From Bradyrhizobium sp. Y36 (GTDB taxonomy: Bacteria; Pseudomonadota; Alphaproteobacteria; Rhizobiales; Xanthobacteraceae): 64,000 nucleotides of DNA. Shown piece after piece: positions 1 through 64,000 of this stretch; the first letter of the stretch is position 1, and the number at the start of each line of letters is the position of its first letter. The stretch spans positions 62,001-126,000 of the forward strand of contig NZ_NWTI01000021.1 in the NCBI RefSeq assembly GCF_002531575.1, given 5' to 3'. Both the position numbers and the translations under genes were made by a program. The notes below the pieces were generated by a model. The model was not told the DNA's origin and made no database searches. It saw nothing but the letters and a program-made list of their open reading frames with translations.

Positions 1-215
1 GCCGCGAGACCGGCGACATCCAGCACGCCGCCGGCAGCTGCCGCATGACCGGCACCAATGATGCCGATGGCGTGGTCAATCCGGATGGCTCCGTGAAGGG
101 CATCGCGGGTTTGCGCGTCGCCGACGCCTCGATCATGCCGTCCGACTGCCGCGCCAACACGCATTTCACCACGGTGGTGATCGGCGAGGCGATCGCGCGG
201 ATGATGATGCGGTAG
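1..215 (+). CDS. GMC family oxidoreductase, C-terminal fragment (cut by window edge)
   Basis: Only the last 70 or so codons are present, reading in the frame that starts at base 3 and ending at TAG 213-215. The peptide holds the C-terminal GMC signature: HAAGSCRM, then a loop and GLRVADASIMP followed by N-T-H-F-T and a terminal helix. In GMC flavoenzymes (choline dehydrogenase, alcohol dehydrogenase and relatives) the His of the HxxG segment and the later Asn/His pair form the active site, and this end closes over FAD. The fragment cannot tell the substrate. The family call is secure from the motif pair; the gene starts left of the window. Confidence 0.85.
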   Translation, partial: RETGDIQHAAGSCRMTGTNDADGVVNPDGSVKGIAGLRVADASIMPSDCRANTHFTTVVIGEAIARMMMR

Positions 216-227
216 CCACAACGACGG

Positions 228-333
228 TGTCATGCCCCGGCTTGATCAGGGCATCCAGTACGTCGTGGCCTCACGCCGCAATCACGACGGTCTCGGAGTA
301 CTGGATCGCCCGGTCAAGCCGGGCGATGACACC
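228..333. repeat. Palindromic intergenic repeat, family A, copy 1
   Basis: A roughly 105-base element with outer arms TGTCATGCCCCGGC and GCCGGGCGATGACAC, each arm itself a smaller hairpin, and inner pieces reading ATCCAGTA and TACTGGAT. Two further copies lie at 35533-35637 and 63643-63746 with the same layout but different arm cores. All sit in short gaps right after a gene stop. It looks like a non-coding REP/RPE-type mosaic element, not an insertion sequence. Confidence 0.8.
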
Positions 334-459
334 GAGGATGGGGCAGGACCAGCCGCCGCCCCGTTTGTCAGGTGAGGCTTGACAGGCGGGTAGCACAAAT
401 TGACCGGTCTGTTTTGCCCAACAGGCAACGGCCGATTTGAGCCACGCGTGGAAGCGTCT

Positions 460-930
460 TCAGATTTCGCACCCGCGCATATTCAACGCCTTGAGCAAGC
501 CGCCAAATGCCTTCAGCCGGCAGGGCTCCGGATTGCTCGCGGCCTTTGAGCGTTGGGGGGCGGCGGCCTGCTTGACGGCGATCGCTCTTGGCTTCTTCTT
601 TGGACGCTCAGCGGTCGCGAGCTTCTTCGAATTGTGCCGATGAAGGGCAATCGGCTTCGGCTCCGACGAACCAAGATGGACGTCTTGCGGGGGAGCAACA
701 CGGTCTTCAACCGGAGGCACCTGGGTCAGCGTCTCGCTGCTCCCGGCAGCGATCTCAAGGCGATCAGCCTTCGCCAGCGCGCCATGTGATGCAGAGGGGC
801 TTGCGTCTTGCTCGGCAAGGGGCGGCGCGATCATGGCGACGCGACGCGGCGGAGCTCTCAGTTCCATGGCCGACAGCATCCCGACACTCAGCAGGATCAG
901 CAGGCCCAGCAACGCCATTCTCAGCATCAT
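460..930 (-). CDS. Hypothetical membrane-anchored or secreted basic protein
   Basis: A 156-residue protein with one N-terminal hydrophobic stretch (about residues 4-22, MALLGLLILLSVGM) that could be a signal anchor or uncleaved signal peptide. The rest is low-complexity and rich in Ala, Pro, Lys and Arg, including a basic run near residues 95-125 (KKLATAERPKKKPRA). Two Cys occur in the last 25 residues. There is no recognisable domain. The ATG at 928-930 is the first possible start. It stands alone between the repeat and the hydrolase gene. Function unknown; it could be periplasmic and bind acidic polymers, but that is only a guess from composition. Confidence 0.5.
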   Translation of the reverse strand: MMLRMALLGLLILLSVGMLSAMELRAPPRRVAMIAPPLAEQDASPSASHGALAKADRLEIAAGSSETLTQVPPVEDRVAPPQDVHLGSSEPKPIALHRHNSKKLATAERPKKKPRAIAVKQAAAPQRSKAASNPEPCRLKAFGGLLKALNMRGCEI

Positions 931-1179
931 GCGCCTCTAACAGATGTTAGCGCTGCTGAAGATTCTGCGTGCCAATGAGGGCAACTTGTCGGCGGGGCGC
1001 CGTGCCCCGGCAGATCATTTGCCGACAGGGTTAATTTCGGTGATGCCCTCTGGGGGCCGAGGATGCTGCTGCGCACGAATTGCTCCGGGGAATGGCCAGA
1101 GGCCACTCACCCGAATTTCCTGATGCGAACGTCAGAGTTCGACGCCTCAGGCCGGCAAGCCAGATCCCTGACGAGTGTC

Positions 1180-2217
1180 CTAAGCCTTCGCAAACCTTTG
1201 CGGGGCATTTCCGCCCATGCGGGTTGCCGCGGCGGCTTCGTCGATGGCATCCATCAACTGAGCAGTGGCGGAATGTTGAATCATATGACCCGCTCCAGCG
1301 ATGCGATGCAATTTGCTATGCTTGATTTCACCGTGCAGTCTGACCGACTGCTTGTCGATGTCGATCAGACGGTCTTCGTCGCCTGCGATTATGATGGTCG
1401 GGATATTGATCTGATCATAGGTCTTCGATGACTCAAACGCGGCGGGTATCATCAACGCCGCTTCCGCCGCGCTGGCGCGCATCTGTGATGGTCGCACCGC
1501 CATCTCCTTCGGGAAGCCATCGAACTTATCGGGGACCGATCGAGGGCCGAACATCTTGTGCAACATGGCTGGCCACAAAATGCGACTGAAGATCGGCGAG
1601 ATTGTGTGGCTGATGGCATCACCCACCCCAGGCATAGCAGAGACCGAGGAGGCCGCTACTTCGGCGCGGGCGGTTGGAAAATAGTAGCCCGATGCCAGCA
1701 CCAAGGCTTCGACACACGACGGATGTCTTATCGCCAGCGCAAGGGCAACGGAAGCACCCCATGAATGTCCAAGCACAATTGCCTGCTGAACGCTCAGCCG
1801 TTCAAGTGCCTTTCGGATCAGATCTGCCTGTGCTTCGGGAGTCCAGATCACGTTGCGCGGCCGCGAGCTGTGCCCAAATCCGGGACGATCGAATACGATA
1901 ACCCTGTAGCCATTGGCCGCGAGGTCGATCAGCCCGCTGGAGTCAAAGTCCTGGATCATGCTGCCGTTGCCGTGAAGGAGCACCAGGGGACGCCCGTCGC
2001 CGCGTTCCACGTAGTGCAGCCGGGCGCCGTCGATGTCCAGGAACTGCCCACGGGGTGGGTTATCGCGCTCGGCTTTCCTGGCGAGGCGCTGGTTCACGAT
2101 CGCTGCCACCCCGAGAAGGGAAGCTGCCGCGGCAAAGGTCGCAAGCAGAGGATGACGTTGCAAGGCAACGACGTAGTCGGACGACAGGGAGGGGGAGCGT
2201 TTTCGCGCGAGAGCCAT
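1180..2217 (-). CDS. Alpha/beta hydrolase
   Basis: A 345-residue protein of the alpha/beta hydrolase fold. Visible are an N-terminal hydrophobic segment (about residues 22-38), the oxyanion-hole segment LLHGNGSM, the nucleophile elbow GHSWGAS (G-x-S-x-G), a late Asp in AGDEDRLI and a late His in GAGHMIQH, giving a complete Ser-Asp-His triad. The fold is shared by haloperoxidases, esterases and epoxide hydrolases, so the substrate is open. I chose the ATG at 2217 because TGAGGT sits about 8 bases upstream; a longer in-frame start at 2256 lacks one. A GGAAC-N17-CGTT promoter lies just upstream (2283-2308), which suggests stress induction. Confidence 0.8.
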   Translation of the reverse strand: MALARKRSPSLSSDYVVALQRHPLLATFAAAASLLGVAAIVNQRLARKAERDNPPRGQFLDIDGARLHYVERGDGRPLVLLHGNGSMIQDFDSSGLIDLAANGYRVIVFDRPGFGHSSRPRNVIWTPEAQADLIRKALERLSVQQAIVLGHSWGASVALALAIRHPSCVEALVLASGYYFPTARAEVAASSVSAMPGVGDAISHTISPIFSRILWPAMLHKMFGPRSVPDKFDGFPKEMAVRPSQMRASAAEAALMIPAAFESSKTYDQINIPTIIIAGDEDRLIDIDKQSVRLHGEIKHSKLHRIAGAGHMIQHSATAQLMDAIDEAAAATRMGGNAPQRFAKA

Positions 2218-2282
2218 TTGCAGTACCTCAGGTGGTCTGCACGATGACTCAGGCAAATTGAGAAATGTTGCAGCTCACGGTC

Positions 2283-2308
2283 AACGGGGGCGGTTGAGCT
2301 TTCGTTCC
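2283..2308 (-). promoter_or_regulatory. Candidate EcfG-type (general stress) promoter for the hydrolase gene
   Basis: On the minus strand GGAAC (2308-2304) is followed after 17 bases by CGTT (2286-2283), matching the alphaproteobacterial EcfG consensus GGAAC-N16/17-CGTT. It lies about 65 bases upstream of the hydrolase start at 2217. Confidence 0.6.
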
Positions 2309-2469
2309 AACACAAATCGGAGTGGCCTGGCGAGCATGCAAGAGGATGAGTGTGTCAGGTGGGTGGTGTCGCACCGTCATGGCCGCTGTCGCAGGCAGGC
2401 CTTTCGGGCGCTTGAGTGCCTCACTCGGTTGCCAATCCACGCGAACGCCAGACCAACGCGACGAAAACT

Positions 2470-2494
2470 GGAACATCGACCGTCGATTTCCGTT
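2470..2494 (+). promoter_or_regulatory. Candidate EcfG-type promoter for the 56-residue protein gene
   Basis: GGAAC (2470-2474), 16 bases, then CGTT (2491-2494). The site lies 34 bases before the ATG at 2529, leaving a short leader that contains the ribosome site AAGGAG at 2514-2519. Confidence 0.65.
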
Positions 2495-2528
2495 CAAGCC
2501 CGTTACGTCCTTCAAGGAGTAATGGCTA

Positions 2529-2699
2529 ATGACGAACAACAAGAATCCGGATCAGAAGCAACCCGGCGAGAATCCGGATGGCAAATATCACTACAATCCT
2601 GGAAACATGGCTGGGAAAAAGCCCGGCGATGCGAAGCAGACGAAGGAAAATCGCGACGTTTCGCGTGAGCACAACGACGAGGAAAAGGCCGCCGACTAA
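2529..2699 (+). CDS. Small hydrophilic hypothetical protein (56 aa)
   Basis: A short open frame from ATG 2529 to TAA 2699, encoding a very charged, Gly/Asn/Pro/Lys-rich peptide (starts MTNNKNPDQKQPGENPDG, ends NDEEKAAD) with no Cys and no hydrophobic segment. Such composition is typical of intrinsically disordered, hydrophilin-like stress proteins. AAGGAG lies 9 bases before the start, and an EcfG-type promoter lies at 2470-2494. Another ATG at 2522 in a different frame opens a longer frame, but its product is rich in Arg, Cys and Trp and looks like a shadow. I do not recognise a family; the promoter, ribosome site and composition together support a real gene. Confidence 0.65.
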   Translation: MTNNKNPDQKQPGENPDGKYHYNPGNMAGKKPGDAKQTKENRDVSREHNDEEKAAD

Positions 2700-3012
2700 C
2701 AGTCGCTGATCGAAATCGGCAGTTCTTGCGCAAGAAGTCTAACATGATCGGCAAAACCTCTTGCGCGGTTCACGAGAATTGACCCGTCGCCAGTTGTGCG
2801 CCTGACGATGGGTCATCGCGGGTGGATGGCACGAGCTCAAGGTGGCTTTCGTTCCGTACGGTGCCGACTTGTGCCCGGCGGAATGCAGGCGGAAACGCTC
2901 CGTGATCCCCAGCAAAAAATACAGGGGAACGCTTCGCTCGTACCCGATTTGCTTCCAGAGGCCGGCATTGTTCAAGCACGCCGGCTTCATCACTCAACAA
3001 ATCGGGATTGCG
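2700..3012. other. Intergenic stretch, no gene seen
   Basis: These 313 bases separate two small genes on the plus strand. The short open frames on both strands look random, and I see no strong hairpin, repeat copy or EcfG-type promoter. GGAAC at about 2936-2940 has no matching -10 partner at the right distance. Confidence 0.4.
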
Positions 3013-3327
3013 ATGGCTTCCGTCGAATCGGGGTTGAACAGATATTTTGAACTGATTGAGCGTCGAGTGCCGACGAGAGCAGCTGGTTGGATTCGCTGGC
3101 TGCGAGAGCCATCCGTGTTCTGGGTCCGTCTCGGTGTCGCAGGGTTACTCGTTCTCGGGGGCGTTTTCAGTTTCTTGCCCCTCCTGGGTCTCTGGATGCT
3201 TCCACTCGGCCTGCTTCTCATTTCCCAGGACATGCCGATCGTGCAGAAGCCTCTCCTCGCCGTGCTGCGCTGGACCGAGGTGAAGTGGAGGCAGTTGAGG
3301 CGACTGTTCCGAACGCGGCCGTTATAG
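3013..3327 (+). CDS. Small membrane protein, conserved hypothetical type
   Basis: A 104-residue protein that begins MASVESGLNRYFELIERRVP. It has a central hydrophobic hairpin of two probable membrane helices (about residues 40-72, LGVAGLLVLGG and LGLWMLPLGLLLIS) and an amphipathic basic C-terminus (RWTEVKWRQLRRLFRTRPL). An open frame runs upstream to 2842, but that part is Cys- and Arg-rich with no homology-like features, so I prefer the ATG at 3013. Function unknown; basic tails of this kind often face the cytoplasm. It belongs to the block of small, probably stress-linked genes at the left end. Confidence 0.55.
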   Translation: MASVESGLNRYFELIERRVPTRAAGWIRWLREPSVFWVRLGVAGLLVLGGVFSFLPLLGLWMLPLGLLLISQDMPIVQKPLLAVLRWTEVKWRQLRRLFRTRPL

Positions 3328-3421
3328 CCGAGGGATCAGGCGATACCTTCCTGCGACGTCGCGGCAAACCCGATATTTGGAACGTTGGGGTTGCGCAGGG
3401 CTTGGTCAAGCAGGAGGTCCC

Positions 3422-3565
3422 ATGACCAAGACATCAGACCACGGTATCATGCGCGTACGGGGAGAAGATCAGCCTGCAGACAAGGAACGGGCTCAACTGG
3501 CTCAAAAAATCGAGCTCGGCCACACGCCGCCCGTCCTGCGGGAAGAGGCGAACGACCGGGATTGA
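3422..3565 (+). CDS. Small hydrophilic hypothetical protein (47 aa)
   Basis: A 47-residue peptide from ATG 3422 to TGA 3565 (starts MTKTSDHGIMRVRGEDQ, ends REEANDRD). AGGAGGT, an almost perfect ribosome site, lies 6 bases before the ATG; this decides against the longer in-frame start at 3377. The product is charged and soluble, with no Cys and no membrane segment. A GGAAC lies at about 3379-3383, but the -10 partner at N16 is GCTT and not CGTT, so stress control is only suggested. Function unknown. Confidence 0.55.
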   Translation: MTKTSDHGIMRVRGEDQPADKERAQLAQKIELGHTPPVLREEANDRD

Positions 3566-3626
3566 TCGGCAGCTCCTTTCGGTAGCTCGCGCGCGGGTCC
3601 GTGACAGGGATTCGCGCGCCGGCACA

Positions 3627-3836
3627 TTATGCTGCCTTCTGCCGCTGCTCGAAAGCCGCAATGGCCCGATTGGAGAGCATCAGCGTGCGGCTTTCCCCCT
3701 TTAGAATTTGCGCCTTGATGCTTTCCAGTAGAATCTCCGCCGCCTGCTGAGGATCGGCGATCCCACCCGAGCGTTCGAGGAAGTCCCAGGCAATCTGAAG
3801 TGAGTTTTCTATGATCATCGGAAGTGGTTCGGTCAT
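3627..3836 (-). CDS. Small conserved protein, paralogue of the protein at 30006-30248
   Basis: A 69-residue, probably all-helical protein. It shares a clear pattern with the 80-residue protein at 30006-30248: FLERSGGIADPQ against YLRRSGAIPDT, then LLE-I, then SNRAIAAFE against ANKAIARFQ. That makes the two members of one small family, function unknown to me. An EcfG-type promoter (3845-3869) ends only 8 bases before the ATG at 3836, so the message may be leaderless or translation may start at the internal Met 7 (3818). It precedes the response regulator in a run of stress-type genes. Confidence 0.65.
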   Translation of the reverse strand: MTEPLPMIIENSLQIAWDFLERSGGIADPQQAAEILLESIKAQILKGESRTLMLSNRAIAAFEQRQKAA

Positions 3837-3844
3837 GCGGGACG

Positions 3845-3869
3845 AACGCCTCGGATGCCGTCCCGTTCC
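3845..3869 (-). promoter_or_regulatory. Candidate EcfG-type promoter for the 69-residue protein gene
   Basis: On the minus strand GGAAC (3869-3865), 16 bases, CGTT (3848-3845), then only 8 bases to the ATG at 3836. The match to the EcfG consensus is exact; the very short distance implies little or no 5' leader. Confidence 0.65.
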
Positions 3870-3968
3870 TCTGTTCTGGAGCCGGTGATCCCGGGGCAGA
3901 GACCGTTGGCTAAGAGCGTGAAGGAGATGTCCAGGAACGCTCGGCGAGCGGGCAGGGCGCCCTGACGC

Positions 3969-4343
3969 TCAGGCGGCAAGCTCTCGGAGCGTCGAGATGA
4001 TTGCCTCTGACGGGTACGGCTTGCGGAAGAATCTCGCCCCATCGGGCAGTTCGGGTCCCTTGATAAGATGGCCCGAGACGACCAGCAGCTTGATCGGCGG
4101 CCACCTTTCGCGAACGGCTATCGCGAGTCGAACGCCATCCATCGAGCCGGGCATCCTGACATCCGTGAAGACCACGCAGACATCCTGTCTGGCTTCAAGT
4201 ATCCTGATGGCCTCATCAGCATTGCCGGCAAGGAGCGGATGCAATCCTGCATCCTCGACGATGTCGCTCGCCATCAGGAGAAGCATCGGCTCATCCTCAA
4301 CGACCAAGACGCAAGTGCCGTGAGGCGAGGTTTGCTCAAGCAT
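3969..4343 (-). CDS. Single-domain response regulator (receiver only)
   Basis: A 124-residue CheY-like receiver with no output domain. The acidic pair is in VVEDEPML, the phosphoacceptor Asp in FTDVRMPG, the Thr/Ser position in VVSGH and the conserved Lys in FRKPY. All four functional positions are present, so it should be phosphorylated by a histidine kinase and act by protein contact. The ATG at 4343 has AAGGGA 7 bases upstream; an earlier in-frame start at 4397 adds 18 residues without one. It lies downstream of, and on the same strand as, the kinase at 4572-5858, its likely partner. GGAAC-N15-GGTT further upstream is a weak EcfG-like match. Confidence 0.85.
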   Translation of the reverse strand: MLEQTSPHGTCVLVVEDEPMLLLMASDIVEDAGLHPLLAGNADEAIRILEARQDVCVVFTDVRMPGSMDGVRLAIAVRERWPPIKLLVVSGHLIKGPELPDGARFFRKPYPSEAIISTLRELAA

Positions 4344-4571
4344 ATCATTCCCTTCGCACGCGGAAGACGACACCGGCCGGGACATCCCCGCAGTCACGCT
4401 CTTAAACCGTCACAGCAGCCGACGTTCCGAGTGTCCGGTTCTTTTTGGAATAATCTTCGCGGCATCGCCAATGCGGCTGACTATGAGCGGGAGATGCCGG
4501 CCATGCGCTGCCGCGACTTCCGTCACACGGCGTGGAACTTTGTCTCGCTCGCGTCTAGCCGCCGTCCTTAG

Positions 4572-5858
4572 TCACCGCCGCAAGGCTCGCCAGTCGAACG
4601 CCGCAGCGCTTGTCCTGGCCGGTCTGGTCATTGGCGCCGCAATCGGATCGAAAAGCACGTGCCTGTGTCTTTGCTGGATGCCACAGAGATCTCGCCGCCA
4701 TGAGCTTCGACGATCAATTTTGCGATGTAGAGGCCCAGACCAAGGTGAGTGCTGTGCTCGGACGGGTCGCCGGCATCCTTGGCCTCGTGTCCAGGATTGG
4801 AAGATTGATTTCTGAGTCTCAGGCGGGATCGAAGACCCGAGATTGTGCACGTTGATCGTGACGGTATCAGGATCGTTGCCCGCAACCGTCACGGTGATCG
4901 GGGCCGTTACGTCGCTATATTGGACGGCGTTGCCCATCAGGTTGGACAGCACCTGTCCCAGACGAGCGGGGTCGCAGGAAACCAACGGATCACCCTCATG
5001 CGTGACCTGAAATTTCCGATCTGCGTTGACCGAGCGAAACTCATCCGCGATTGCCTGACATAAGGCCGCAACGTCGTTCCTGGTCTTTGTAACAGGGATC
5101 TGCGTGCCGAAAGACGAGCGCGTGAGATCGAGCAGATCGTCCAGAATTTGGGTCGCCCGCCCTGCCGCCAGCCTGATCTCCGAAACGATCCTGGCCTGCT
5201 TCGCGTCGGTTGTTCCAGATCGCTCGATCCACTGGGCGCCCATCGAAACGGCGCCCAGGGGATTGCGCAGATCGTGGCCAAGGACTCCCAGAAACAAGTT
5301 GCGCGAGTCATTTATCGTCTTTGTATAGTGCGCCACCGACTCCGTTACGGCCTGATCGATCGCCTCGTTGAACCGCGTCAAATCCTCGATATCGGTATCG
5401 GCAAGGCTCCGATGGTGCGCAACCCACTGCTTGACGACGCTTGCACGAAGCGCCCTGTATTCCGAAACCATCTGATCGATATCAAAGCCGTCGGCGAGGC
5501 GTAGAGCGGCATGAAGCTCGGCGGCGCTTTGAGAAAAGGCGCTATCTTGCGGGCCGTCGCCCCGCGATTTGTCCAACCTCTCCCGCGGGGTTTGTACGGT
5601 TTCTAGGTCGTCCGCCACAAACCTGAGAAGATCGACGATATGATCCTCCAGAGCCAGCTTTGACATCTTGTCGCTGGCCGGTGACAAGGTTCGCGCGAAC
5701 TCCGTCCATTCCTTCACGATAGGGGCGTGGTTCTGTCGAATGAAGTCAGCCAGGCGTTCATACTCTCTCGGCCCAGTAGAACTGCCCAAAGCGAACTCCC
5801 TAGCGAGATGAGTGCAGGCCACATCCAGCGCGCATAAGCCTGCGGTCCGGAACGCCAA
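4572..5858 (-). CDS. Sensor histidine kinase, RsbRD-like N-terminus, frameshifted in the ATPase domain
   Basis: The N-terminal 150 or so residues resemble the all-helical RsbRD N-terminal sensor (RLADFIRQNHAPIVKEW). Then comes a HisKA H-box, LGHDLRNPLGAV, and an ATPase domain with N-box LMGNAVQYS. After IFQSWTRG the frame leaves the family pattern. The expected end (DAGDPSEHSTHLGLGLYI, then AKLIVEAHGGEI) is found in another frame that ends at 4628. One extra base in GGCC at 4781-4784 would explain the switch. As read, the protein (428 residues) lacks the second glycine box and should be inactive, unless this is a sequencing error. The start is TTG at 5858 or, with GGGAG 6 bases upstream, TTG at 5789. 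Confidence 0.75.
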   Translation of the reverse strand: MAFRTAGLCALDVACTHLAREFALGSSTGPREYERLADFIRQNHAPIVKEWTEFARTLSPASDKMSKLALEDHIVDLLRFVADDLETVQTPRERLDKSRGDGPQDSAFSQSAAELHAALRLADGFDIDQMVSEYRALRASVVKQWVAHHRSLADTDIEDLTRFNEAIDQAVTESVAHYTKTINDSRNLFLGVLGHDLRNPLGAVSMGAQWIERSGTTDAKQARIVSEIRLAAGRATQILDDLLDLTRSSFGTQIPVTKTRNDVAALCQAIADEFRSVNADRKFQVTHEGDPLVSCDPARLGQVLSNLMGNAVQYSDVTAPITVTVAGNDPDTVTINVHNLGSSIPPETQKSIFQSWTRGQGCRRPVRAQHSPWSGPLHRKIDRRSSWRRDLCGIQQRHRHVLFDPIAAPMTRPARTSAAAFDWRALRR

Positions 5859-5997
5859 ACTCTACATATAGCTACTGGCCTTCTCCGTCACAACTACGCT
5901 GCCGCCAGAGGCGGCAAGTTCATTGCAAGACCGAGTTGCCGTTTGCAGGGTCGGTGTGGAACCGACGAGGTGAAACTCGTCGGCAGACCTGCGCGCT

Positions 5998-7383
5998 TCA
6001 GATCACTCCCGCCAGCCGCAGCGCCACGCCCGCCGCGCAGCTTGCCGCCAGCACAGTGAGCATGCCCAGCCTGAAGCGGAAGATCGCGGTTGCCGCCGCG
6101 ATCGACAGCAGCAATGCCGGCACATCGATGCTCCCCAGCACTGGCCTGTCGAAATCCAGCGGGAAGGCATGCACCGGCACGGTCTCGCGGAACAGCGTGT
6201 GCAGCGCGAACCAGATCGAGAGGTTGAGGATCACGCCGACCACGGCGGCGGTGATCGCCCCGAGCGCGCCGGCGAGGCCCGTGTTGCCGCGCAGGCGCTC
6301 GATATAGGGGGCCCCGACGAAGATCCAGAGGAAGCAGGGCGTGAAGGTGACCCAGGTGGCGAGCAGGCCGCCGAGCGTCGCCGCCAGCATCGGCGAGAGC
6401 CCGCTCGGGTCGCGGTAGGCGGCCATGAAGCCGACGAACTGCAGCACCATGATCAGCGGGCCCGGTGTGGTCTCGGCCATGCCGAGGCCGTCGAGCATCT
6501 CGTGCGGTTTCAGCCAGTGATAATGCTCGACCGCCTGCTGGGCGACATAGGCCAGCACGGCATAGGCGCCGCCGAAGGTGACCAGCGCCATCTTCGAGAA
6601 GAACAGCGCGATCTGGCTGAAGACGCTGCCTTGCCCGAGCACCAGCAGCAGCGCGGCCACAGGCACCAGCCAGAGCGCGAGCCACAGCGCGCCAACGCGG
6701 ATCGCGCGTGCGGTGTCGGGGCGGACGTGCTCGGGCACGGCTTCGCCGAGCATGCTGTCGATCACGGCCGAGCTGCCGCCATGGCCGTGACCGGCGGGGG
6801 CGAATTCCGGGCGGCCGCTGCGTGCGCCGGCATAGCCGATCAAGCCGGCGGCGATGATGATGATCGGGAAGGGGACCGCGAAGAAGAAGATCGCGACGAA
6901 GGCGATGCCTGCAAGCGCGATCATGATGCGGTTCTTCAGCGCGCGCTTGCCGACGCGCACCACGGCCTCGACGACGATGGCGAGCACGGCAGCCTTGAGG
7001 CCGAAGAACAGCGCCTCGACGAAGCTGACATTGCCGTAGGCCGCATAGATGTAGCTGAGGCCCATGATGGCGATGATGCCGGGCAGGATGAACAGCCCGC
7101 CCGCCATCAGCCCGCCGGCGGTGCGGTGCATCAGCCAGCCGACATAGGTCGCAAGCTGCTGCGCCTCCGGGCCCGGCAACAGCATGCAATAATTCAGCGC
7201 ATGCAGGAAACGGCCTTCGGAGATCCACTTCTTCTCCTCGACCAGGATGCGGTGCATCACCGCGATCTGGCCCGCGGGCCCGCCGAAACTCAGGCAGGCG
7301 ACGCGAAGCCAGACGCGAAACGCGTCGTTGAAGCTGATGCCGTGACCGGCATCAGCTCCTGCTTGGACGTTGCGGGTGTCCAT
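5998..7383 (-). CDS. chrA: Chromate transporter ChrA (two-domain)
   Basis: A 461-residue CHR-superfamily membrane protein with two homologous halves, the long-chain form. Each half begins with the family motif: FRVWLRVACLSFGGPAGQIAVMH in the first half (shown in part, residues about 20-42) and ALVTFGGAYAVLAY in the second, followed by PGP motifs (LLPGPEAQ, TTPGPLIM). The family exports chromate from the cytoplasm, driven by the membrane potential. The ATG at 7383 shares one base with the TAA of the upstream chrB-like gene (TAATG), a classic translational coupling; this start also fits the usual length. With chrB it forms a two-gene operon. Confidence 0.92.
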   Translation of the reverse strand: MDTRNVQAGADAGHGISFNDAFRVWLRVACLSFGGPAGQIAVMHRILVEEKKWISEGRFLHALNYCMLLPGPEAQQLATYVGWLMHRTAGGLMAGGLFILPGIIAIMGLSYIYAAYGNVSFVEALFFGLKAAVLAIVVEAVVRVGKRALKNRIMIALAGIAFVAIFFFAVPFPIIIIAAGLIGYAGARSGRPEFAPAGHGHGGSSAVIDSMLGEAVPEHVRPDTARAIRVGALWLALWLVPVAALLLVLGQGSVFSQIALFFSKMALVTFGGAYAVLAYVAQQAVEHYHWLKPHEMLDGLGMAETTPGPLIMVLQFVGFMAAYRDPSGLSPMLAATLGGLLATWVTFTPCFLWIFVGAPYIERLRGNTGLAGALGAITAAVVGVILNLSIWFALHTLFRETVPVHAFPLDFDRPVLGSIDVPALLLSIAAATAIFRFRLGMLTVLAASCAAGVALRLAGVI

Positions 7384-8201
7384 TACGCCTTCACCTTGTT
7401 GGTCGGCCAGTTGTGGGTCTCGGCCGTCGCATCGCGGCACCAGCGGTAGAAGGCATCGTAAAGCGTCATGCCGGCCTCGAGCTGTTCGAGGTCGTCGTCA
7501 TACATGCGCGACAGCCCGAGCGAGGCAGCGAGCAGGCCGGGCGCTTCCGGCGCAAGATCTGGCCGGGCGGTGTCGGCGCCGCGCACCAGCGTCGCGAGCC
7601 GGAGCAGGGCCGGGGTGGCGATGCCGAACTCCTCGATCATGACGTCGAAGGTGCAGAGCTCGCCGCGGTGGCTCCAGAACACGTTCTCGATGTCGAAGGG
7701 CGCAGCGTTGAAGCGCTCGCCGACGGCGACCACCTCGGACGGTGCCACGTACAGGAACACCGCATTGGGGTCGACGAAGCGGCGGATCAGCCAGGGGCAG
7801 GCGATGCGATCGACCTTCGGCCGCGCCCGCGTCACCCAGACGGTGCGCCCTTTGGCATCGCGCGGCGGCAGCTTGCGGGCGTCGACCAGCGGCAGCTTGG
7901 CCGCCTTCCAGCCCTCAAAGCCGTCCTCCAGGGTTTCGGCCTCGGCGCCGAGTTGTCTCAGCCAGGCGGCCGTGCCCTGCGCCAGCTTGGCGCCGCGCAG
8001 GCAGGAGACGATGGCGGAGCGGCCGGCAAATGCGCCGCCCCATTCCGCGACGGTCTCGTGGCTGAGCTTGATCGAGCCGGGAATCAGCCGCCGGTCGGCG
8101 GCAAAATCCTCCTCGGTGCGGACATCGATCAGGACAGGAGCATTGGCCGTGCCGATCAGGCGCGCCAGCTTGTCGGATGAAATGGTCGTGAAAGTAGGCA
8201 T
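7383..8201 (-). CDS. chrB: Rhodanese-ChrB fusion, chromate resistance protein
   Basis: A 272-residue protein with two parts. Residues 1-105 or so form a rhodanese domain with the active-site loop SCLRGAK, whose Cys could carry a persulfide. The rest matches the C-terminal domain of ChrB: VWVTRARPKVDRIACPWLIRRFVDP (in part), FDIENVFWSHRGELCTFD and later LYDAFYRWC. ChrB proteins regulate or assist chromate efflux; this form lacks the usual N-terminal DNA-binding part and has a rhodanese instead. The ATG at 8201 has GAGGA about 9 bases upstream; an alternative at 8273 does not. Its stop overlaps the chrA start by one base. Confidence 0.88.
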   Translation of the reverse strand: MPTFTTISSDKLARLIGTANAPVLIDVRTEEDFAADRRLIPGSIKLSHETVAEWGGAFAGRSAIVSCLRGAKLAQGTAAWLRQLGAEAETLEDGFEGWKAAKLPLVDARKLPPRDAKGRTVWVTRARPKVDRIACPWLIRRFVDPNAVFLYVAPSEVVAVGERFNAAPFDIENVFWSHRGELCTFDVMIEEFGIATPALLRLATLVRGADTARPDLAPEAPGLLAASLGLSRMYDDDLEQLEAGMTLYDAFYRWCRDATAETHNWPTNKVKA

Positions 8202-8360
8202 GTTGTTGCGTCCTCGCAAAAACCGAACGGGACGCGATACTTGGGCATGTCGCCTCGTGGGGAGATCGCTCAAATCCCCATGAGGCAGATTACATCGAAA
8301 CTAAGAAGCACTGTCAATCCGGGGAACGACTGGACCTTAGAAAAGTGCTGCCCGCCGGTC

Positions 8361-8366
8361 TATAAT
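8361..8366 (+). promoter_or_regulatory. Possible -10 element before dmeF
   Basis: A perfect TATAAT lies 36 bases before the dmeF ATG in the divergent chrB/dmeF gap. No convincing -35 is seen at 16-18 bases (CTTAGA at N19 is poor), so a regulator may assist. CTGGAG at 8390-8395 is the ribosome site. Confidence 0.35.
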
Positions 8367-8401
8367 GAACCTCAACGGACCTGAATCTCCTGGAGAATTC
8401 G

Positions 8402-9373
8402 ATGCACTCGCATTCCATCGAGCAATGGACTCACGACCACGCCTTCCTGGGCGAGAAGCACGACGAGAACGAGCGGCGCACCTGGCTCGTCGTCGTCCTG
8501 ACGCTGGTCATGATGGTCGGCGAGATCGTGGCCGGCTCGCTGTTCGGCTCGATGGCGCTGCTCGCCGATGGCTGGCACATGGGCACGCATGCGGCCGCGC
8601 TCGGCATCGCCGCCTTCGCCTACCGCTTCGCCCGCCGGCATCTGGGGAATGCGCATTTCACCTTCGGCACCGGCAAGTTCGGCGATCTCGCCGCCTTCGC
8701 CAGCGCGATCATTTTGGGATTGATCGCGGTCGAGATCGCCTATGAGAGCGTGCTGCGGCTGATCAATCCGGTGCCGATCGTCTATGGCGAGGCGATAGCC
8801 GTGGCCGCGCTCGGCCTTGGCGTCAATCTCGCCAGCGCGTGGCTGCTGCGCGACAACCATGACCACCATCACGGCCATGCGCACGGCCACAGCCATGCGC
8901 ATGACGATCATGACCACGACCACGATCATCACGGCCATCACCACCGTCATCACGACAACAATCTGCGCGCGGCCTACGTCCACGTCATGACCGACGCGGC
9001 GACCTCGGTGCTGGCGATCGCCGCGCTCGCGGTGGCCATGTATTCGGGATGGGTCTGGGCCGATCCCGCCGTCGGCCTGATCGGCAGCGCGGTGATCGCG
9101 AGCTGGGCCTTCGGCCTCGTCAAGTCATCGGGCGCGGTGTTGCTCGACGTGCGGGCCGACGAGAAGCTGGAGCGGGTGATCCGCTCGCGCATGGAGGCCG
9201 GCGACGATCGCGTCACCGACCTGCATCTGTGGCAGGTCGGCCCCGGCCATTGTGCCGTGCTGCTCTCGGTGGTGTCGGACAAGCCGAAGCCGCCGGCGGT
9301 CTACAAGCGGCGGCTCGCCGGATTGAAGGGCCTCAGCCATGTCACGGTGGAGGTCGAGACCTGTCCGCATTGA
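8402..9373 (+). CDS. dmeF: Cation diffusion facilitator, DmeF-type divalent metal exporter
   Basis: A 323-residue CDF protein with six probable membrane helices. The first metal-site helix shows LLADGWHMGTHAAAL, where most zinc CDFs have HxxxD; the partner helix has VMTDAATSV. Between helices IV and V is a His/Asp-rich loop (about residues 152-182, repeated HDH and HGH). The H-D-H residues at the start of the chain (TNHD-like HDHAFLGEKHDENERRT) are typical of DmeF, which exports cobalt and nickel in rhizobia. It diverges from the chromate operon. No DmeR repressor gene is beside it here, unlike in many rhizobia. Confidence 0.88.
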   Translation: MHSHSIEQWTHDHAFLGEKHDENERRTWLVVVLTLVMMVGEIVAGSLFGSMALLADGWHMGTHAAALGIAAFAYRFARRHLGNAHFTFGTGKFGDLAAFASAIILGLIAVEIAYESVLRLINPVPIVYGEAIAVAALGLGVNLASAWLLRDNHDHHHGHAHGHSHAHDDHDHDHDHHGHHHRHHDNNLRAAYVHVMTDAATSVLAIAALAVAMYSGWVWADPAVGLIGSAVIASWAFGLVKSSGAVLLDVRADEKLERVIRSRMEAGDDRVTDLHLWQVGPGHCAVLLSVVSDKPKPPAVYKRRLAGLKGLSHVTVEVETCPH

Positions 9374-9459
9374 CTTGCCCGCATTGACATGGCCGGAATT
9401 CTGTCGCGCGGCCGGGGTTGAACTTCGGTCGCGGCATGCACGGCCGCAAGGGAGGACCC

Positions 9460-10290
9460 ATGATGCGCAGGACCAAGCTCGCTCTCGCCATGGCTGCACT
9501 GGCGCTGTCAGGCGCCGCGGCATCGGCGCAATCGGACAAGAGCGGTGTCGAGAAGCTCTACGTGCTCAATTGCGGGGAGGGCACCGCGGGCGACATCTCG
9601 CGCTGGACGCCCGGGCTGAACGAAGGCAAGACGATGGATTTCGTCGACACCTGCTATCTGATCAAGCACACCAAGGGCTGGTTCCTGTGGGACACCGGCA
9701 TCGCCGATTCCGTTGCCGCGATGCCCAATGGTCTCGCGCCGGCCGATCCCAAGGCCGTCACCTGGCGCCGGCCGAAGACGCTGGCCGGACAGCTCGAGCA
9801 GCTCGGCGTCAAGCCGGACGACGTCAAGGCCATGGCGGTCTCGCACACGCATCCGGACCATACCGGCAATGTCGAGCTGTTCCCGCAGTCGATGCTCTAC
9901 GTGCAGAAAGCCGAATATGACTGGCCCGGCGCCAACAACGCGCCGCGCTTCAAGCCTTCGCACCCGGCCGAGCTGCTCAGCGGCGACAAGGACGTGTTCG
10001 GCGACGGCAGCGTGACCATCCTGTCGACGCCCGGCCACACGCCCGGGCACCAGTCGCTGCTGGTGAAACTGCCCAAGACCGGCGCGGTGGTGCTGTCGGG
10101 CGATGCCGTGCACTTCAAGGACAATTGGGACAACCGCCGTGTCCCCAGCATGAATGTCGACAAGGACCAGACCACGGCCTCGATGCAGAAGATCGCGGAC
10201 ACGCTCGCCAGGGAGAAGGCGCAGCTCTGGATCAATCACGACAAGGCCCAGCGCGACAGCCAGAAGATGGCGCCGGAGTTTTACGACTGA
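9460..10290 (+). CDS. Exported metallo-beta-lactamase fold hydrolase, AHL-lactonase-like
   Basis: A 276-residue protein with a clear signal peptide (about residues 1-24, ending GAAASAQ). The mature part has the dinuclear metal motif SHTHPDHTGN (HxHxDH), a later metal His in STPGHTPGHQS, the bridging Asp in LSGDAVHF and a final His in WINHDKAQ. It is closest in layout to the N-acyl homoserine lactonase group of the superfamily, but the signal peptide would place it in the periplasm, so lactonase activity is inference. Two ATGs are adjacent (9460 and 9463); GGAGG ends 4 bases before the first. Confidence 0.82.
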   Translation: MMRRTKLALAMAALALSGAAASAQSDKSGVEKLYVLNCGEGTAGDISRWTPGLNEGKTMDFVDTCYLIKHTKGWFLWDTGIADSVAAMPNGLAPADPKAVTWRRPKTLAGQLEQLGVKPDDVKAMAVSHTHPDHTGNVELFPQSMLYVQKAEYDWPGANNAPRFKPSHPAELLSGDKDVFGDGSVTILSTPGHTPGHQSLLVKLPKTGAVVLSGDAVHFKDNWDNRRVPSMNVDKDQTTASMQKIADTLAREKAQLWINHDKAQRDSQKMAPEFYD

Positions 10291-10370
10291 TCCAGCGCGG
10301 GTGCTGCTGCCATGATGGTGGCAGCAGCATCGTGCTAGGGGCGGCGGAAGCTCCACGATGGGAGACGAAG

Positions 10371-11249
10371 GTGGGGGAGTGGCTCGGGGTTGCGATCGCG
10401 CTGGTCTCGAGCAGCATTGGCGGAACCGCCGCGGCGATCACCCGCTATCTCGTCGGCGGCGCAGATCCCATCCTGCTGGCGATCCTGCGCTGGGGCATCG
10501 GCTTTCTCTGCCTGCTGCCGTGTGCGCTGCTGCTACGCGTGCGCTGGCCGCAACGGTCCGACTGGCCGGCCGTGGCCGGGCTCGGTATCTGCTTCTTCGG
10601 CGTGTTCTTCATCCTCTACAACATCGCGGTATCCTACACGACCGCAGCGCGCGCCAGCCTTGCGCTGGCGACGCTGCCGCTCCACACCATGGTGGTCGGC
10701 GCGATCCTCGGCGTCGAGCGATTGACGACGCGCAAGATCACGGGCGTCGGTATCGCCGTGCTCGGCGTGGCGGCGGCGCTGGCGACGGGCCTCGCGCAGA
10801 GTCCGCCGGGCGCCTGGCGCGGCGAGCTGATCATGACCGGCGCGGTGTTCTGCATGGCCTTCTACAACGTGCTGTCGCGGCCGCTGATGCAGCGCTCCAG
10901 TGCGCTCGGCTTTCTCACGGTCGGAATGGGCGCGGGGGCTGCGGTGCTGATACTGGCGGGCCTGGCGAAAGGCAGCTTCGCGGCGCTCGATCGTTTCACC
11001 ACGGCACAATGGATCGCCGGCGTTTATCTCGGCATTGGCGGCGGTGCGCTCGCCTTCATCCTCTGGGTCATGGCCTTGGGGCGGGCGACGCCGACGCGGG
11101 TTGCCAACACGATGACGGTCAATCCGATCGCCGCAGCTCTGCTCGCGGCGCTCTTGATCGGCGAGCCGATTACGCCAAATCTTCTGGTGGGGCTGGTGGC
11201 GGTGTTCGCCGGCATCTGGATTGCGACCGGCGAGACGAACCCGGCCTAG
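10371..11249 (+). CDS. EamA/DMT-family transporter
   Basis: A 292-residue, ten-helix protein of the drug/metabolite transporter superfamily with two EamA repeats: the first ends near residue 130, the second holds the typical GVYLGIGGGALAFILWVMAL and NPIAAALLAALLIGEPI. The GTG at 10371 has GGAG 6 bases before it; the open frame further upstream overlaps the preceding gene and is not coding. EamA proteins export or exchange small metabolites; the substrate is unknown. Its stop codon and that of the small membrane protein on the other strand overlap in the four bases CTAG, so the two genes converge with no spacer. Confidence 0.85.
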   Translation: MGEWLGVAIALVSSSIGGTAAAITRYLVGGADPILLAILRWGIGFLCLLPCALLLRVRWPQRSDWPAVAGLGICFFGVFFILYNIAVSYTTAARASLALATLPLHTMVVGAILGVERLTTRKITGVGIAVLGVAAALATGLAQSPPGAWRGELIMTGAVFCMAFYNVLSRPLMQRSSALGFLTVGMGAGAAVLILAGLAKGSFAALDRFTTAQWIAGVYLGIGGGALAFILWVMALGRATPTRVANTMTVNPIAAALLAALLIGEPITPNLLVGLVAVFAGIWIATGETNPA

Positions 11250-11437
11250 CTTTTTGGCGCGGTTGCCGCGGGCGGGCTCGTCTCCGGCGTCTTCTTCGGC
11301 TTCAGCGAGCCGGCATAGAACGAGACCAGCCAGACCAGGAGAACGGCGAGCAGATAGACGCCCCAGGCCTGCGGCGGCGTGGTCGCCCAGCGCAGCAGGC
11401 CTTTGAACGTGCGGGGCGGGCGGGGCTCTTCGGTCAT
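11246..11437 (-). CDS. Small single-pass membrane protein (63 aa)
   Basis: A 63-residue protein starting MTEEPRPPRTFKGLLRW, with one membrane helix (about residues 25-43, WGVYLLAVLLVWLVSFYAG) and a Lys/Pro/Thr-rich tail. The positive residues before and after the helix leave topology uncertain. It lies downstream of, and on the same strand as, the MFS transporter gene, and ends in the CTAG shared with the convergent EamA gene. No family recognised. The hydrophobic profile argues for a real gene; a longer in-frame extension upstream overlaps the transporter gene and is rejected. Confidence 0.55.
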   Translation of the reverse strand: MTEEPRPPRTFKGLLRWATTPPQAWGVYLLAVLLVWLVSFYAGSLKPKKTPETSPPAATAPKS

Positions 11438-11484
11438 GGGCCGCTTGTGCGCGAAAGCCTTGACCCAGTCAATTCTTGGTCCGG

Positions 11485-12642
11485 TCAATCCGGCCGCGGC
11501 CTGGTGCGGATCAGGAACAACGCCGCCAGTGCCGACAAGCTGAGCGCGGATGAGACGATCAGCACCTTGGCGCCCATGACGTCGATCAGCAGGCCGAAGG
11601 CCAGCGGCGCCACGGCCTGCGCCATGCGTGCGGGGGCGCCGATGATGCCGAGACGGTAGCCGAAATCCTTCGGCCCGAAGATCGACAGCGGCAGCGTGCC
11701 ACGCGCGATCGTCAGGATGCCGTTGCCCGAGCCGTGGAACAGCGCGAATGCGCTCGCCGCGGCGCCGCCGAAGATCGCCACGACCACCGCGCCGATCGGG
11801 TGGGTGAGGCAGGCAAGCCGGGTCGACCACAGCGGATGGAAGCGGCTGAGGAAGCCAGCCTCCAACATGCGTGCACCGACCTGCGCCGGGCCGATCAGGG
11901 CGCCGGCCGCGATCGCCTCGGCCGGCGTTGCGCCCGTCGTCTCCAGGATGCGCGGGAAATGAGCGGCCATGGCGCCGGTCACGGTCCAGACCGCCGCGAA
12001 GATAAAGGCCAGCAGAAGCATGGTGCGATCGAGCGGCAGATGCGGCTTCTCGGCCGTGGCCGCCGCTCGGCTGGCGCCCTTGATCGCCGGCAGCATGAAG
12101 AAGTTGAGCGGCAGGCCGATCAGGATGTTGGCGGCCGCCCAGGCAAAGCAGGTCTCGCGCCAGCCGATATGCGACAGGCCCCAGGCAGTGAGCGGCCAGC
12201 CGACGGTGGAGGCAAAGCCCGCCATCAGCGTGATGCCGGTGATGGGTCGGCGCGCCTCGGTGCCGTAGATGCGCCCCAGCGCGGCGAAGGCGGCGTCGTA
12301 GAGCCCCATCGCCATGCCGATGCCGAGCACGAGCCAGGCGAACACCATTACCGCAACGGACTGCGAGAGCCCAAGGAGCGCGAGCCCGGCGGCGATGGTC
12401 AGGTTCGAGGCCGACAGCACCTGCCGGCCGCCGACGAGATCGATCTGCCGCCCGATCCGCGGGCCGAGCATCGCCGAGATCACCAGCGAGGCCGAGAACG
12501 CGCCGAAGATCCAGTTGGAGGAGACGCCGAGATCGCGCGCCATGGGATCGGCGATCAGCGCCGGCAGATAATAGCTGGACGCCCAGGCCAGGGTCTGCGT
12601 GGTGCCGAGCGCCAGGATGATCGGAAGCTGGCGCTGGCTCAT
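11485..12642 (-). CDS. MFS transporter
   Basis: A 385-residue major facilitator with about 12 hydrophobic segments. The loop 2-3 motif region reads LGPRIGRQIDLVGGRQVL, close to the MFS motif A (G-x-x-x-D-x-x-G-R-R). The chain begins MSQRQLPIILALGTTQTLAWASSYYLPAL, in a form common in proteobacterial single-component transporters. The ATG at 12642 is chosen because the open frame upstream is Arg/Ala/Glu-rich shadow coding against the cyclase gene; GGGA lies close to it. The substrate is unknown. It is divergent from the cyclase gene at 12808. Confidence 0.82.
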   Translation of the reverse strand: MSQRQLPIILALGTTQTLAWASSYYLPALIADPMARDLGVSSNWIFGAFSASLVISAMLGPRIGRQIDLVGGRQVLSASNLTIAAGLALLGLSQSVAVMVFAWLVLGIGMAMGLYDAAFAALGRIYGTEARRPITGITLMAGFASTVGWPLTAWGLSHIGWRETCFAWAAANILIGLPLNFFMLPAIKGASRAAATAEKPHLPLDRTMLLLAFIFAAVWTVTGAMAAHFPRILETTGATPAEAIAAGALIGPAQVGARMLEAGFLSRFHPLWSTRLACLTHPIGAVVVAIFGGAAASAFALFHGSGNGILTIARGTLPLSIFGPKDFGYRLGIIGAPARMAQAVAPLAFGLLIDVMGAKVLIVSSALSLSALAALFLIRTRPRPD

Positions 12643-12807
12643 ATTCCCGTATTTCTGGTCGCCGGTGTCATCGGTTCCATTTGCAGCTTGCGGCGCGAGC
12701 ACGTCAACAGCGCCTGCGGCATATTCGACCTGCTGTAGACGGGAGCCTTTGACGCGTAAGGATGCGCATGGCCTTCCGCTCGTCACGAATGCACGCCATA
12801 ATGGCGC

Positions 12808-14067
12808 ATGCAATTGACCTCGCGCCTTGCGTTGATGAACTGGCTCACCGGCCAGGGGCTCACGGGCCTGCCCGAAATCGAACTGCTCCGCGGCTTCTGC
12901 GAGCGCTGCTGCGCCGAAGGGCTGGAGCTGTCGCGCGCGCTCGTCGTGATCGACACGCTGCATCCGATCTACGAAGGCCGCGGCTTTCGCTGGAGCGACC
13001 GGCCCAGCAACGAGAGCGACGCGTTCGAGTACGGCTCGACCGCCGACGGCGACGCCGCCGCAAGCTGGCGCCGCTCGGTGTTCTTCCACATGCTCGAGAA
13101 TGGCCACGACGAGATGGTGATCGATCTTGCCGACGCGCCGTCGATGGATTTCTCGCAGATCGGCGAGCTCGCCGAGAAGGGCCACAAGCACTATCTCGCC
13201 TTCGTGCACCGCTTCGGCGAGAACGGCGCGCTCGGCCTGATGGACTGTCTCTATTCCTGCTGGACCACGCGGCGCGACAGCGGCTTCAGCGAAGCCGAGC
13301 TGGATTCGCTGCGCGATCTCGTGCCGGTGCTGGGGCTCGCGATCAAATCGGCGCAGCAGGTCGACATCGCGCGCACGCTCGGGCGCGTCTATCTCGGCCG
13401 CGACGCCTCCGCGCAGGTGCTGGCCGGGCGCATCTCGCGCGGCGTCACCGAGCGCATCAAGGCCGTGCTGTGGTACTCGGATTTGCGCGGCTCGACCGCG
13501 ATCAGCGAGAGCATCGGCCCGGACGAGATCATCCCGTTCCTCAACGACTATGCGCAGGCCGTAATCGACGCGATCCACGATGCCGGCGGCGACGTGCTCA
13601 AGCTGATCGGCGACGGCGTGCTCGCGATGTTCTGGGGCGAAGACATGGCGGATGCGCGGCGCGCTGCGCTGCGCGCCGAGCATCTGTTCCGCAAGAACGT
13701 CGCGGCGCTGAACAAGCGGCGGGAGGCCGACGGCCGTCCGACCACCTCGGCCTATATCGGCCTGCATGTCGGCGAGGTCTTTTACGGCAATATCGGCAGC
13801 CAGGACCGGCTCGACTTCACCGTGGTCGGCCCGACCGTCAACGAGGTCAGCCGCATCGCCTCGATGAGCCGCTCGGTCGATCGCGAATTGCTGGCGTCCT
13901 CCGAATTCTACAAGGGCCTCGACGCCGCCGGCCGGCGCTATCTCGTCTCCACCGGCCGCTATGCGCTACGCGGCATCGGCCGCGCGCAGGATCTCTACAC
14001 GCTCGACCCCGATGTCGATTCGAGCGAGCCGGTGACGGGAAGCTACGAGCGGTACCTGACGGGTTAG
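12808..14067 (+). CDS. Adenylate/guanylate cyclase, class III, soluble
   Basis: A 419-residue cytosolic cyclase. The N-terminal 190 or so residues form a sensor-like region without recognisable motif (GAF-like in position). The catalytic domain shows the two metal Asp in WYSDLRGSTAIS and IGDGVLAMFW, then HVGEVFYGNIG, DFTVVGPTVNEVSRI (transition-state Asn and Arg both present) and a substrate-side Asp in the DFT segment, as in ATP-using enzymes. It should make cAMP, probably as a homodimer. Rhizobia carry many such cyclases, each with its own sensor. It stands alone, divergent from the MFS gene. Confidence 0.87.
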   Translation: MQLTSRLALMNWLTGQGLTGLPEIELLRGFCERCCAEGLELSRALVVIDTLHPIYEGRGFRWSDRPSNESDAFEYGSTADGDAAASWRRSVFFHMLENGHDEMVIDLADAPSMDFSQIGELAEKGHKHYLAFVHRFGENGALGLMDCLYSCWTTRRDSGFSEAELDSLRDLVPVLGLAIKSAQQVDIARTLGRVYLGRDASAQVLAGRISRGVTERIKAVLWYSDLRGSTAISESIGPDEIIPFLNDYAQAVIDAIHDAGGDVLKLIGDGVLAMFWGEDMADARRAALRAEHLFRKNVAALNKRREADGRPTTSAYIGLHVGEVFYGNIGSQDRLDFTVVGPTVNEVSRIASMSRSVDRELLASSEFYKGLDAAGRRYLVSTGRYALRGIGRAQDLYTLDPDVDSSEPVTGSYERYLTG

Positions 14068-14071
14068 GTTC

Positions 14072-14211
14072 GTCGTCCCCGCGAACGCGGGGACCCATAC
14101 CGCGTGATCTATCGAATGCGGACGGTGCCAGTCCCAACGGACATGTGTAACGGCGAGCCTTCGTCAAACTTCTCCCTGGGGTTATGGGTCCCCGCGTTCG
14201 CGGGGACGACG
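14072..14211. repeat. Palindromic intergenic repeat, family B, copy 1
   Basis: The outer arms are GTCGTCCCCGCGAACGCGGGGACC and its reverse complement at 14187-14211 (each arm a hairpin around CGAACG), separated by about 90 bases of unrelated sequence. A second copy is at 26917-27053. Both lie directly downstream of a stop codon. Confidence 0.8.
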
Positions 14212-14242
14212 GCGGAAGTCGTTGCTCGAACTCCAAGCGTGG

Positions 14243-15487
14243 CTAGCACCGCGCCGCGACTTCATCTCCCACCATCGCCGGCTGCCGGTCCAGCGCCACC
14301 GCCGGCGACAGCCAGATCACCAGGGCTTGTATGCCGAACACGGCGGCCGCCAGATAAAGGCACGCTTCCGCGCTCCAGAGCCCGCCGACGATCGCACCCA
14401 GCGCTGAACCGAGTGGGCGGGCGCCGTAGCTCATGATGTTGATGGCGGAGACGCGGCCGAGCAGGCGCGGCGGCGTCACGGACTGCCGCAAGGTCGTGGT
14501 CGAGATCACCCACAGGATCGGGCCGACGCCGAGCAGGAAGAAGCTCAGGGCCGCCAGCCAGGGCGAGGCGATCAGCACCGTCAGCGCCATCACGACCGCG
14601 GCGACGAAGCCGGTGACCGGGCCGAGGCCGACCACGGTGCCGAAGGCGATGCGCTGCATCACGCGCGTGGCGAGCAGCGCGCCGATCACCATGCCGACGC
14701 CGTACATCGTCAGCACCGTGCCGACGCCGGCGGCGGTCAGGCCGAGATGGCGCACGGCATAGGGCACGAACACGGCGATCTGCAGGAACCAGCCGGTGTT
14801 GAAGATGAACTGGGTGATGAACACCGGCCGCAGCAGCGGATGGTGAAACACGAAGGCCGCGCCCTCGCGGATCTCCTGCAACGGATGGCGTCGCGGCGCC
14901 GGCGTTCGCGCGGGCTCGAAGATGCCGGAGAGCAGCACGACCGCAATCGCCGACAGTGCCGCGGCAAAGCCGAAGGCCGGACTCGCGCCCAACCATCCCA
15001 CCAGCGTGCCGCCGAGCGCAGGCCCGCTGGCAAAGGCGATGGTGCGCGCAAGCTCGATCCGCGCATTTGCGGCCGGCAGCAGCTCGGCGCTCACCAGCGA
15101 TGGCACCAGCGCCGGCGCGGCCACGCTGTAGACCACGGTGCCGCACACCGCCGTGAAGCCCAGCAGCGCCAGCAGCGGCAGATTGAGCGCGCCGAGCGCC
15201 AGCAGCAGCACGATCGTGGCAAGCGCTGCGGCCCGCAGCGCCTCGGCCCCCGCCATCAGCGAGCGACGCGAGATGCGGTCGGCGAGCAGGCCGGCCGGAA
15301 TCGCGAAGAGGACGAAGGGCAGGGTCAGTGCGGTCTGCAACAGGCCGGTCTGGCCTTCCGCCACTCCGAGCGTGAGCACGGCGACGATGGGGGCGGCGGC
15401 CAAAGCGATCTGCTCGGCGGACTGCGCCGCGAGGTTGGACCAGGCCAGGCGGCCAAAGGTGTCGGGGAGGCGCGGCGGGTTTGACAT
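14243..15487 (-). CDS. MFS transporter, enterobactin-exporter-like (MFS_3)
   Basis: A 414-residue, roughly 12-helix transporter beginning [37 protein letters not shown]. Motif A appears as [16 protein letters not shown]. Two charged segments around residues 195-215 form the central loop ([23 protein letters not shown]). The overall pattern is that of the MFS_3/EntS group, which exports siderophores and drugs. ATG at 15487 is the first start of the hydrophobic chain. It is divergent from mntH, with the Mur-like operator in the shared gap; whether iron or manganese controls it too is not shown. Confidence 0.8.
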
Positions 15488-15607
15488 GGCTCATTTCCTG
15501 CAAAGTCGGATGGGCGCGAGTATCCGGCTCCGGGGCCCGTCAAACCCACCCGGTTTCCGACAGGGGCGAATATCGGCCGGGAGGGGAACCGATGCAGCCA
15601 GATGCAT

Positions 15608-15624
15608 TTGCAAATGAGTTGCAA
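15608..15624. promoter_or_regulatory. Candidate Mur/Fur-family operator overlapping the mntH promoter
   Basis: TTGCAAATGAGTTGCAA is two TTGCAA half-sites 5 bases apart, in the same style as the MUR boxes described before mntH in rhizobia. The right half-site (15619-15624) can serve as -35, with TATTCT at 15641-15646 as -10 after 16 bases, so repressor and polymerase would compete. The predicted transcript start falls at about the ATG at 15653. Confidence 0.6.
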
Positions 15625-15652
15625 TAAGAACGAAGTTGGGTATTCTGGCCTC

Positions 15653-17005
15653 ATGGATGCCCGATCTCCCGACCTGACGCCCGACGCCGCCGGCTGGCGT
15701 GCGGATTCGCCCGCCACCAAGAGCCTCGCCGAGGTTAATTCCACCATCGCCATTCCGGCCTCGGGCCGCTGGTGGCGGCGGCTGCTCGCCTTTGTCGGTC
15801 CGGGCTATCTGGTCTCGGTCGGCTACATGGACCCCGGCAACTGGGCGACCGATCTCGCTGGCGGGTCGAAGTTCGGTTACACGCTGCTCTCGGTCATCCT
15901 GCTCTCGAACCTGATGGCGATCCTGCTGCAGTCGCTCGCAGCGCGACTCGGCATCGTCACCGACCGCGATCTGGCACAGGCCTGCCGCGGCACCTATTCG
16001 CCGGCGGTGAACTTCCTGCTGTGGCTGGCCTGCGAGGCGGCGATCATCGCCTGCGATCTCGCCGAGGTGATCGGCACCGCGATCGCGCTGAAGCTGCTGT
16101 TCGGCATTCCCCTGATCGGCGGCGCGCTGCTCGCGGCGCTCGACGCCTTCCTGCTGCTGCTGCTGATGAACCGCGGCTTCCGCTTCCTCGAAGCCTTCGT
16201 CATCGCGCTGCTGGCGGTGATCGCGATCTGCTTCGCGGTCCAGATCGTGGCTGCGGCGCCGCCGGTCGCGGAGGTCCTGCACGGCTTCATGCCGAAGAGC
16301 GAGATCTTCACCAACCCCGAAATGCTCTACATCGCGATCGGCATCATCGGCGCGACGGTGATGCCGCATAATCTCTATCTGCACTCCTCGATCGTGCAGA
16401 CGCGTGCCTATGAGCGCAACGACGAAGGCCGCCGCGAGGCGATCAAATGGGCGACGACGGACTCCACCATCGCCCTGATGCTGGCGCTGTTCATCAACGC
16501 CGCGATCCTCGTCGTGGCCGCCGCGACCTTCCACAAGAGCGGTCATTCGGATGTCGCCGAGATCGGGCAGGCGTTCGAGCTGCTGTCGCCGCTGCTCGGC
16601 CTCGGCATTGCCTCTACGCTGTTCGCGGTGGCGCTGCTCGCCTCCGGCCTGAACTCGACGGTGACGGCAACGCTCGCCGGCCAGATCGTGATGGAAGGCT
16701 TTCTCGATCTGCGGCTGCCGAGCTGGGCGCGCCGCCTGCTCACGCGCGGCATCGCCATCATTCCGGTGATCGTGGTCACCGCCATCTATGGCGAGCGCGG
16801 CACGGCCGATCTGCTGGTGTTCAGCCAGGTCGTGCTGTCGATGCAGTTGCCCTTCGCCGTCATCCCGCTGGTCCGCTTCGTCTCCGACCGCCGCAAGATG
16901 GGCAAGTTCGCGATTCCCTCCTACGTCGCGGCGATCGCGTGGATCGTCGCGGGCGTCATCGTGGTCCTGAACCTGAAGCTGTTGTTCGACACGTTGTTTG
17001 GGTGA
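15653..17005 (+). CDS. mntH: Nramp-family Mn2+/H+ symporter MntH
   Basis: A 450-residue Nramp transporter with about 11 helices. The diagnostic metal site of helix 1, MDPGNWATD (DPGN), and of helix 6, [10 protein letters not shown] (MPHN), are both intact. In Bradyrhizobium, MntH is the main manganese importer and is repressed by the Fur-family protein Mur. Earlier in-frame starts at 15602 and 15614 lie inside the operator, so I take the ATG at 15653. No Shine-Dalgarno is visible before it, and a promoter placed by its -35/-10 would start transcription near this ATG, so the message may be leaderless. Confidence 0.93.
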
Positions 17006-17492
17006 GTGCAGGGACTGCCCGCACGTTCCGCGCGGAGGAACCTGCGACGGGCTGCTCGCTAGCGCGAGCCGGCCGTACCCGTTTCGCGCGAACGTGGGTC
17101 CAACCCCTCGAAAATGCGCGCCGGCCGGTGACCGACGCTTTCGTCGCGCGCCGACGAACTACCGCTTTTCAATTGGTGCGAAGAGGGTATACTACCTTCA
17201 ATTGCTGATGGGCCATATTTGCTGACAGGCCAAATTATGACGTTGCGTTTTTCAGGATTGATTTTTCTCCCCGCGGGATAATCGGCGGTCCCGCGCCGGA
17301 GTAGATGCGCCGGTCGCATTCTCTCCGGACAATTGGAATGGGTTGCGCGCAAGCTAGGCGCGCGAAGCCAGTGGCCCCGCCATTGGTGATCGACTGATTT
17401 TTGCTGCGCGGGTTCACGTCCTGGGAGGGGACGATGATCAGGCCAGAAAGCGTTGATTGCTGCGTTGAAGTCATTGATGAGCGTGTACTGCC
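17006..17492. other. Intergenic region of 487 bases, no gene seen
   Basis: Between mntH and the cyclase/ATPase gene there is no supportable gene. The sequence is less GC-rich than its surroundings in its middle part (about 17160-17260) and has several AT-rich tracts such as 17240-17270, where a promoter for the downstream four-gene unit could lie. I find no clear -35/-10 pair, EcfG-type site or strong palindrome. Confidence 0.4.
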
Positions 17493-20400
17493 GTGACCAA
17501 GTGTCCCGCATGTTCAGCCCGTGTCGCTCGCGAGCATCGCTTCTGCTCTCAATGCGGCGCGCGCCTCGATCGCGCCGTGGAGCAGCCCTCCGGTCCATCG
17601 GCGGCCAGCACAACTGACCGCGAGGTGCGGGTTGTTCCGCTGCAAGATCATGCGGCGGTTCGGTCACAGATGTTGACCGAAAACAAGCAGGTCAGCGTTC
17701 TCTTCGTCGACGTCTGCGACTCGACATCGCTGCTCCAGCACGCCGACCCCGAGGAATCCCGCAATTATCTCGGCAAGGCCCTGAACCATTTGGCCGAAGC
17801 GGTCGGGACCTATGGCGGCACGGTGAGTCAGTTGCTCGGCGACGGGCTCGTCGCCTTGTTCGGTGCGCCCGTGGCGCAGGAGGATCACGCCCTGCGCGCG
17901 TGCCTTGCGGCCCTCAAGATGCAGAGGGCAACCGTTCCCGGCCACGAGGTTCATGGCATGGCCAGTCCGATGCTGCGCATCGGCATCAATTCGGGCGAAG
18001 TCCTGGTCGGCGTCGTCGGACAATACGGCTGGTCGCATTACGGGGCCGACGGCAAGACGATTCACCTTGCATCGCGGCTCGAAAAGATGGCCCCGCCCGG
18101 CGGCATTCTGATCAGTGCCGTGACGCAGCGCCTCGTCGCGCAGCAGATCGACACGCGGCCGGTGGGGACGCGGCCGGTGCGAGGGCTGGACGACCCGGTC
18201 GAGCTCCATGAGGTCGTGGTCGCCACTGAAAGCTCGGCGGCCGCGCCTCTGACGCGCAAGCAGCGCTGGGCGCCCCTGGTCGGCCGCGAAGAGTCTTTGC
18301 GGATCCTGACTGCGGATCTCGACATCGTTCGAACCGGCGTGATGCGGACGATCGGGCTGTGCGGCGATGCCGGGATCGGCAAGTCCCGCTTGATCGCCGA
18401 CTGGATCGCCGCGCTCGCAAGCCACGGCACGGAGGTCTGCCTTTCGCAGGCGAGAGGTTATGCAAGCGCACGCGCCTACAGCACTGCTGCGGACCTGATC
18501 TCAAGCCTGGCCGGGTTGCCGCAAACAAGCGCGACGGACCCACAATCCGTCAGGCAGATCCTGGCCGCCGAATGGGCCAGCGAAGGTGCCGCGCATCTGG
18601 CAGCGGTCAATGACTTGCTGGGTCTGGCGGCGCCGGACCAGGCTTGGCTGGCGCTGAATCCCGTCCAGCGGCGGCGGCGAATTGGTGACGCATTGTTGTG
18701 GCTCGTGCGCAGACGCGCCCAGGCAGGTCCGTTCGTGCTCGTGCTCGAGGATGTTTTCCTGGCCGACCGCGAGAGCCGGCGGTTGTTCGAGGCGCTGCTT
18801 CCAAAGCTTCAGGGTCTGCCCATCCTGGTCTGTGTCAGCTATCGACCCGATTTCGAGCATCAGTGGCGTCAGGCCCCATGGTTCGCGGAGCGCGTGATCG
18901 AGCCCCTTCGCGACGGCGAGCTGCTCAGGCTCGCGCGCGCCCTGATGGGGGACGATCCGTCCGTGCTCGGCATCATGAACGAACTGGTCGGGCGCGCCGA
19001 CGGCAATCCCTTCTTCCTGGAGCAGTTGGTCATCACGCTGATCGACGACGGATCGCTGGAGGGGACGCCGGGTGCATACCGGCTGCAGCGGCCGCCCGGC
19101 GAGCTGCGCGTGCCGGGCTCCATCGCCGCGGTGATCGGCGCGCGCGTCGACAGGCTGCCCGAAGCTGCCAAGTCCGCGCTCGAGGCCGCGGCGATCCTCG
19201 GCGACCCCATCACGGGTGAACTGATCGCCGCGATGCAGGCCGTGGACTTGGGGCGTGCCGAAGAGCTGCTGAGCCTGTGCGTCGCGTCCGGCTTGTTGAC
19301 GGGACCAGATCAGGCGCGCGGCCCGCTCGATCGGCATGCCTTCGCGTTTCGCCACGCGCTGGTGCGCGATGTCGTGCTCGGTGCCCTCACGCGTGCGCGG
19401 CTCAAGGCGCTGCATCGTCAGGCTTTCCTGGCGCTGCATGCGCGGCCGGGAGCGGCTGAGGCGGACGTCGCCCCCGCACTTGCGCACCATGCCTTCAAAG
19501 GGGAGGAGTGGGAGCAGGCGGCGAGGTTCACCGTCAAGTCGATGGCGCGTGCGATCTCGCGCTCGGCCAATCAGGAGGCCCTTCAACTGTTCGAGAAGGG
19601 TCTTCAGGCAGCCCGACGCGTCGACGACGCCTCGGTCGCGCAGACCCTGGAGCTCGCGCTTCGCCTGGAAGCCATCGGGGCGATGCTGGCCCTCGGACAG
19701 ATCGACGACATCTTCAGCAATATGGAGCGTGCGGAAGCCATCGCGGTGCAACTGAACGATCAGCGCGCGCGGGCGGCGGTGTCGACCGAGACGGCGGTGT
19801 TCCTGTGGATGCGCGGTCGCTTCGAGCAGGGTCTGCGCTATGCCACGCGGGGTCTCGAGGCGGCGCGCCTCGCGCAACGCCGCCACATGATGATGGCGGC
19901 GCATCAGACCCGGTTGATGAATCTCCACGCTCTCGGTCGATATGCAGACGCCGCCATGGAGGGGCAGATTCTGCTCTCCGACTACGGACCGGAGCTGTCG
20001 GCGCATTGCGTCCAGCCCGGATGGGCCGCCATCCCCATCATCAATCTGTATGCGTTTCATGCCAGCACGCTCTGGCGGCTGGGAGACAGTGCAAGGGCGC
20101 ACGCGTTTTGCGCCAAGGCCTACGAAATCTTGTCGAACATCAACCATCCTTATTCCCGTCTGCTGATCGACACCGTCCAGTCGCAGATCTGGATCGAGAG
20201 CAGGGAGCTCGATCGTGCCGAGACCTTGATGCGCACGGGCGTGCAGCAATGCATGACGCACAACGTCCCGACCATGCTTTCGGTTTGCACGGGCGTTCTC
20301 GGCAGCGCGCTCGCGCGCAACGGCAAGGCCGCCGAGGCGGCGACGATGCTGGAGAAGGGGTTCGCCGACCGCATCTACGAGGCGGCCGGGCCCTACGGCC

Positions 20401-20690
20401 GGACGTTCATGCGCGTGAGCCTGGGCGCCGCCTATCGCAAGCTCGATCGGCTCGACGATGCCATCGCGGTCGGTCGCAAGGCCGTCGAGGAGGCTGCCGA
20501 AGAATACGGTCACCAGACCGAAGCCCTGTTCGAGCTTGCGGAGGCCTTGCGGCAGGCCGGCGATCTTGCGGGTGCCGAAGCGCATTTCAGGCGGGTCGCC
20601 GAGGCAGCGGAGCGGCTGGGCATGCCCCACTATCAAGGACGAGCCGCAGCGGTGCTCGCAGATTGGCGGAAGGACGGGTATGCAGCATGA
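17493..20690 (+). CDS. Zinc-ribbon / class III cyclase / STAND-type ATPase / TPR regulator
   Basis: A 1065-residue multidomain protein. Residues 1-25 form a zinc ribbon (C4xxC7, C18xxC21). The cyclase domain (about 60-235) keeps the metal Asp positions in FVDVCDSTS and LLGDGLVALFG, but the usual V-N-x-A-x-R reads TIHLASRL, with His for the transition-state Asn. A P-loop GDAGIGKSRL (about 290) starts an AAA/STAND ATPase, with LVLEDVFLADRESR near 425; TPR-like helical repeats fill about 650-1060. Such proteins couple nucleotide cyclisation to ligand or partner sensing. GTG start at 17493. Its TGA overlaps the next ATG (ATGA). Confidence 0.85.
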   Translation: MTKCPACSARVAREHRFCSQCGARLDRAVEQPSGPSAASTTDREVRVVPLQDHAAVRSQMLTENKQVSVLFVDVCDSTSLLQHADPEESRNYLGKALNHLAEAVGTYGGTVSQLLGDGLVALFGAPVAQEDHALRACLAALKMQRATVPGHEVHGMASPMLRIGINSGEVLVGVVGQYGWSHYGADGKTIHLASRLEKMAPPGGILISAVTQRLVAQQIDTRPVGTRPVRGLDDPVELHEVVVATESSAAAPLTRKQRWAPLVGREESLRILTADLDIVRTGVMRTIGLCGDAGIGKSRLIADWIAALASHGTEVCLSQARGYASARAYSTAADLISSLAGLPQTSATDPQSVRQILAAEWASEGAAHLAAVNDLLGLAAPDQAWLALNPVQRRRRIGDALLWLVRRRAQAGPFVLVLEDVFLADRESRRLFEALLPKLQGLPILVCVSYRPDFEHQWRQAPWFAERVIEPLRDGELLRLARALMGDDPSVLGIMNELVGRADGNPFFLEQLVITLIDDGSLEGTPGAYRLQRPPGELRVPGSIAAVIGARVDRLPEAAKSALEAAAILGDPITGELIAAMQAVDLGRAEELLSLCVASGLLTGPDQARGPLDRHAFAFRHALVRDVVLGALTRARLKALHRQAFLALHARPGAAEADVAPALAHHAFKGEEWEQAARFTVKSMARAISRSANQEALQLFEKGLQAARRVDDASVAQTLELALRLEAIGAMLALGQIDDIFSNMERAEAIAVQLNDQRARAAVSTETAVFLWMRGRFEQGLRYATRGLEAARLAQRRHMMMAAHQTRLMNLHALGRYADAAMEGQILLSDYGPELSAHCVQPGWAAIPIINLYAFHASTLWRLGDSARAHAFCAKAYEILSNINHPYSRLLIDTVQSQIWIESRELDRAETLMRTGVQQCMTHNVPTMLSVCTGVLGSALARNGKAAEAATMLEKGFADRIYEAAGPYGRTFMRVSLGAAYRKLDRLDDAIAVGRKAVEEAAEEYGHQTEALFELAEALRQAGDLAGAEAHFRRVAEAAERLGMPHYQGRAAAVLADWRKDGYAA

Positions 20691-21967
20691 AACTCTCGAC
20701 CTATGAACCCGACGCGTTGGCGCCGGGAATACGCAGGCTCTCCTACGGTCTGTTCTGCTGGCTCAACCGCCACATCGTCGTCTTGCGCGCGCTCGGCGCG
20801 CTGTTGCGGCGCTGGCCCTCCATCGGGGGCCCATTCGGCCTGGTGGCCCGCGCCAGCGCGGTCAAGGATGTGTTGACGCGCACGCCCAGCTTTTCCAACA
20901 CGGCGCATGCCGCCAACATGGTGTCCGGGGACTACCTCATCGGCATGGATCCCGGCCCGACCTACACGGCCGACAGGGCTCTGGTCCGCGAGCGCCTCGA
21001 CGCCCTGGATGTTCCGAACGCGTCCGACGAGGAGGCCAAGAGACGGATCGGGATGCTGGAATCCGGTGATCGCAGTTTCGATCTGATCGAGAACTATCTG
21101 ATGTGGGTCGTCTTCCACGCCATGAAGCCGCTGTTCGGATCGGCGACCGACGCGGTGGTGGCAGGCTCGGCGGACCCGGCCGCGCAAGCCGCCGTCGATG
21201 AAGGCCTGCAACGGCAGTACATGCTGGAGATCCGGTATGTTGCAGGTCAATTGCTGGCCGGCAGCCTTGCAACGCTAGACCTTCGGCGGCGGGCGGAGAC
21301 CTGTGGCGATGCGCTTCAGGCGCGGATCGATCGCGTGACCGGCCCCATCGGCACCGCGTGGGGTGTCAAAAGCGCATCCCGGGACATTGAACGAAACGCG
21401 GTGGGGCTTGCCTGGATTTCGCATCCGGTCACCGTTCAATCGGGAGCCCTTGCCGTGCAGGAGCTCCTCGACCGCCCGAAGGTCTACGAAAAACTCTGGT
21501 CCCGGGCCCAGACTCTCAAGGACGGCGTCTGGACCGACACGGGTTTCCGCAAGGATGTGCGCGACCATGTGCTCGAGCTCATGCGTTTCCGCCCGATCTT
21601 TCCGCTGCTGGCGCGCGACGTGCCGCGGGACACGGAACTGCAGACGGGCGCGCGACAGAACGCCAAATGCCCGGGTGGCGGGAAGGTGTCGCTGCTGGGG
21701 ATCGCCGCTCTGTTCGATCCGAGCGTGGTCTCCGACAGCAGAAGCTTCTGCCCGGAGCGCGACTGGGGCAGCGAAGATCCGCTGCGCTATCTCATGTTCG
21801 GATATGGCTACCGCCAATGTCCTGCCCGGGACCACGCGGTGGATATCCTGACGAGCGCGCTGATCGGATTGCTGACGTTGCCCCGGCTACAGCTGGCGCG
21901 CGGTGAAGGCAAGGCCATCACCTATGACGGGCCGCTGATGTTGACCATGCGCATGCGTATCACCTGA
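20687..21967 (+). CDS. Cytochrome P450-like haem protein, atypical
   Basis: A 426-residue soluble protein. The K-helix ExxR is E297-L-M-R300 (VLELMRFRP) and the haem loop reads FGYGYRQCPARDHA with the Cys thiolate at about 378. So the haem site of a P450 is present. Missing is the I-helix acid-alcohol pair (A/G-G-x-D/E-T): the matching region, VGLAWISHPVTVQSGALAVQELL, has none. P450s without this pair often use peroxide or isomerise hydroperoxides rather than activate O2 (known for some families; inference here). It begins inside the ATGA overlap with the cyclase gene and is followed 19 bases later by the membrane-protein gene. Confidence 0.78.
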   Translation: MKLSTYEPDALAPGIRRLSYGLFCWLNRHIVVLRALGALLRRWPSIGGPFGLVARASAVKDVLTRTPSFSNTAHAANMVSGDYLIGMDPGPTYTADRALVRERLDALDVPNASDEEAKRRIGMLESGDRSFDLIENYLMWVVFHAMKPLFGSATDAVVAGSADPAAQAAVDEGLQRQYMLEIRYVAGQLLAGSLATLDLRRRAETCGDALQARIDRVTGPIGTAWGVKSASRDIERNAVGLAWISHPVTVQSGALAVQELLDRPKVYEKLWSRAQTLKDGVWTDTGFRKDVRDHVLELMRFRPIFPLLARDVPRDTELQTGARQNAKCPGGGKVSLLGIAALFDPSVVSDSRSFCPERDWGSEDPLRYLMFGYGYRQCPARDHAVDILTSALIGLLTLPRLQLARGEGKAITYDGPLMLTMRMRIT

Positions 21968-21986
21968 GCGAGCGGAGAAGACGGCC

Positions 21987-23798
21987 ATGCTCGAGATCGT
22001 CCGGCAGCAGATGATCTGCATCGTTGCGCCAGGCTGGAGCGGCGGAGCGGAGCTTCCAGCGCCGCTCCACGATGGGCTGAACGCCTTTCTGCGGGACGTC
22101 GCGGTGGTCCACTTCGCCTCGATCGGGCTGCTCCCGGGCTTGACCGGCGCGCCCAACCCGCAGCCGTCGCTCGTGCTCGAACTTGCCGTCGAGGAGGGCT
22201 TCCGCCCCTACGACCTGTTGTATCGGCTGGTCTACCATCCCGGTGGCACGATGTGGGCGCTGTTCGGCTCCATGATTGCTCCCAACGTTGCAGAGCCCAC
22301 GGCGCAGCATAAGCAGCAATTGCTGGATAAGCTGATGAGCTGGCACAGCATCGCCGATGGCGGCTTCGTCGGCGCCCGCGACCGATCGGTCCGACAGATC
22401 GCGATGGAGAAAGACCTGCTCGATCAGACCCGCGTCGAAGCGCGGAAGCTGAAGCCGAAATACGGCAACGATCGCACCGCCTTCGCACTGGCGCTGGCCC
22501 GGTGGGCCTCTACCAATCCCGATTTCGGGTGGGCGGCCACACCTGCGCCGCGATCCTATTGGCGCGGGAAGGGGGCGGGCATCGGTGCGAAGCTCGCTTA
22601 TCCCGTGGCCGCGATCGTGCTGTGGTTCGCGTTGCTCGGGATCGTCTGGGCATTGCCGCGCGCCTATAACTGGTTGTTCGGCGCGCCGGGGCACGTCGGG
22701 CAGGCCATCGAAAACGCCATCACCGCGACAACCGAATGCCTGTTCACGATGAGCTGGCACGGGCTGCTTGCGTTTGCGATCATTGTCTTCCTCGTCTGGC
22801 TGTTCCTGGTGCCGCTGCCCGCGCAATTCGTGTCGTGGAGGCGCTGGTTGAACAGCGTCCAGCAGGAGCTGGATCGGCCGACCGAGACGCTCTCGTCGCT
22901 GGCCACCTATGTGGGCGGCTGGATCATCGGCGTGCCGCTGCTCCTGGCCGTCGCCGCGTGCGCCATCGCCTACACGCTCGCTCCGCTGGCCTATGCGCTG
23001 GCTCCGGACTATATGCACGCCGTCATCGAACCTAAGCTGCCGAAGCTGACCGGATTGCAGATCATCGTGATCGCTGTCGCCGCGATCATCGTGGTGCTTG
23101 CCATCGGCGCGCTGTTCTACCGGCTCAATCGCTATTTCAAGGGGCTGAGCGAGAGGTTCTTTCATCCGCTTCAAGACGACGTTCCGCGCGCCCAGCAGAT
23201 CCATCCCTCGATCGAGCGATGCGAGGCCGAGTTGGTCGATGGCACCCAGCACATGTTCAGCCTCACGGAGCTGCGCGGTCCGCAATGGTGGAGCGCGTGG
23301 TGCATCCGGGTGGCGATGCGCATCGTGACGTTCGCCGGACGTGTTTTCTTCACGCAAGGCTGGCTCGGCAACGCGCCGGGCATCCATTTCGGCCATTGGC
23401 ACATCATCGACGGCGGTCGCCGCTTTCTGTTCTGCTCGAACTATGACGGCAATTTCGGCGGCTATCTCGACGATTTCATCAACGGGGCGGCCGTCGGCAC
23501 CACGCTGGCCTGGCGCTGGACCCAGCTGCATCCGCGCGACCCGGCGCTGGCGGGGCAGCCCGGCATTGCAAAGCCGCGCAGCTTTCCGCCGACGCGCTTC
23601 GTCGTCTTCCGCGGCGTGAAGTGCGAGCTGAAATTCAAGTCCTATGCGCGCGACAGCATGCTGCCGCATCTCTACCATTTCGACGCCTGCAACCGGACCG
23701 TCGACCAGATCAACCTCGCGACGGGACTGCGCGACGCCCTGTTCGGCGAACGCAACGAGAAGAACGACGACCTGATCATGAGGGCCATCGAGACATGA
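21987..23798 (+). CDS. Large uncharacterised membrane protein in the P450/DyP operon
   Basis: A 603-residue protein with about four membrane helices in its centre (about residues 207-235, 255-280, 310-345, 352-378) flanked by soluble N- and C-terminal parts. The two soluble parts appear related: VHFASIGLLPG, then PSLVLELAVEEGFRPYDLLYRLV in the first, and IHFGHWHIIDG, then RRFLFCSNYDGNFGGYLDDFI in the last (residue patterns H-F, hydrophobic strand, acidic residue-G, Y/D-L). This suggests a duplicated alpha/beta domain, perhaps of the dimeric alpha/beta-barrel kind. I know no function. It overlaps the peroxidase gene by ATGA at 23795-23798, so the two are translated together. Confidence 0.72.
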   Translation: MLEIVRQQMICIVAPGWSGGAELPAPLHDGLNAFLRDVAVVHFASIGLLPGLTGAPNPQPSLVLELAVEEGFRPYDLLYRLVYHPGGTMWALFGSMIAPNVAEPTAQHKQQLLDKLMSWHSIADGGFVGARDRSVRQIAMEKDLLDQTRVEARKLKPKYGNDRTAFALALARWASTNPDFGWAATPAPRSYWRGKGAGIGAKLAYPVAAIVLWFALLGIVWALPRAYNWLFGAPGHVGQAIENAITATTECLFTMSWHGLLAFAIIVFLVWLFLVPLPAQFVSWRRWLNSVQQELDRPTETLSSLATYVGGWIIGVPLLLAVAACAIAYTLAPLAYALAPDYMHAVIEPKLPKLTGLQIIVIAVAAIIVVLAIGALFYRLNRYFKGLSERFFHPLQDDVPRAQQIHPSIERCEAELVDGTQHMFSLTELRGPQWWSAWCIRVAMRIVTFAGRVFFTQGWLGNAPGIHFGHWHIIDGGRRFLFCSNYDGNFGGYLDDFINGAAVGTTLAWRWTQLHPRDPALAGQPGIAKPRSFPPTRFVVFRGVKCELKFKSYARDSMLPHLYHFDACNRTVDQINLATGLRDALFGERNEKNDDLIMRAIET

Positions 23799-25228
23799 AG
23801 CACGCTCCGCGTCTCTCCGAGCAAAGCCACGACATCCAGGGTATCCTCAAGAGCGGCTTCGGCTCGCTCACCGTCAGTCGTTTCAGGCTGCTGACGATCC
23901 ACGACGCGAAGCTGGCGAAGGCATGGCTGGCGCAACTGCTCGCCACCGGCCTGATCGTCAGTGCGGAACAGGTCGGCAAACCGAAGCCGGCGAAGGAGAA
24001 GCAGGAGAAGCAAGAGAAGGAAGAGAAGGAAGAAAAGAAACCCGTCGATGCCGTCGTCTCGATCGGCTTTACCTATTCGGGACTGGTCAAGCTCGGTTGC
24101 CAGGAAACCAGCGACCATCCGTTTCCGACGCCGTTCCGCAGCGGCATGGGCAGCGAGCTGCGCGCCAAGCTGTTACGGGACGAATACCGGCAGTGGACCT
24201 GGACTGACCACGAAGGCCCCGGCGGAGGTGCAGTGGTGCACATCCTACTCGCCGAATGGAGGAGGCGCGGCGTCGCCTCGGGATTGCCTCCGATTAACCC
24301 GAGCGCCTTCTCCGTCATCGAGGCCGGGGACGATTCCGATTTCTTCGACGGGGACGGTAAATTGAGCGAGCCGTTCGGATTTCGCGATGGCCTCGCCCAG
24401 CCGGTGATCCGAGGCCTCAGGGATCAGGATGGCGGGAGCTTGACGCAGGTTCGGGCCGATGCCGCCGGTTTCTACGACGACCGGCTGGTGGAGCCGGGCG
24501 AATTCATCCTGGGCTATCGCAACGAATACGACGAGCTGACTTTTTGCCCGAACGTGCAGGGATGGGCGAGCGCCAGCGGCCGGTTCACCCTGAACGGAAG
24601 CTATCTCGCCGTCCGACAGTTCGAGCAGAACGTGACCGCGTTTAGGGCGTTCGAGGCTGCGCATTCGGACTTCGAGGCAGCGAACGGAGTTTCGGCTGGT
24701 GAGAAGCTGATGGGGCGCAGGAAGAACGGGCTTCCGTTGTCGTGGAAAGGCGACCCGACCGTGCCCGTGTCGGATTCGGCGGCCGATGCGTTCCGCTATC
24801 GCGTCGAGGACGCTAACGGTTTCATGTGCCCCAAGGGGGCCCATGTGCGCCGCTCCAATCCTCGTGACTCGCTCGGCATCGACGTCCAATCGAGCATCAA
24901 GTCATCCAAGCTGCATCGATTGCTGCGGCGTGGGCGCCCCTATGCCGAGGCCTCGGGCCGTCAGGGCATCTTCTTCATCGCCTGCAATGCGGATCTCGAG
25001 CGGCAGTTCGAGTTCATCCACCAGCGTTGGCTGCAAAACCGGAGGTTTGGAACGCTCGAGAGTCAGGATGATCCGATCGTGGGGTCGCAATCGTGTCCGA
25101 AGGCTTTCACCATTCCAGGCGAGGCCAGCGGCAGTGAAGTTTCGCTGCAGCATTTCACGGAGACGCTTGGGGGCGGTTACTTCTTCCTGCCCGGGATCGC
25201 GGCGCTGAAGTTCATCGCCCGGGTTTGA
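23795..25228 (+). CDS. DyP-type haem peroxidase family protein
   Basis: A 477-residue protein with the DyP family marks: G-F-R-D-G (GxxDG, about residues 195-199, catalytic Asp), proximal haem His at about 350 in KGAHVRRSNPR, with the distal Arg in the same segment, and the C-terminal GGGYFFLPGI. DyP peroxidases use H2O2 to oxidise dyes, lignin-like compounds or porphyrins. There is no Tat or Sec signal, so it acts in the cytoplasm or in a compartment. A Lys/Glu-rich low-complexity insert lies at about residues 63-83. The ATG overlaps the stop of the membrane-protein gene. No encapsulin gene is nearby. Confidence 0.88.
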   Translation: MKHAPRLSEQSHDIQGILKSGFGSLTVSRFRLLTIHDAKLAKAWLAQLLATGLIVSAEQVGKPKPAKEKQEKQEKEEKEEKKPVDAVVSIGFTYSGLVKLGCQETSDHPFPTPFRSGMGSELRAKLLRDEYRQWTWTDHEGPGGGAVVHILLAEWRRRGVASGLPPINPSAFSVIEAGDDSDFFDGDGKLSEPFGFRDGLAQPVIRGLRDQDGGSLTQVRADAAGFYDDRLVEPGEFILGYRNEYDELTFCPNVQGWASASGRFTLNGSYLAVRQFEQNVTAFRAFEAAHSDFEAANGVSAGEKLMGRRKNGLPLSWKGDPTVPVSDSAADAFRYRVEDANGFMCPKGAHVRRSNPRDSLGIDVQSSIKSSKLHRLLRRGRPYAEASGRQGIFFIACNADLERQFEFIHQRWLQNRRFGTLESQDDPIVGSQSCPKAFTIPGEASGSEVSLQHFTETLGGGYFFLPGIAALKFIARV

Positions 25229-25297
25229 TGGCGTGCAAGGTTGTTGTTTGCGGGGGACCTTTCCGGAAGGCGCTGCGCACCTTTTCCGGATCGGACC

Positions 25298-26074
25298 TCA
25301 GTCCTGCGGCTCGGACGCGGCATCGCCCTGCGCGTCGATGCGCAGCCAGCCGGAGGGCGCGAGGCGCTGCTGCGGCAGGAAGCGGGCCTTGTAGTCCATC
25401 TTCTTGGAGCCCTCGATCCAGTAGCCGAGATAGACGTAAGGCAGGCCTTGCCGGCGGGCGCGGGCGATGTGGTCGAGGATCATGAAGGTGCCCATCGAGC
25501 GGCTGACCTGGCCCGGCTCGAAGAACGAATAGACCATCGACAGGCCGTCGCTGAGCACGTCGGTCAGCGCCACCGCGATCAGCTCCTCGCCGCGGCCGGT
25601 GATGCCGCTGTCGGGCCCGCGCTTGCGGTACTCGATGATGCGGGTCTCGACATGGCTGTCCTCGACCATCATGGCGTAGTCGAGCACGGTCATGTCGGCC
25701 ATGCCGCCATGGCGGTGGCGGGCATCGAGATAGGCCCGGAACACCGAGTATTGCTCGGAGGTCGGGACCGCGCTGCGCTGCTCGCCGATGATGTCGGAAT
25801 TGCGCGCCATCACCTTGCGGAAGTTGCGGGAGGGCCGGAACTCGTTGGCGACGACCCGGACCGAGACGCAGGCGCGGCACTGGTCGCAGGCCGGCCGGTA
25901 GGCGATCGACTGGCTGCGGCGGAAACCGCCATGGGTCAGGAGGTCGTTGAGATCGCCGGCGCGCTCCCCCACCAGGTGCGTGAACACCTTGCGCTCATGC
26001 CGGCCCGGCAGATAGGGGCACGGAGAGGGCGCCGTCAGGTAGAATTGGGGGGTGTCGCGCGAGTGCTGGGTCAA
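25298..26074 (-). CDS. bpt: Bacterial leucyltransferase Bpt (aspartate/glutamate N-end rule)
   Basis: A 258-residue member of the ATE/Bpt family: N-terminal [17 protein letters not shown], the Cys-rich [16 protein letters not shown], and the transferase part with [13 protein letters not shown] and [22 protein letters not shown]. Bpt transfers Leu from Leu-tRNA to proteins with N-terminal Asp or Glu, marking them for ClpAP. The start is TTG at 26074, the only one that keeps the conserved DTPQFYLT beginning. It converges with the peroxidase gene, leaving about 70 bases. Confidence 0.9.
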
Positions 26075-26204
26075 GGGACGTCGTGGGCCTCCGAAGTGGG
26101 TCTCAGCATCGCGCTACGGAAGCCCCCGGTCAATTGGTCTACTCGGCAGGTCAGGTCAGACAGCTTAAGTGATCCTGGTTGATAGGTCCTTGATCGCCAG
26201 CCTC

Positions 26205-26747
26205 TCAATAGGTCCTTGCGCCCTGCGGTACGGGCGCGCGGACCGAATTGTTGATCACCACCGTTCCCAGCACGACATCGTGCAGCAGGCGGCGGCGGCC
26301 GTTGAACAGGCCGACCAGCACCACGAAGGGCGTCAGGAACGAGACCGAGACCCAGAACAGCACGGCATGGGTGGCGCCGAGCACGAAATAGCCGGGCGCG
26401 CCGTACCAGGTGCGCAGCTCCAGATCCATCAGGCGCATGCCGATCGTGGCGGAGGAGGGACCGCCGATGCAGGCGCCATAATAGACGATGGCCCAGATCA
26501 CGGAGGCCGGCCAGGCCAGCCAGAACAGCGCCCAGCCGAGGCCGAGTGTCACCACGCCAAACAGGGCGATGAAGATGTAGCCGAGGATCACCGGTACCGA
26601 GATTACGACCATGTCGATCAGGAAGGCGAAGGCCCGCCGCGTTGCAACGCCGCGAAACAGCTCCGGGTGCAGATAGGGGTCGTAGGCGTGCGGTTGCACC
26701 CCGCCGTCATTGCGCCATGCGCCCGAATTGCCCGTCTCGTACGACAT
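26205..26747 (-). CDS. RDD-family membrane protein
   Basis: A 180-residue protein with an N-terminal soluble piece ending YDPYLHPELFRGVATRRAFAFLIDMVVIS; the R-R and D of the RDD motif are visible there, and G-MRLMDLELR gives the second family motif. Four hydrophobic segments follow, with a tail that ends in a conserved LLHDVVLGTVVI. RDD proteins are small membrane proteins of largely unknown transport role. GGGAGGA sits 5 bases before ATG 26747; a longer in-frame start would translate part of the palindromic repeat and is rejected. It is downstream of hemB on the same strand but separated by that repeat. Confidence 0.85.
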   Translation of the reverse strand: MSYETGNSGAWRNDGGVQPHAYDPYLHPELFRGVATRRAFAFLIDMVVISVPVILGYIFIALFGVVTLGLGWALFWLAWPASVIWAIVYYGACIGGPSSATIGMRLMDLELRTWYGAPGYFVLGATHAVLFWVSVSFLTPFVVLVGLFNGRRRLLHDVVLGTVVINNSVRAPVPQGARTY

Positions 26748-26916
26748 GTCGGTCCTCCCAAGGGGGAAACAGAGGGAAAAACCCTCGAGGCAGGACATGG
26801 GAACAGGCTCTCCCCCTGCCAAGGGCGCTGGGACGTCAACAAGCCGAAATATTCGGGCGATTCGGGGGCGGGGGCTTAGCGGTTGGGGGAGCCGATAGCG
26901 TCGCCACATCTTCGGT

Positions 26917-27053
26917 GTCGTCCCCGCGAACGCGGGGATCCATAACCACAGGGAGCAGTTTGGCGAACACCCACAGTTCATTCTTCGCTGGTACGGATAC
27001 CGCGCGCCATCGAGGGATCACCCGGTATGGGTCCCTGCGTTCGCAGGGACGAC
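26917..27053. repeat. Palindromic intergenic repeat, family B, copy 2
   Basis: Outer arms GTCGTCCCCGCGAACGCGGGGATCC and GGTCCCTGCGTTCGCAGGGACGAC, close to the copy at 14072-14211; the right arm carries paired changes (CCTGCG/CGCAGG) that keep the hairpin. The element ends 9 bases before the hemB stop. Confidence 0.8.
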
Positions 27054-27061
27054 AGCGGAGC

Positions 27062-28783
<1,722 letters not shown>

Positions 28784-28792
28784 TCAACAATG

Positions 28793-28936
28793 CTCTCGTG
28801 CCCCGGACGCAGCGCAGCGCTCCTGGCGATGCGAAGCATCGTCCGGTGCGCTGCTGAGCCGGAGCCGATCTCTCCAAATCTCGTTTGTGGCTTTCTCGGT
28901 CCCGGATCTTTGCTTCGCTGGTCCGGGACACGAGAG
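28793..28936. repeat. Palindromic intergenic repeat, family C
   Basis: Outer arms CTCTCGTGCCCCGGAC and GTCCGGGACACGAGAG enclose inner hairpins (GGCGATGCGAAGCATCG; ATCTTTGCTTCGCTGG). It begins 24 bases after the stop of the DUF6163-like gene. The inner GCGATGCGAAGCATCG is shared with the family D element at 34343-34416, so the families are built from common modules. Confidence 0.75.
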
Positions 28937-29290
28937 CGGAGTTGTGCGCGTTTGGTTGACCGCTGGTTGCGTAAAATTTGCCGTTACTTTTCGCTAACCA
29001 GCCGGTTCCGCCACAGCTCTTACGCGCCCGTTTCGAAACGGAGCGGGGCTGTTCTGGAATGCGACAGTTGCGGCGGACGGAGGGTGAACAGGACCTTGCG
29101 AAGGTCAACAGAGGGTTGCGAAAAGTGCTTGTGGCACAGGCTTAATCCGCAATTCACTGTCTTAAATTCATGATCTCTTTATTCTCTTATTTAAGCCGAT
29201 CTTCAAACGCGCCCCTTAAGTTGCACCTATCAGACGGGACACAAGTTTCGTCGAATAAGTGTCGATAAAAACGACAACAGGGGAAGTGTC
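28937..29290. other. Intergenic region before ldtR
   Basis: About 350 bases with no supportable gene. The last 100 bases are AT-rich (for example 29160-29200, CTTAAATTCATGATCTCTTT) and probably carry the ldtR promoter; the operator-like palindrome at 29260-29276 is listed separately. Confidence 0.4.
29260..29276. promoter_or_regulatory. Candidate autoregulatory operator of ldtR
   Basis: TGTCGATAAAAACGACA has perfect 5-base arms (TGTCG/CGACA) around ATAAAAA, ending 14 bases before the ldtR ATG. MarR-family proteins usually bind such palindromes next to their own genes. A related TTCGTCGAATAAG lies just upstream. Confidence 0.45.
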
Positions 29291-29809
29291 ATGATGAAAG
29301 CCGTCGCAACTGCGGCAGATACCGCAGAGCGCGTCTCCGGCCAGCAGGGTTCGGTGCAGTCGCTCTATCTGGAAGCCTTGACTCTGGTGGAGCGGCTGCA
29401 TCGCCGGCTCCTCGACGTGATCAAGGACGAATTCGATCGCCGCGGCCGCGCGGACATCAACTCGGTGCAGGCGCTCCTGCTCTACAACATCGGCGACAAG
29501 GAGCTGACCGCGGGCGAGCTGCGCACGCGCGGCTACTATCTCGGCTCCAACGTCTCCTACAATCTGAAGAAGCTCGTCGAGCTCGGCTTCCTCGATCATC
29601 AGCGCTCGCGCGTTGATCGCCGCTCGGTGCGCATCCGCCTGACCCCGCAGGGCCAGGAAGTCCGCCGCATCGTCGATGCGCTCTACCAGAAGCACGTCAA
29701 GACGGTCGAGCAGGTCGGCGGCATCTCGGGCGAGGAGTTCTCGACCCTCAACAAGTCGCTGCACCGCCTCGAGCGGTTCTGGACCGACCAGATCCTGTAT
29801 CGCCTCTGA
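29291..29809 (+). CDS. ldtR: MarR-family regulator LdtR
   Basis: A 172-residue winged-helix protein. The core reads DINSVQALLLYNIGDKELTAGELRTRGYYLGSNVSYNLKKLVELGFL (shown here only in part), where the sequence GYYLGSNVSYNLKKL is the recognition helix typical of LdtR, the regulator of L,D-transpeptidase and stress tolerance genes in Rhizobiales. The wing follows as HQRSRVDRRSVRIRLT and the dimer helices close the chain. Two ATGs stand at 29291 and 29294, with GGGGAAG upstream. A palindrome just before the gene suggests autoregulation, and a strong hairpin after it (29884-29923) ends the transcript. Confidence 0.88.
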   Translation: MMKAVATAADTAERVSGQQGSVQSLYLEALTLVERLHRRLLDVIKDEFDRRGRADINSVQALLLYNIGDKELTAGELRTRGYYLGSNVSYNLKKLVELGFLDHQRSRVDRRSVRIRLTPQGQEVRRIVDALYQKHVKTVEQVGGISGEEFSTLNKSLHRLERFWTDQILYRL

Positions 29810-29883
29810 TTTTTCGAAGGGATTAGGCCAAGCCGGCCCGCAACAAGACCGGCAAGCCTTTCCGAAACGTGCCTGACTTCCCC

Positions 29884-29923
29884 AAGCGCGCTGGCCCGGA
29901 GTTGCCCCCGGACCAGCGCGTTT
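29884..29923 (+). terminator. Terminator hairpin after ldtR
   Basis: AAGCGCGCTGGCCCGG and CCGGACCAGCGCGTTT form a 16-base stem (one G-T pair and one wobble) with an 8-base loop, ending in TTTA. It lies 75 bases after the ldtR stop. Confidence 0.6.
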
Positions 29924-30005
29924 ACATGTATTGCACTTGCGAAAAAAGTAGCGGAGGCGGGGAACCAGTTCCAGCTCCGGCGCTTATCTCCTTCGGATCG
30001 GAGAC

Positions 30006-30248
30006 ATGACGATGTTGGTCGAGCGCGGGCTTCAGGCGATGAATGTGGAACTCGTGAGCGAGGCCTACGCCATCGCCGCGAACTACCTTCGCCGCTCCGG
30101 CGCGATCCCCGATACGCTCGTCACCGACGAACGCCTGCTCGAGATCATCATCAAGCTGATCCAGCACGGCGGATTCAACAAGATCAGGCTCGCCAACAAG
30201 GCGATCGCCCGGTTTCAGGCGCAAGCCGAGGCCCGCGCCGTTGCCTGA
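30006..30248 (+). CDS. Small conserved protein, paralogue of the protein at 3627-3836
   Basis: An 80-residue helical protein (starts MTMLVERGLQAMNVELVSEA). The segment YLRRSGAIPDT, then RLLEIIIKLI and ANKAIARFQ match FLERSGGIADPQ, ILLESIKAQI and SNRAIAAFE of the other gene, so the two share a family. GGAG lies just before the ATG at 30006 (a second ATG at 30012). Upstream is GGAAC-N16-GCTT, a partial EcfG-like match, compared with the exact match of its paralogue. It ends 37 bases before the start of the next small gene, so the two may be co-transcribed. Function unknown. Confidence 0.65.
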   Translation: MTMLVERGLQAMNVELVSEAYAIAANYLRRSGAIPDTLVTDERLLEIIIKLIQHGGFNKIRLANKAIARFQAQAEARAVA

Positions 30249-30285
30249 TCAACACTCCCGAAACTTGGAAGAACCAGAGGGTGCC

Positions 30286-30507
30286 ATGGAAGCCGCCATC
30301 GACCGCATCATGCAGACCTATGACCTGCTCGCTAACCGCACGGCCGCGGCCAGCGAGGAGGCACGGGCCAAGGTCACGAACTACCTCAATACGCTGATGG
30401 AAGCCGGCGAGAAGGACACCCATCGGTTGACGGTGTGCGGCCTGACCTATCTGCGCCAGCTCGACGGCAGCGTCGATCCCGTGAAGGCGGGGTATACCGG
30501 GCTGTGA
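30286..30507 (+). CDS. Small hypothetical helical protein (73 aa)
   Basis: A 73-residue soluble protein (MEAAIDRIMQTYDLLANR, ending DPVKAGYTGL), with mostly helical propensity and one Cys (VCGLTYLRQ). Start ATG 30286 follows GAGGG by 6 bases; an in-frame TTG at 30241 lies inside the previous gene and is less likely. It is close behind the 80-residue protein gene on the same strand. I do not recognise a family. After its stop there are two weak hairpins before glyA: GCCCGAA/TTCGGGC at about 30551-30574 and ACCCGCAA/TTGCGGGT at 30660-30687. Confidence 0.55.
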   Translation: MEAAIDRIMQTYDLLANRTAAASEEARAKVTNYLNTLMEAGEKDTHRLTVCGLTYLRQLDGSVDPVKAGYTGL

Positions 30508-30775
30508 CCTGACATCGGCCGCCGTCCGCGGCCGGGGATGAGACGTTAAGGCCCGAAGCGGTCCTATTTCGGGCTAAGGCCGACGGGCGGTTTCCTCGAC
30601 CCGGCCGGGCTGCCGAAAACCTTCAATCCCCACCATATCTTGCACAAATATCGAGCCCGACCCGCAAACCCTTGGCCTGTTGCGGGTGATGTGGTAGATC
30701 GCGCGTGCTTCCGATCGCCACACCAGACCCGCCCGTAGCCCGCCAAAAGGCTGCGGCGGTGGAGATATTCGCAAG

Positions 30776-32086
<1,311 letters not shown>

Positions 32087-32101
32087 GGCTGGGTTCAACG
32101 G

Positions 32102-32584
32102 ATGCGCTGCCCGAACTGCAACAGTCTCGATACGCAGGTAAAGGACTCGCGTCCGACCGAGGACTCTTCCGTCATCCGCAGGCGGCGCGTGTGCGTCGCC
32201 TGCGAATTTCGCTTCACCACCTTCGAGCGCGTGCAGCTGCGCGAGCTCACGGTGATCAAGCGCAACGGCCGCCGCGTGCCGTTCGACCGTGACAAGCTGA
32301 TGCGCTCGGTGTCGATCAGTCTGCGGAAGCGGCCGGTCGAGCCGGAACGGGTGGAGAAGATGGTCTCCACCATCGTGCGCGAGCTCGAGACTGGCGGCGA
32401 GGCCGAGATCTCGTCCGAGGTGATCGGCGAGACCGTGATGGAGCATCTGCGTACGCTCGACGACGTCGCCTATGTGCGCTTCGCCTCGGTCTACCGCAAT
32501 TTCCGCGAGGCGAAGGATTTCGCCGACGTGCTCGGCGAGCTCTCGGGTGAGGAGGAAGCGCGGCTCGCCGCGATCCGCAAATGA
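32102..32584 (+). CDS. nrdR: Transcriptional repressor NrdR
   Basis: A 160-residue regulator of ribonucleotide reductase genes. Residues 1-40 form the zinc ribbon ([11 protein letters not shown], then [14 protein letters not shown]); residues 49-139 are the ATP cone ([16 protein letters not shown], then IVRELE and [11 protein letters not shown]), which senses ATP and dATP. It represses nrd genes by binding NrdR boxes as an oligomer set by the bound nucleotide. The stop overlaps the ribD start by four bases (ATGA), so nrdR and ribD are translationally coupled, an order seen in many proteobacteria. Confidence 0.97.
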
Positions 32585-33729
32585 TCTTCCGTATCCTGGA
32601 AGACCAGTTCGCCCAGAAGATCCGCGACGCCAAGGACGCCGACCGCCGCTTCATGGAGCTGGCGCTGGCATTGGGCCGGCGCGGGCAGGGGCGGACCTGG
32701 CCCAATCCTGCCGTCGGCGCCGTCATCGTCAAGGACGGCGTCATCGTCGGCCGCGGCTGGACGCAACCGGGCGGGCGGCCGCATGGCGAGCCCGAGGCTT
32801 TGCGGCGCGCGGGAGAAGCCGCCCGCGGCGCCACGCTCTACGTCACGCTCGAGCCATGCTCGCATTTCGGCAAGTCGCCGCCTTGCGCCGATGCGGTGAT
32901 CGCCGCCGGTATCAAGCGGGTGGTGGCGGCGATCGAGGATCCCAATCCCGAAGTTGCAGGGCAGGGGCATGCACGCCTGCGCGCTGCCGGCATCGCCGTG
33001 GACGTCGGCCTGTGCGCGGCAGAGGCGGCGTTCGACCATGCCGGGCATTTCCGTCGCATCAGGGATCACCGCCCGCATGTGATCCTCAAGCTCGCGGTCT
33101 CGCCCGACGGCAAGATCGGCGCCGCCGGCGGCAAGCCGGTCGCGATCACCGGGGAGGCGGCGCGCAATCGCGTGCATCTCCTGCGCGCGCAGAGCGATGC
33201 CATCCTGGTCGGCATCGGCACGGTGCTGGCGGACGATCCGCAGCTCAATTGTCGCTTGCCGGGCATGGAGGCGCGCTCGCCGGTGCGTGTGGTGCTCGAC
33301 CAGAGCCTGCGCATCCCCGCTTCAAGCCAGCTCGTGCGTTCCGCGCGCGAGACGCCGCTTTGGGTGATCGGGTCCGAGCTCGCAGAAGCCGCGGCCGCGA
33401 CCCGCCTGGGCGCGGCCGGTGCGCAAATCATGCGCATGCCGCCGAACGGTGCATCCGGGCTCGATCTTCCCGCCGTGCTGCATGCGCTGGCCGAGAAGGG
33501 CATCACGCGGCTGATGGTCGAGGGTGGCAGCCGCGTGGCGGCGTCCTTCGTCGCGGCCGGCCTCGTCGACGAGATCTGGCTGTTCCGCGGCACGGAAGCG
33601 GTTGGCCCTGGCGGCGTCGATGCGCTCGATGCATTGCCCCTGACGAAAATCACGCAGTCGCCGGCCTACAAGGTTCATGCTAGCGAAACATTCGGCAAGG
33701 ACACTCTCACCATCTACGAGCGCGCGTAA
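32581..33729 (+). CDS. ribD: Bifunctional pyrimidine deaminase/reductase RibD
   Basis: A 382-residue riboflavin enzyme. The N-terminal deaminase (about 25-165) shows the zinc and catalytic residues in PHGEPEAL and [11 protein letters not shown]; the second residue is G where most RibD have A in HAE. The C-terminal reductase (about 170-375) has [26 protein letters not shown] and [13 protein letters not shown]. It performs the second and third steps from GTP. The ATG overlaps nrdR, and the stop overlaps ribE by one base (TAATG). Residues before the deaminase core ([19 protein letters not shown]) are unusually long, so a later start is possible. Confidence 0.95.
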
Positions 33730-34340
33730 TGTTCACCGGCATTGTCACCGATATCGGCGAGATCGTCAGCTTCACGCCCGTGGCACAGGGCCAGCTGCAC
33801 CGGCTGCGCATCGCCTGCAGCTACGACCAGGCCACCATCGCCGACGGCGCCTCGATCGCCAGCAACGGCGTGTGCCTGACGGTGGTCGCCTCCGGCGTCG
33901 CAGGCGGCAAAACCTGGTACGATGTCGATGCTGCGGCGGAGACGCTGGCGCTGACCACGGCCAAGCACTGGAAACTGGGCACGAAGCTCAATCTCGAGCG
34001 CGCGCTCAAGATCGGCGACGAGCTCGGCGGCCATATCGTCGCCGGCCATGTCGACGGCATCGCGACCATTATCGGCCGCGAGGACTTGCCCGACATGGCG
34101 CGGTTCGAGCTCTCCACCACGCGGGAGCTGGCCCGGTTCATCGCCACCAAGGGCTCGATCACGCTCGACGGCGTCTCGCTGACGGTCAATACGGTCAAGG
34201 ACGTGACCTTTTCGGTGCTGATCATCCCGCATACGCTCGATGTCACCACGATCGGTGGCTGGAAGGCGGGCAGCGAGGTTAATATCGAGGTCGATCTGAT
34301 GGCCCGCTATGCGGCGCGGCTGACGGAAATGACGGTCTAG
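33729..34340 (+). CDS. ribE: Riboflavin synthase, alpha chain
   Basis: A 203-residue enzyme made of two similar barrels. Each half begins with a family motif: [12 protein letters not shown] and GHIVAGHVDGIATI; each has a SLTVN-like strand (GVCLTVVAS, GVSLTVNTV). It converts two molecules of 6,7-dimethyl-8-ribityllumazine to riboflavin and the pyrimidine that RibH uses. The first ATG overlaps the last base of ribD TAA. After the stop sits a strong palindromic element, so ribH, 158 bases on, may be read from a promoter of its own. Confidence 0.95.
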   Translation: MFTGIVTDIGEIVSFTPVAQGQLHRLRIACSYDQATIADGASIASNGVCLTVVASGVAGGKTWYDVDAAAETLALTTAKHWKLGTKLNLERALKIGDELGGHIVAGHVDGIATIIGREDLPDMARFELSTTRELARFIATKGSITLDGVSLTVNTVKDVTFSVLIIPHTLDVTTIGGWKAGSEVNIEVDLMARYAARLTEMTV

Positions 34341-34342
34341 CC

Positions 34343-34416
34343 GTCATTCCGGGGCGATGCGAAGCATCGAACCCGGAATCTCGAGATTCCGGGTTCGCTT
34401 CGCGCCCCGGAATGAC
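34343..34416. repeat. Palindromic intergenic repeat, family D, in the rib operon
   Basis: A 74-base near-perfect palindrome: GTCATTCCGGGGCG and CGCCCCGGAATGAC at the ends, with GGGTTCG and CGAACCC inside and a centre at AATCTCGAGATT. It begins two bases after the ribE stop and could fold into one long hairpin in the mRNA, which may act as terminator or processing site between ribE and ribH. Confidence 0.8.
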
Positions 34417-34497
34417 AGTTTCTAACTTGGCTTACGTGCCTGCGGCGACTACATAACGCGCCGACCCAAGAGACGACTTCACGAACGGATTGAGACG

Positions 34498-34989
34498 ATG
34501 GCAGACGCGCGGCGCGCACCCCTGAAGGACCAGACCGACATTTCCGGCGCGCGCGCGCTGATTGTCGAGGCACGGTTCTACGACGATCTCCAGGACGCGC
34601 TTCTGGACGGCGCGGTGACCGAGCTGAAGGCGGCCGGCCTCACACATGACGTCATTACCGTTCCCGGGGCGCTCGAAATTCCGGCGGCCGTGGCCATCGC
34701 GGTGGATGCAGCGGCGGCGAACGGCAAGCCCTATGACGCAGTGATCGCGCTTGGCTGCGTGATCCGCGGCGACACCATCCACTTCGAGATCGTCTCGCAG
34801 GAATCCTCGCGGGCGCTGATGGACCTCGCCGTGGCGCGCAAGCTGCCGCTCGGCAACGGCATCCTCACCGTCAACAACGAGGACCAGGCCTGGGCGCGGG
34901 CGCGCGCCAGCGAGCTCAACAAGGGCGGCGATGCCGCGCGCGCGGCGCTGGCGATGTTGCGCATCAAGCGCCGTCTGGCGCGGGCCTGA
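34498..34989 (+). CDS. ribH: 6,7-dimethyl-8-ribityllumazine synthase
   Basis: A 163-residue subunit of the penultimate riboflavin enzyme, which normally forms pentamers or 60-subunit shells. Visible family features are [22 protein letters not shown] (in part), [28 protein letters not shown] (catalytic His) and [13 protein letters not shown]. Length fits. ATG 34498 follows GATTGAGACG. It lies four bases before nusB, so the two form one unit, as in many proteobacteria. Confidence 0.95.
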
Positions 34990-34993
34990 AGCC

Positions 34994-35482
34994 ATGGCTG
35001 ACACCAGGAAACCGCCGGCTGCGGAGAAGAAGGCGAACCGGCGCGGCGCCGCGCGGCTCGCGGCCGTGCAGGCGCTCTACCAGATGGACATCGCCGGCGC
35101 CGGCATCAACGACATCTTCGCCGAGTTCGAGAGCCACTGGCTCGGCAACGAGGTCGAGGGCGACACCTATTTGCCGGCGGAAGCCGCCTTCTTCCGCGAC
35201 GTCGTCTCGGGCGTGGTGCGCGACCAGAAGAAGCTCGATCCCCTGATCGACGAGGCGCTGTCGAAGGGCTGGCCGCTCAAGCGGATCGAGGCGATCCTGC
35301 GTGCGGTGCTGCGGGCAGGGGCCTACGAGCTCGAGCACCGCAAGGACGTGCCGGGCCGCGTCGTCGTCTCCGAATATGTCGACGTTGCCAACGCCTTCGT
35401 CGACCGCGAGGAGACCGGCATGGTCAACGCCGTGCTCGACCAGATCGGCCGCCAGTTTCGCAGTGACGAGTTCGGGCGGTAG
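34994..35482 (+). CDS. nusB: Transcription antitermination factor NusB
   Basis: A 162-residue all-helical protein. The N-terminal Arg-rich motif, KKANRRGAARLAAVQALYQMDI, contacts boxA RNA; later come FFRDVVSGVV, LSKGWPLKRIEAILRAVLRAGAYEL and VVVSEYVDVANAFVD. NusB with NusE (S10) binds boxA and supports antitermination of rRNA operons. The ATG at 34994 follows the ribH stop by four bases. A palindromic repeat (35533-35637) separates it from thiL. Confidence 0.95.
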   Translation: MADTRKPPAAEKKANRRGAARLAAVQALYQMDIAGAGINDIFAEFESHWLGNEVEGDTYLPAEAAFFRDVVSGVVRDQKKLDPLIDEALSKGWPLKRIEAILRAVLRAGAYELEHRKDVPGRVVVSEYVDVANAFVDREETGMVNAVLDQIGRQFRSDEFGR

Positions 35483-35532
35483 TCGTGCTGAGGGGCGTCG
35501 CATTGAAGCAATACGCGAGCCCCATTCTCCGC

Positions 35533-35637
35533 TGTCATCACCCGCGAAGGCGGGTGATCCAGTACGCCGCGGCCAATCGATTTGACATGATCGTCTCTGG
35601 AATATTGGATCGCCCGGTCAAGCCGGGCGATGACACC
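35533..35637. repeat. Palindromic intergenic repeat, family A, copy 2
   Basis: Arms TGTCATCACCCGCGAAGGCGGGTGATCCAGTA and TATTGGATCGCCCGGTCAAGCCGGGCGATGACAC (each listed here in under 35 bases as its hairpin: CACCCGC..GCGGGTG; CGCCCGG..CCGGGCG). It fills the nusB-thiL gap and ends 20 bases before the thiL start. Compare 228-333 and 63643-63746. Confidence 0.8.
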
Positions 35638-35656
35638 TGTCTGTGGGGCTAAGCCG

Positions 35657-36655
35657 GTGACAAACCCGCAAAATCCCTCCGCCGAAGACAGCCTCATCGC
35701 GCGCTATTTCAAGCCGCTGGCGACCGATCCGGGTGCGTTCGGGCTGGTTGATGATGCCGCGGTGCTGTCCTCGTCCGGCGACGACATCGTCGTCACCACC
35801 GACGCCGTCGTCGAGGGCGTGCACTATCTTGCCACCGACCCGCCCGACACAATCGCGCGAAAAGCGCTGCGGGTGAATTTGTCCGATCTCGCCGCCAAGG
35901 GCGCGGTGCCGGCCGGCTTCGTGCTGACGCTGGCGCTGCGGGCCAAGGAGGATTCCTGGCTGCGGCCGTTCGCGGATGCGCTGGGCGAGGACGCCAGGGA
36001 ATTCGCCTGTCCGCTGCTCGGCGGCGACACGGTCTCGACGCCAGGTCCGCAGATGATCTCGATCACCGCCTTTGGCCGCGTGCCGAAAGGGCGGATGGTC
36101 GGCCGGACCGGCGCCAGGCCGGGCGATCGCATCCTGGTGACGGGCACGATCGGCGATGCCGCCCTCGGCCTCGCTGTGCTCACCGGCGGCGCCGCCGCGG
36201 CGGCTCTGGCGTCCGATGCTGCCGCAAGGGAAGCCCTGGTCTCGCGTTATCGCGTGCCGCAGCCGCGCAACGTCCTGGCGCAGGCGGTGCGCGAACATGC
36301 GACCGCCGCGATGGACGTCTCGGACGGGCTCGCCGGCGATCTGACCAAGCTCTGCGCGGCCTCGAACGTCTCGGCCACGGTCGAGGTGACGAGCGTGCCG
36401 CTCTCGGCCGCGGCTGCAAGCCTGATCGCCCGCAACGTGGTTTGCGTCGAGACGCTGCTGGCCGGCGGCGACGATTACGAGGTGCTGTGCACGGTGCCGC
36501 CGGCGCAGGTCGATGCGCTGGTCGCGGCGGGGCGGGCGGCTGGCCTTGCCGTCACGGCGATCGGCACGATCGTCGCGGGCCAGCAGGGCGCGCGCTTCCT
36601 GGACGGGCAGGGCCAGGAATTGGTTTTGAAGCGGCTGTCCTACAGCCACTTCTAG
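35657..36655 (+). CDS. thiL: Thiamine-monophosphate kinase
   Basis: A 332-residue ATP-grasp-like kinase of the PurM fold that makes thiamine diphosphate from the monophosphate. Family marks: LVDDAAVL, TTDAVVEGVHY, VNLSDLAAKGAVPAG, LLGGDTVSTPG, GTIGDAALG, AMDVSDGLAGDL and LLAGGDDYEVLC; all the Mg/ATP Asp positions are there. I start it at GTG 35657 (VTNPQNPSAEDSLI) because the ATG at 35630 lies inside the palindromic repeat. It closes the nrdR-rib-nusB cluster, and a terminator hairpin lies at 36782-36810. Confidence 0.94.
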   Translation: MTNPQNPSAEDSLIARYFKPLATDPGAFGLVDDAAVLSSSGDDIVVTTDAVVEGVHYLATDPPDTIARKALRVNLSDLAAKGAVPAGFVLTLALRAKEDSWLRPFADALGEDAREFACPLLGGDTVSTPGPQMISITAFGRVPKGRMVGRTGARPGDRILVTGTIGDAALGLAVLTGGAAAAALASDAAAREALVSRYRVPQPRNVLAQAVREHATAAMDVSDGLAGDLTKLCAASNVSATVEVTSVPLSAAAASLIARNVVCVETLLAGGDDYEVLCTVPPAQVDALVAAGRAAGLAVTAIGTIVAGQQGARFLDGQGQELVLKRLSYSHF

Positions 36656-36781
36656 GAATTGCTCCAAACCGGCATCTTAGTTCTCGGCACATGCTCCTAA
36701 ATACCTGCCGAGATCGACGTTTTCGCCTCTATCCGGCGTTGCACCCTCAATTTGATTTTGGCAAGCTTGTGGACGACTGAG

Positions 36782-36810
36782 GCCGCCCCTTTTGGGCAAG
36801 GGGCGGCTTT
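36782..36810 (+). terminator. Rho-independent terminator after thiL
   Basis: GCCGCCCCTT and AAGGGGCGGC form a perfect 10-base stem with a 6-base loop (TTGGGC), then TTTG. It lies 126 bases after the thiL stop and about 80 before hppA. Confidence 0.7.
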
Positions 36811-36890
36811 GTTCGAAATCAAGGCGCCGCACCGCACGACGGACAACAAAGGCGCCGGGGATACATCAAGGGATCTGAGGCAAACATCAC

Positions 36891-39011
<2,121 letters not shown>

Positions 39012-39032
39012 GCCTCGCAGACGTGACAAGAG

Positions 39033-39062
39033 AAAACCCCGCGGCGCGAGCCGCGGGGTTTT
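39033..39062 (+). terminator. Rho-independent terminator after hppA
   Basis: AAAACCCCGCGGC, loop GCGA, GCCGCGGGGTTTT: a perfect 13-base stem whose ends give the T-run. It starts 21 bases after the hppA stop. Confidence 0.9.
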
Positions 39063-39113
39063 GCTTGGCAGCAACCTCGTTCGCTGCATGCGAACAAACA
39101 CGGAGATCAATCC

Positions 39114-39269
39114 ATGTCGCTCTCATCCGCCCGGAATTATGCACTCCGCGCCGCCAAGTCGCAGGACCAGAAGGAGGCCGCCGAATTGTTGTCCAAGGCC
39201 ATCCTGGAGCTCGCTCTGGCGATCGAGGCCACCGATGCCAAGGTCAAGAAGATCAACAAGTCGTCCTAA
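39114..39269 (+). CDS. Small hypothetical helical protein (51 aa)
   Basis: A 51-residue protein (MSLSSARNYALRAAKSQD, ending VKKINKSS) from ATG 39114 to TAA 39269. The middle, EAAELLSKAILELALAIEA, is a strongly amphipathic helix; the ends are basic. CGGAG lies 8 bases before the ATG. It follows the hppA terminator, so it has its own promoter or is read through. No family known to me; the clean ribosome site, protein-like composition and lack of competing frame support it. Confidence 0.6.
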   Translation: MSLSSARNYALRAAKSQDQKEAAELLSKAILELALAIEATDAKVKKINKSS

Positions 39270-39314
39270 ATCATGAAACAACAACCTGAAGCGCGATGAC
39301 GATTCATCCAGATC

Positions 39315-39749
39315 TCATTGCGCTTCGGCGCGACGCGATTGGGTTGAATCATCATCGCGCACCTGCGCGAACACCTCCTTCGCGGCAAACAGCCCGTTGA
39401 GCGCGGCCGGGAAGCCGGCATAAACGGCCATCTGCATCAGGACTTCGACGATCTCATCGCGGCTGAGGCCGACGTTGAGGCCTGCCTCGATATGCACCTT
39501 GAGCTGAGGTGTGGCGTTCCCCATGGCCGCGAGCGCTGCGATCGTCGCGATCTCGCGCGAACGCAGGTCGAGCCCGGGTCGTGAATAGATGTCGCCGAAT
39601 GGAAATTCGAGGATGTAGGTGGCGAAGTCCGGGGCGATGTCGCCAAGCGCCGCCACGACCTTATGGCCGGCCTCTCCGTCGATCTCAGCGAGTGCGCGGC
39701 GACCGCGCTCCAGCCGGCTTGCGTCGGCGTTCGGGAAGTGTTGCGTCAT
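39315..39749 (-). CDS. Carboxymuconolactone decarboxylase family protein
   Basis: A 144-residue helical protein with the family core LDLRSREIATIAALAAMGNATPQLKVHIEAGLNVGLSRDEIVEVLMQMAVYAGFPAALNGL (only key parts: RSREIATIAAL, HIEAGLNVGLSRDEI, YAGFPAALN). The CxxC pair of the AhpD peroxidase branch is missing (MGNA in its place), so it is closer to the decarboxylase branch, without proof of activity. Its first 65 bases overlap the end of the merR gene, which suggests strong coupling with that regulator. Confidence 0.85.
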   Translation of the reverse strand: MTQHFPNADASRLERGRRALAEIDGEAGHKVVAALGDIAPDFATYILEFPFGDIYSRPGLDLRSREIATIAALAAMGNATPQLKVHIEAGLNVGLSRDEIVEVLMQMAVYAGFPAALNGLFAAKEVFAQVRDDDSTQSRRAEAQ

Positions 39750-40113
39750 ACTGTTTCATCCTCTGTTCCGTTTCGGCATAACCGCCGATCTTGGTGTCGA
39801 GGACGAGAAGACAGGCGTTCAGTTCGTCGACATGGGCACGCACGCTGTCGCGGTGCCGCTCCAGCAGCGCGCGCCGCTCGGCCTCGGTGCCGCTGCCTCG
39901 ATCCCGGAGTTCCGCGTAAAGCAGCATGTCCCGGATCGGCATGCCGGTTGTCTTCAGGCGGCCGAGAAACTCGATCCAGACCAGGATCGCGGCGTCGTAG
40001 TCGCGTCGGCTGGATCGATCCCGGTCGGCGTAAGGCAACAACCCGATCCGCTCGTAGTAGCGGATCGTGTGGGCCGTCAGTCCGGAACGCCTTGCGAGTT
40101 CGCCGATCTTCAT
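39685..40113 (-). CDS. MerR-family transcriptional regulator
   Basis: A 142-residue regulator. The N-terminal winged helix begins MKIGELARRSGLTAHTIRYYERIGLLPYADRDRSSRRDY (in part), the classic MerR recognition unit; a coiled coil (about 85-125) follows. There are no conserved Cys for metal in the C-terminus (only one, in LNACLLVLD), so an organic or redox signal is more likely than a metal. The ATG at 40113 is chosen since it begins the MKIGELA motif. Its 3' end overlaps the decarboxylase-like gene by 65 bases, which it probably regulates. Confidence 0.87.
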   Translation of the reverse strand: MKIGELARRSGLTAHTIRYYERIGLLPYADRDRSSRRDYDAAILVWIEFLGRLKTTGMPIRDMLLYAELRDRGSGTEAERRALLERHRDSVRAHVDELNACLLVLDTKIGGYAETEQRMKQYDATLPERRRKPAGARSPRTR

Positions 40114-40203
40114 GCCCACCTGTCTCTCATCACGACGCACGCAAACTACGAGTTTGAGCGCGCTCTAAGTCAAGCGACATTTGGGGCGAGACAATGAGAA
40201 CAG

Positions 40204-40314
40204 CGTAGGGCGGATTGGCGAAGCGCAATCCGCCACCTTTGCGTGCCGCGGCAATCGGCGGATCACGCCCAGCGACAGCGCTTCGCACAGTCGCAAGGCT
40301 AATCCGCCCTACAG
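40204..40314. repeat. Palindromic intergenic repeat, family E
   Basis: Outer arms CGTAGGGCGGATTGGCGAAG and its partner ending AATCCGCCCTACA, with inner GCGAAGCGCAATCCGCC and GACAGCGCTTCGC. It fills most of the gap between merR and the Bug-type gene. Confidence 0.75.
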
Positions 40315-40329
40315 GCTCGGAGCGCGCAG

Positions 40330-41343
40330 CTACTGCACGTCCATCTGCAGCCCTTCCTTCTGGATGATGCCGGCGAACTTCTTCGTCTCGGAATCCACGA
40401 AGGCGGCGAACTGCTCGGGCGTGCCGTAGTCGGCGCGGGCGCCCATGGCGAGGACCTGCTTCTTGATGTCGTCGCGCTCCAGCATCGCCTTGACCTGGAG
40501 ATTGAGCGCGCTCAGCACCTCGGGCGAGACGCCCTTCGGCAGGAACACCGAGAACCAGGACGAGACGTCGAAATTCGAAAGCTCCGGCGCGCTCTCGCGC
40601 ATGGTCGGCAGGTTCGGCGCAAGCTCGCTGCGCTCGGGGGTGGTGACGCAGAGACCGGTGAGCGTGCCGTTCTGTACCTGCGGCAGGCTCGGATAGAGAT
40701 TGTCGAACAGGATCTGGATGTCGCCGGCGAGCGCGGCCTGCAGGGCGGGGCCGGCGCCGCGGAACGGGATGTGCGTCATCTTGAGGCCGGTGAGCTGCAG
40801 GAACCAGGCGCCGGTGAGGTGAGGGCTTTGGCCGACGCCGGAGGAGGCGTAGCTGAGCTTGTCCGGATTGGCCTTGAGAAAGGCGATCAGCTCGCCGACC
40901 GACTTGATGCCGGTCTTCGGATGCGCCGACACGATGTTCGGAATCCGGATCATGTTGGAGACCGGCTGAAGCTGGTCCGGCTTGTAGGTGAGATTCTTGA
41001 AGATGCTGTAGGCGATCGCGTTCGGGCCGGGATTGCCGATCAGGATGGTGTGGCCGTCGGGCTTGGCGCGAACCACCTCGGCCGTGCCGATGGTGCCGCC
41101 GCCGCCGGAGCGGTTTTCCACGACGGCCGACTGGCCCCAGGCGGTCTGCAGATGCGCAGCCAGGAGCCGGCCCATCACGTCGGTCGAGCCGCCGGCTGCG
41201 GCCGGCACGACGAGACGGACGTTTTCGGTGGGCTTCCAGTCCGCAAGGCTTGATCGCGGCAGGATCGCTGCGGCCGAAAGGCCGGCCACACCGGTGAGCA
41301 CGCGACGGCGGGACAACAAAGTGTTCTGAAGTTTCTTGGGCAC
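40330..41343 (-). CDS. Tripartite tricarboxylate transporter substrate-binding protein (Bug/TctC family)
   Basis: A 337-residue exported binding protein. The N-terminus has a twin-arginine style signal (SRRRVLTGVAGLSAAAILPRSSLA). The mature part shows the Bug family pattern VRLVVPAAAGGSTDVMGRLLA, VVENRSGGGGTIGTAEVVRAKPDGHTIL (in part), THIPFRGAGPALQAALAGDIQILFDN and TPEQFAAFV. Bug proteins bind small carboxylates; many are orphans without TctAB, as here, where no transporter genes are adjacent. ATG 41343 follows AGGGAGGGAT. Confidence 0.88.
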   Translation of the reverse strand: MPKKLQNTLLSRRRVLTGVAGLSAAAILPRSSLADWKPTENVRLVVPAAAGGSTDVMGRLLAAHLQTAWGQSAVVENRSGGGGTIGTAEVVRAKPDGHTILIGNPGPNAIAYSIFKNLTYKPDQLQPVSNMIRIPNIVSAHPKTGIKSVGELIAFLKANPDKLSYASSGVGQSPHLTGAWFLQLTGLKMTHIPFRGAGPALQAALAGDIQILFDNLYPSLPQVQNGTLTGLCVTTPERSELAPNLPTMRESAPELSNFDVSSWFSVFLPKGVSPEVLSALNLQVKAMLERDDIKKQVLAMGARADYGTPEQFAAFVDSETKKFAGIIQKEGLQMDVQ

Positions 41344-41560
41344 GAATCCCTCCCTGCTTCTTTCTTTGCAGGGAGCGTAGGGAACCGGACGTGCGACGGC
41401 AAGTCGCGCGCGACGACAGGTGCCGCGCGGAGGGCGGCACGACGCCGCAGGCGAGAGTCATATGCCTTCCCGCGGAATTGGAAGGCGCTCCCGATACTTA
41501 TCCGGAAGCGTTGTCTTGACGCGGGTCGATCCCGACGCCGCTCGAAAACGCTGTGGCGAC

Positions 41561-42046
41561 TTAGTTGAAGCTGAGCAGCTTGAACAGCGGCGCGAGGTAG
41601 CTCATCTCCTGGCCCGACGTCGCCGTGGTGCGGCTGATGAAGTCGAAGATCTTGCCGTCCTGAAGGCCGTAATTCGCCAATCGCCGCACGCGCCGGTTCT
41701 TGTCGAAATAGACCGCGATCACGCGCTGGTCGACCACCTTCTGGTTCATGAAGGCGACCATGCGCTCCGAGCGCTGCGAGATGTAGTAGAACACCTCGCC
41801 GTCCAGGGTGGCGACGGTGGAGGGCGTGCCCATCACGATCAGCACCTGGTCCTGGCTCGCGCCGATCGGAATCTGCTCCAGCGCGCCGGGCGGCAGGATG
41901 TAACCCTTCTGGAACTGTTCGCCGGTGCAGCCGGCAAGTGCCGCGCCGACCACGGCCATGGCGGCGAGCATGCGGAAAGCCCGCCAGCGTGCATGAAGGC
42001 CGCGCCGCTGATCTGCGCGCGGGCTGGTCTGGTTCGTTGTCGTCAT
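41561..42046 (-). CDS. bamE: Outer membrane assembly lipoprotein BamE
   Basis: A 161-residue lipoprotein of the BAM complex. The signal ends in a lipobox, AALAGC, giving a lipidated Cys at about 40. Then comes the SmpA/OmlA domain: QIPIGASQDQVLIVMGTPSTVATLDGEVFYYIS (in part) and VIAVYFDKNRRVRRLANYGL. ATG 42046 is chosen; an upstream in-frame start at 42145 gives an unlikely Trp/Pro-rich leader. It is divergent from the cytochrome bc1 chaperone gene. Confidence 0.93.
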   Translation of the reverse strand: MTTTNQTSPRADQRRGLHARWRAFRMLAAMAVVGAALAGCTGEQFQKGYILPPGALEQIPIGASQDQVLIVMGTPSTVATLDGEVFYYISQRSERMVAFMNQKVVDQRVIAVYFDKNRRVRRLANYGLQDGKIFDFISRTTATSGQEMSYLAPLFKLLSFN

Positions 42047-42144
42047 AGCGGAACTGATTCCGTCCCCTTGCGTCGCGCGAGGCGCTGAAGTACCGGGCTG
42101 GGCGACTGAATGCAACACACGCGCGCCCGCTTGCGGAAACCACA

Positions 42145-42696
42145 ATGCTTTGGCCGTTCAATCACTTCAGGAAACCCCGGCTAACCCCGCCGGGCACCAT
42201 TGAAGCCATCTATGGCATGATCGTGACGCAGGCGCGAGAACCCATATTTTACCGCGACTTGGGCGTGCCCGATACGGTTAACGGCCGTTTCGATCTGTTG
42301 CTGCTGCATCTGTGGCTGTTGCTGCGACGCCTGCGCACGGTCCAGGGCGCCGCGGAGCTGTCGCAGGCGCTGTTCGACCGCTTCTGCGAGGACATGGACG
42401 ACAATCTGCGGGAGATGGGAGTGGGCGACCAGACCGTGCCGAAGCGGATGCGGGCCTTCGGCGAGGCCTTCTACGGCCGCGTCCAGGCCTACGACCAGGC
42501 CGTCGAGGCCGGCGGCGAGGCCCTGGCAGAGGCGATCTGCAAGAATATCTTGAATGGGACCGGCCTGGACCAGGCCAAGCGGATCGCGGCCTATGCCAAG
42601 GCCAGCGAGGCCGCGCTCGGCCAGACCGGCGAGGCCGCGCTGCTGCAGGCCTCCTTCAGCTTTCCTCCAGCGCTTCCCGAAGGTGTCACGCCATGA
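42145..42696 (+). CDS. Ubiquinol-cytochrome c chaperone family protein
   Basis: A 183-residue helical protein of the PF03981 type, related to mitochondrial CBP3 (assembly of the bc1 complex): IEAIYGMIVTQAREPIFYRDLGVPDTVNGRFDLLLLHLWLLLRRL (in part), ELSQALFDRFCEDMDDNLREMGVGDQTVPKRM and FGEAFYGRVQAYDQAV. No membrane helix. The first ATG gives the family start. Its stop overlaps the next gene by ATGA, so the two are co-translated. This pair, next to bamE and plsX, is a standard alphaproteobacterial order. Confidence 0.9.
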   Translation: MLWPFNHFRKPRLTPPGTIEAIYGMIVTQAREPIFYRDLGVPDTVNGRFDLLLLHLWLLLRRLRTVQGAAELSQALFDRFCEDMDDNLREMGVGDQTVPKRMRAFGEAFYGRVQAYDQAVEAGGEALAEAICKNILNGTGLDQAKRIAAYAKASEAALGQTGEAALLQASFSFPPALPEGVTP

Positions 42697-43262
42697 GCCG
42701 ACCAAATACCGGATCCGGGCCCGATCCCTGGCGGGTGCCCATCATCGTGGCGCAGATTCCCGATACCGGCCTGCATCGCAAGCTCGAGGCCTCGGCCGCC
42801 GAGCGGCAGGCCATGGCCGAGATCGCGGGCGTGCGGGAGATTCCGTCCGCCCACGCCGATTTCGACGTGGTGCCCAAGAGCGGCGGCCGGGTTCAGGTGA
42901 CCGGCACCATCAGGGCCAGGGTTGGCCAGACCTGCGTGGTCACGCTCGATCCGATCGAGAGCGAGATCGAGGAGGGGGTGGACCTGATGTTCGCCCCCGA
43001 GGCCGAGGTGCGGCGCCTTGCCGACCTGATCGAGGAGGGCCGGGACAACGACGATCCGCCTGAGGTCGCCGATCCGCCCGAGGCCATCGTCAATGGCATC
43101 ATCGACCTCGGCCGGCTCGCCACCGACGCCCTGTTCCTGGCGATCGATCCCTATCCGCGCAAGGAGGGGGTCGTGTTCGAGGCGGAGGTCACCGCCCTCG
43201 ATCCGGAGGACCATCCTTTCGCGGCGCTGAAGGCGCTGCAGGACAGCAAGAAGAAGCAATAG
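42693..43262 (+). CDS. DUF177 (YceD-like) protein
   Basis: A 189-residue protein with the DUF177 core: VQVTGTIRARVGQTCVVTLDPIESEIEEGVDLMFAPE (in part), with the CVVTLDP motif, then DGIIDLGRLATDALFLAIDPYPR-like IDLGRLATDALFLAIDPYPRK. YceD in other bacteria is linked to 23S rRNA processing and normally precedes rpmF; here rpmF is absent and plsX follows after 300 bases. The ATG overlaps the chaperone stop. Confidence 0.9.
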   Translation: MSRPNTGSGPDPWRVPIIVAQIPDTGLHRKLEASAAERQAMAEIAGVREIPSAHADFDVVPKSGGRVQVTGTIRARVGQTCVVTLDPIESEIEEGVDLMFAPEAEVRRLADLIEEGRDNDDPPEVADPPEAIVNGIIDLGRLATDALFLAIDPYPRKEGVVFEAEVTALDPEDHPFAALKALQDSKKKQ

Positions 43263-43419
43263 CAGGGCATTTCCTTGCGGGATCGCCTTGCGAGGGCACG
43301 CAAAGTGTCTGCCGGGATGGTTTGAAAGAGGCCTCTATCTGGCTGATTTCAGTGGCGTTCTTGCTGTTTTGGTGATTTGCGGCCGGATCGCGCGCAAAGC
43401 AAAAGGCTGGGGGCAAGAG

Positions 43420-43447
43420 GTTGTTTCGGGGTAACAAAACGCTATTG
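43420..43447 (+). promoter_or_regulatory. Possible sigma-70-type promoter for plsX-fabH
   Basis: TTGTTT (43420-43425), 16 bases, TATTGT (43442-43447), about 115 bases before the plsX start. Both boxes match the consensus at four or more positions. The rest of the 300-base gap (43263-43562) shows nothing else. Confidence 0.4.
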
Positions 43448-43562
43448 TCGCGCCCCGGCCCGGGTGCGGCGTGGCGCTTGGCCGGTCGCCATGTCCGTGG
43501 CGAACCCATTTGCGGCTCCCGCTGATCCAAGACCGCACCAGACCAGGTTTTCCAGGACTTTT

Positions 43563-44624
43563 ATGCCAAGCAAGGTTCGCATCGCGCTGGACGCCATGGG
43601 AGGCGATGTCGGCCCCGCCGTGGTCATTCCGGGCGCGGCCATCTCGCTTGGCCGGCACCGCGATAGCGAGTTCCTGCTGGTTGGCGACCGCGCCAGGATC
43701 GCCCCCGAGCTAGACAAGCACCCCGCGCTGAAGGCCGTCTCGAAGATCGTCCATACCGATGTGGCCGTCGGCATGGACGACAAGCCGAGCCAGGCGTTGC
43801 GGCGCGGCCGCAAGACCTCCTCGATGTGGATGGCGATCGACGCCGTCAAGCGGGGCGAGGCCGATGTCGCGATTTCGGCCGGCAATACCGGCGCGCTGAT
43901 GGCGATGGCCCGGTTCTGCCTGCGCACGCTGCCGGGCATCGACCGCCCCGCCATTTCGGCGATCTGGCCGACCAAGCGCGGCGAATCCGTGGTGCTCGAT
44001 CTCGGTGCCACGCTCGGCGGCGACGCCCACCATCTGGTATCAATGGCGGTGATGGGCGCGGCCAAGGCGAGCGTGCTGTTCAACAAGAAGCGGCCGACCG
44101 TCGGCCTGCTCAATATCGGGACCGAAGAGGTCAAGGGCCACGAGGAGATCCGCGAGGCCAGCGAGATCCTGCGTGCCAGGAACCTGCCGGAGCTCGAGTA
44201 TATCGGCTTCGTCGAGGGGGACGGCATCGGCAAGGGCGTCGCCGACGTCATCGTCACCGAAGGCTTCAGCGGCAACATCGCGCTCAAGACCGCCGAGGGA
44301 ACCGCCCGGCAGATGGCCGAGTTGCTCCGCAACGAGCTGCAGCGGAGTTGGTTGACCAAGCTCGGCTATCTCTTGGCCCGCCGCGCCTTCCAGGCCCTGC
44401 GCGACAAGATGGATCCCAACAAGTCCAACGGCGGCGTGCTGCTGGGACTGAACGGGATCGTGGTCAAGAGCCATGGCGGAATCAGCGCCGAAGGCTTTGC
44501 CTATGCGATCGATGTTGGCTATGAGATGGCTCACTACGATCTCCTGAACAAGATCAATCAGATGCTCAACCGCGAGGGTGGTGCACTCAATTCCGTGCAG
44601 GCCGCGCAGGAGGCTGTTTCGTGA
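43563..44624 (+). CDS. plsX: Phosphate acyltransferase PlsX
   Basis: A 353-residue enzyme that turns acyl-ACP into acyl-phosphate for phospholipid synthesis. Family marks: [13 protein letters not shown] at the start, [70 protein letters not shown] (in part) and [16 protein letters not shown]. The ATG at 43563 has AGGA 6 bases before it; the upstream open frame is not conserved-looking. The fabH GTG overlaps its stop by four bases, so the two enzymes that use or feed acyl-ACP are co-translated. Confidence 0.96.
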
Positions 44625-45601
44625 CTCAAATTCGTTCGGTCGTGCTCGGCTGCGGCTCTTACCTGCCGGAGCAGGTGGTGACCAACGCCCAATTGGCGGC
44701 GCGTATCGACACCTCCGACGAGTGGATCGTGCAGCGCACCGGCATTCGCGAGCGGCACGTCGCGGCCGAGGGCGAGTTCACCTCGCACCTGGCGATCAAG
44801 GCGGCGCAGGCCGCGCTCAGCGATGCCGGCCTCGACGCGCAGTCGATCGACCTGATCGTGCTGGCGACCTCGACGCCCGACAACACCTTCCCCGCCACCG
44901 CCGTCGCCGTGCAGCACGGGCTCGGCATCAACCACGGCGCGGCGTTCGACCTGCAGGCGGTGTGCTCGGGCTTCGTGTTCGCGCTCGCCACGGCCGACAA
45001 TTTCCTGCGCACCGGCGCCTTCAAGCGCGCGCTGGTGATCGGCGCGGAGACCTTCTCGCGCATCCTCGACTGGAACGACCGCGGCACCTGCGTGCTGTTC
45101 GGCGACGGGGCCGGCGCAGTGGTGCTCGAGGCGCAGGCGCAGCCGGGCCATGCGGCGACCGACCGCGGCGTAGTGACGACTCACCTGCGCTCCGACGGCC
45201 GCCACAAGGCCAAGCTGTTCGTCGATGGCGGGCCGTCCTCGACCCAGACCGTCGGCCATCTGCGCATGGAGGGCCGCGAGGTCTTCAAGCACGCCGTCGG
45301 CATGATCACCGACGTGATCGTCGATGCCTTCCAGGCGACCGGGCTCAATGCCGAGACCATCGACTGGTTCGTGCCGCACCAGGCCAACAAGCGAATCATC
45401 GACGCCTCCGCCCACAAGCTCCATATCGCGCCGGAGAAGGTGGTGCTGACGGTGGACCGTCACGGCAACACCTCGGCGGCCTCGATCCCGCTGGCCCTGT
45501 CGGTGGCGCGCAAGGATGGTCGCATCAAGGGTGGCGACGTCGTCCTGATGGAGGCGATGGGCGGCGGCTTCACCTGGGGCTCGGCGCTCGTGCGCTGGTA
45601 G
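44621..45601 (+). CDS. fabH: Beta-ketoacyl-ACP synthase III
   Basis: A 326-residue enzyme that starts fatty acid synthesis with acetyl-CoA and malonyl-ACP. The triad is complete: Cys in [14 protein letters not shown], His in [12 protein letters not shown], Asn in [15 protein letters not shown]. The N-terminus, [16 protein letters not shown] and [17 protein letters not shown], is typical. GTG start at 44621 overlaps the plsX TGA (GTGA). ihfA follows after a 134-base gap. Confidence 0.97.
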
Positions 45602-45735
45602 AGCCACAGTCGATAAAATTTTGCCGGAATCAGCTGAGATTATCGATGCGTCTGCATTGATGAGCGCTGTTGACCGCCGTAACGTAAGCTCATAATTTCA
45701 GACAACAATTGTTCGCCGTGATGTGGGGCAGGGCG

Positions 45736-46077
45736 ATGACCGATCAAAGTAAAACCGTAACGCGTGTCGATCTGTGCGAAGCCGTCTACCAGAAGGTGGG
45801 CCTGTCGCGCACGGAATCGTCCGCCTTCGTGGAACTCGTGCTGAAGGAAATCACCGACTGCCTGGAAAAGGGCGAGACGGTGAAGTTGTCCTCGTTCGGG
45901 TCCTTCATGGTGCGCAAGAAGGGCCAGCGCATCGGCCGCAACCCGAAGACCGGCACCGAGGTGCCGATCTCGCCGCGCCGCGTCATGGTGTTCAAGCCGT
46001 CGGCGATCCTCAAGCAGCGGATCAACGCCCAGCACCGCACCAACGGCGATGCCAGCAAGGCGCAACCCGAGGCGTAA
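45736..46077 (+). CDS. ihfA: Integration host factor subunit alpha
   Basis: A 113-residue HU/IHF-family DNA-bending protein: [32 protein letters not shown] (in part), [28 protein letters not shown] and the alpha-type beta arm [23 protein letters not shown]. The Pro of the arm that intercalates in DNA is in GRNPKTG. A C-terminal extension ([17 protein letters not shown]) is typical for this order. I use the ATG at 45736; upstream in-frame starts at 45709 and 45721 add only MFAVMWGRA. merR follows after 24 bases. Confidence 0.95.
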
Positions 46078-46101
46078 CCGCCTTTCGAGAAGGATTTGCA
46101 T

Positions 46102-46683
46102 TTGGACAAGGCGCCGGATGCGTTCCGAACCATCAGCGAAGTAGCGCAGGAGCTCGACATCCCGCAGCACGTGCTGCGGTTCTGGGAGACCCGCTTCTCC
46201 CAGATCAAGCCGATGAAACGCAGCGGCGGCCGCCGCTATTACCGCCCCGACGACGTCGACCTGCTCAAGGGCATCCGCCGTCTGCTCTACGGGGAGGGCT
46301 ACACCATCCGCGGGGTGCAGCGGATCCTCAAAGAACACGGCGTCAAATCGGTGCAGGGCCTCGCCGACACCGCCGCCGCGGTCTCGTTCGGCGCCATCGA
46401 GGATGCCATCGGCGCCAGCCTGATGGAGCCCGAGGACGAGGAGGCGCCGATCAAGGGCGTCACCGACAGCGACGAGGACGACTACCAGGGCGACGAAGAG
46501 GAAGGCATCGACTTCCGCTTCACCGAGGTCGACGACGAGGAGATCCTCACCACCTTCCGCAAGGGCGGCACCCCCGCCGCACCCGCCGGCCCCAGCGCGC
46601 TGGACCGGGAACGCCTCGGGAAAGTGCTCGCCGACCTCGTGGCGTGCCGCGAGATGCTGGATCAGGCACTGAACGAGGGCTAG
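46102..46683 (+). CDS. MerR-like regulator downstream of ihfA
   Basis: A 193-residue protein. The winged helix reads [55 protein letters not shown] (in part), a MerR HTH as in the conserved alphaproteobacterial gene beside ihfA. The second half is not a coiled coil but a very acidic linker ([27 protein letters not shown]) and a short helical end. TTG at 46102 fits AAGGA 7 bases upstream; an in-frame TTG at 46096 is too close to it. Targets unknown. Confidence 0.88.
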
Positions 46684-46703
46684 AGGCGGTCTTCGGACCG
46701 CTT
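46684..46703 (+). terminator. Hairpin after the merR-like gene
   Basis: AGGCGGTC, loop TTCG, GACCGCTT: an 8-base stem with a UUCG-type tetraloop directly after the stop codon. The tail (GCGG) has no T-run, so termination may be weak or need Rho. Confidence 0.5.
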
Positions 46704-46813
46704 GCGGCCAGTTCCCGGGAGCGCCCCAGGCTCAAAGCCGATCGAGGAGAGGCACCAAAATGCTGCGGCCTCGCCTTGCGCATCGCGCCGATCCTAGCTA
46801 ATGGAACGACGTT

Positions 46814-46891
46814 CGGAGCGTGGCGCAGCCCGGTTAGCGCACTAGTCTGGGAGACTAGGGGTCGGAGGTTCAAATCCTCTCGCTCCGACCA
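46814..46891 (+). tRNA. tRNA-Pro(GGG)
   Basis: A complete cloverleaf: acceptor CGGAGCG/CGCTCCG, D-arm with GGTTAGCGC, anticodon stem CTAGT/ACTAG with loop CTGGGAG (anticodon GGG), T-arm GGAGGTTCAAATCCTC, discriminator A and encoded CCA (46889-46891). C1-G72 is the usual proline identity pair. TTTTTCT follows at once and can end the transcript. The accessory block begins about 100 bases downstream. Confidence 0.95.
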
Positions 46892-46998
46892 TTTTTCTAA
46901 ATAAAACCAGTAATTTGCGTCGCGGGCTTTCGAGGTCTGCTGTTATCGTCGGCGTCGTGTAGGCACGCTCGAGCGGCGGCCGAAGGCAGCGATCCAAC

Positions 46999-47904
46999 AT
47001 GGACCACCACTTCAACCCGCGATTTTACCTGGGCCAATGGAAAGGTCCCGATGAGCGCGTGTGCGAGCTGCGGCTGATCCGGGGCAAGATGGTCGCCAAA
47101 CGGAAGTTTCCGCAGAACACCGGCGCTCTGAAAGACCTGTACCGCATTGACGGCGTCTCGGACGACATCGCCCAGAACCTCGAAACGCAATGCTTTTCGC
47201 CACTCGACGGGAGAGCTGCGAAGGTGCTGCGAAAGCTTGTCGCGGGCGTACCCGAATTGCCGCTTGAGGACCGCGCGTCTTGGGCGCGCTTCCTGCTGTC
47301 GCTGCTCTATCGCAATCGCGAGGGGGTCAAGCTGATCAAGGACCACATGGCTGATCTTGTGCGCGCGACCATTGCTGCATCGGAAGCCGACTGGGTAAAG
47401 CGCCGTAAGCCGGAAGAAACCCGGTCGCTAGCCGAGGCATTGGCAGACCGCGAGCTCGGCTACGCCGGTACCCGAGCCGCGAACATTATAGCTGACATCA
47501 TCAGCAACCATCGGGCGTTGCCCGACATCCTCAGAATGAATTGGGTCGTGCTTGACCTGAGCAATTCAACTCGCGCGCTGCTGACTTCCGACCGACCTGT
47601 TTTCTTCGGGGCGCTGTCTAATCCTCTTGCCTACATCGCGCTACCGTTGGGCCCTTATGACCTGTTCGTTGCTGCATACGACGACCGGTTCAACAAATCG
47701 CTCGACGCGACAGAAGCGGTCTATCGAATGAACCGCGATGTGGTTTCGAACGCCAGGGAATTCGTATGGGCCGTCGACGACAGCCAGGTCGACTTCATTC
47801 GAACGTGGATCGGAGCCAACCCGGATCGGGTCATTCTGACCGACGATCAACGCGACGAAGCCGTTGCCGCGGCAGGCAAGCCCGATGATAGCGAGGCGGC
47901 ATGA
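46999..47904 (+). CDS. DUF4238 protein
   Basis: A 301-residue protein starting MDHHFNPRFYLGQW, the mark of DUF4238 (HHFNP...FYL..W), with the second conserved part ALLTSDRPVFF and LPLGPYDLFVAAYDD. DUF4238 proteins are of unknown activity and occur in accessory and phage-related regions of many bacteria. The gene starts 108 bases after the tRNA-Pro and is less GC-rich and less codon-biased than the core genes before it. Its stop overlaps the next gene by ATGA. It is the first gene of the putative five-gene unit. Confidence 0.85.
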   Translation: MDHHFNPRFYLGQWKGPDERVCELRLIRGKMVAKRKFPQNTGALKDLYRIDGVSDDIAQNLETQCFSPLDGRAAKVLRKLVAGVPELPLEDRASWARFLLSLLYRNREGVKLIKDHMADLVRATIAASEADWVKRRKPEETRSLAEALADRELGYAGTRAANIIADIISNHRALPDILRMNWVVLDLSNSTRALLTSDRPVFFGALSNPLAYIALPLGPYDLFVAAYDDRFNKSLDATEAVYRMNRDVVSNAREFVWAVDDSQVDFIRTWIGANPDRVILTDDQRDEAVAAAGKPDDSEAA

Positions 47905-48275
47905 CGGTTAGTGGTTCTCAATCGCCCGACAATTGGTCTCGCCTGAGCTATTGCGCCGCGGTCGTCGCTCTCACGACGGTTCTGGTGATGCAGCAAGTCA
48001 CCGCATGGATAACATTGCCGCTGGCTGCCTTCGCTGCTTTCTGGACAGCGCTTTGTACTCGCGCATTGTGGCACGTCGCGAGCTTTCAGATCGCCGCTTG
48101 GCGTCACCATGCAGCTTCCTCTCTTACGATAGACAAGCCACCGAAAATCAGTGCATGGCGATGGCTGTCCCATCCCGGTCTGGACGGCTTAGTCAATGCA
48201 GGAACGCTCGCGCTCGTGCTCGCCTTTCCTGTAGTCTTGTGGCTACCCGTCACCCTTTGGCTGCTAACGCCCTAA
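47901..48275 (+). CDS. Small membrane protein of the tRNA-Pro-linked unit
   Basis: A 124-residue protein with three probable membrane helices (about residues 15-32, SYCAAVVALTTVLVMQQV; 36-55, ITLPLAAFAAFWTALCTRAL; 100-120, LALVLAFPVVLWLPVTLWLL) and a middle loop with basic residues (WRHHAASSLTIDKPPKIS). No known family. The ATG lies inside the ATGA overlap with the DUF4238 gene, so the two should be made together. In defence or toxin units a small multi-pass protein can be the effector; here that is only a possibility. Confidence 0.65.
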   Translation: MTVSGSQSPDNWSRLSYCAAVVALTTVLVMQQVTAWITLPLAAFAAFWTALCTRALWHVASFQIAAWRHHAASSLTIDKPPKISAWRWLSHPGLDGLVNAGTLALVLAFPVVLWLPVTLWLLTP

Positions 48276-48292
48276 GTCGAGGGGCTGACCGC

Positions 48293-48736
48293 ATGGATCG
48301 ACTGAACTCCAAGCCTAAGCGGCCCTTCCGCGGTCCACGGTTGCCCGCCGAGCCGCTCAACTTGACGCTCACACAAGCGGCAAGCCGACAGGTCGAGGCT
48401 GCAATCGGCGCCTTGGAGCGTGGCAGGTTCGAGGTCGCACTGACACTCGCTGGCGCGGCAGAAGGGATGATCAAGCGCGACGGCCATCATCTGTTCGTGG
48501 CGCTGCGCGACAATCCGCAGGCAAAAGAACGAACTGCCGAAAAGAAAGACTGGATCAGTTTGCTCAATCGAGAACGCGATTGGCTCAAGCACGGCGGCGA
48601 TGATGCGATGACAGTTGAGTGCTTCGACGCCGCCATGATGATCGCACGCGCGCTGTCTAAGCTGGAGGCGAACGACTGGACGCCTCGAATGGAGGACTTC
48701 CGCAAATGGTTTCTTCAGAACATAGATCTTGTTTAA
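48293..48736 (+). CDS. HEPN-like helical protein
   Basis: A 147-residue helical protein, with the core RGRFEVALTLAGAAEGMIKRDG, then LLNRERDWLKHGGDDA, then FDAAMMIARALSKLE. RDWLKH fits the R-x4-H motif of HEPN proteins, many of which are RNases in toxin-antitoxin and defence systems; the helical layout also fits. That is a motif-level inference, not a proven fold. ATG 48293 has GAGGGG 9 bases upstream. The 3' end overlaps the HNH gene by 31 bases. Confidence 0.6.
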   Translation: MDRLNSKPKRPFRGPRLPAEPLNLTLTQAASRQVEAAIGALERGRFEVALTLAGAAEGMIKRDGHHLFVALRDNPQAKERTAEKKDWISLLNRERDWLKHGGDDAMTVECFDAAMMIARALSKLEANDWTPRMEDFRKWFLQNIDLV

Positions 48737-49122
48737 ACGCCGGCCCATCCGAGGTCAGTGTCGACGGTGACGATGATCTGCAAAAAATTTACGAGTGGCA
48801 CGAACGGGTCGAACGGCGGCGGAAAGGCTCCCGGTTGGATCGAGAGGTCTGGGTCAGGGCAGCTCGTGAGTTGTTCGTACCGGGCGAGCGCGAGCCGTGC
48901 CACGTCTGCGGACGCTTCAAGGGGATCGCGCAAGCTCACCACGTCGTCCCGCTCACGAGGCAATATGATCGAGGGTTCGAATACCTTGATCAGGAGTACG
49001 TCTGGCTATGCCCCAACCACCACGCGATGATCCATCTGTTCATTCAAGGGGACAATTTGTCGTGGACCCGTTCAGCAATCCGCGCGAGAGGAAAACCACC
49101 TCGGCGCTCCACGTCGATCTGA
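48706..49122 (+). CDS. HNH endonuclease
   Basis: A 138-residue protein with a full HNH core: structural Cys pair in CHVCGRF, HHVVPLTRQYD (the first His of the ββα-metal motif), then YVWLCPNHHAMIHLF with Cys, N-H-H and final His. It should cut DNA or, in restriction-like systems, foreign DNA. The N-terminal 60 residues are charged and helical without a known domain. The ATG at 48706 lies 31 bases inside the HEPN-like gene, which suggests translational coupling. Confidence 0.82.
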   Translation: MVSSEHRSCLNAGPSEVSVDGDDDLQKIYEWHERVERRRKGSRLDREVWVRAARELFVPGEREPCHVCGRFKGIAQAHHVVPLTRQYDRGFEYLDQEYVWLCPNHHAMIHLFIQGDNLSWTRSAIRARGKPPRRSTSI

Positions 49123-49184
49123 CGGAAGGGGAGTTTGATCTGATGATGGAGCTGATGCGCCGATCAGGAAGGTCCCCGGCGTGA
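49062..49184 (+). CDS. Very small ribbon-helix-helix-like reading frame (40 aa)
   Basis: GTG 49062 to TGA 49184, 40 residues, starting inside the end of the HNH gene with GGGG 11 bases upstream. The peptide TSALHVDLTEGEFDLMMELMRRSGRS has the beta-strand plus first-helix pattern of CopG/Arc antitoxins, but the second helix is missing, so it would be truncated or part of a longer lost protein. Low certainty. Confidence 0.35.
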   Translation: MDPFSNPRERKTTSALHVDLTEGEFDLMMELMRRSGRSPA

Positions 49185-49206
49185 CAGGCAGCTAGGTTAG
49201 ATCGTC

Positions 49207-49539
49207 TCAGAACACGTTCGCAAGCCAGTCGAGCAGCTCTTCCCAGTCGCCCGGCTCGTAGGCGACCAGTTGGAAGGCGCCGGCCTTCGACCAGTGAATT
49301 TCGAGCACCTTGCGCCCAAGGTGTCGAACTTGAATTCGTGAGAATTCGTAGGGCCGCCCGGGTCGTGACGGAGTGACATAGGAGCCCGATAGTCCGCGGC
49401 GATCGAACTCGCGCAGGTACTTGTCCTTACCTTCGATAGCGATGATGCCGACAAGATCCTCATATCTCAGCATGTCGAATGCCAGCCGCCCGAGCTCTTT
49501 GGCTCGCTTCAGTCGCGCTTGGCGGTCGCTCGCTCTCAT
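49207..49539 (-). CDS. Hypothetical protein beside the phage remnant (110 aa)
   Basis: A 110-residue soluble protein starting MRASDRQARLKRAKELGRLAF, with ending AYEPGDWEELLDWLANVF. The N-terminus is a basic helix, the centre a beta-rich part (GSYVTPSRPGRPYEF, VLEIHWSKAGAFQLVAYE). No family known to me. The frame is open further upstream into the terminase remnant, but the composition changes and ATG 49539 is a natural start. It faces the five-gene unit from the other strand, ending 22 bases after the small RHH-like frame. Confidence 0.5.
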   Translation of the reverse strand: MRASDRQARLKRAKELGRLAFDMLRYEDLVGIIAIEGKDKYLREFDRRGLSGSYVTPSRPGRPYEFSRIQVRHLGRKVLEIHWSKAGAFQLVAYEPGDWEELLDWLANVF

Positions 49540-49611
49540 CGACGGCTCTTCTCCGGGCGAGGAGCGGCAGCTCGCACCGCCGCTCCACTGGCCTATCCCA
49601 CCCCTGCGTCT

Positions 49612-49800
49612 CCAGCCATAGCGTGTGGCGACCGAGAGCACCAAGTCGTCGTGAGCCCCGACGCGCGCCGCATAGGTCGTGCGGCCAGCCTCTGAAATCT
49701 TCCGCTTGAAGTCCTTCAGATTATGACGGGCGTTAACAACTCGCAGGCAGAAGCGGCCAGCAGGCCGAGCTATCAATTTCAGCGGTGTGAGCGAATGCCG
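49612..49800 (-). pseudogene. Remnant of a phage terminase large subunit, C-terminal piece
   Basis: The translated minus strand gives LKLIARPAGRFCLRVVN, ARHNLKDFKRKISEAGRTTY and VGAHDDLVLSVATRYGW. The motif L-x-x-F-x-x-K, then G-A-H-D-D-L-V-L-S-x-A is the end of the RNase H-like nuclease domain in phage terminase-like proteins. The upstream part (ATPase, most of the nuclease) is absent; the TetR gene lies there instead. I read it as a phage fossil at the border of the accessory block. Confidence 0.55.
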
Positions 49801-49805
49801 CCATA

Positions 49806-50429
49806 CTACCTCAAATACCCCACCACCAACCGCGTCGTCTCGTCCGCCAGCACCTTCACCATCTTCTCCGACAGCATCTCGGCGCCGTGCAGCACCGTGT
49901 TGTGCGCGATCGCTTCGATCGTGCTGACGCAGATGAAGGTTGCGACGTCGAGGTCGACCTTGCGCATCTCCTTGCGGCGGCTTTCGAGATAGCTGCGCAC
50001 GAGGGTCTGGATCTCGCGGTTGTAGGCTTCGACATCCCTGAGCTGGCCGGTGCGCGGGATCTGCTCGGCGAGCACGCGATGCAGTTTCGGATTGATGCGG
50101 TGGGCGTCGATCGCGACGGTGACGAGTTTTCGCACCGCCTTGTCGATCGGCAGGTCCGCGACTTCAGTGAGCGCGGCGCGGACGATGCCCATGATCTCCT
50201 CATTGTGGCGGTCGATCACGGCGGCGACCAGCGCTTCCTTGCTCGGGAAGTATTGATAGAGCGAGCCGACGCTGACGCCGGCGACTTCCGCGATGCGGTT
50301 GGTGCTGGCCTTCTCGAAACCGTCGCGGACCAGAATGCGAGCGGTCGCCTCGACCAGCGCGTCTACGGTGGCGCGGGAGCGCTCCTGCGAGGCATTTTTC
50401 CGAGGTTTTGTCGGCGGTTGGCGAGCCAC
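49806..50429 (-). CDS. TetR-family transcriptional regulator
   Basis: A 207-residue repressor. The N-terminal HTH is SRATVDALVEATARILVRDGFEKASTNRIAEVAGVSVGSLYQYFPSKEALVAAV (in part), with the recognition helix GSLYQYF. The ligand domain follows with no known signature. It is divergent from an alpha/beta hydrolase gene; the 120-base gap holds a small palindrome (50462-50473), so it probably represses the hydrolase and itself and responds to a substrate of that enzyme. Confidence 0.88.
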   Translation of the reverse strand: MARQPPTKPRKNASQERSRATVDALVEATARILVRDGFEKASTNRIAEVAGVSVGSLYQYFPSKEALVAAVIDRHNEEIMGIVRAALTEVADLPIDKAVRKLVTVAIDAHRINPKLHRVLAEQIPRTGQLRDVEAYNREIQTLVRSYLESRRKEMRKVDLDVATFICVSTIEAIAHNTVLHGAEMLSEKMVKVLADETTRLVVGYLR

Positions 50430-50461
50430 GATGTTGTGATCCGAATGCGAGTATGAAAAGC

Positions 50462-50473
50462 GAGCGAATGCTC
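50462..50473. promoter_or_regulatory. Candidate TetR operator
   Basis: GAGCGAATGCTC (arms GAGC/GCTC) in the divergent TetR/hydrolase gap. CGAATGC also occurs 14 bases upstream (50452-50458), giving a direct-repeat half. Small size makes this tentative. Confidence 0.35.
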
Positions 50474-50549
50474 ACATTATATCGGCAGGTGATGGTGGGT
50501 CGGCAAGCCCCTTGTCGCCGTGTCGAAACAGCCATGTGGGGATGTGGCC

Positions 50550-51524
50550 ATGAGCGTCGCCAGACTAGTGTCGGCCTTGCAGTTCTGCCCGGGCGGTTGC
50601 CTGTTCAGTCCGCCGGCCCGGCGCGATCCGGCCCCAAGCCTGCAGAGCCGCGCCTTCAACGTGGCTCTCTCCCTGCTGCCCCACAAGAAGCAGCTGGCAT
50701 CGGCCGAAGCAGTGCACGCGCATGTGCAGAAGCTCGCGCTTAAGCCTGTCACCTTTGAGCCGACGGGGCTCGGTCGCGGTGTCGAGGCGACGCTGACGAA
50801 GATGGGCGGATGGCCGGTCTATTACACCGCGCCGTCCTCGGGCCATGAGGGCTGCAACTTCGTGATGTTCCTGCATGGCGGCGGCTACATCAACGAGATC
50901 GTGCCGGCGCATTGGCGCTTCGTCGGCGAGATGACGCGCAAGGCGAACGTCGTCTGCGTCGTGCCGATCTATCCGTTGGCGCCGCGCGCGACCGCGAAGG
51001 ATGTGGTGCCTGTTACGGCCGAGATCTTGCGGATGCTGCTGGAGGATGCGGGGTCTGCAAAGGTGACGGTGGTCGGCAACTCCGGCGGCGCGGGGCTCGC
51101 GCTCGCCGCGTGTCAATGGCTGCGCGATCATGGCCATCGCCAGCCGGACCGGATGGTGCTGATCTCGCCCGCCGCCGATGCCTCGGTCAGCCGTCCCGAG
51201 CAGAGCGAGATCGCCAAGCGCGATCCGCTGCAGGACATTCCGGGGATCGTCGAGGCCGGGCATCTCTATGCCGGCGCGCTCGATATCGGCCATCCCTTCG
51301 TCAGCCCGCTCAACGGCGCCTTCCGCGCGCTGGCGCCGATGACGATCTTTTCGGGCACGCGCGATCTGCTCTATCCGGACAGCGTCGATCTCGCGGCGCG
51401 GGCGAGGGCGGTGGGCGTGCCGGTGGATCTGCATCTGCTGCGCGACCAGCCGCATAATTATGCGCTGATGCCGACGCCGGAGGGAAGGCGCGCGCGGGCG
51501 ATGATCTTGCAGGCGGTGGCGTGA
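50550..51524 (+). CDS. Alpha/beta hydrolase, hormone-sensitive-lipase type
   Basis: A 324-residue esterase/lipase. The HSL oxyanion motif is FLHGGGYIN, the nucleophile elbow GNSGGAG (G-x-S-x-G), the Asp in SGTRDLLYPD and the His in DQPHNYALM. HSL-type hydrolases split short acyl esters; many are involved in detoxification of esters. ATG 50550 begins MSVARLVSALQF; an upstream GTG at 50520 is less likely. It lies divergent from the TetR gene, its likely regulator. Confidence 0.87.
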   Translation: MSVARLVSALQFCPGGCLFSPPARRDPAPSLQSRAFNVALSLLPHKKQLASAEAVHAHVQKLALKPVTFEPTGLGRGVEATLTKMGGWPVYYTAPSSGHEGCNFVMFLHGGGYINEIVPAHWRFVGEMTRKANVVCVVPIYPLAPRATAKDVVPVTAEILRMLLEDAGSAKVTVVGNSGGAGLALAACQWLRDHGHRQPDRMVLISPAADASVSRPEQSEIAKRDPLQDIPGIVEAGHLYAGALDIGHPFVSPLNGAFRALAPMTIFSGTRDLLYPDSVDLAARARAVGVPVDLHLLRDQPHNYALMPTPEGRRARAMILQAVA

Positions 51525-51657
51525 TTGAAAGAGGCGTGTGAGCGATGTCACGAAGCGCGCCGTCTTTTTCACGGCTGGCGCGGTGGGGCCCGTCGGACGC
51601 GGCCTCCGGGGCGTTTCCTCGGATACGCTACAGCGTATCAGTAGTTTTGCGGGGCCG

Positions 51658-51897
51658 TCAGGCGTGGCCCTTGATCTCGTAGCGGCCGGGCACGCATTTG
51701 TACCGATCCAGGCGCCAATTGGCGTGATAGATCGGATGCTCGCCCATCCATTTCGCAAGCGGTGCCTGTGCGCCGACCGCACATTGCATCATCGAAATCT
51801 CGGGCGTCATGTTGCTGTCGGTCACGATTTCCTCGACGCAACTGCCTGAGCTAGCTGCGCTAAGCCGGCAGAGCACGGCTACGACGGTCACGAACAT
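51658..51897 (-). CDS. Small exported Cys-containing protein (79 aa)
   Basis: A 79-residue protein with a short signal peptide (MFVTVVAVLCRLSAASSGS, probable end near residue 17) and a mature part with three Cys (SCVEEIV, MMQCAVG, RYKCVPG), Trp and His residues (KWMGEHPIYHANWRLDRYKC). An even set of cysteines including the signal-proximal one could form disulfides in the periplasm. ATG 51897 was chosen for its signal-like start; a longer frame to 52014 is not plausible. Similar short proteins occur in rhizobia, function unknown. Confidence 0.6.
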   Translation of the reverse strand: MFVTVVAVLCRLSAASSGSCVEEIVTDSNMTPEISMMQCAVGAQAPLAKWMGEHPIYHANWRLDRYKCVPGRYEIKGHA

Positions 51898-52471
51898 TCC
51901 TGTCACCTCATCGATCGTTGCAGACCACGAAGAGGATGCAAGCGGAGTGCCAGAGCCTGTGACACGCAAACAACACGCTGGCCTGGCCGACTCGACCCAG
52001 CGTCCGGAGTCCATTTGACGATTCGGATTGTAAAAAAATTGCCCATAAACCGAAGCCGGACAAATACGGGAACCGGGGGACTACGGCTCCGCGCCGGCCT
52101 CCGCGCCTGGCAACGGCTCTCCTTGCGACGACGGAGCAAGCGCCTCGTCCTTCGACACGACCGCTTTCAGCGGTCCCTCAGGATGAGGCTAATTGAGCAG
52201 CGGTGCTCGTTGAGGCCGCCGCCACAGGCTCCGCCCTCATCCTGAGGGCCCGCCAACGGCGGGCGTCTCGAAGGATGTGCTGCGGGCGTTGCCGTCTTTC
52301 ATGCAGGAGCTACGTGAGCGCGCGATAGTCCGCGCGCCGAAATAATCGATGCAGACGATTGCAGCGCCGATCCGCTTTCATTTGCGGAGGCGGCGCTGCT
52401 ACATTTCGCGCGCGCCCGCCAGCGGCGCGGCGACGAAGAAACATACCGACAAGGGAGGGGCCGAAAGTCCC
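51898..52471. other. Gap of 574 bases with a repeat and no further gene
   Basis: Apart from the palindromic element at 52142-52277, I see no supportable gene. A short AT-rich patch with TTGTAAAAAAATTG at about 52026-52040 is the only promoter-like sequence. An open frame upstream of the SDR gene (from 52349) lacks a ribosome site and protein-like composition. Confidence 0.4.
52142..52277. repeat. Palindromic intergenic repeat, family F
   Basis: CCTCGTCCTTCGACACGACC, then GGTCCCTCAGGATGAGG on the left; CCTCATCCTGAGGGCCCGCC, then GGCGGGCGTCTCGAAGGATG on the right: two related hairpins facing each other. This fits the broad REP-like elements found in Bradyrhizobium genomes. Confidence 0.75.
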
Positions 52472-53443
52472 ATGAAGGATTTCGCAGGAAAGATCGCGGT
52501 CATCACGGGTGGCGGCACGGGAATGGGGCGAGAGCTCGCGCGGCAGCTCGTGGCGGAGGGCTGCAACGTCGCGATGTGCGACGTCTCGGAAGCCGCGATG
52601 GCGGAGACCAAGCGGCTCTGCGAGGTCGAGAAGCTGCCGCAGGGCCTGCGGGTCACCACGCATGTCGCCGACGTCGCGATCGAGGATCATCTGAAGCGTT
52701 TTCGCGACGAGCTCGCCGAGCAGCAGAAGACCGACAGGATCCATCTGTTGTTCAACAATGCCGGCATCGGCGGCGGCGGCAGCCTGTTCACCAACACGCG
52801 CGAGCAGTGGGAGCGCACCTTCAACATCTGTTGGGGCGGCGTCTATCTCGGCGTGCGCACCTTCCTGCCGATGCTGGTCGCCGCGGACGAGGCGCACATC
52901 GTCAACACCGCCAGCGTCAACGGCTTCTGGGCCTCGATCGGCATGGGGCAGGCGCACACCGCCTACAGCTCGGCCAAGTTCGCCGTCAAGGGATTCACCG
53001 AAGCGCTGATCAACGATCTGCGCCTGCACGCACCGCACGTCAAATGCTCGGTGGTGATGCCCGGCCACATCGGCACCTCGATCGTCTCCAATTCGCGCAA
53101 GGTGCAGAGCGCCGATGGATCGGAGCGCCTCAACCCCGACGAGGTCGCGCTGACGCGCAAGCGCATGGTCGCAGCCGGCGTGCCGGATGCCGACAAGATG
53201 TCGGACGACGACATCCAGGCGGTGTTCGCCGAGCGCGCCCGCAGCTTCCTGGAGGATGCGCCGACCACGGCCGCGCAAGCCGCCAAGATCATTCTCGACG
53301 GCGTCAAGGCGGAGCGTTGGCGCATCCTCGTCGGCGACGATGCCAGGCGGCTCGACGAGCGCGTGCGTGCAACGCCCGAGCAGGCCTATGACCGCGCCTT
53401 CTACGAAAGTTTCACGCAGGAGGTCGGCTGGCGGCTCGGTTGA
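52472..53443 (+). CDS. SDR-family oxidoreductase
   Basis: A 323-residue short-chain dehydrogenase. The cofactor motif is TGGGTGMGRELA (TGxxxGxG), the core strand LLFNNAGIGGGG (NNAG), the Ser in VNTASVNG and the catalytic YSSAK. The acidic residue after beta2 (MCDVSEAAM) favours NAD(H). A 60-residue C-terminal extension is longer than usual. The ATG at 52472 follows AAGGGAGGGG at a distance of about 12 bases, longer than ideal. The substrate is unknown. Confidence 0.87.
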   Translation: MKDFAGKIAVITGGGTGMGRELARQLVAEGCNVAMCDVSEAAMAETKRLCEVEKLPQGLRVTTHVADVAIEDHLKRFRDELAEQQKTDRIHLLFNNAGIGGGGSLFTNTREQWERTFNICWGGVYLGVRTFLPMLVAADEAHIVNTASVNGFWASIGMGQAHTAYSSAKFAVKGFTEALINDLRLHAPHVKCSVVMPGHIGTSIVSNSRKVQSADGSERLNPDEVALTRKRMVAAGVPDADKMSDDDIQAVFAERARSFLEDAPTTAAQAAKIILDGVKAERWRILVGDDARRLDERVRATPEQAYDRAFYESFTQEVGWRLG

Positions 53444-53705
53444 GACGCCACCCCGACGGCCGCTTCCGGGCGCGCCCATGTAGGTATGATAGTCATCATG
53501 ACAAGAGGGGTGCGCCTGATATTGCGTGCCACCTCTTGCCAATGTTCAGGCCCGTATGCCGAATTGGAATGTCATGCATGCGTCACAGATCATCGTTCAA
53601 GCGATGGTGATCTTGAACCGCTCTCCTTCGGTGCACGGCTGCTTGGTCGGCGAACTGAAATGGTTTAGTGAATCAGGGGTAACGCGAGATAGAGCGTAGC
53701 TCCCG

Positions 53706-54821
53706 ATGATACCCGCATGCCTCTCCGACGACTGGACCCTTTGCCCGGAGCGAGAGGACATCTCCGCTGAATTCACGCGGCTGCTGACCGCGGCGCAGGA
53801 GGGCGGCGCCACCATCGCCGAATGCCTGATGATCGCGCGGCACCTCAAAAGCGGCGACGACCGGTCCTGGCACCGCGAGTGGAAGCGGCTGGCGCAAGCC
53901 AACCGGCAGCGCGCCGAGGCCGCCTTCGCGGAAGGCCATCTGGCGAGTGCACAGCGCAACTGGCTGCGCGCCATGAACTACTATGCTGCCGCGGCGATGC
54001 CGCTCGACCAGGGCGACGAGCGCCGCTGGGTCGCCGTGCTCGCGATGCAGGAATGCGCGCGCCGCTACCTGTCGGCGCGCAGCCCCGCCGGCGAGGTCGT
54101 GACGATCCCCTGGCTCGACGGACATGCGCTGCAGGGCTACTTCCTGCCGGCACCGTCGGGAAGCGTGCGGGCTCCGACCGTGATCTGCATCGGCGAGCCC
54201 GGCCATCGCAAGGAGGAGTTCCTGTACAAGCTCGTGCCGCATGCGCGCGAACGGGGCTTCTCGATGCTGGCGCTGGACCTGTTCGGCGACCAGCGCGACG
54301 ACTATATCGACGTGCTGCTCCGGCGCGGCGATCTCGAGAGCGCGATTCCTTGCGTGATGGACCATCTGGAAGCGCGCGGCGACGTCGATTTCGCGCGGGT
54401 CGGAATCATCGCCGATGGCTGGGGCTCGTCCTTCGTGGCGCGCGCGGTGCTGCAGGAGCCGCGGCTCGCCGCCGCCGTCTGCGACGGCGGCCTGTGGGAC
54501 CTGCACGAGCGGGCGTTCTTTGCCAGCCGATTCGCGCTGAGCGACGTCGGCATCGTGCCGGTGCCGCATGCGCCGCTGATGGCCTCGAGCGCTGATTGTC
54601 CGGTGCTGATCACGCTCGGCGAGGACGGCTGGCTCAAGGCCGACCGGGCGCGCCAGCTGGTCCAGAACTCCCGACAAGGCAGTTCGGACGTGATGCTGAA
54701 GGTGTTCACCGCGGCCGAGACCGGCGCGGCGCAGGCCCATGCGGACAATCCGAGCCTTGCCAACGAGTACATCTTCGACTGGCTCGAATCGCGGCTCGGC
54801 GCCGCCGCCAGGCGGATCTGA
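53706..54821 (+). CDS. Alpha/beta-hydrolase-fold protein lacking the nucleophile serine
   Basis: A 371-residue protein shaped like the dipeptidyl-peptidase/2,6-dihydroxypseudooxynicotine hydrolase group: an N-terminal helical cap (about 1-115, with LASAQRNWLRAMNYYAAAAMPL), then the core with VTIPWLDGHALQGYFLPAP and PTVICIGEPGH. In the family the elbow reads V-G-x-x-G-x-S-x-G-G; here it is VGIIADGWGSSFVARA, with Gly at the Ser position. The His side is also unclear. It is either non-catalytic or uses another nucleophile. Position of ATG 53706 (AGCTCCCGATG) is not well supported. Confidence 0.75.
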   Translation: MIPACLSDDWTLCPEREDISAEFTRLLTAAQEGGATIAECLMIARHLKSGDDRSWHREWKRLAQANRQRAEAAFAEGHLASAQRNWLRAMNYYAAAAMPLDQGDERRWVAVLAMQECARRYLSARSPAGEVVTIPWLDGHALQGYFLPAPSGSVRAPTVICIGEPGHRKEEFLYKLVPHARERGFSMLALDLFGDQRDDYIDVLLRRGDLESAIPCVMDHLEARGDVDFARVGIIADGWGSSFVARAVLQEPRLAAAVCDGGLWDLHERAFFASRFALSDVGIVPVPHAPLMASSADCPVLITLGEDGWLKADRARQLVQNSRQGSSDVMLKVFTAAETGAAQAHADNPSLANEYIFDWLESRLGAAARRI

Positions 54822-54849
54822 GCGCCAGCCCGGTTCGGCCGGTCCGGTT

Positions 54850-55326
54850 TCAGAAGTCGAGCGAGATCCGGACGCAGGCCTTCTCGAGGCGGTTCTTCAG
54901 CGTCGCGAGCTTTGCCGTGAACTCCGTCAGTTCGTCCTCGTCGAACTCCTGGAAGACGAATTCGCGAATCGTCTTGTACTGCTCGTGCAGGCTCGCGATA
55001 TGCTTCTGCGTCTTGTCGGTCAGCGACAACCGCACCACGCGGGCGTCGGTCGGCGAGGGGCGACGGCGGAGCAGGCCCTTCTTCTCGAGCAGCTTGGACT
55101 GCGTGGTGATGAAGGACGGATCCACGTGGAGCAGCTTGGAGACGAGGTTGACCGGGATGCCGTCGTCCTTGTCGAGGTCGGAGATGGCCATCAGAATCAG
55201 CCATTGCGGGCCGCTGATGCCGAGCGTCTTCGCCCAGAACTGCCGCAATTCCTCCAGGTGCATGTTGATCGACGATATCTCCCAGGTGAAACGCCGGATG
55301 ATATCCAGGTTGCCGACCGAGCGCAT
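54850..55326 (-). CDS. MarR-family transcriptional regulator
   Basis: A 158-residue winged-helix regulator: LGISGPQWLILMAISDLDKDDGIPVNLVSKLLHVDPSFITTQSKLLEKKGLL (in part), with PSFITTQSKLLEKKGL as the recognition helix and RRRPSPTDARVVRLSLT as the wing with its conserved D-x-R. AAGGAG is 6 bases before ATG 55326; the longer start at 55356 has none. It converges with the hydrolase-fold gene and is divergent from the porin, but with 426 bases between. Confidence 0.88.
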   Translation of the reverse strand: MRSVGNLDIIRRFTWEISSINMHLEELRQFWAKTLGISGPQWLILMAISDLDKDDGIPVNLVSKLLHVDPSFITTQSKLLEKKGLLRRRPSPTDARVVRLSLTDKTQKHIASLHEQYKTIREFVFQEFDEDELTEFTAKLATLKNRLEKACVRISLDF

Positions 55327-55752
55327 TCGCGCTCCTTCTTTCCTCGTCGCGGACACAGCATCACTCCAGTGAACGATAGTTCAGGCCGGTGTTCGGGGAG
55401 GGCCATAGTCCACGCAAGCCTGCTCTGACGCAAGTGCAGGGCAGGGTAATTTCGTCATTAAAATTACAAAGATGATCAGCTCAGGGATTGGGTCCGCAGA
55501 CATACGGTGTGGCGCGCGGAGCACAGGTCGGGCGAAACCATAAAGCTGATCTAATAAACTATTTTGATTAGCGAACGACGCGCTGCATATTGTTCCCCGA
55601 CGGTGGGGGGTACTCGATCGTCCCGCTGCAGGTGGTTCGCTCACGTTCCTCGCGTCGAAAGCCGAGGGTGTCCGAAAGCCGGCCGGGCGGAATTGAGAGA
55701 TGGGGATCTGGGGGGCCTCACGGTCCGGTCTCCGCAACTTGGAGGTTTTTAT
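55327..55752. other. Regulatory region before the porin, no gene seen
   Basis: A 426-base gap between the divergent MarR gene and the porin. AT-rich tracts at about 55446-55475 and 55535-55572 (AACTATTTTGATTAG) may hold the promoter, leaving a long untranslated leader of 150-200 bases. GGAGG at 55741-55745 is the porin ribosome site. No strong palindrome was found. Confidence 0.4.
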
Positions 55753-57309
55753 ATGAGAGTGGTGAAGAGCCTTTTGCTCGGCACTGCGGCGGGTCTGATC
55801 GCCGTCGGTGGAGCCCAGGCGGCCGATCTTCCGGTCAAGGCCAAGGCGGTCGAGTACGTCAAGATCTGCTCGCTGTATGGCGCGGGCTACTACTACATCC
55901 CGGGGACCGACACCTGCATCAAGCTGGGCGGCTATGTGCGTGCGGAAGTCGCGCTCAACGCCGGCGGTAACTACAGCGCCCAGTACAACGGCGTGTTCGC
56001 GGCCAACAACCGCCTGAACAACTACTATTCGATGCGCGCCCGTGAAGATCTCAACATCGACACGCGCACCTCGACCGAATACGGCGTCGTCCGCACCTAC
56101 TTCGACGCGGTGTTCACCTGGACCACCGGTAACTACGGCGGAACGGGTTCGGCCACCGGCGCGACCCAGTACAGCGGCACGGTCGGCCTCAACGCGGCCG
56201 GCACCGGCCTCACCGGTTCGGGCGGCGGCGCCATCAACGGCACCGACGGCAACCTCTCCGGCGGCGCGCTCGGCGTCTACTACGCCTTCATCCAGTTCGC
56301 CGGCTTCACCATGGGTAAGGCGGTGTCGCAGTTCGACGCGCCCTGGATCAACTATCCCGGCAACAACTTCGACCAGCTCGTCGGCGGCAGCGGCTCCACC
56401 AACGGTGTCGCGCAGTTCACCTACACGGCCGATTTCGGCCAGGGCATCACGGCGGCGTTCTCGGCGCAGGACCAGACGCAGGTCTACCAGACCAGCCTCT
56501 GGAACACGGCCGGCATGTCCACCACCGGCGTGCTCGGCGGTGCGTACGGCTCGAACGACATCGGCGGCAGCCGCTCGCCCGACCTCGTCGCGATGGTTCG
56601 CGTCGATCAGGCCTGGGGCCTGTTCCAGGCGTCGGTCGCAGCGCACGACAACCATGTCGCCTATTACGGCGCCTCCGAAGCCACCGGTCATCCCGAAGAC
56701 AAGTGGGGCTGGGCCGTTCAGCTCGCCTTGGGCATCAAGAACATCCCGACCGGTGCCGGCGACGTGATCAACATCTCGGGCGTCTACACCGAGGGTGCGA
56801 GCCGCTACAACTTCCAGGAGCTGGCTGCGACCAGCTACTCGATGTTCGGCAGCTCGAATGCCGCCTACCAGAGCATCGGCTTCGCCGGCGTGTCCGACGC
56901 GGTGTTCGCGCCGGGCGGCCAGCTCGAGCTGACCAAGACCTACGGCTTCCGGGGTGCCTACACCCACAACTGGAGCCCGTACTGGAACACGGCGCTTTAC
57001 GGCGCGTGGGCTGCGGTCAACTACAGCGGCACCGCGAAGGGCCTGATCTGCGGCAGCGCCGCGTTCGCCACCCTGACCGGCACCTGCAACCCGGACTTCA
57101 ACATCGGCCAGGTCGGTGTCATCACCCGCTGGACGCCGGTGAAGAACCTGACCTTCTCGGCTGACTTCACCTACAGCCACCTCGATCAGAAGTATTCGGG
57201 CGTGATCACGACCGGTGCGCTGACGGGCGTCGCCAAGCCGGCGGCGACCTACCAGCTGAAGGACCAGGACACCTACAGCCTGCTGCTGCGCGCCCAGCGC
57301 AACTGGTAA
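55753..57309 (+). CDS. Outer membrane porin, Porin_2 (Omp2) family
   Basis: A 518-residue porin with signal peptide (about 1-23, ending GGAQA). After it comes the typical start ADLPVKAKAVEYVKICSLYGAGYYYIPGTDTCIKLGGYVRAE (in part) with two Cys that form a disulfide. The rest is beta-barrel-like with aromatic-ended strands and Gly/Ser/Thr-rich loops, ending in the aromatic residue Trp (AQRNW), as outer-membrane proteins need for BAM recognition. ATG 55753 follows GGAGG. Codon use is strongly biased (high expression). A perfect terminator follows. Confidence 0.93.
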   Translation: MRVVKSLLLGTAAGLIAVGGAQAADLPVKAKAVEYVKICSLYGAGYYYIPGTDTCIKLGGYVRAEVALNAGGNYSAQYNGVFAANNRLNNYYSMRAREDLNIDTRTSTEYGVVRTYFDAVFTWTTGNYGGTGSATGATQYSGTVGLNAAGTGLTGSGGGAINGTDGNLSGGALGVYYAFIQFAGFTMGKAVSQFDAPWINYPGNNFDQLVGGSGSTNGVAQFTYTADFGQGITAAFSAQDQTQVYQTSLWNTAGMSTTGVLGGAYGSNDIGGSRSPDLVAMVRVDQAWGLFQASVAAHDNHVAYYGASEATGHPEDKWGWAVQLALGIKNIPTGAGDVINISGVYTEGASRYNFQELAATSYSMFGSSNAAYQSIGFAGVSDAVFAPGGQLELTKTYGFRGAYTHNWSPYWNTALYGAWAAVNYSGTAKGLICGSAAFATLTGTCNPDFNIGQVGVITRWTPVKNLTFSADFTYSHLDQKYSGVITTGALTGVAKPAATYQLKDQDTYSLLLRAQRNW

Positions 57310-57332
57310 GCTTGACGTCCATCGATGCGACA

Positions 57333-57364
57333 AGGCCCCGGCGGGAAACCGCCGGGGCTTTTTT
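57333..57364 (+). terminator. Rho-independent terminator after the porin
   Basis: GCCCCGGCGG, loop GAAA, CCGCCGGGGC, then TTTTTT: a perfect 10-base stem with GNRA loop, starting 25 bases after the stop. Confidence 0.93.
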
Positions 57365-57474
57365 GTGGCGGCTCTCGCAATCCCGATCGCCCTTGCGACG
57401 GACGAAGACGAGCTATGCGATTCAATGGCGTCAAATTAATTTACTTACATGAGTTAGTAAGCTATATAGCTCCT

Positions 57475-57553
57475 GGCCAAATACGAAAGTTGCGGCTCTT
57501 AGCTTCACGCTAAGCCTCCAGAGACCTCCGGCGATGCCCCGCCGGAGGTTTTT
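57475..57553 (+). ncRNA. Candidate small RNA with own promoter and terminator
   Basis: After the porin terminator, an AT-rich stretch holds TATATA (57463-57468), preceded by an imperfect palindrome TTACTTAC-ATGA-GTTAGTAA (57441-57460). Downstream, a first stem (GGCT..TTAGC / GCTAA..GCC, 57494-57516) is followed by a perfect terminator: ACCTCCGGCG, loop ATGCCC, CGCCGGAGGT, TTTT (57524-57553). No open frame of note lies between. The layout is that of an intergenic sRNA of about 80 bases. Exact ends are inferred. Confidence 0.55.
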
Positions 57554-57589
57554 CATTTCCGGATCGCCGCGCGACGCCCGCGCAACGAT

Positions 57590-58066
57590 TTACCCGCGCA
57601 TCATTCGCGCGCGCGAATTCGGCCGGTAGGCGAGGCGGCTGTGGCCGGCGCAATAGGACTGACCGTCGGGCGCGGAATTGCCGCAGAAGCAGAAATCCTC
57701 GGCACCCGGCGTCGAGATTGGCCAGCGGCAGCGGTTCTCCGCCAGCTCCAGCAGCGAGCAGCGATTGGCCTCGTCGATGGGACCTGTGACCGCGGGGGCA
57801 TCGGTCTCGCCGTAGATCGTGGCGAGCATCTCATATTGCAGCCGCGGCACGGCCCGCACCCTTGCCGGCGCCGAGCTTCTGTCCTGAACCTTGCGGTCGT
57901 CGACAGTCCGGCCACGCGTCAGATTGAGGCGGGACAGCTTGCCGATCACGGCGTTGCGGCTGACGCCGATGTCGGCGGCGATCTCGCGGCAGGACAGGCC
58001 GGCCTCGAAATGCTGCTTCAGAAGTTCAATTCGTTCGTCGGTCCAGGTGGGTGAGAGAACAGGCAT
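57590..58066 (-). CDS. gcrA: GcrA-family cell cycle regulator
   Basis: A 158-residue GcrA protein. The N-terminal HTH is WTDERIELLKQHFEAGLSCREIAADIGVSRNAVIGKLSRLNL (in part), the family mark. The C-terminal part carries Cys/His that may bind metal (CSLLELAENRCRWPIS, FCFCGN, YCAGHSRLAY) and contacts RNA polymerase. GcrA with sigma-70 activates cell-cycle genes at methylated GAnTC sites. ATG 58066. It converges with the small RNA candidate, ending about 37 bases from its terminator. Confidence 0.92.
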   Translation of the reverse strand: MPVLSPTWTDERIELLKQHFEAGLSCREIAADIGVSRNAVIGKLSRLNLTRGRTVDDRKVQDRSSAPARVRAVPRLQYEMLATIYGETDAPAVTGPIDEANRCSLLELAENRCRWPISTPGAEDFCFCGNSAPDGQSYCAGHSRLAYRPNSRARMMRG

Positions 58067-58141
58067 TTGTAAACGGTCCCAGGTTGCAGATGTCGGCCAT
58101 CCGCCGCTCGAGATCCGTCCGCTTCGCGCACCGGCGCGCGC

Positions 58142-58339
58142 TCACGTCCTGCCATTGTCGCGGATCGACAAAAGCCCGTCCTTGATGGCGAGACGGATGC
58201 CTTCCTCGATCAGGGTGCGTGCAACGCCGGGAACGCTGGTGCCGTGGGTGCCCTGTCTCACCAACTTCTCCAGGTAGGTGATGGTCGAGAGCGCCAAGGT
58301 TACGGGAATACGGTCAGTCTCGGCTTTTTCGGTGGCCAT
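58142..58339 (-). CDS. Small ribbon-helix-helix-like protein (65 aa)
   Basis: A 65-residue protein: RIPVTLALSTITYLEKLVRQG, then TSVPGVARTLIEEGIRLAIKDGLL. A hydrophobic strand, a helix, a turn and a second helix ending EEGIRLAI fit the CopG/Arc ribbon-helix-helix pattern, so DNA binding is possible. No toxin gene is adjacent. It lies on the same strand as gcrA, 75 bases upstream of it. ATG 58339. Members of this type occur in Bradyrhizobium as conserved hypothetical proteins. Confidence 0.65.
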   Translation of the reverse strand: MATEKAETDRIPVTLALSTITYLEKLVRQGTHGTSVPGVARTLIEEGIRLAIKDGLLSIRDNGRT

Positions 58340-58539
58340 GGCCCGAACGCTAGCCTCTTACTCAGGTACATAAAAGTAACGATTAAGACTCTATTTAGGT
58401 TCGGGGGCGGAAGTCAAATGCAGCTTTGGCTTGACGCTCAGCGCGTTGGAATCGCACGGAAAAATCGCTGCGACTCGGCGCACCGCGCGGAAGTCCGGCA
58501 GCGTTGGGGCGTCGACGGGGCGGGGAGGAGCGGGCCGGC

Positions 58540-59481
58540 TCAGCCGTGCACGATGGCCTTTTCGATCATGCAATGGATGCCTTTGGCGCCGTTGACGGTC
58601 TGGGTCACCCGCAGGTCAGCCGCCAGGCTGCACAGTGTGTAGGCATCCTCGCGCGAGAGGTTTCGCTTCTCGCCGAGCAGCGCGATCATGTCGCGCAGCG
58701 CGCGGACCACGCACTGGTCGAGGTCGGGGTCCATCGCCATGGTCATGTAGTGGGCCGCCGTCTCGGCGCGGGGGTAGTCGAATTTGAGGTCCTTGCGCAG
58801 CGTCAGGCGGAAGCGGCCCTGCAGCGCGGTCTCGATCGCGGTGACGCAGACCTCGCCGTCGCCCTGCACGCCGTGGCCGTCGCCGCAGGAGAACATCGCG
58901 CCGGGCACGAACACCGGCAGATAGAGCGTCGCCCCAGTGCCAAGCTCCTTGTTGTCGAGATTGCCGCCCATCGCGCGCGGAATCAGCGAGGAGATGCGGC
59001 CCCAGCTCGGGGGCGGCGACACGCCCATCACGCCGAAGAAGGGTTTGAGCGGCAGGTCGAGGCCCCACGGCATGCGCCCCACCATCCGCGTCCGGTCGAG
59101 CGGAATGTTGAGGATGCGCGTCTCGTGGAAATCGTCGGGCAGGGTGCCGGACAACGGCTTGATCATGTTCCAGCCCCAATCCTGCCGGAGCTGAACGTCG
59201 AGGATCTCGACCGCGAGCACGTCGCCGGGTTCGGCGCCTTCGATCGCGATCGGCCCGGTGAGGATGTGGCCGGGCAGCATGCGCTCGTTGCTCGCATGAA
59301 CCTCGAACATCTCGGGGGGAATGTGAAACTTGGTGCGGTCGGGAAGCATGTCCGGGCCGCCGCTGATGGTGTCGACGGTGACCTCGTCGCCGCTCGCGAT
59401 GGTGAGGACCGGCTCGAGGGCGGCTTCGAAGAAGCCCCAATGGCAGGTTTTGGGGCTGGAATGCAGGTGATGATGGGTCAT
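58540..59481 (-). CDS. Acetamidase/formamidase family protein
   Basis: A 313-residue FmdA/AmdA-type hydrolase starting MTHHHLHSSPKTCHWGFFEAALEPVLTI. Family marks: GHILTGPIAIEGAEPGDVLAVEILDV (in part), GDGHGVQGDGEVCVTAIETAL with the conserved G-D-x-H and E residues, and the C-terminal DAYTLCSLAADLRVTQTVNGAKGIHCM. These enzymes cleave short amides to ammonia and acid. ATG 59481 is chosen for the family start; an in-frame ATG at 59541 adds 20 residues. No amide transporter genes are adjacent. Confidence 0.9.
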   Translation of the reverse strand: MTHHHLHSSPKTCHWGFFEAALEPVLTIASGDEVTVDTISGGPDMLPDRTKFHIPPEMFEVHASNERMLPGHILTGPIAIEGAEPGDVLAVEILDVQLRQDWGWNMIKPLSGTLPDDFHETRILNIPLDRTRMVGRMPWGLDLPLKPFFGVMGVSPPPSWGRISSLIPRAMGGNLDNKELGTGATLYLPVFVPGAMFSCGDGHGVQGDGEVCVTAIETALQGRFRLTLRKDLKFDYPRAETAAHYMTMAMDPDLDQCVVRALRDMIALLGEKRNLSREDAYTLCSLAADLRVTQTVNGAKGIHCMIEKAIVHG

Positions 59482-59555
59482 GTGCCGCGTCCGGTCGCTT
59501 TCATCAGGCCGGGCTTGACCCGGCGATCGATCCTCTTTCAAGAAGATTTCTGAAG

Positions 59556-60416
59556 ATGGCAGGGCGGGTCAAGCCCTGCGCAGACTGGCACGGCCATTCC
59601 AGCGAGGCTCCCCTGTTTTTCGTTCTGTCCAAGACAATCGGCACCGCGCTGCTGCCGATCAACCTTCTGATCGAGCTCGGCATCGTCTCGCTGCTGCTGA
59701 TGGCGACGCGGTTTGCCGCGTTCGGCCGCAAGCTGGCCGCGACCACGCTGGTGCTGCTGGCGCTGGCGGCGTTCTCGCCGCTCGGCAATCTCCTGATCTA
59801 TCCGCTGGAGTCGCGCTTTCCGGCGTGGGACGCCGCGCGCGGCGCGCCCGACGGCATCATCGTGCTCGGCGGCTCCGTCGACACCGATCTGTCGGCGGCA
59901 CATCGCACGCCGGTCGTCGCGCACGCCGCCGATCGTCTGTTCGCGCCGGCCGAGCTCGCGCGCCGCTATCCGAACGCGCGCATCGTGTTCACCGGGGGCA
60001 CAGCGAACCTTGTCTCCACCGATGCCAGGGAAGCCGACTATTCCGCGCCGATCCTGGAGAATCTCGGCATCCCGAAGGATCGCCTGATCCTCGAGCGCAA
60101 TTCGCGCAACACCTGGGAGAATGCGATCTTCACGAAAGATCTGGTGAAGCCGAAGCCGGGCGAGCGCTGGCTTCTGGTGACGTCGGCGTTTCACATGCCG
60201 CGCTCCATGGGAATCTTCCGCAAGGCCGGATTTGACGTCGAGGCCTATCCGGTGGATTGGCGGATGGGCGGACGTGAGGATCTCTTGTCCTTCACCAACA
60301 TGGGCGCGGATGGACTGGGCCGAACCGAAGTCGCCGTGCGCGAGTGGATCGGCCTCGTGGCTTACCGCCTGATGGGCAGGACCGGCGAGTTGCTTCCGGC
60401 CCCTGCGAAGGACTAG
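59556..60416 (+). CDS. DUF218 / YdcF-ElyC-like membrane protein
   Basis: A 286-residue protein with two N-terminal membrane helices (about residues 30-50 and 60-80) and a DUF218 domain: DGIIVLGGSVD, ARIVFTGGTANL, LERNSRNTWENAIFT and LVTSAFHMPRSMGIFRKAGF. DUF218 proteins (SanA, ElyC) act in envelope biogenesis and may handle lipid carriers. The start is uncertain: the family usually begins near FFVLSKTIG, which is preceded here by CTG and not by a standard start; the ATG at 59556 is the only good one upstream. Confidence 0.85.
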   Translation: MAGRVKPCADWHGHSSEAPLFFVLSKTIGTALLPINLLIELGIVSLLLMATRFAAFGRKLAATTLVLLALAAFSPLGNLLIYPLESRFPAWDAARGAPDGIIVLGGSVDTDLSAAHRTPVVAHAADRLFAPAELARRYPNARIVFTGGTANLVSTDAREADYSAPILENLGIPKDRLILERNSRNTWENAIFTKDLVKPKPGERWLLVTSAFHMPRSMGIFRKAGFDVEAYPVDWRMGGREDLLSFTNMGADGLGRTEVAVREWIGLVAYRLMGRTGELLPAPAKD

Positions 60417-60471
60417 AACGAAGACCGCAAAACAACAACATGCGGTGGAACGCACCGCTCCGGAGGAAGCC

Positions 60472-61254
60472 ATGCAACAGCAAAGCGCAGACCGCATCGA
60501 TCTTGCCGGCCTCGTCGCCGATCTCAACAGCCTGCTGCGGCTGAAGACGACTGTGATCGGCATGAAGCTGTTCGCGCGCGCCGCAGACATGGAGGCGATC
60601 CCGAAGATCCGGCGGCCGAATGCAGTCCACACCACCGATCAGATCGTCAGCATGGCCTCACGGCTCGGCTGGACCGTCGGCATCACCGCCGATGATCTCG
60701 TCGGCGCGCAGTGCCGTGCCGTGATCGGCCTCGCGCCACAGGACGAGAAATGGCTCGCCGGTGAAAACTATGTCGGGGTCTGGCACGGCACCGCGGAGGA
60801 CGCGCGCAAGCGCCAGGAGGCGCTGGATGTGGTTCCGTTCGGACAGTTTCAGGCGCTCGCCGTCAGTCCGCTCGCGAGCGGAAGGCTCGATCCGCCCGAC
60901 ATCTGTCTCGTCTATGCGACGCCCGGGCAGATGATCATCCTGATCAACGGGCTGCAATATACCGGCTACAAGAAATTCGAATGGGGCGTCGTCGGCGAGA
61001 CCGCTTGCGCGGATTCCTGGGGGCGGGCGCTCAAGACCGGGGAGCCCAGCCTGTCCTTGCCATGCTATGCCGAACGGCGCTATGGCGGCGTGCCGGACGA
61101 GGAGATGCTGATGGCCTTGAAGCCTTCGCATCTCGCCAAGGCGGTTCAGGGCATGACGGCGCTGGCCAAGAACGGCCTGCGCTATCCGATTCCGCCCTAT
61201 GGCATTCAAAGCGACGTCCGTGCCGGCATGGGCGTGAGTTACGCGAAAAAGTAA
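60472..61254 (+). CDS. DUF169 protein
   Basis: A 260-residue protein of the DUF169 family: IDLAGLVADLNSLLRLKTTVIGMKLF, AQCRAVIGLA, PPDICLVYATPGQMIILINGLQYTGYK (in part), ADSWGRALKTGEPSLSLPCYAERRYGGVPDEEM and LPYPIPPYGI-like RYPIPPYGIQ. Several conserved Cys could bind metal. Function unknown. GGAGGA lies 5 bases before the ATG at 60472. It is 9 bases upstream of the first of two tandem reductase-like genes, so all three form one unit. Confidence 0.85.
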   Translation: MQQQSADRIDLAGLVADLNSLLRLKTTVIGMKLFARAADMEAIPKIRRPNAVHTTDQIVSMASRLGWTVGITADDLVGAQCRAVIGLAPQDEKWLAGENYVGVWHGTAEDARKRQEALDVVPFGQFQALAVSPLASGRLDPPDICLVYATPGQMIILINGLQYTGYKKFEWGVVGETACADSWGRALKTGEPSLSLPCYAERRYGGVPDEEMLMALKPSHLAKAVQGMTALAKNGLRYPIPPYGIQSDVRAGMGVSYAKK

Positions 61255-61263
61255 GGGACGACC

Positions 61264-62442
61264 ATGAGCTCTGCGAAATTCGACATCGTCGTCTACGGTG
61301 CGACCGGTTTCACCGGCCAGCTCGTCGCCGAATATCTGGCGGCGCATTACAAGGACGACAAGTCCCTGAAATGGGCGATGGCGGGCCGCAGCCTCGACAA
61401 GCTCAAGTCGGTGCGTGATGCGATCGGTGCGTCTGCGGACACGCCGCTGATCGTTGCGGACGCATCCGATGCCACGTCGCTGAAGGCGATGGCGGAGCAG
61501 ACGATGTCGGTGATCACGACGGTCGGCCCGTATCAGCTCTATGGCGAAGAGCTGTTGGCCGCCTGCGTCGCCACCGGCACCGACTATTTCGATCTCTGCG
61601 GCGAGCCGATCTGGATGCGGCAGATGATCGACAAGTACGAGGCGGCGGCGAAAGAGAGCGGCGCGCGCATCGTGTTCTCCTGCGGCTTCGATTCCGTGCC
61701 GTTCGAGCTCGGTACTTTCTTCGTGCAGGAAGAGGCCAAACGCGTGTTCGGCGCACCCGCCGCGCGCGTGAAGGGCCGTGTGCGCGACATGCGCGGCACC
61801 TTGTCGGGCGGTACCGCGGCGAGCGCGAAGGCGACCTTCGATGCGGTGGCCAAGGACATCAGCTTGATCGCGATCCTGAACGATCCGTTCGCGCTGACGC
61901 CGGGCTTCACCGGACCGAAGCAGCCGAAGGGCAACAAGCCGCTGATCGAAGAGGACCTGAACTCCTGGGCTGCGCCGTTCATGATGGCGCTGATCAACAC
62001 CCGCAACGTCCATCGCTCCAACATGCTGATGGGCTTTCCCTACGGGCAGGATTTTGTCTACGACGAGATGGTTCTGACCGGTCCCGGCGAGAAGGGCGAG
62101 TCCAACGCCAAGCGCGTGATGGCCGCCAACGCCGAGAAGACCGGCCCGAGCGCGCCGAAGCCGGGCGAGGGGCCGTCGAAGGAAGAGCGCGAGAACGGGC
62201 TGTTCAATCTGCTCTACGTCGCGATCGCGCCCGACGGCCGCATGGTCCGCGCCGGCGTCACCGGCGACCGCGATCCCGGCTACGGCTCGACCTCGAAAAT
62301 GATCTCCGAATGCGCGATCTGCATGCTGCGCGATGTGACCGACGTCGCGGCCGGCTTCTGGACGCCGGGAGCTGCGATGCAGCACAAGCTGATCAAGCGG
62401 CTGCAGGACAATGCCGGGCTGGCGTTCAGGGTGGAATCGTAA
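61264..62442 (+). CDS. Saccharopine dehydrogenase-like oxidoreductase, tandem copy 1
   Basis: A 392-residue protein with the N-terminal Rossmann motif VVYGATGFTGQLVAEYLA and WAMAGRSLDKL, then TTVGPYQLYGEELLAACVATGTDYFDLCGEP and IVFSCGFDSVPFELGTFF. The layout is that of trans-acting enoyl reductases (mycobacterial Rv2953 type), which reduce intermediates of polyketide-like lipids; the substrate here is unknown. It and the next gene share about 75 percent of residues by eye, so they are a tandem duplication. Confidence 0.87.
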   Translation: MSSAKFDIVVYGATGFTGQLVAEYLAAHYKDDKSLKWAMAGRSLDKLKSVRDAIGASADTPLIVADASDATSLKAMAEQTMSVITTVGPYQLYGEELLAACVATGTDYFDLCGEPIWMRQMIDKYEAAAKESGARIVFSCGFDSVPFELGTFFVQEEAKRVFGAPAARVKGRVRDMRGTLSGGTAASAKATFDAVAKDISLIAILNDPFALTPGFTGPKQPKGNKPLIEEDLNSWAAPFMMALINTRNVHRSNMLMGFPYGQDFVYDEMVLTGPGEKGESNAKRVMAANAEKTGPSAPKPGEGPSKEERENGLFNLLYVAIAPDGRMVRAGVTGDRDPGYGSTSKMISECAICMLRDVTDVAAGFWTPGAAMQHKLIKRLQDNAGLAFRVES

Positions 62443-62447
62443 GGTCG

Positions 62448-63623
62448 GTGTCTCCGAAATTCGACATCGTCGTCTACGGCGCGACGGGGTACACCGGCCA
62501 GCTCGTGGCCGAGTACCTTGCCGCGCAATACGTCGGTGACGGTGCGCCGACCTGGGCGATGGCGGGGCGCAGCAGAGACAAGCTCGCATCCGTTCGCGAT
62601 GCGATCGGTGCGCCCAAGGATACGCCGCTCGTCGTCGCGGACACGGCCGATGCTGCGTCGCTGCGGGCGATGGTCGATCAGGCCAAGCTGGTCGTCAGCA
62701 TCGTCGGCCCATACCAGCTCTATGGCTCCGATCTGCTCGCAGCCTGCGTCGCATCCGGCACCGACTACATGGATCTCTGCGGCGAGCCGATCTGGCTGAA
62801 GCAGATGATCGACAAGCATGAGGCGGCCGCCAAGGCGAGCGGCGCGCGCATCCTGTTCTCCTGCGGCTTCGACTCCATCCCGTTCGAGCTCGGTGCGTTC
62901 TTCGTGCAGGAGGAAGCCAGGCGCGTGTTCGGAACGCCTGTGTCTCGCGTCAAGGGACGCGTCCGCGACCTCAGCTGGAAGTTCTCCGGCGGCACCTCGG
63001 CGAGTGCGAGGCTCACATTCGCGGCGGTCGCGCAGGATCTCAGCCTGGTCTCGATCCTGAAGGATCCCTTCGCATTCACGCCGGGTTTCGAGGGGGCGAA
63101 GCAACCGCGCGGCAACAAGCCCGTTTTCGAAGAGGATCTGCAATCCTGGTCGGCTCCATTCGCGATGGCCATCCTCAACACGCGCAACGTCCACCGCTCC
63201 AACATGCTGATGGGATTCCCCTATGGCCGGGACTTCGTCTACGACGAGATGGTGCTGACGGGCCCGGGCGAGGAAGGCCTGGCCAATGCGAAGCTCGTCA
63301 TGGCCGCCAACAGCGAAAAGACCGGCCCTGAAGCGCTCAAGCCGGGTGAGGGCCCGTCGAAGGAAGAGCGCGACAACGGTCATTACGACCTGCTCTATGT
63401 CGCGATCGCGCCCGACGGTCGTCAGGTTCGCGCGGCGGTGAAGGGCGATCTCGATCCCGGATATGCCTCGACGGCGAAGATGGTTTCCGAATGCGCGATC
63501 TGCCTGCTGCGCGACACGCCCGACGTGCCGGCCGGCCTCTGGACGCCGGGCGCGGCGATGCAGCACAGGCTGATCAAGCGGCTGCGGGATAACGCCGGGC
63601 TGAGGTTCGAGGTGGAGGGGTAG
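62448..63623 (+). CDS. Saccharopine dehydrogenase-like oxidoreductase, tandem copy 2
   Basis: A 391-residue near-copy of the preceding protein: VVYGATGYTGQLVAEYLA, VGPYQLYGSDLLAACVASGTDYMDLCGEP, LFSCGFDSIPFELGAFF, RNVHRSNMLMGFPYG. Start GTG 62448 (MSPKFDI), five bases after the stop of copy 1, with AAGG as a weak ribosome site; this suggests read-through coupling. The main differences from copy 1 lie around residues 175-200 (DLSWKFSGGTSASARLTF against DMRGTLSGGTAASAKATF), possibly the substrate side. Confidence 0.87.
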   Translation: MSPKFDIVVYGATGYTGQLVAEYLAAQYVGDGAPTWAMAGRSRDKLASVRDAIGAPKDTPLVVADTADAASLRAMVDQAKLVVSIVGPYQLYGSDLLAACVASGTDYMDLCGEPIWLKQMIDKHEAAAKASGARILFSCGFDSIPFELGAFFVQEEARRVFGTPVSRVKGRVRDLSWKFSGGTSASARLTFAAVAQDLSLVSILKDPFAFTPGFEGAKQPRGNKPVFEEDLQSWSAPFAMAILNTRNVHRSNMLMGFPYGRDFVYDEMVLTGPGEEGLANAKLVMAANSEKTGPEALKPGEGPSKEERDNGHYDLLYVAIAPDGRQVRAAVKGDLDPGYASTAKMVSECAICLLRDTPDVPAGLWTPGAAMQHRLIKRLRDNAGLRFEVEG

Positions 63624-63642
63624 GTGGCCGCTTCACAGACGC

Positions 63643-63746
63643 TGTCATGCCCCGCGAAGGCAGGGCATCCAGTACGCTGCGGCCTCTCGGTTCAATCACT
63701 GCCGTCTCTGGAATACTGGATCGCCCGCCTTCGCGGGCGATGACAC
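63643..63746. repeat. Palindromic intergenic repeat, family A, copy 3
   Basis: TGTCATGCCCCGCGAAGG on the left and CCTTCGCGGGCGATGACA on the right, with ATCCAGTACGCTGCGGCC, then GAATACTGGATCG in between. It shares the ATCCAGTACG and CTGGAATA pieces with copy 2. It lies between a gene stop and the convergent flavin monooxygenase. Confidence 0.8.
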
Positions 63747-63757
63747 CGAGGTTGCTG

Positions 63758-64000
63758 TTACACCGCCCGCGCGTCATAGGCGTACATGAAATCCATGCTC
63801 TTCGAGCCCAGCGGCAGCAGCCATTTCATCATCTGATTCCTGATCCACGCGCCGGTGGCGCTGAACTCGCGCTTGCTGTTGCCGTTGCGGCGGGCCATCG
63901 CGACGATCTTCTCAGTGCGCGGACGGCGTTCGGCCTCGAAGGCCTGGAAGGTGGCGCCGAGCTCCTGGCCGTCCTGCATCAGGCGGGCGAGCCGCATCGC
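63758..64000 (-). CDS. FAD-dependent monooxygenase, C-terminal fragment (cut by window edge)
   Basis: The last 80 or so residues of a class A flavin monooxygenase: ARLMQDG, LGATFQAFEAERRPRTEKIVAMAR, NGNSKREFS and ending FMYAYDARAV. The segment Y/F-E-x-x-R-R-P-R is typical of the final helices of salicylate hydroxylase/UbiH-type enzymes, after the FAD site. The N-terminal FAD motifs are right of the window, so neither substrate nor start is known. Confidence 0.8.
   Translation of the reverse strand, partial: AMRLARLMQDGQELGATFQAFEAERRPRTEKIVAMARRNGNSKREFSATGAWIRNQMMKWLLPLGSKSMDFMYAYDARAV

Follow-up and report, generated by a model that had tools for sequence, protein, structure and literature searches.

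A P450-like protein, a membrane protein here called MEM and a DyP-type peroxidase almost certainly form a genuine and widespread bacterial module. The version described here lies in a window of 64,000 nucleotides from Bradyrhizobium sp. Y36, where a nucleotide cyclase gene (CYC) stands first in the unit. A reading made from the letters alone had described four co-directional genes, and the open reading frame coordinates bear this out, with ATGA overlaps at 20687 (CYC/P450) and 23795 (MEM/DyP) and 19 bases between 21967 and 21987 at the P450-MEM junction. By the look of their sequences, the upstream neighbour (15602-17005, +) is putatively Nramp, the downstream neighbour (25298-26074, -) putatively BPT and the protein at 27062-28468 apparently HemB-like. 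The features of the unit are as follows.

17006..25297, no strand: module block absent from non-carrier congeners (empty-site comparison)
17006..17492, +: region upstream of the unit, probable promoter from its position
17493..20690, +: CYC, with zinc ribbon, class III nucleotide cyclase, AAA_16 ATPase and TPR; GTG start, 1065 aa
20687..21967, +: P450-like protein, 426 aa (open reading frame, Pfam, structure comparison)
21416..21433, +: P450 I-helix ISHPVT, residues 244-249, without acid
21575..21586, +: P450 ExxR, residues 297-300
21818..21820, +: P450 haem-ligand Cys378
21987..23798, +: MEM, 603-aa membrane protein, two ferredoxin-like domains around ~4 TM helices
21987..22541, +: MEM N-terminal ferredoxin-like domain, residues 1-185
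22557..23159, +: MEM membrane region, residues 191-391
23208..23786, +: MEM C-terminal ferredoxin-like domain, residues 408-600, 11 invariant residues
23795..25228, +: DyP-type peroxidase, 477 aa; nearest solved relative DrDyP (8RE2/8RE3)
24377..24391, +: DyP GxxDG motif GFRDG, residues 195-199, Asp198
24842..24844, +: DyP proximal His350, aligned to DrDyP
24926..24928, +: DyP distal Arg378, hand-derived correspondence to DrDyP R348

Pfam recognizes Guanylate_cyc (E 4e-21), AAA_16 (5e-14) and TPR_12 (1e-9) in CYC, with the zinc ribbon below cut-off, and matches only the C-terminal part of the P450-like protein (p450, E 4e-6). It has no family for the 603-aa MEM. All significant matches of the peroxidase are to Dyp families (Dyp_perox_C, 1e-9).

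The block is gained and lost whole at one site within Bradyrhizobium. All four genes lie between the same flanks in the window and in carriers L180, L181 and L182, and the gene order is the same in five named Bradyrhizobium. The flanking genes are adjacent in 13 of 13 non-carrier congeners examined, with 11-577 bp between matches. These empty sites were chosen for similar BPT genes; twelve belong to a set of 30 genomes of the genus in which MEM has no match, and the thirteenth is in G904, a genome with a weak MEM match (E 9e-4) elsewhere. dN/dS is 0.10-0.17 across the four genes between the window and B. nitroreducens, and the only match of the window DyP in its host genome is itself. Whole-block presence and absence, co-occurrence in distant genomes and these dN/dS values place the association beyond chance, and the proposal of one functional unit holds. 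Conservation of the neighbourhood in other genomes had been set beforehand as the check that could overturn it; the neighbourhood proved to be conserved. A second cyclase at 12808-14067 is no part of the module, being present in 16 congeners examined with or without it (partial in L182).

Across bacteria, 44 loci were located via MEM, and DyP is adjacent in every one. A P450 is found in 31, a catalase-like protein in 8, neither in 5 and both in none; this exclusion would have a hypergeometric chance of ~7e-6 if the loci were independent, but some are kin (L107/L109 and L098-L101 are close relatives). L042 was left out of the count because its BLAST match is confined to the membrane part, with no MEM domain identified, and the catalase-like gene of L113 was recognized by profile only. 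P450, MEM and DyP also occur as single polypeptides of 1408-1692 aa on Novosphingobium, Pararhizobium and Sulfitobacter plasmids and at ten further loci; other fusions are MEM-DyP (L029), DyP-P450 (L094) and DyP-catalase-like (L105). Taken as a profile, the catalase-like partners match the catalase-fold protein 3e4w (E 9e-32) and, ranked after many true catalases, coral allene oxide synthase 1u5u (E 6e-10); of the 7 tested against the Pfam catalase model, 4 gave a match and 2 exceeded its cut-off. To judge from gene content, a catalase-like protein can stand in for the P450 in loci that have none. Among simpler-form plasmid loci, 3 of 20 are without a catalase-like gene. One Methylorubrum locus contains a catalase-like gene together with a P450, which was rejected as a breach of the exclusion: this P450 reads AGHETT, gives a weak match to the module P450 profile (E 7e-16) and adjoins a ferredoxin and an FAD-dependent oxidoreductase. 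Plasmid matches of the window P450 are two Methylobacterium records, and the fetched stretch of the Methylobacterium plasmid locus L124 held no MEM or DyP match. Searches of open-access papers yielded no description of a P450-MEM-DyP module, in line with the initial impression that no such system had been described. Each enzyme superfamily is already known; relative to that literature, what is new is apparently the combination and the MEM family.

The P450-like protein has a cytochrome P450 fold (Z 34.5 to 3eje, 350 residues, rmsd 2.9). ExxR and the Cys ligand occur in 27 of 27 module P450s, and the haem loop in the window reads FGYGYRQC. The acid-alcohol pair of O2-dependent monooxygenases is not in the I-helix of the window protein (ISHPVT), as the sequence-only reading had noticed, and the I-helix acid (Asp/Glu) is missing from 26 of the 27, L091 being the one that keeps it. 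CYP152 and CYP74 are peroxide-using P450s that likewise lack the pair; CYP152 peroxygenases carry Arg-Pro in the I-helix and CYP74 an insertion in the haem-binding loop. Arg-Pro is absent from the I-helix stretch of all 27 proteins (His-Pro in the window), and no insertion of the CYP74 type is seen in the loop FGYGYRQCPA, which is of equal length in 27 of 27.

MEM had been described as a duplicated-domain membrane protein, and its halves are indeed homologous (hhalign probability 98, E 1.7e-13), with about four predicted TM segments between them. The AF2 model (pLDDT 72, pTM 0.64) has the order b-a-b-b-a-b in both halves and thus two ferredoxin-like domains per chain, as in alpha+beta barrel proteins; simpler relatives are single proteins of ~200 aa. 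The model, a middling one, resembles the polyketide decarboxylase Abx(+)O (9ltx) at Z 11.0 over 201 residues (rmsd 4.8, spanning 7-565), and polyketide cyclase and antibiotic-biosynthesis monooxygenases are among the rows at Z about 4. Foldseek alone gave weak matches (best E 0.075). Homology of MEM to the DyP barrel was considered and rejected (hhalign probability below 1).

DyPs are not known to have a natural substrate. The DyP assignment made at the outset stands, and the enzyme has its haem and peroxide residues: D198, H350 and R378 are invariant in 24 DyPs and correspond to the GxxDG Asp, proximal His and distal Arg of class V DyPs (residues as named in PMC10820274). The best solved match to the DyP family is DrDyP (E 8e-119), which was studied alone, is inactive at pH 7.5 and is presented in a paper whose main text does not contain the words catalase and operon (PMC10820274). 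By sequence, DrDyP is the DyP (DR_A0145) of a MEM-DyP-catalase-like locus in D. radiodurans, and the catalase-like member of that module is probably the "catalase" DRA0146, reported to lack catalase activity in the portion available of PMC7247583. In the accessible text of PMC7143949, DR_A0146 continues to be listed among the catalases, with lower activity than KatE1. Protein levels of DR_A0145 and DR_A0146 rise after UVC/vacuum (PMC5731708, as excerpted) and the dra0146 transcript is 2-fold lower in a crp mutant (from the section available of PMC4868304).

Nucleotide-cyclase control had also been suggested, and a conserved link to a nucleotide-cyclase gene is supported: for the one CYC tried from a module in a different genus, the best match in the host genome is the window CYC (423 vs 321 bits), and genes for Crp/Fnr-type, cNMP-binding regulators lie near related modules. 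The lower dra0146 transcript in the crp mutant also speaks for such regulation. CYC has 18 matches in the genome, only one other covering most of the protein; the idea that it is just one of many alike was rejected because of this coverage and this preference. On this sequence evidence the cyclase gene is part of the unit in this lineage. Class III nucleotide cyclases need two metal Asp and a transition-state Asn and Arg. FVD, GDG and the Arg are present in CYC, and His occupies the place expected for the Asn, as in the 13 large module cyclases covering that position. The TOMM system kinase/cyclase model (TIGR03903) gives CYC 211.5 bits, below its cut-off of 705.75.

We tentatively favour, at a little under an even chance, a cyclase-linked, membrane-held haem complex that would process peroxides of unsaturated fatty acids. 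The unit would encode one peroxide-driven enzyme complex and its regulator. The ferredoxin-like domains of MEM would combine as an alpha+beta barrel at one face of the membrane, where they would hold the substrate or convert it; this is probably a hydroperoxide of an unsaturated fatty acid. DyP would activate H2O2 or an organic hydroperoxide, and the acid-less P450 would rearrange or use the peroxide with no need of O2 or a redox partner. CYC may tie expression or activity to a signal carried by a cyclic nucleotide or ATP. P450s of the CYP74/CYP8A1 type and the coral catalase-like allene oxide synthase handle peroxides without O2 or a redox partner. Peroxide chemistry on a membrane lipid or an aromatic compound had been proposed at the outset; for a lipid the support found is indirect, namely the replacement of the P450 by a catalase-like protein and the fatty-acid genes near some plasmid versions. 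Such genes (oleate hydratase, 3-hydroxyacyl-CoA dehydrogenase, acyl-CoA thioesterase, patatin, acyl-CoA dehydrogenase) lie no more than 6 kb away in 9 of the 20 simpler-form plasmid loci fetched, a raw count with no matched background from loci hand-chosen among the listed matches, in which six records with oleate hydratase seem to be copies of a single island. Acyl-CoA dehydrogenase and MaoC genes are upstream of the Novosphingobium fusion, and an animal-type peroxidase adjoins L105. No fatty-acid gene adjoins the window operon. Of 30 module genomes, 1 has a lipoxygenase (PF00305) and 8 have an animal-type peroxidase (PF03098), so neither was retained as the usual hydroperoxide source; neither family has a match in the host genome, and thus no fatty-acid dioxygenase is known there as a hydroperoxide maker. 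Further observations count against the lipid proposal: the 5 of 44 loci with neither partner, the inactivity of DrDyP at pH 7.5, His for Asn in CYC, a closest solved fold for MEM that is a polyketide decarboxylase and not a lipid enzyme, the acid of L091, the three plasmid loci without a catalase-like gene, the Pfam catalase matches and the counting of DR_A0146 as a catalase. Should peroxides of unsaturated fatty acids prove to be the substrate, tolerance of fatty acids would be a mobile trait, carried by those plasmid forms that neighbour genes for oleate hydratase, thioesterase and efflux.

Tailoring of a secondary metabolite (polyketide, aromatic or terpenoid), with MEM as a membrane-bound cyclase/decarboxylase and DyP with the P450 or catalase-like protein as oxidative tailoring enzymes, is rather unlikely. 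The likeness of MEM to Abx(+)O and to polyketide cyclase and monooxygenases favours it, as does a gene annotated as a SARP regulator that precedes the Novosphingobium fusion and whose single-linkage cluster spans six further fusion loci, apparently as the gene just upstream in each. However, no polyketide synthase, terpene cyclase or NRPS is among the 25 of 138 families listed (106 flanking proteins), and the unit stands alone at its site. General oxidative-stress defence, in which H2O2 or organic peroxides are destroyed without a dedicated product, is unlikely: the UVC/vacuum response in D. radiodurans, the presence of DyP and catalase-like partners, and the TetR regulators in the vicinity of several plasmid versions and efflux genes near some agree with it, but DRA0146 reportedly lacks catalase activity, DrDyP is inactive at pH 7.5, and scavenging needs neither a P450 nor a dedicated, putative barrel protein, nor does it fit the hand-over that partner fusion suggests.

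It is distinctly doubtful that the module is a bacterial oxylipin-type pathway that arose independently of those in plants, corals and fungi, in which DyP would make or activate a fatty-acid hydroperoxide, the acid-less P450 or catalase-like protein would rearrange it and MEM would cyclise or capture the reactive product at the membrane under cyclic-nucleotide control, in extreme cases with all steps in one polypeptide. The P450 and the catalase-like protein would then mirror the separate answers at which plants and corals arrived. If it were, Bradyrhizobium and other plant- or skin-associated bacteria could make signals from host fatty acids, or disarm them. Haem or iron handling, with DyP as an EfeB-like deferrochelatase and MEM moving a tetrapyrrole across the membrane, is highly improbable. 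The presumed Nramp-like and HemB-like neighbours and a 5-aminolevulinate synthase beside the Sinorhizobium version point towards it, and the fold type of MEM holds several haem proteins (PMC4835899, in its available part). Against this, genomes without the module still have the Nramp-like gene and the genes around it in place, so that the proximity is inherited, and the NCBI deferrochelatase/peroxidase model scores the window DyP at 20.8 bits vs a cut-off of 428. Chance neighbours sharing an operon by accident have a negligible probability, being refuted by the fusions, the 44/44 co-occurrence and joint gain and loss, with nothing found in favour.

The module joins proteins met singly so far (DyPs, a "catalase" reported to be inactive as such, P450s that lack the acid-alcohol pair and a Pfam-less family) and ties DyP to defined partners in several phyla, which makes its role testable. 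The fifth place of GxxDG is Met in DrDyP and Gly in the window (GFRDG). Abx(+)O aligns with both MEM domains together at 9 % identity, and its halves leave no room for membrane helices between them because its chain has 206 residues. Like CYP152 peroxygenases and CYP74 hydroperoxide enzymes, the module P450 is without the acid-alcohol pair; unlike them, it has neither Arg-Pro nor the haem-loop insertion. Fungal linoleate diol synthases/Ppo hold a haem peroxidase and a P450 in one protein, as the module fusions do, with an N-terminal peroxidase and a C-terminal P450 (Ppo as described in the available text of PMC4420034). The parallel drawn earlier with fungal oxylipin synthases is apt as an analogy, but the peroxidase differs: that of Ppo belongs to the peroxidase-cyclooxygenase superfamily, whereas the window DyP matches Dyp families only and not PF03098, and the module has the order P450-MEM-DyP with a membrane part, the putative barrel, between. 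Unlike the coral allene oxide synthase-lipoxygenase, the window has a P450 instead of a catalase-like protein and no lipoxygenase, with no catalase-like/lipoxygenase fusion in the unit and no PF00305 in the host genome; the synthase part of the coral protein (1u5u) is matched by the catalase-like partners of related modules.

The four-gene unit, and the wider module in which MEM and DyP occur with a P450 or a catalase-like partner in distant genomes, are strongly supported as real. The unit consists of four genes:

17493-20690, plus strand: CYC, an ORF with Pfam nucleotide cyclase, AAA_16 and TPR matches
20687-21967, plus strand: P450, an ORF with a weak Pfam P450 match in its C-terminal part only
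21987-23798, plus strand: MEM, an ORF for a 603-residue membrane protein with no Pfam family matched
23795-25228, plus strand: DyP, an ORF with a Pfam DyP match

These ORF coordinates bear out the same-strand layout of the sequence-only reading, with ATGA overlaps at junctions 1 and 3 and 19 bases at junction 2. A MEM search returned matches in 17 of 149 family, 10 of 385 class and 26 of 398 phylum genomes (own genome counted in each). All non-own genomes with a match were fetched, giving 45 loci, of which L042 was dropped. That reading proposed looking for co-occurrence of the families in other genomes, and the neighbourhood is conserved: a DyP gene or domain lies ≤109 bases from MEM in 44 of the 44 loci, which are not independent and lie in some cases at contig ends, and the second partner is a P450 in 31, a catalase-like protein in eight without P450 (profile search), neither in five and both in none. 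As MEM was the sole search query, the search itself did not favour loci with DyP or P450. A single frame of 1408–1692 aa encodes P450, both MEM domains and DyP on Novosphingobium aromaticivorans pNL2 and on plasmids of Pararhizobium qamdonense and Sulfitobacter, and ten more loci also have a P450-MEM-DyP frame (L031, L034, L036, L041, L044, L098-L101, L103). Other fusions are MEM-DyP (L029), DyP-P450 (L094) and DyP-catalase-like (L105); in L089 a MEM-DyP frame is overlapped by a partial P450 frame. At the level of gene architecture, these fusions show coupling of the module partners.

The nearest named loci to the window unit, from a 7.33-Mb host genome, are in Bradyrhizobium. MEM occurs in 10 of 40 genus genomes, in six of them as the window type (≥58 % identity; window's own included). 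The flanking genes presumably encode Nramp and BPT, names that we take from their sequences. The window and three carriers (L180, L181, L182) have all four genes between these two. In 13 of 13 congeners without the window-type module (BPT 96–98 % identical, sequence read around BPT), Nramp and BPT match next to each other, 11–577 bp apart; in G884, MEM and BPT were matched on separate contigs. Judged by these arrangements, the block between Nramp and BPT is one unit. Its genes diverge faster than the flanks: in the three carriers, P450, MEM and DyP are 56–78 % identical to the window and flanking genes 88–99.6 %, and in genome G888 identity is 99.6 % for BPT, 95 % for Nramp, 83 % for CYC, 63 % for P450, 58 % for MEM and 57 % for DyP. 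This suggests allele replacement or fast evolution of P450, MEM and DyP at one site. A dN/dS of 0.10–0.17 between the window and B. nitroreducens indicates that all four genes are constrained. Two genes separate the unit from another nucleotide cyclase (419 aa, 12808-14067, plus strand), which is ruled out as a unit part because all 16 congeners examined carry it, module or not, though L182 has it only in part. Interspersed palindromic repeats may be present between genes at about 14100-14230 and 26940-27000, where spurious ORFs have similar translations (SSPRTRG, PAFAGTT). Downstream of the unit is a gene (27062-28468, minus strand) for what we take to be a HemB-like protein.

MEM had been described as a duplicated-domain membrane protein, and this is supported by an hhalign match that shows its N- and C-terminal parts to be homologous (probability 98, E 1.7e-13) and by five partly overlapping hydropathy peaks, from which about four membrane segments may be read. 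Each half is predicted to be strand-helix-strand-strand-helix-strand, with helices between the halves (model pLDDT 72, pTM 0.64). The polyketide decarboxylase 9ltx aligns with both predicted domains together (Z 11.0, 201 residues, rmsd 4.8), and the next structural match is a ferredoxin-like repeat protein (Z 6.4). Because relatives elsewhere are short separate proteins (about 150–340 aa, one to three per locus) and four scanned ones (about 200–236 aa) have no membrane peak, with a peak present in one of 333 aa, the window MEM seems to have arisen by duplication, with a membrane segment joining the copies. Eleven residues, all in the C-terminal half, are invariant across 27 MEM sequences, which points to a putative functional pocket.

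All 27 module P450s compared retain ExxR and Cys, and the I-helix acid, scored over 20 residues at an approximate I-helix register, is missing in 26 of 27 (exception L091). The predicted fold best matches P450BioI with fatty-acyl carrier protein (Z 34.5); several other P450 structures lie within 1 Z, so this match says nothing on substrate. The Pfam catalase model matched 4 of 7 tested catalase-like partners, 2 over cut-off. A family profile of 13 such proteins, plasmid ones included, best matches 3e4w (320 aa, E 9e-32), which we take to be a mycobacterial catalase-related peroxidase; true catalases rank after it, and coral allene oxide synthase 1u5u is also matched (E 6e-10). Fatty-acid hydroperoxides are rearranged by CYP74 and by the coral enzyme, which are unrelated to each other. 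In these modules proteins of comparable kinds, a P450 and a catalase-like protein, take each other's place, and this gives the main hint at mechanism. On a Methylorubrum plasmid (L136 2004-4812, plus strand), a canonical P450 (AGHETT), a ferredoxin and an FAD-dependent oxidoreductase precede a catalase-like/MEM/DyP triad.

Asp198, His350 and Arg378 are invariant across 24 DyP sequences, and the nearest solved protein to the module DyP is DrDyP (DR_A0145 of D. radiodurans, 8RE2/8RE3). A D. radiodurans plasmid locus (L117) has three consecutive genes, for a MEM-domain protein, for a DyP that matches 8RE3 over its full length and for a catalase-family protein, which we infer to be DRA0146 from its place after DR_A0145. 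One paper describes DrDyP as inactive at physiological pH, and its authors speculate that it may interact with further proteins, for example encapsulin (PMC10820274). DRA0146 is reported to have no catalase activity (PMC7247583); another paper counts it among the catalases, with lower efficiency than KatE1 (PMC7143949).

Plasmids often carry single-domain MEM proteins: one query matched 51 records and another 2. Twenty loci were picked by hand from the listed matches, with flanks of 6 kb (5 kb for L125 and L126), and span Alpha- and Gammaproteobacteria, Deinococcota, Actinomycetota and Acidobacteriota. By profile, MEM and DyP are in 20 of 20 and a catalase-like protein in 16, with one in L126 by annotation only; profile search of the fetched stretches found no catalase-like gene in L120, L121 or L125. 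In L121, the haem-synthesis gene hemA (3582-4811, plus strand) lies upstream of the Sinorhizobium MEM-DyP pair; the HemB-like protein downstream of the window unit would be a second case of haem synthesis near a module. Fatty-acid genes (oleate hydratase, 3-hydroxyacyl-CoA dehydrogenase, acyl-CoA thioesterase, patatin or acyl-CoA dehydrogenase) lie within the fetched stretch in a raw count of 9 of these 20 hand-picked loci (L116, L117, L122, L123, L127, L128, L129, L130, L135). Oleate hydratase occurs in 203 of 72,556 plasmid records overall, and of the 30 MEM plasmid records listed at least 7 have it at about 3 kb from MEM. Six of these look like copies of one island, apparently a recently spread fatty-acid island. 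The enzyme is 98–100 % identical, and 3.3 kb from MEM each time, in L127, L128 and plasmid records H34-H37, which in the plasmid collection come from Novosphingobium, Agrobacterium, Shinella, Sphingobium and Roseomonas. L127 and L128 combine it with TetR, thioesterase, 3-hydroxyacyl-CoA dehydrogenase and the catalase-like/MEM/DyP triad. Against a lipid reading, no lipid gene adjoins the unit in the window, and a family search of the window's genome gave no match to lipoxygenase or animal-type peroxidase. Among 30 module genomes searched, lipoxygenase is in one and animal-type peroxidase in eight. One animal-type haem peroxidase match (G869 C11:101487-103592) falls in a 1008-aa frame (L105 6269-9295, minus strand) next to the DyP-catalase-like fusion; the frame and the MEM gene are divergent, with about 160 bp between them.

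Large CYC homologues (about 1060 aa) are inside the operon in Bradyrhizobium and convergent beyond the DyP end in seven loci (L033, L035, L037, L038, L040, L043, L045), and in five fusion loci (L026, L098-L101) a smaller protein that matches the cyclase part is encoded 29–126 bp from the fusion gene. One gene family, shared by ten module loci, none of them in Bradyrhizobium, appears to be Crp/Fnr, as two members look; L026 has a gene annotated Crp/Fnr, and 6 of 106 flanking proteins have cNMP-binding domains. A D. radiodurans study reports 2-fold lower dra0146 transcripts in a crp mutant (PMC4868304). Together, these neighbouring genes and the dra0146 decrease make the proposed cyclase control of the module plausible. 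His occupies what we take to be the transition-state Asn position in all 13 large module cyclases covering it, so the CYC product may be something other than a cyclic nucleotide, or nothing.

The haem-based peroxide chemistry proposed from the sequence, acting on a membrane lipid or aromatic compound, is plausible, and more so for the lipid than for the aromatic compound. Among the matches listed in open-access PMC literature, no description of a DyP-P450 unit or fusion was found, in agreement with the earlier statement that no described system with this four-gene content was known to the reader. As far as the open-access literature shows, the combination of enzymes and the MEM family are new, and each enzyme superfamily involved is already known.
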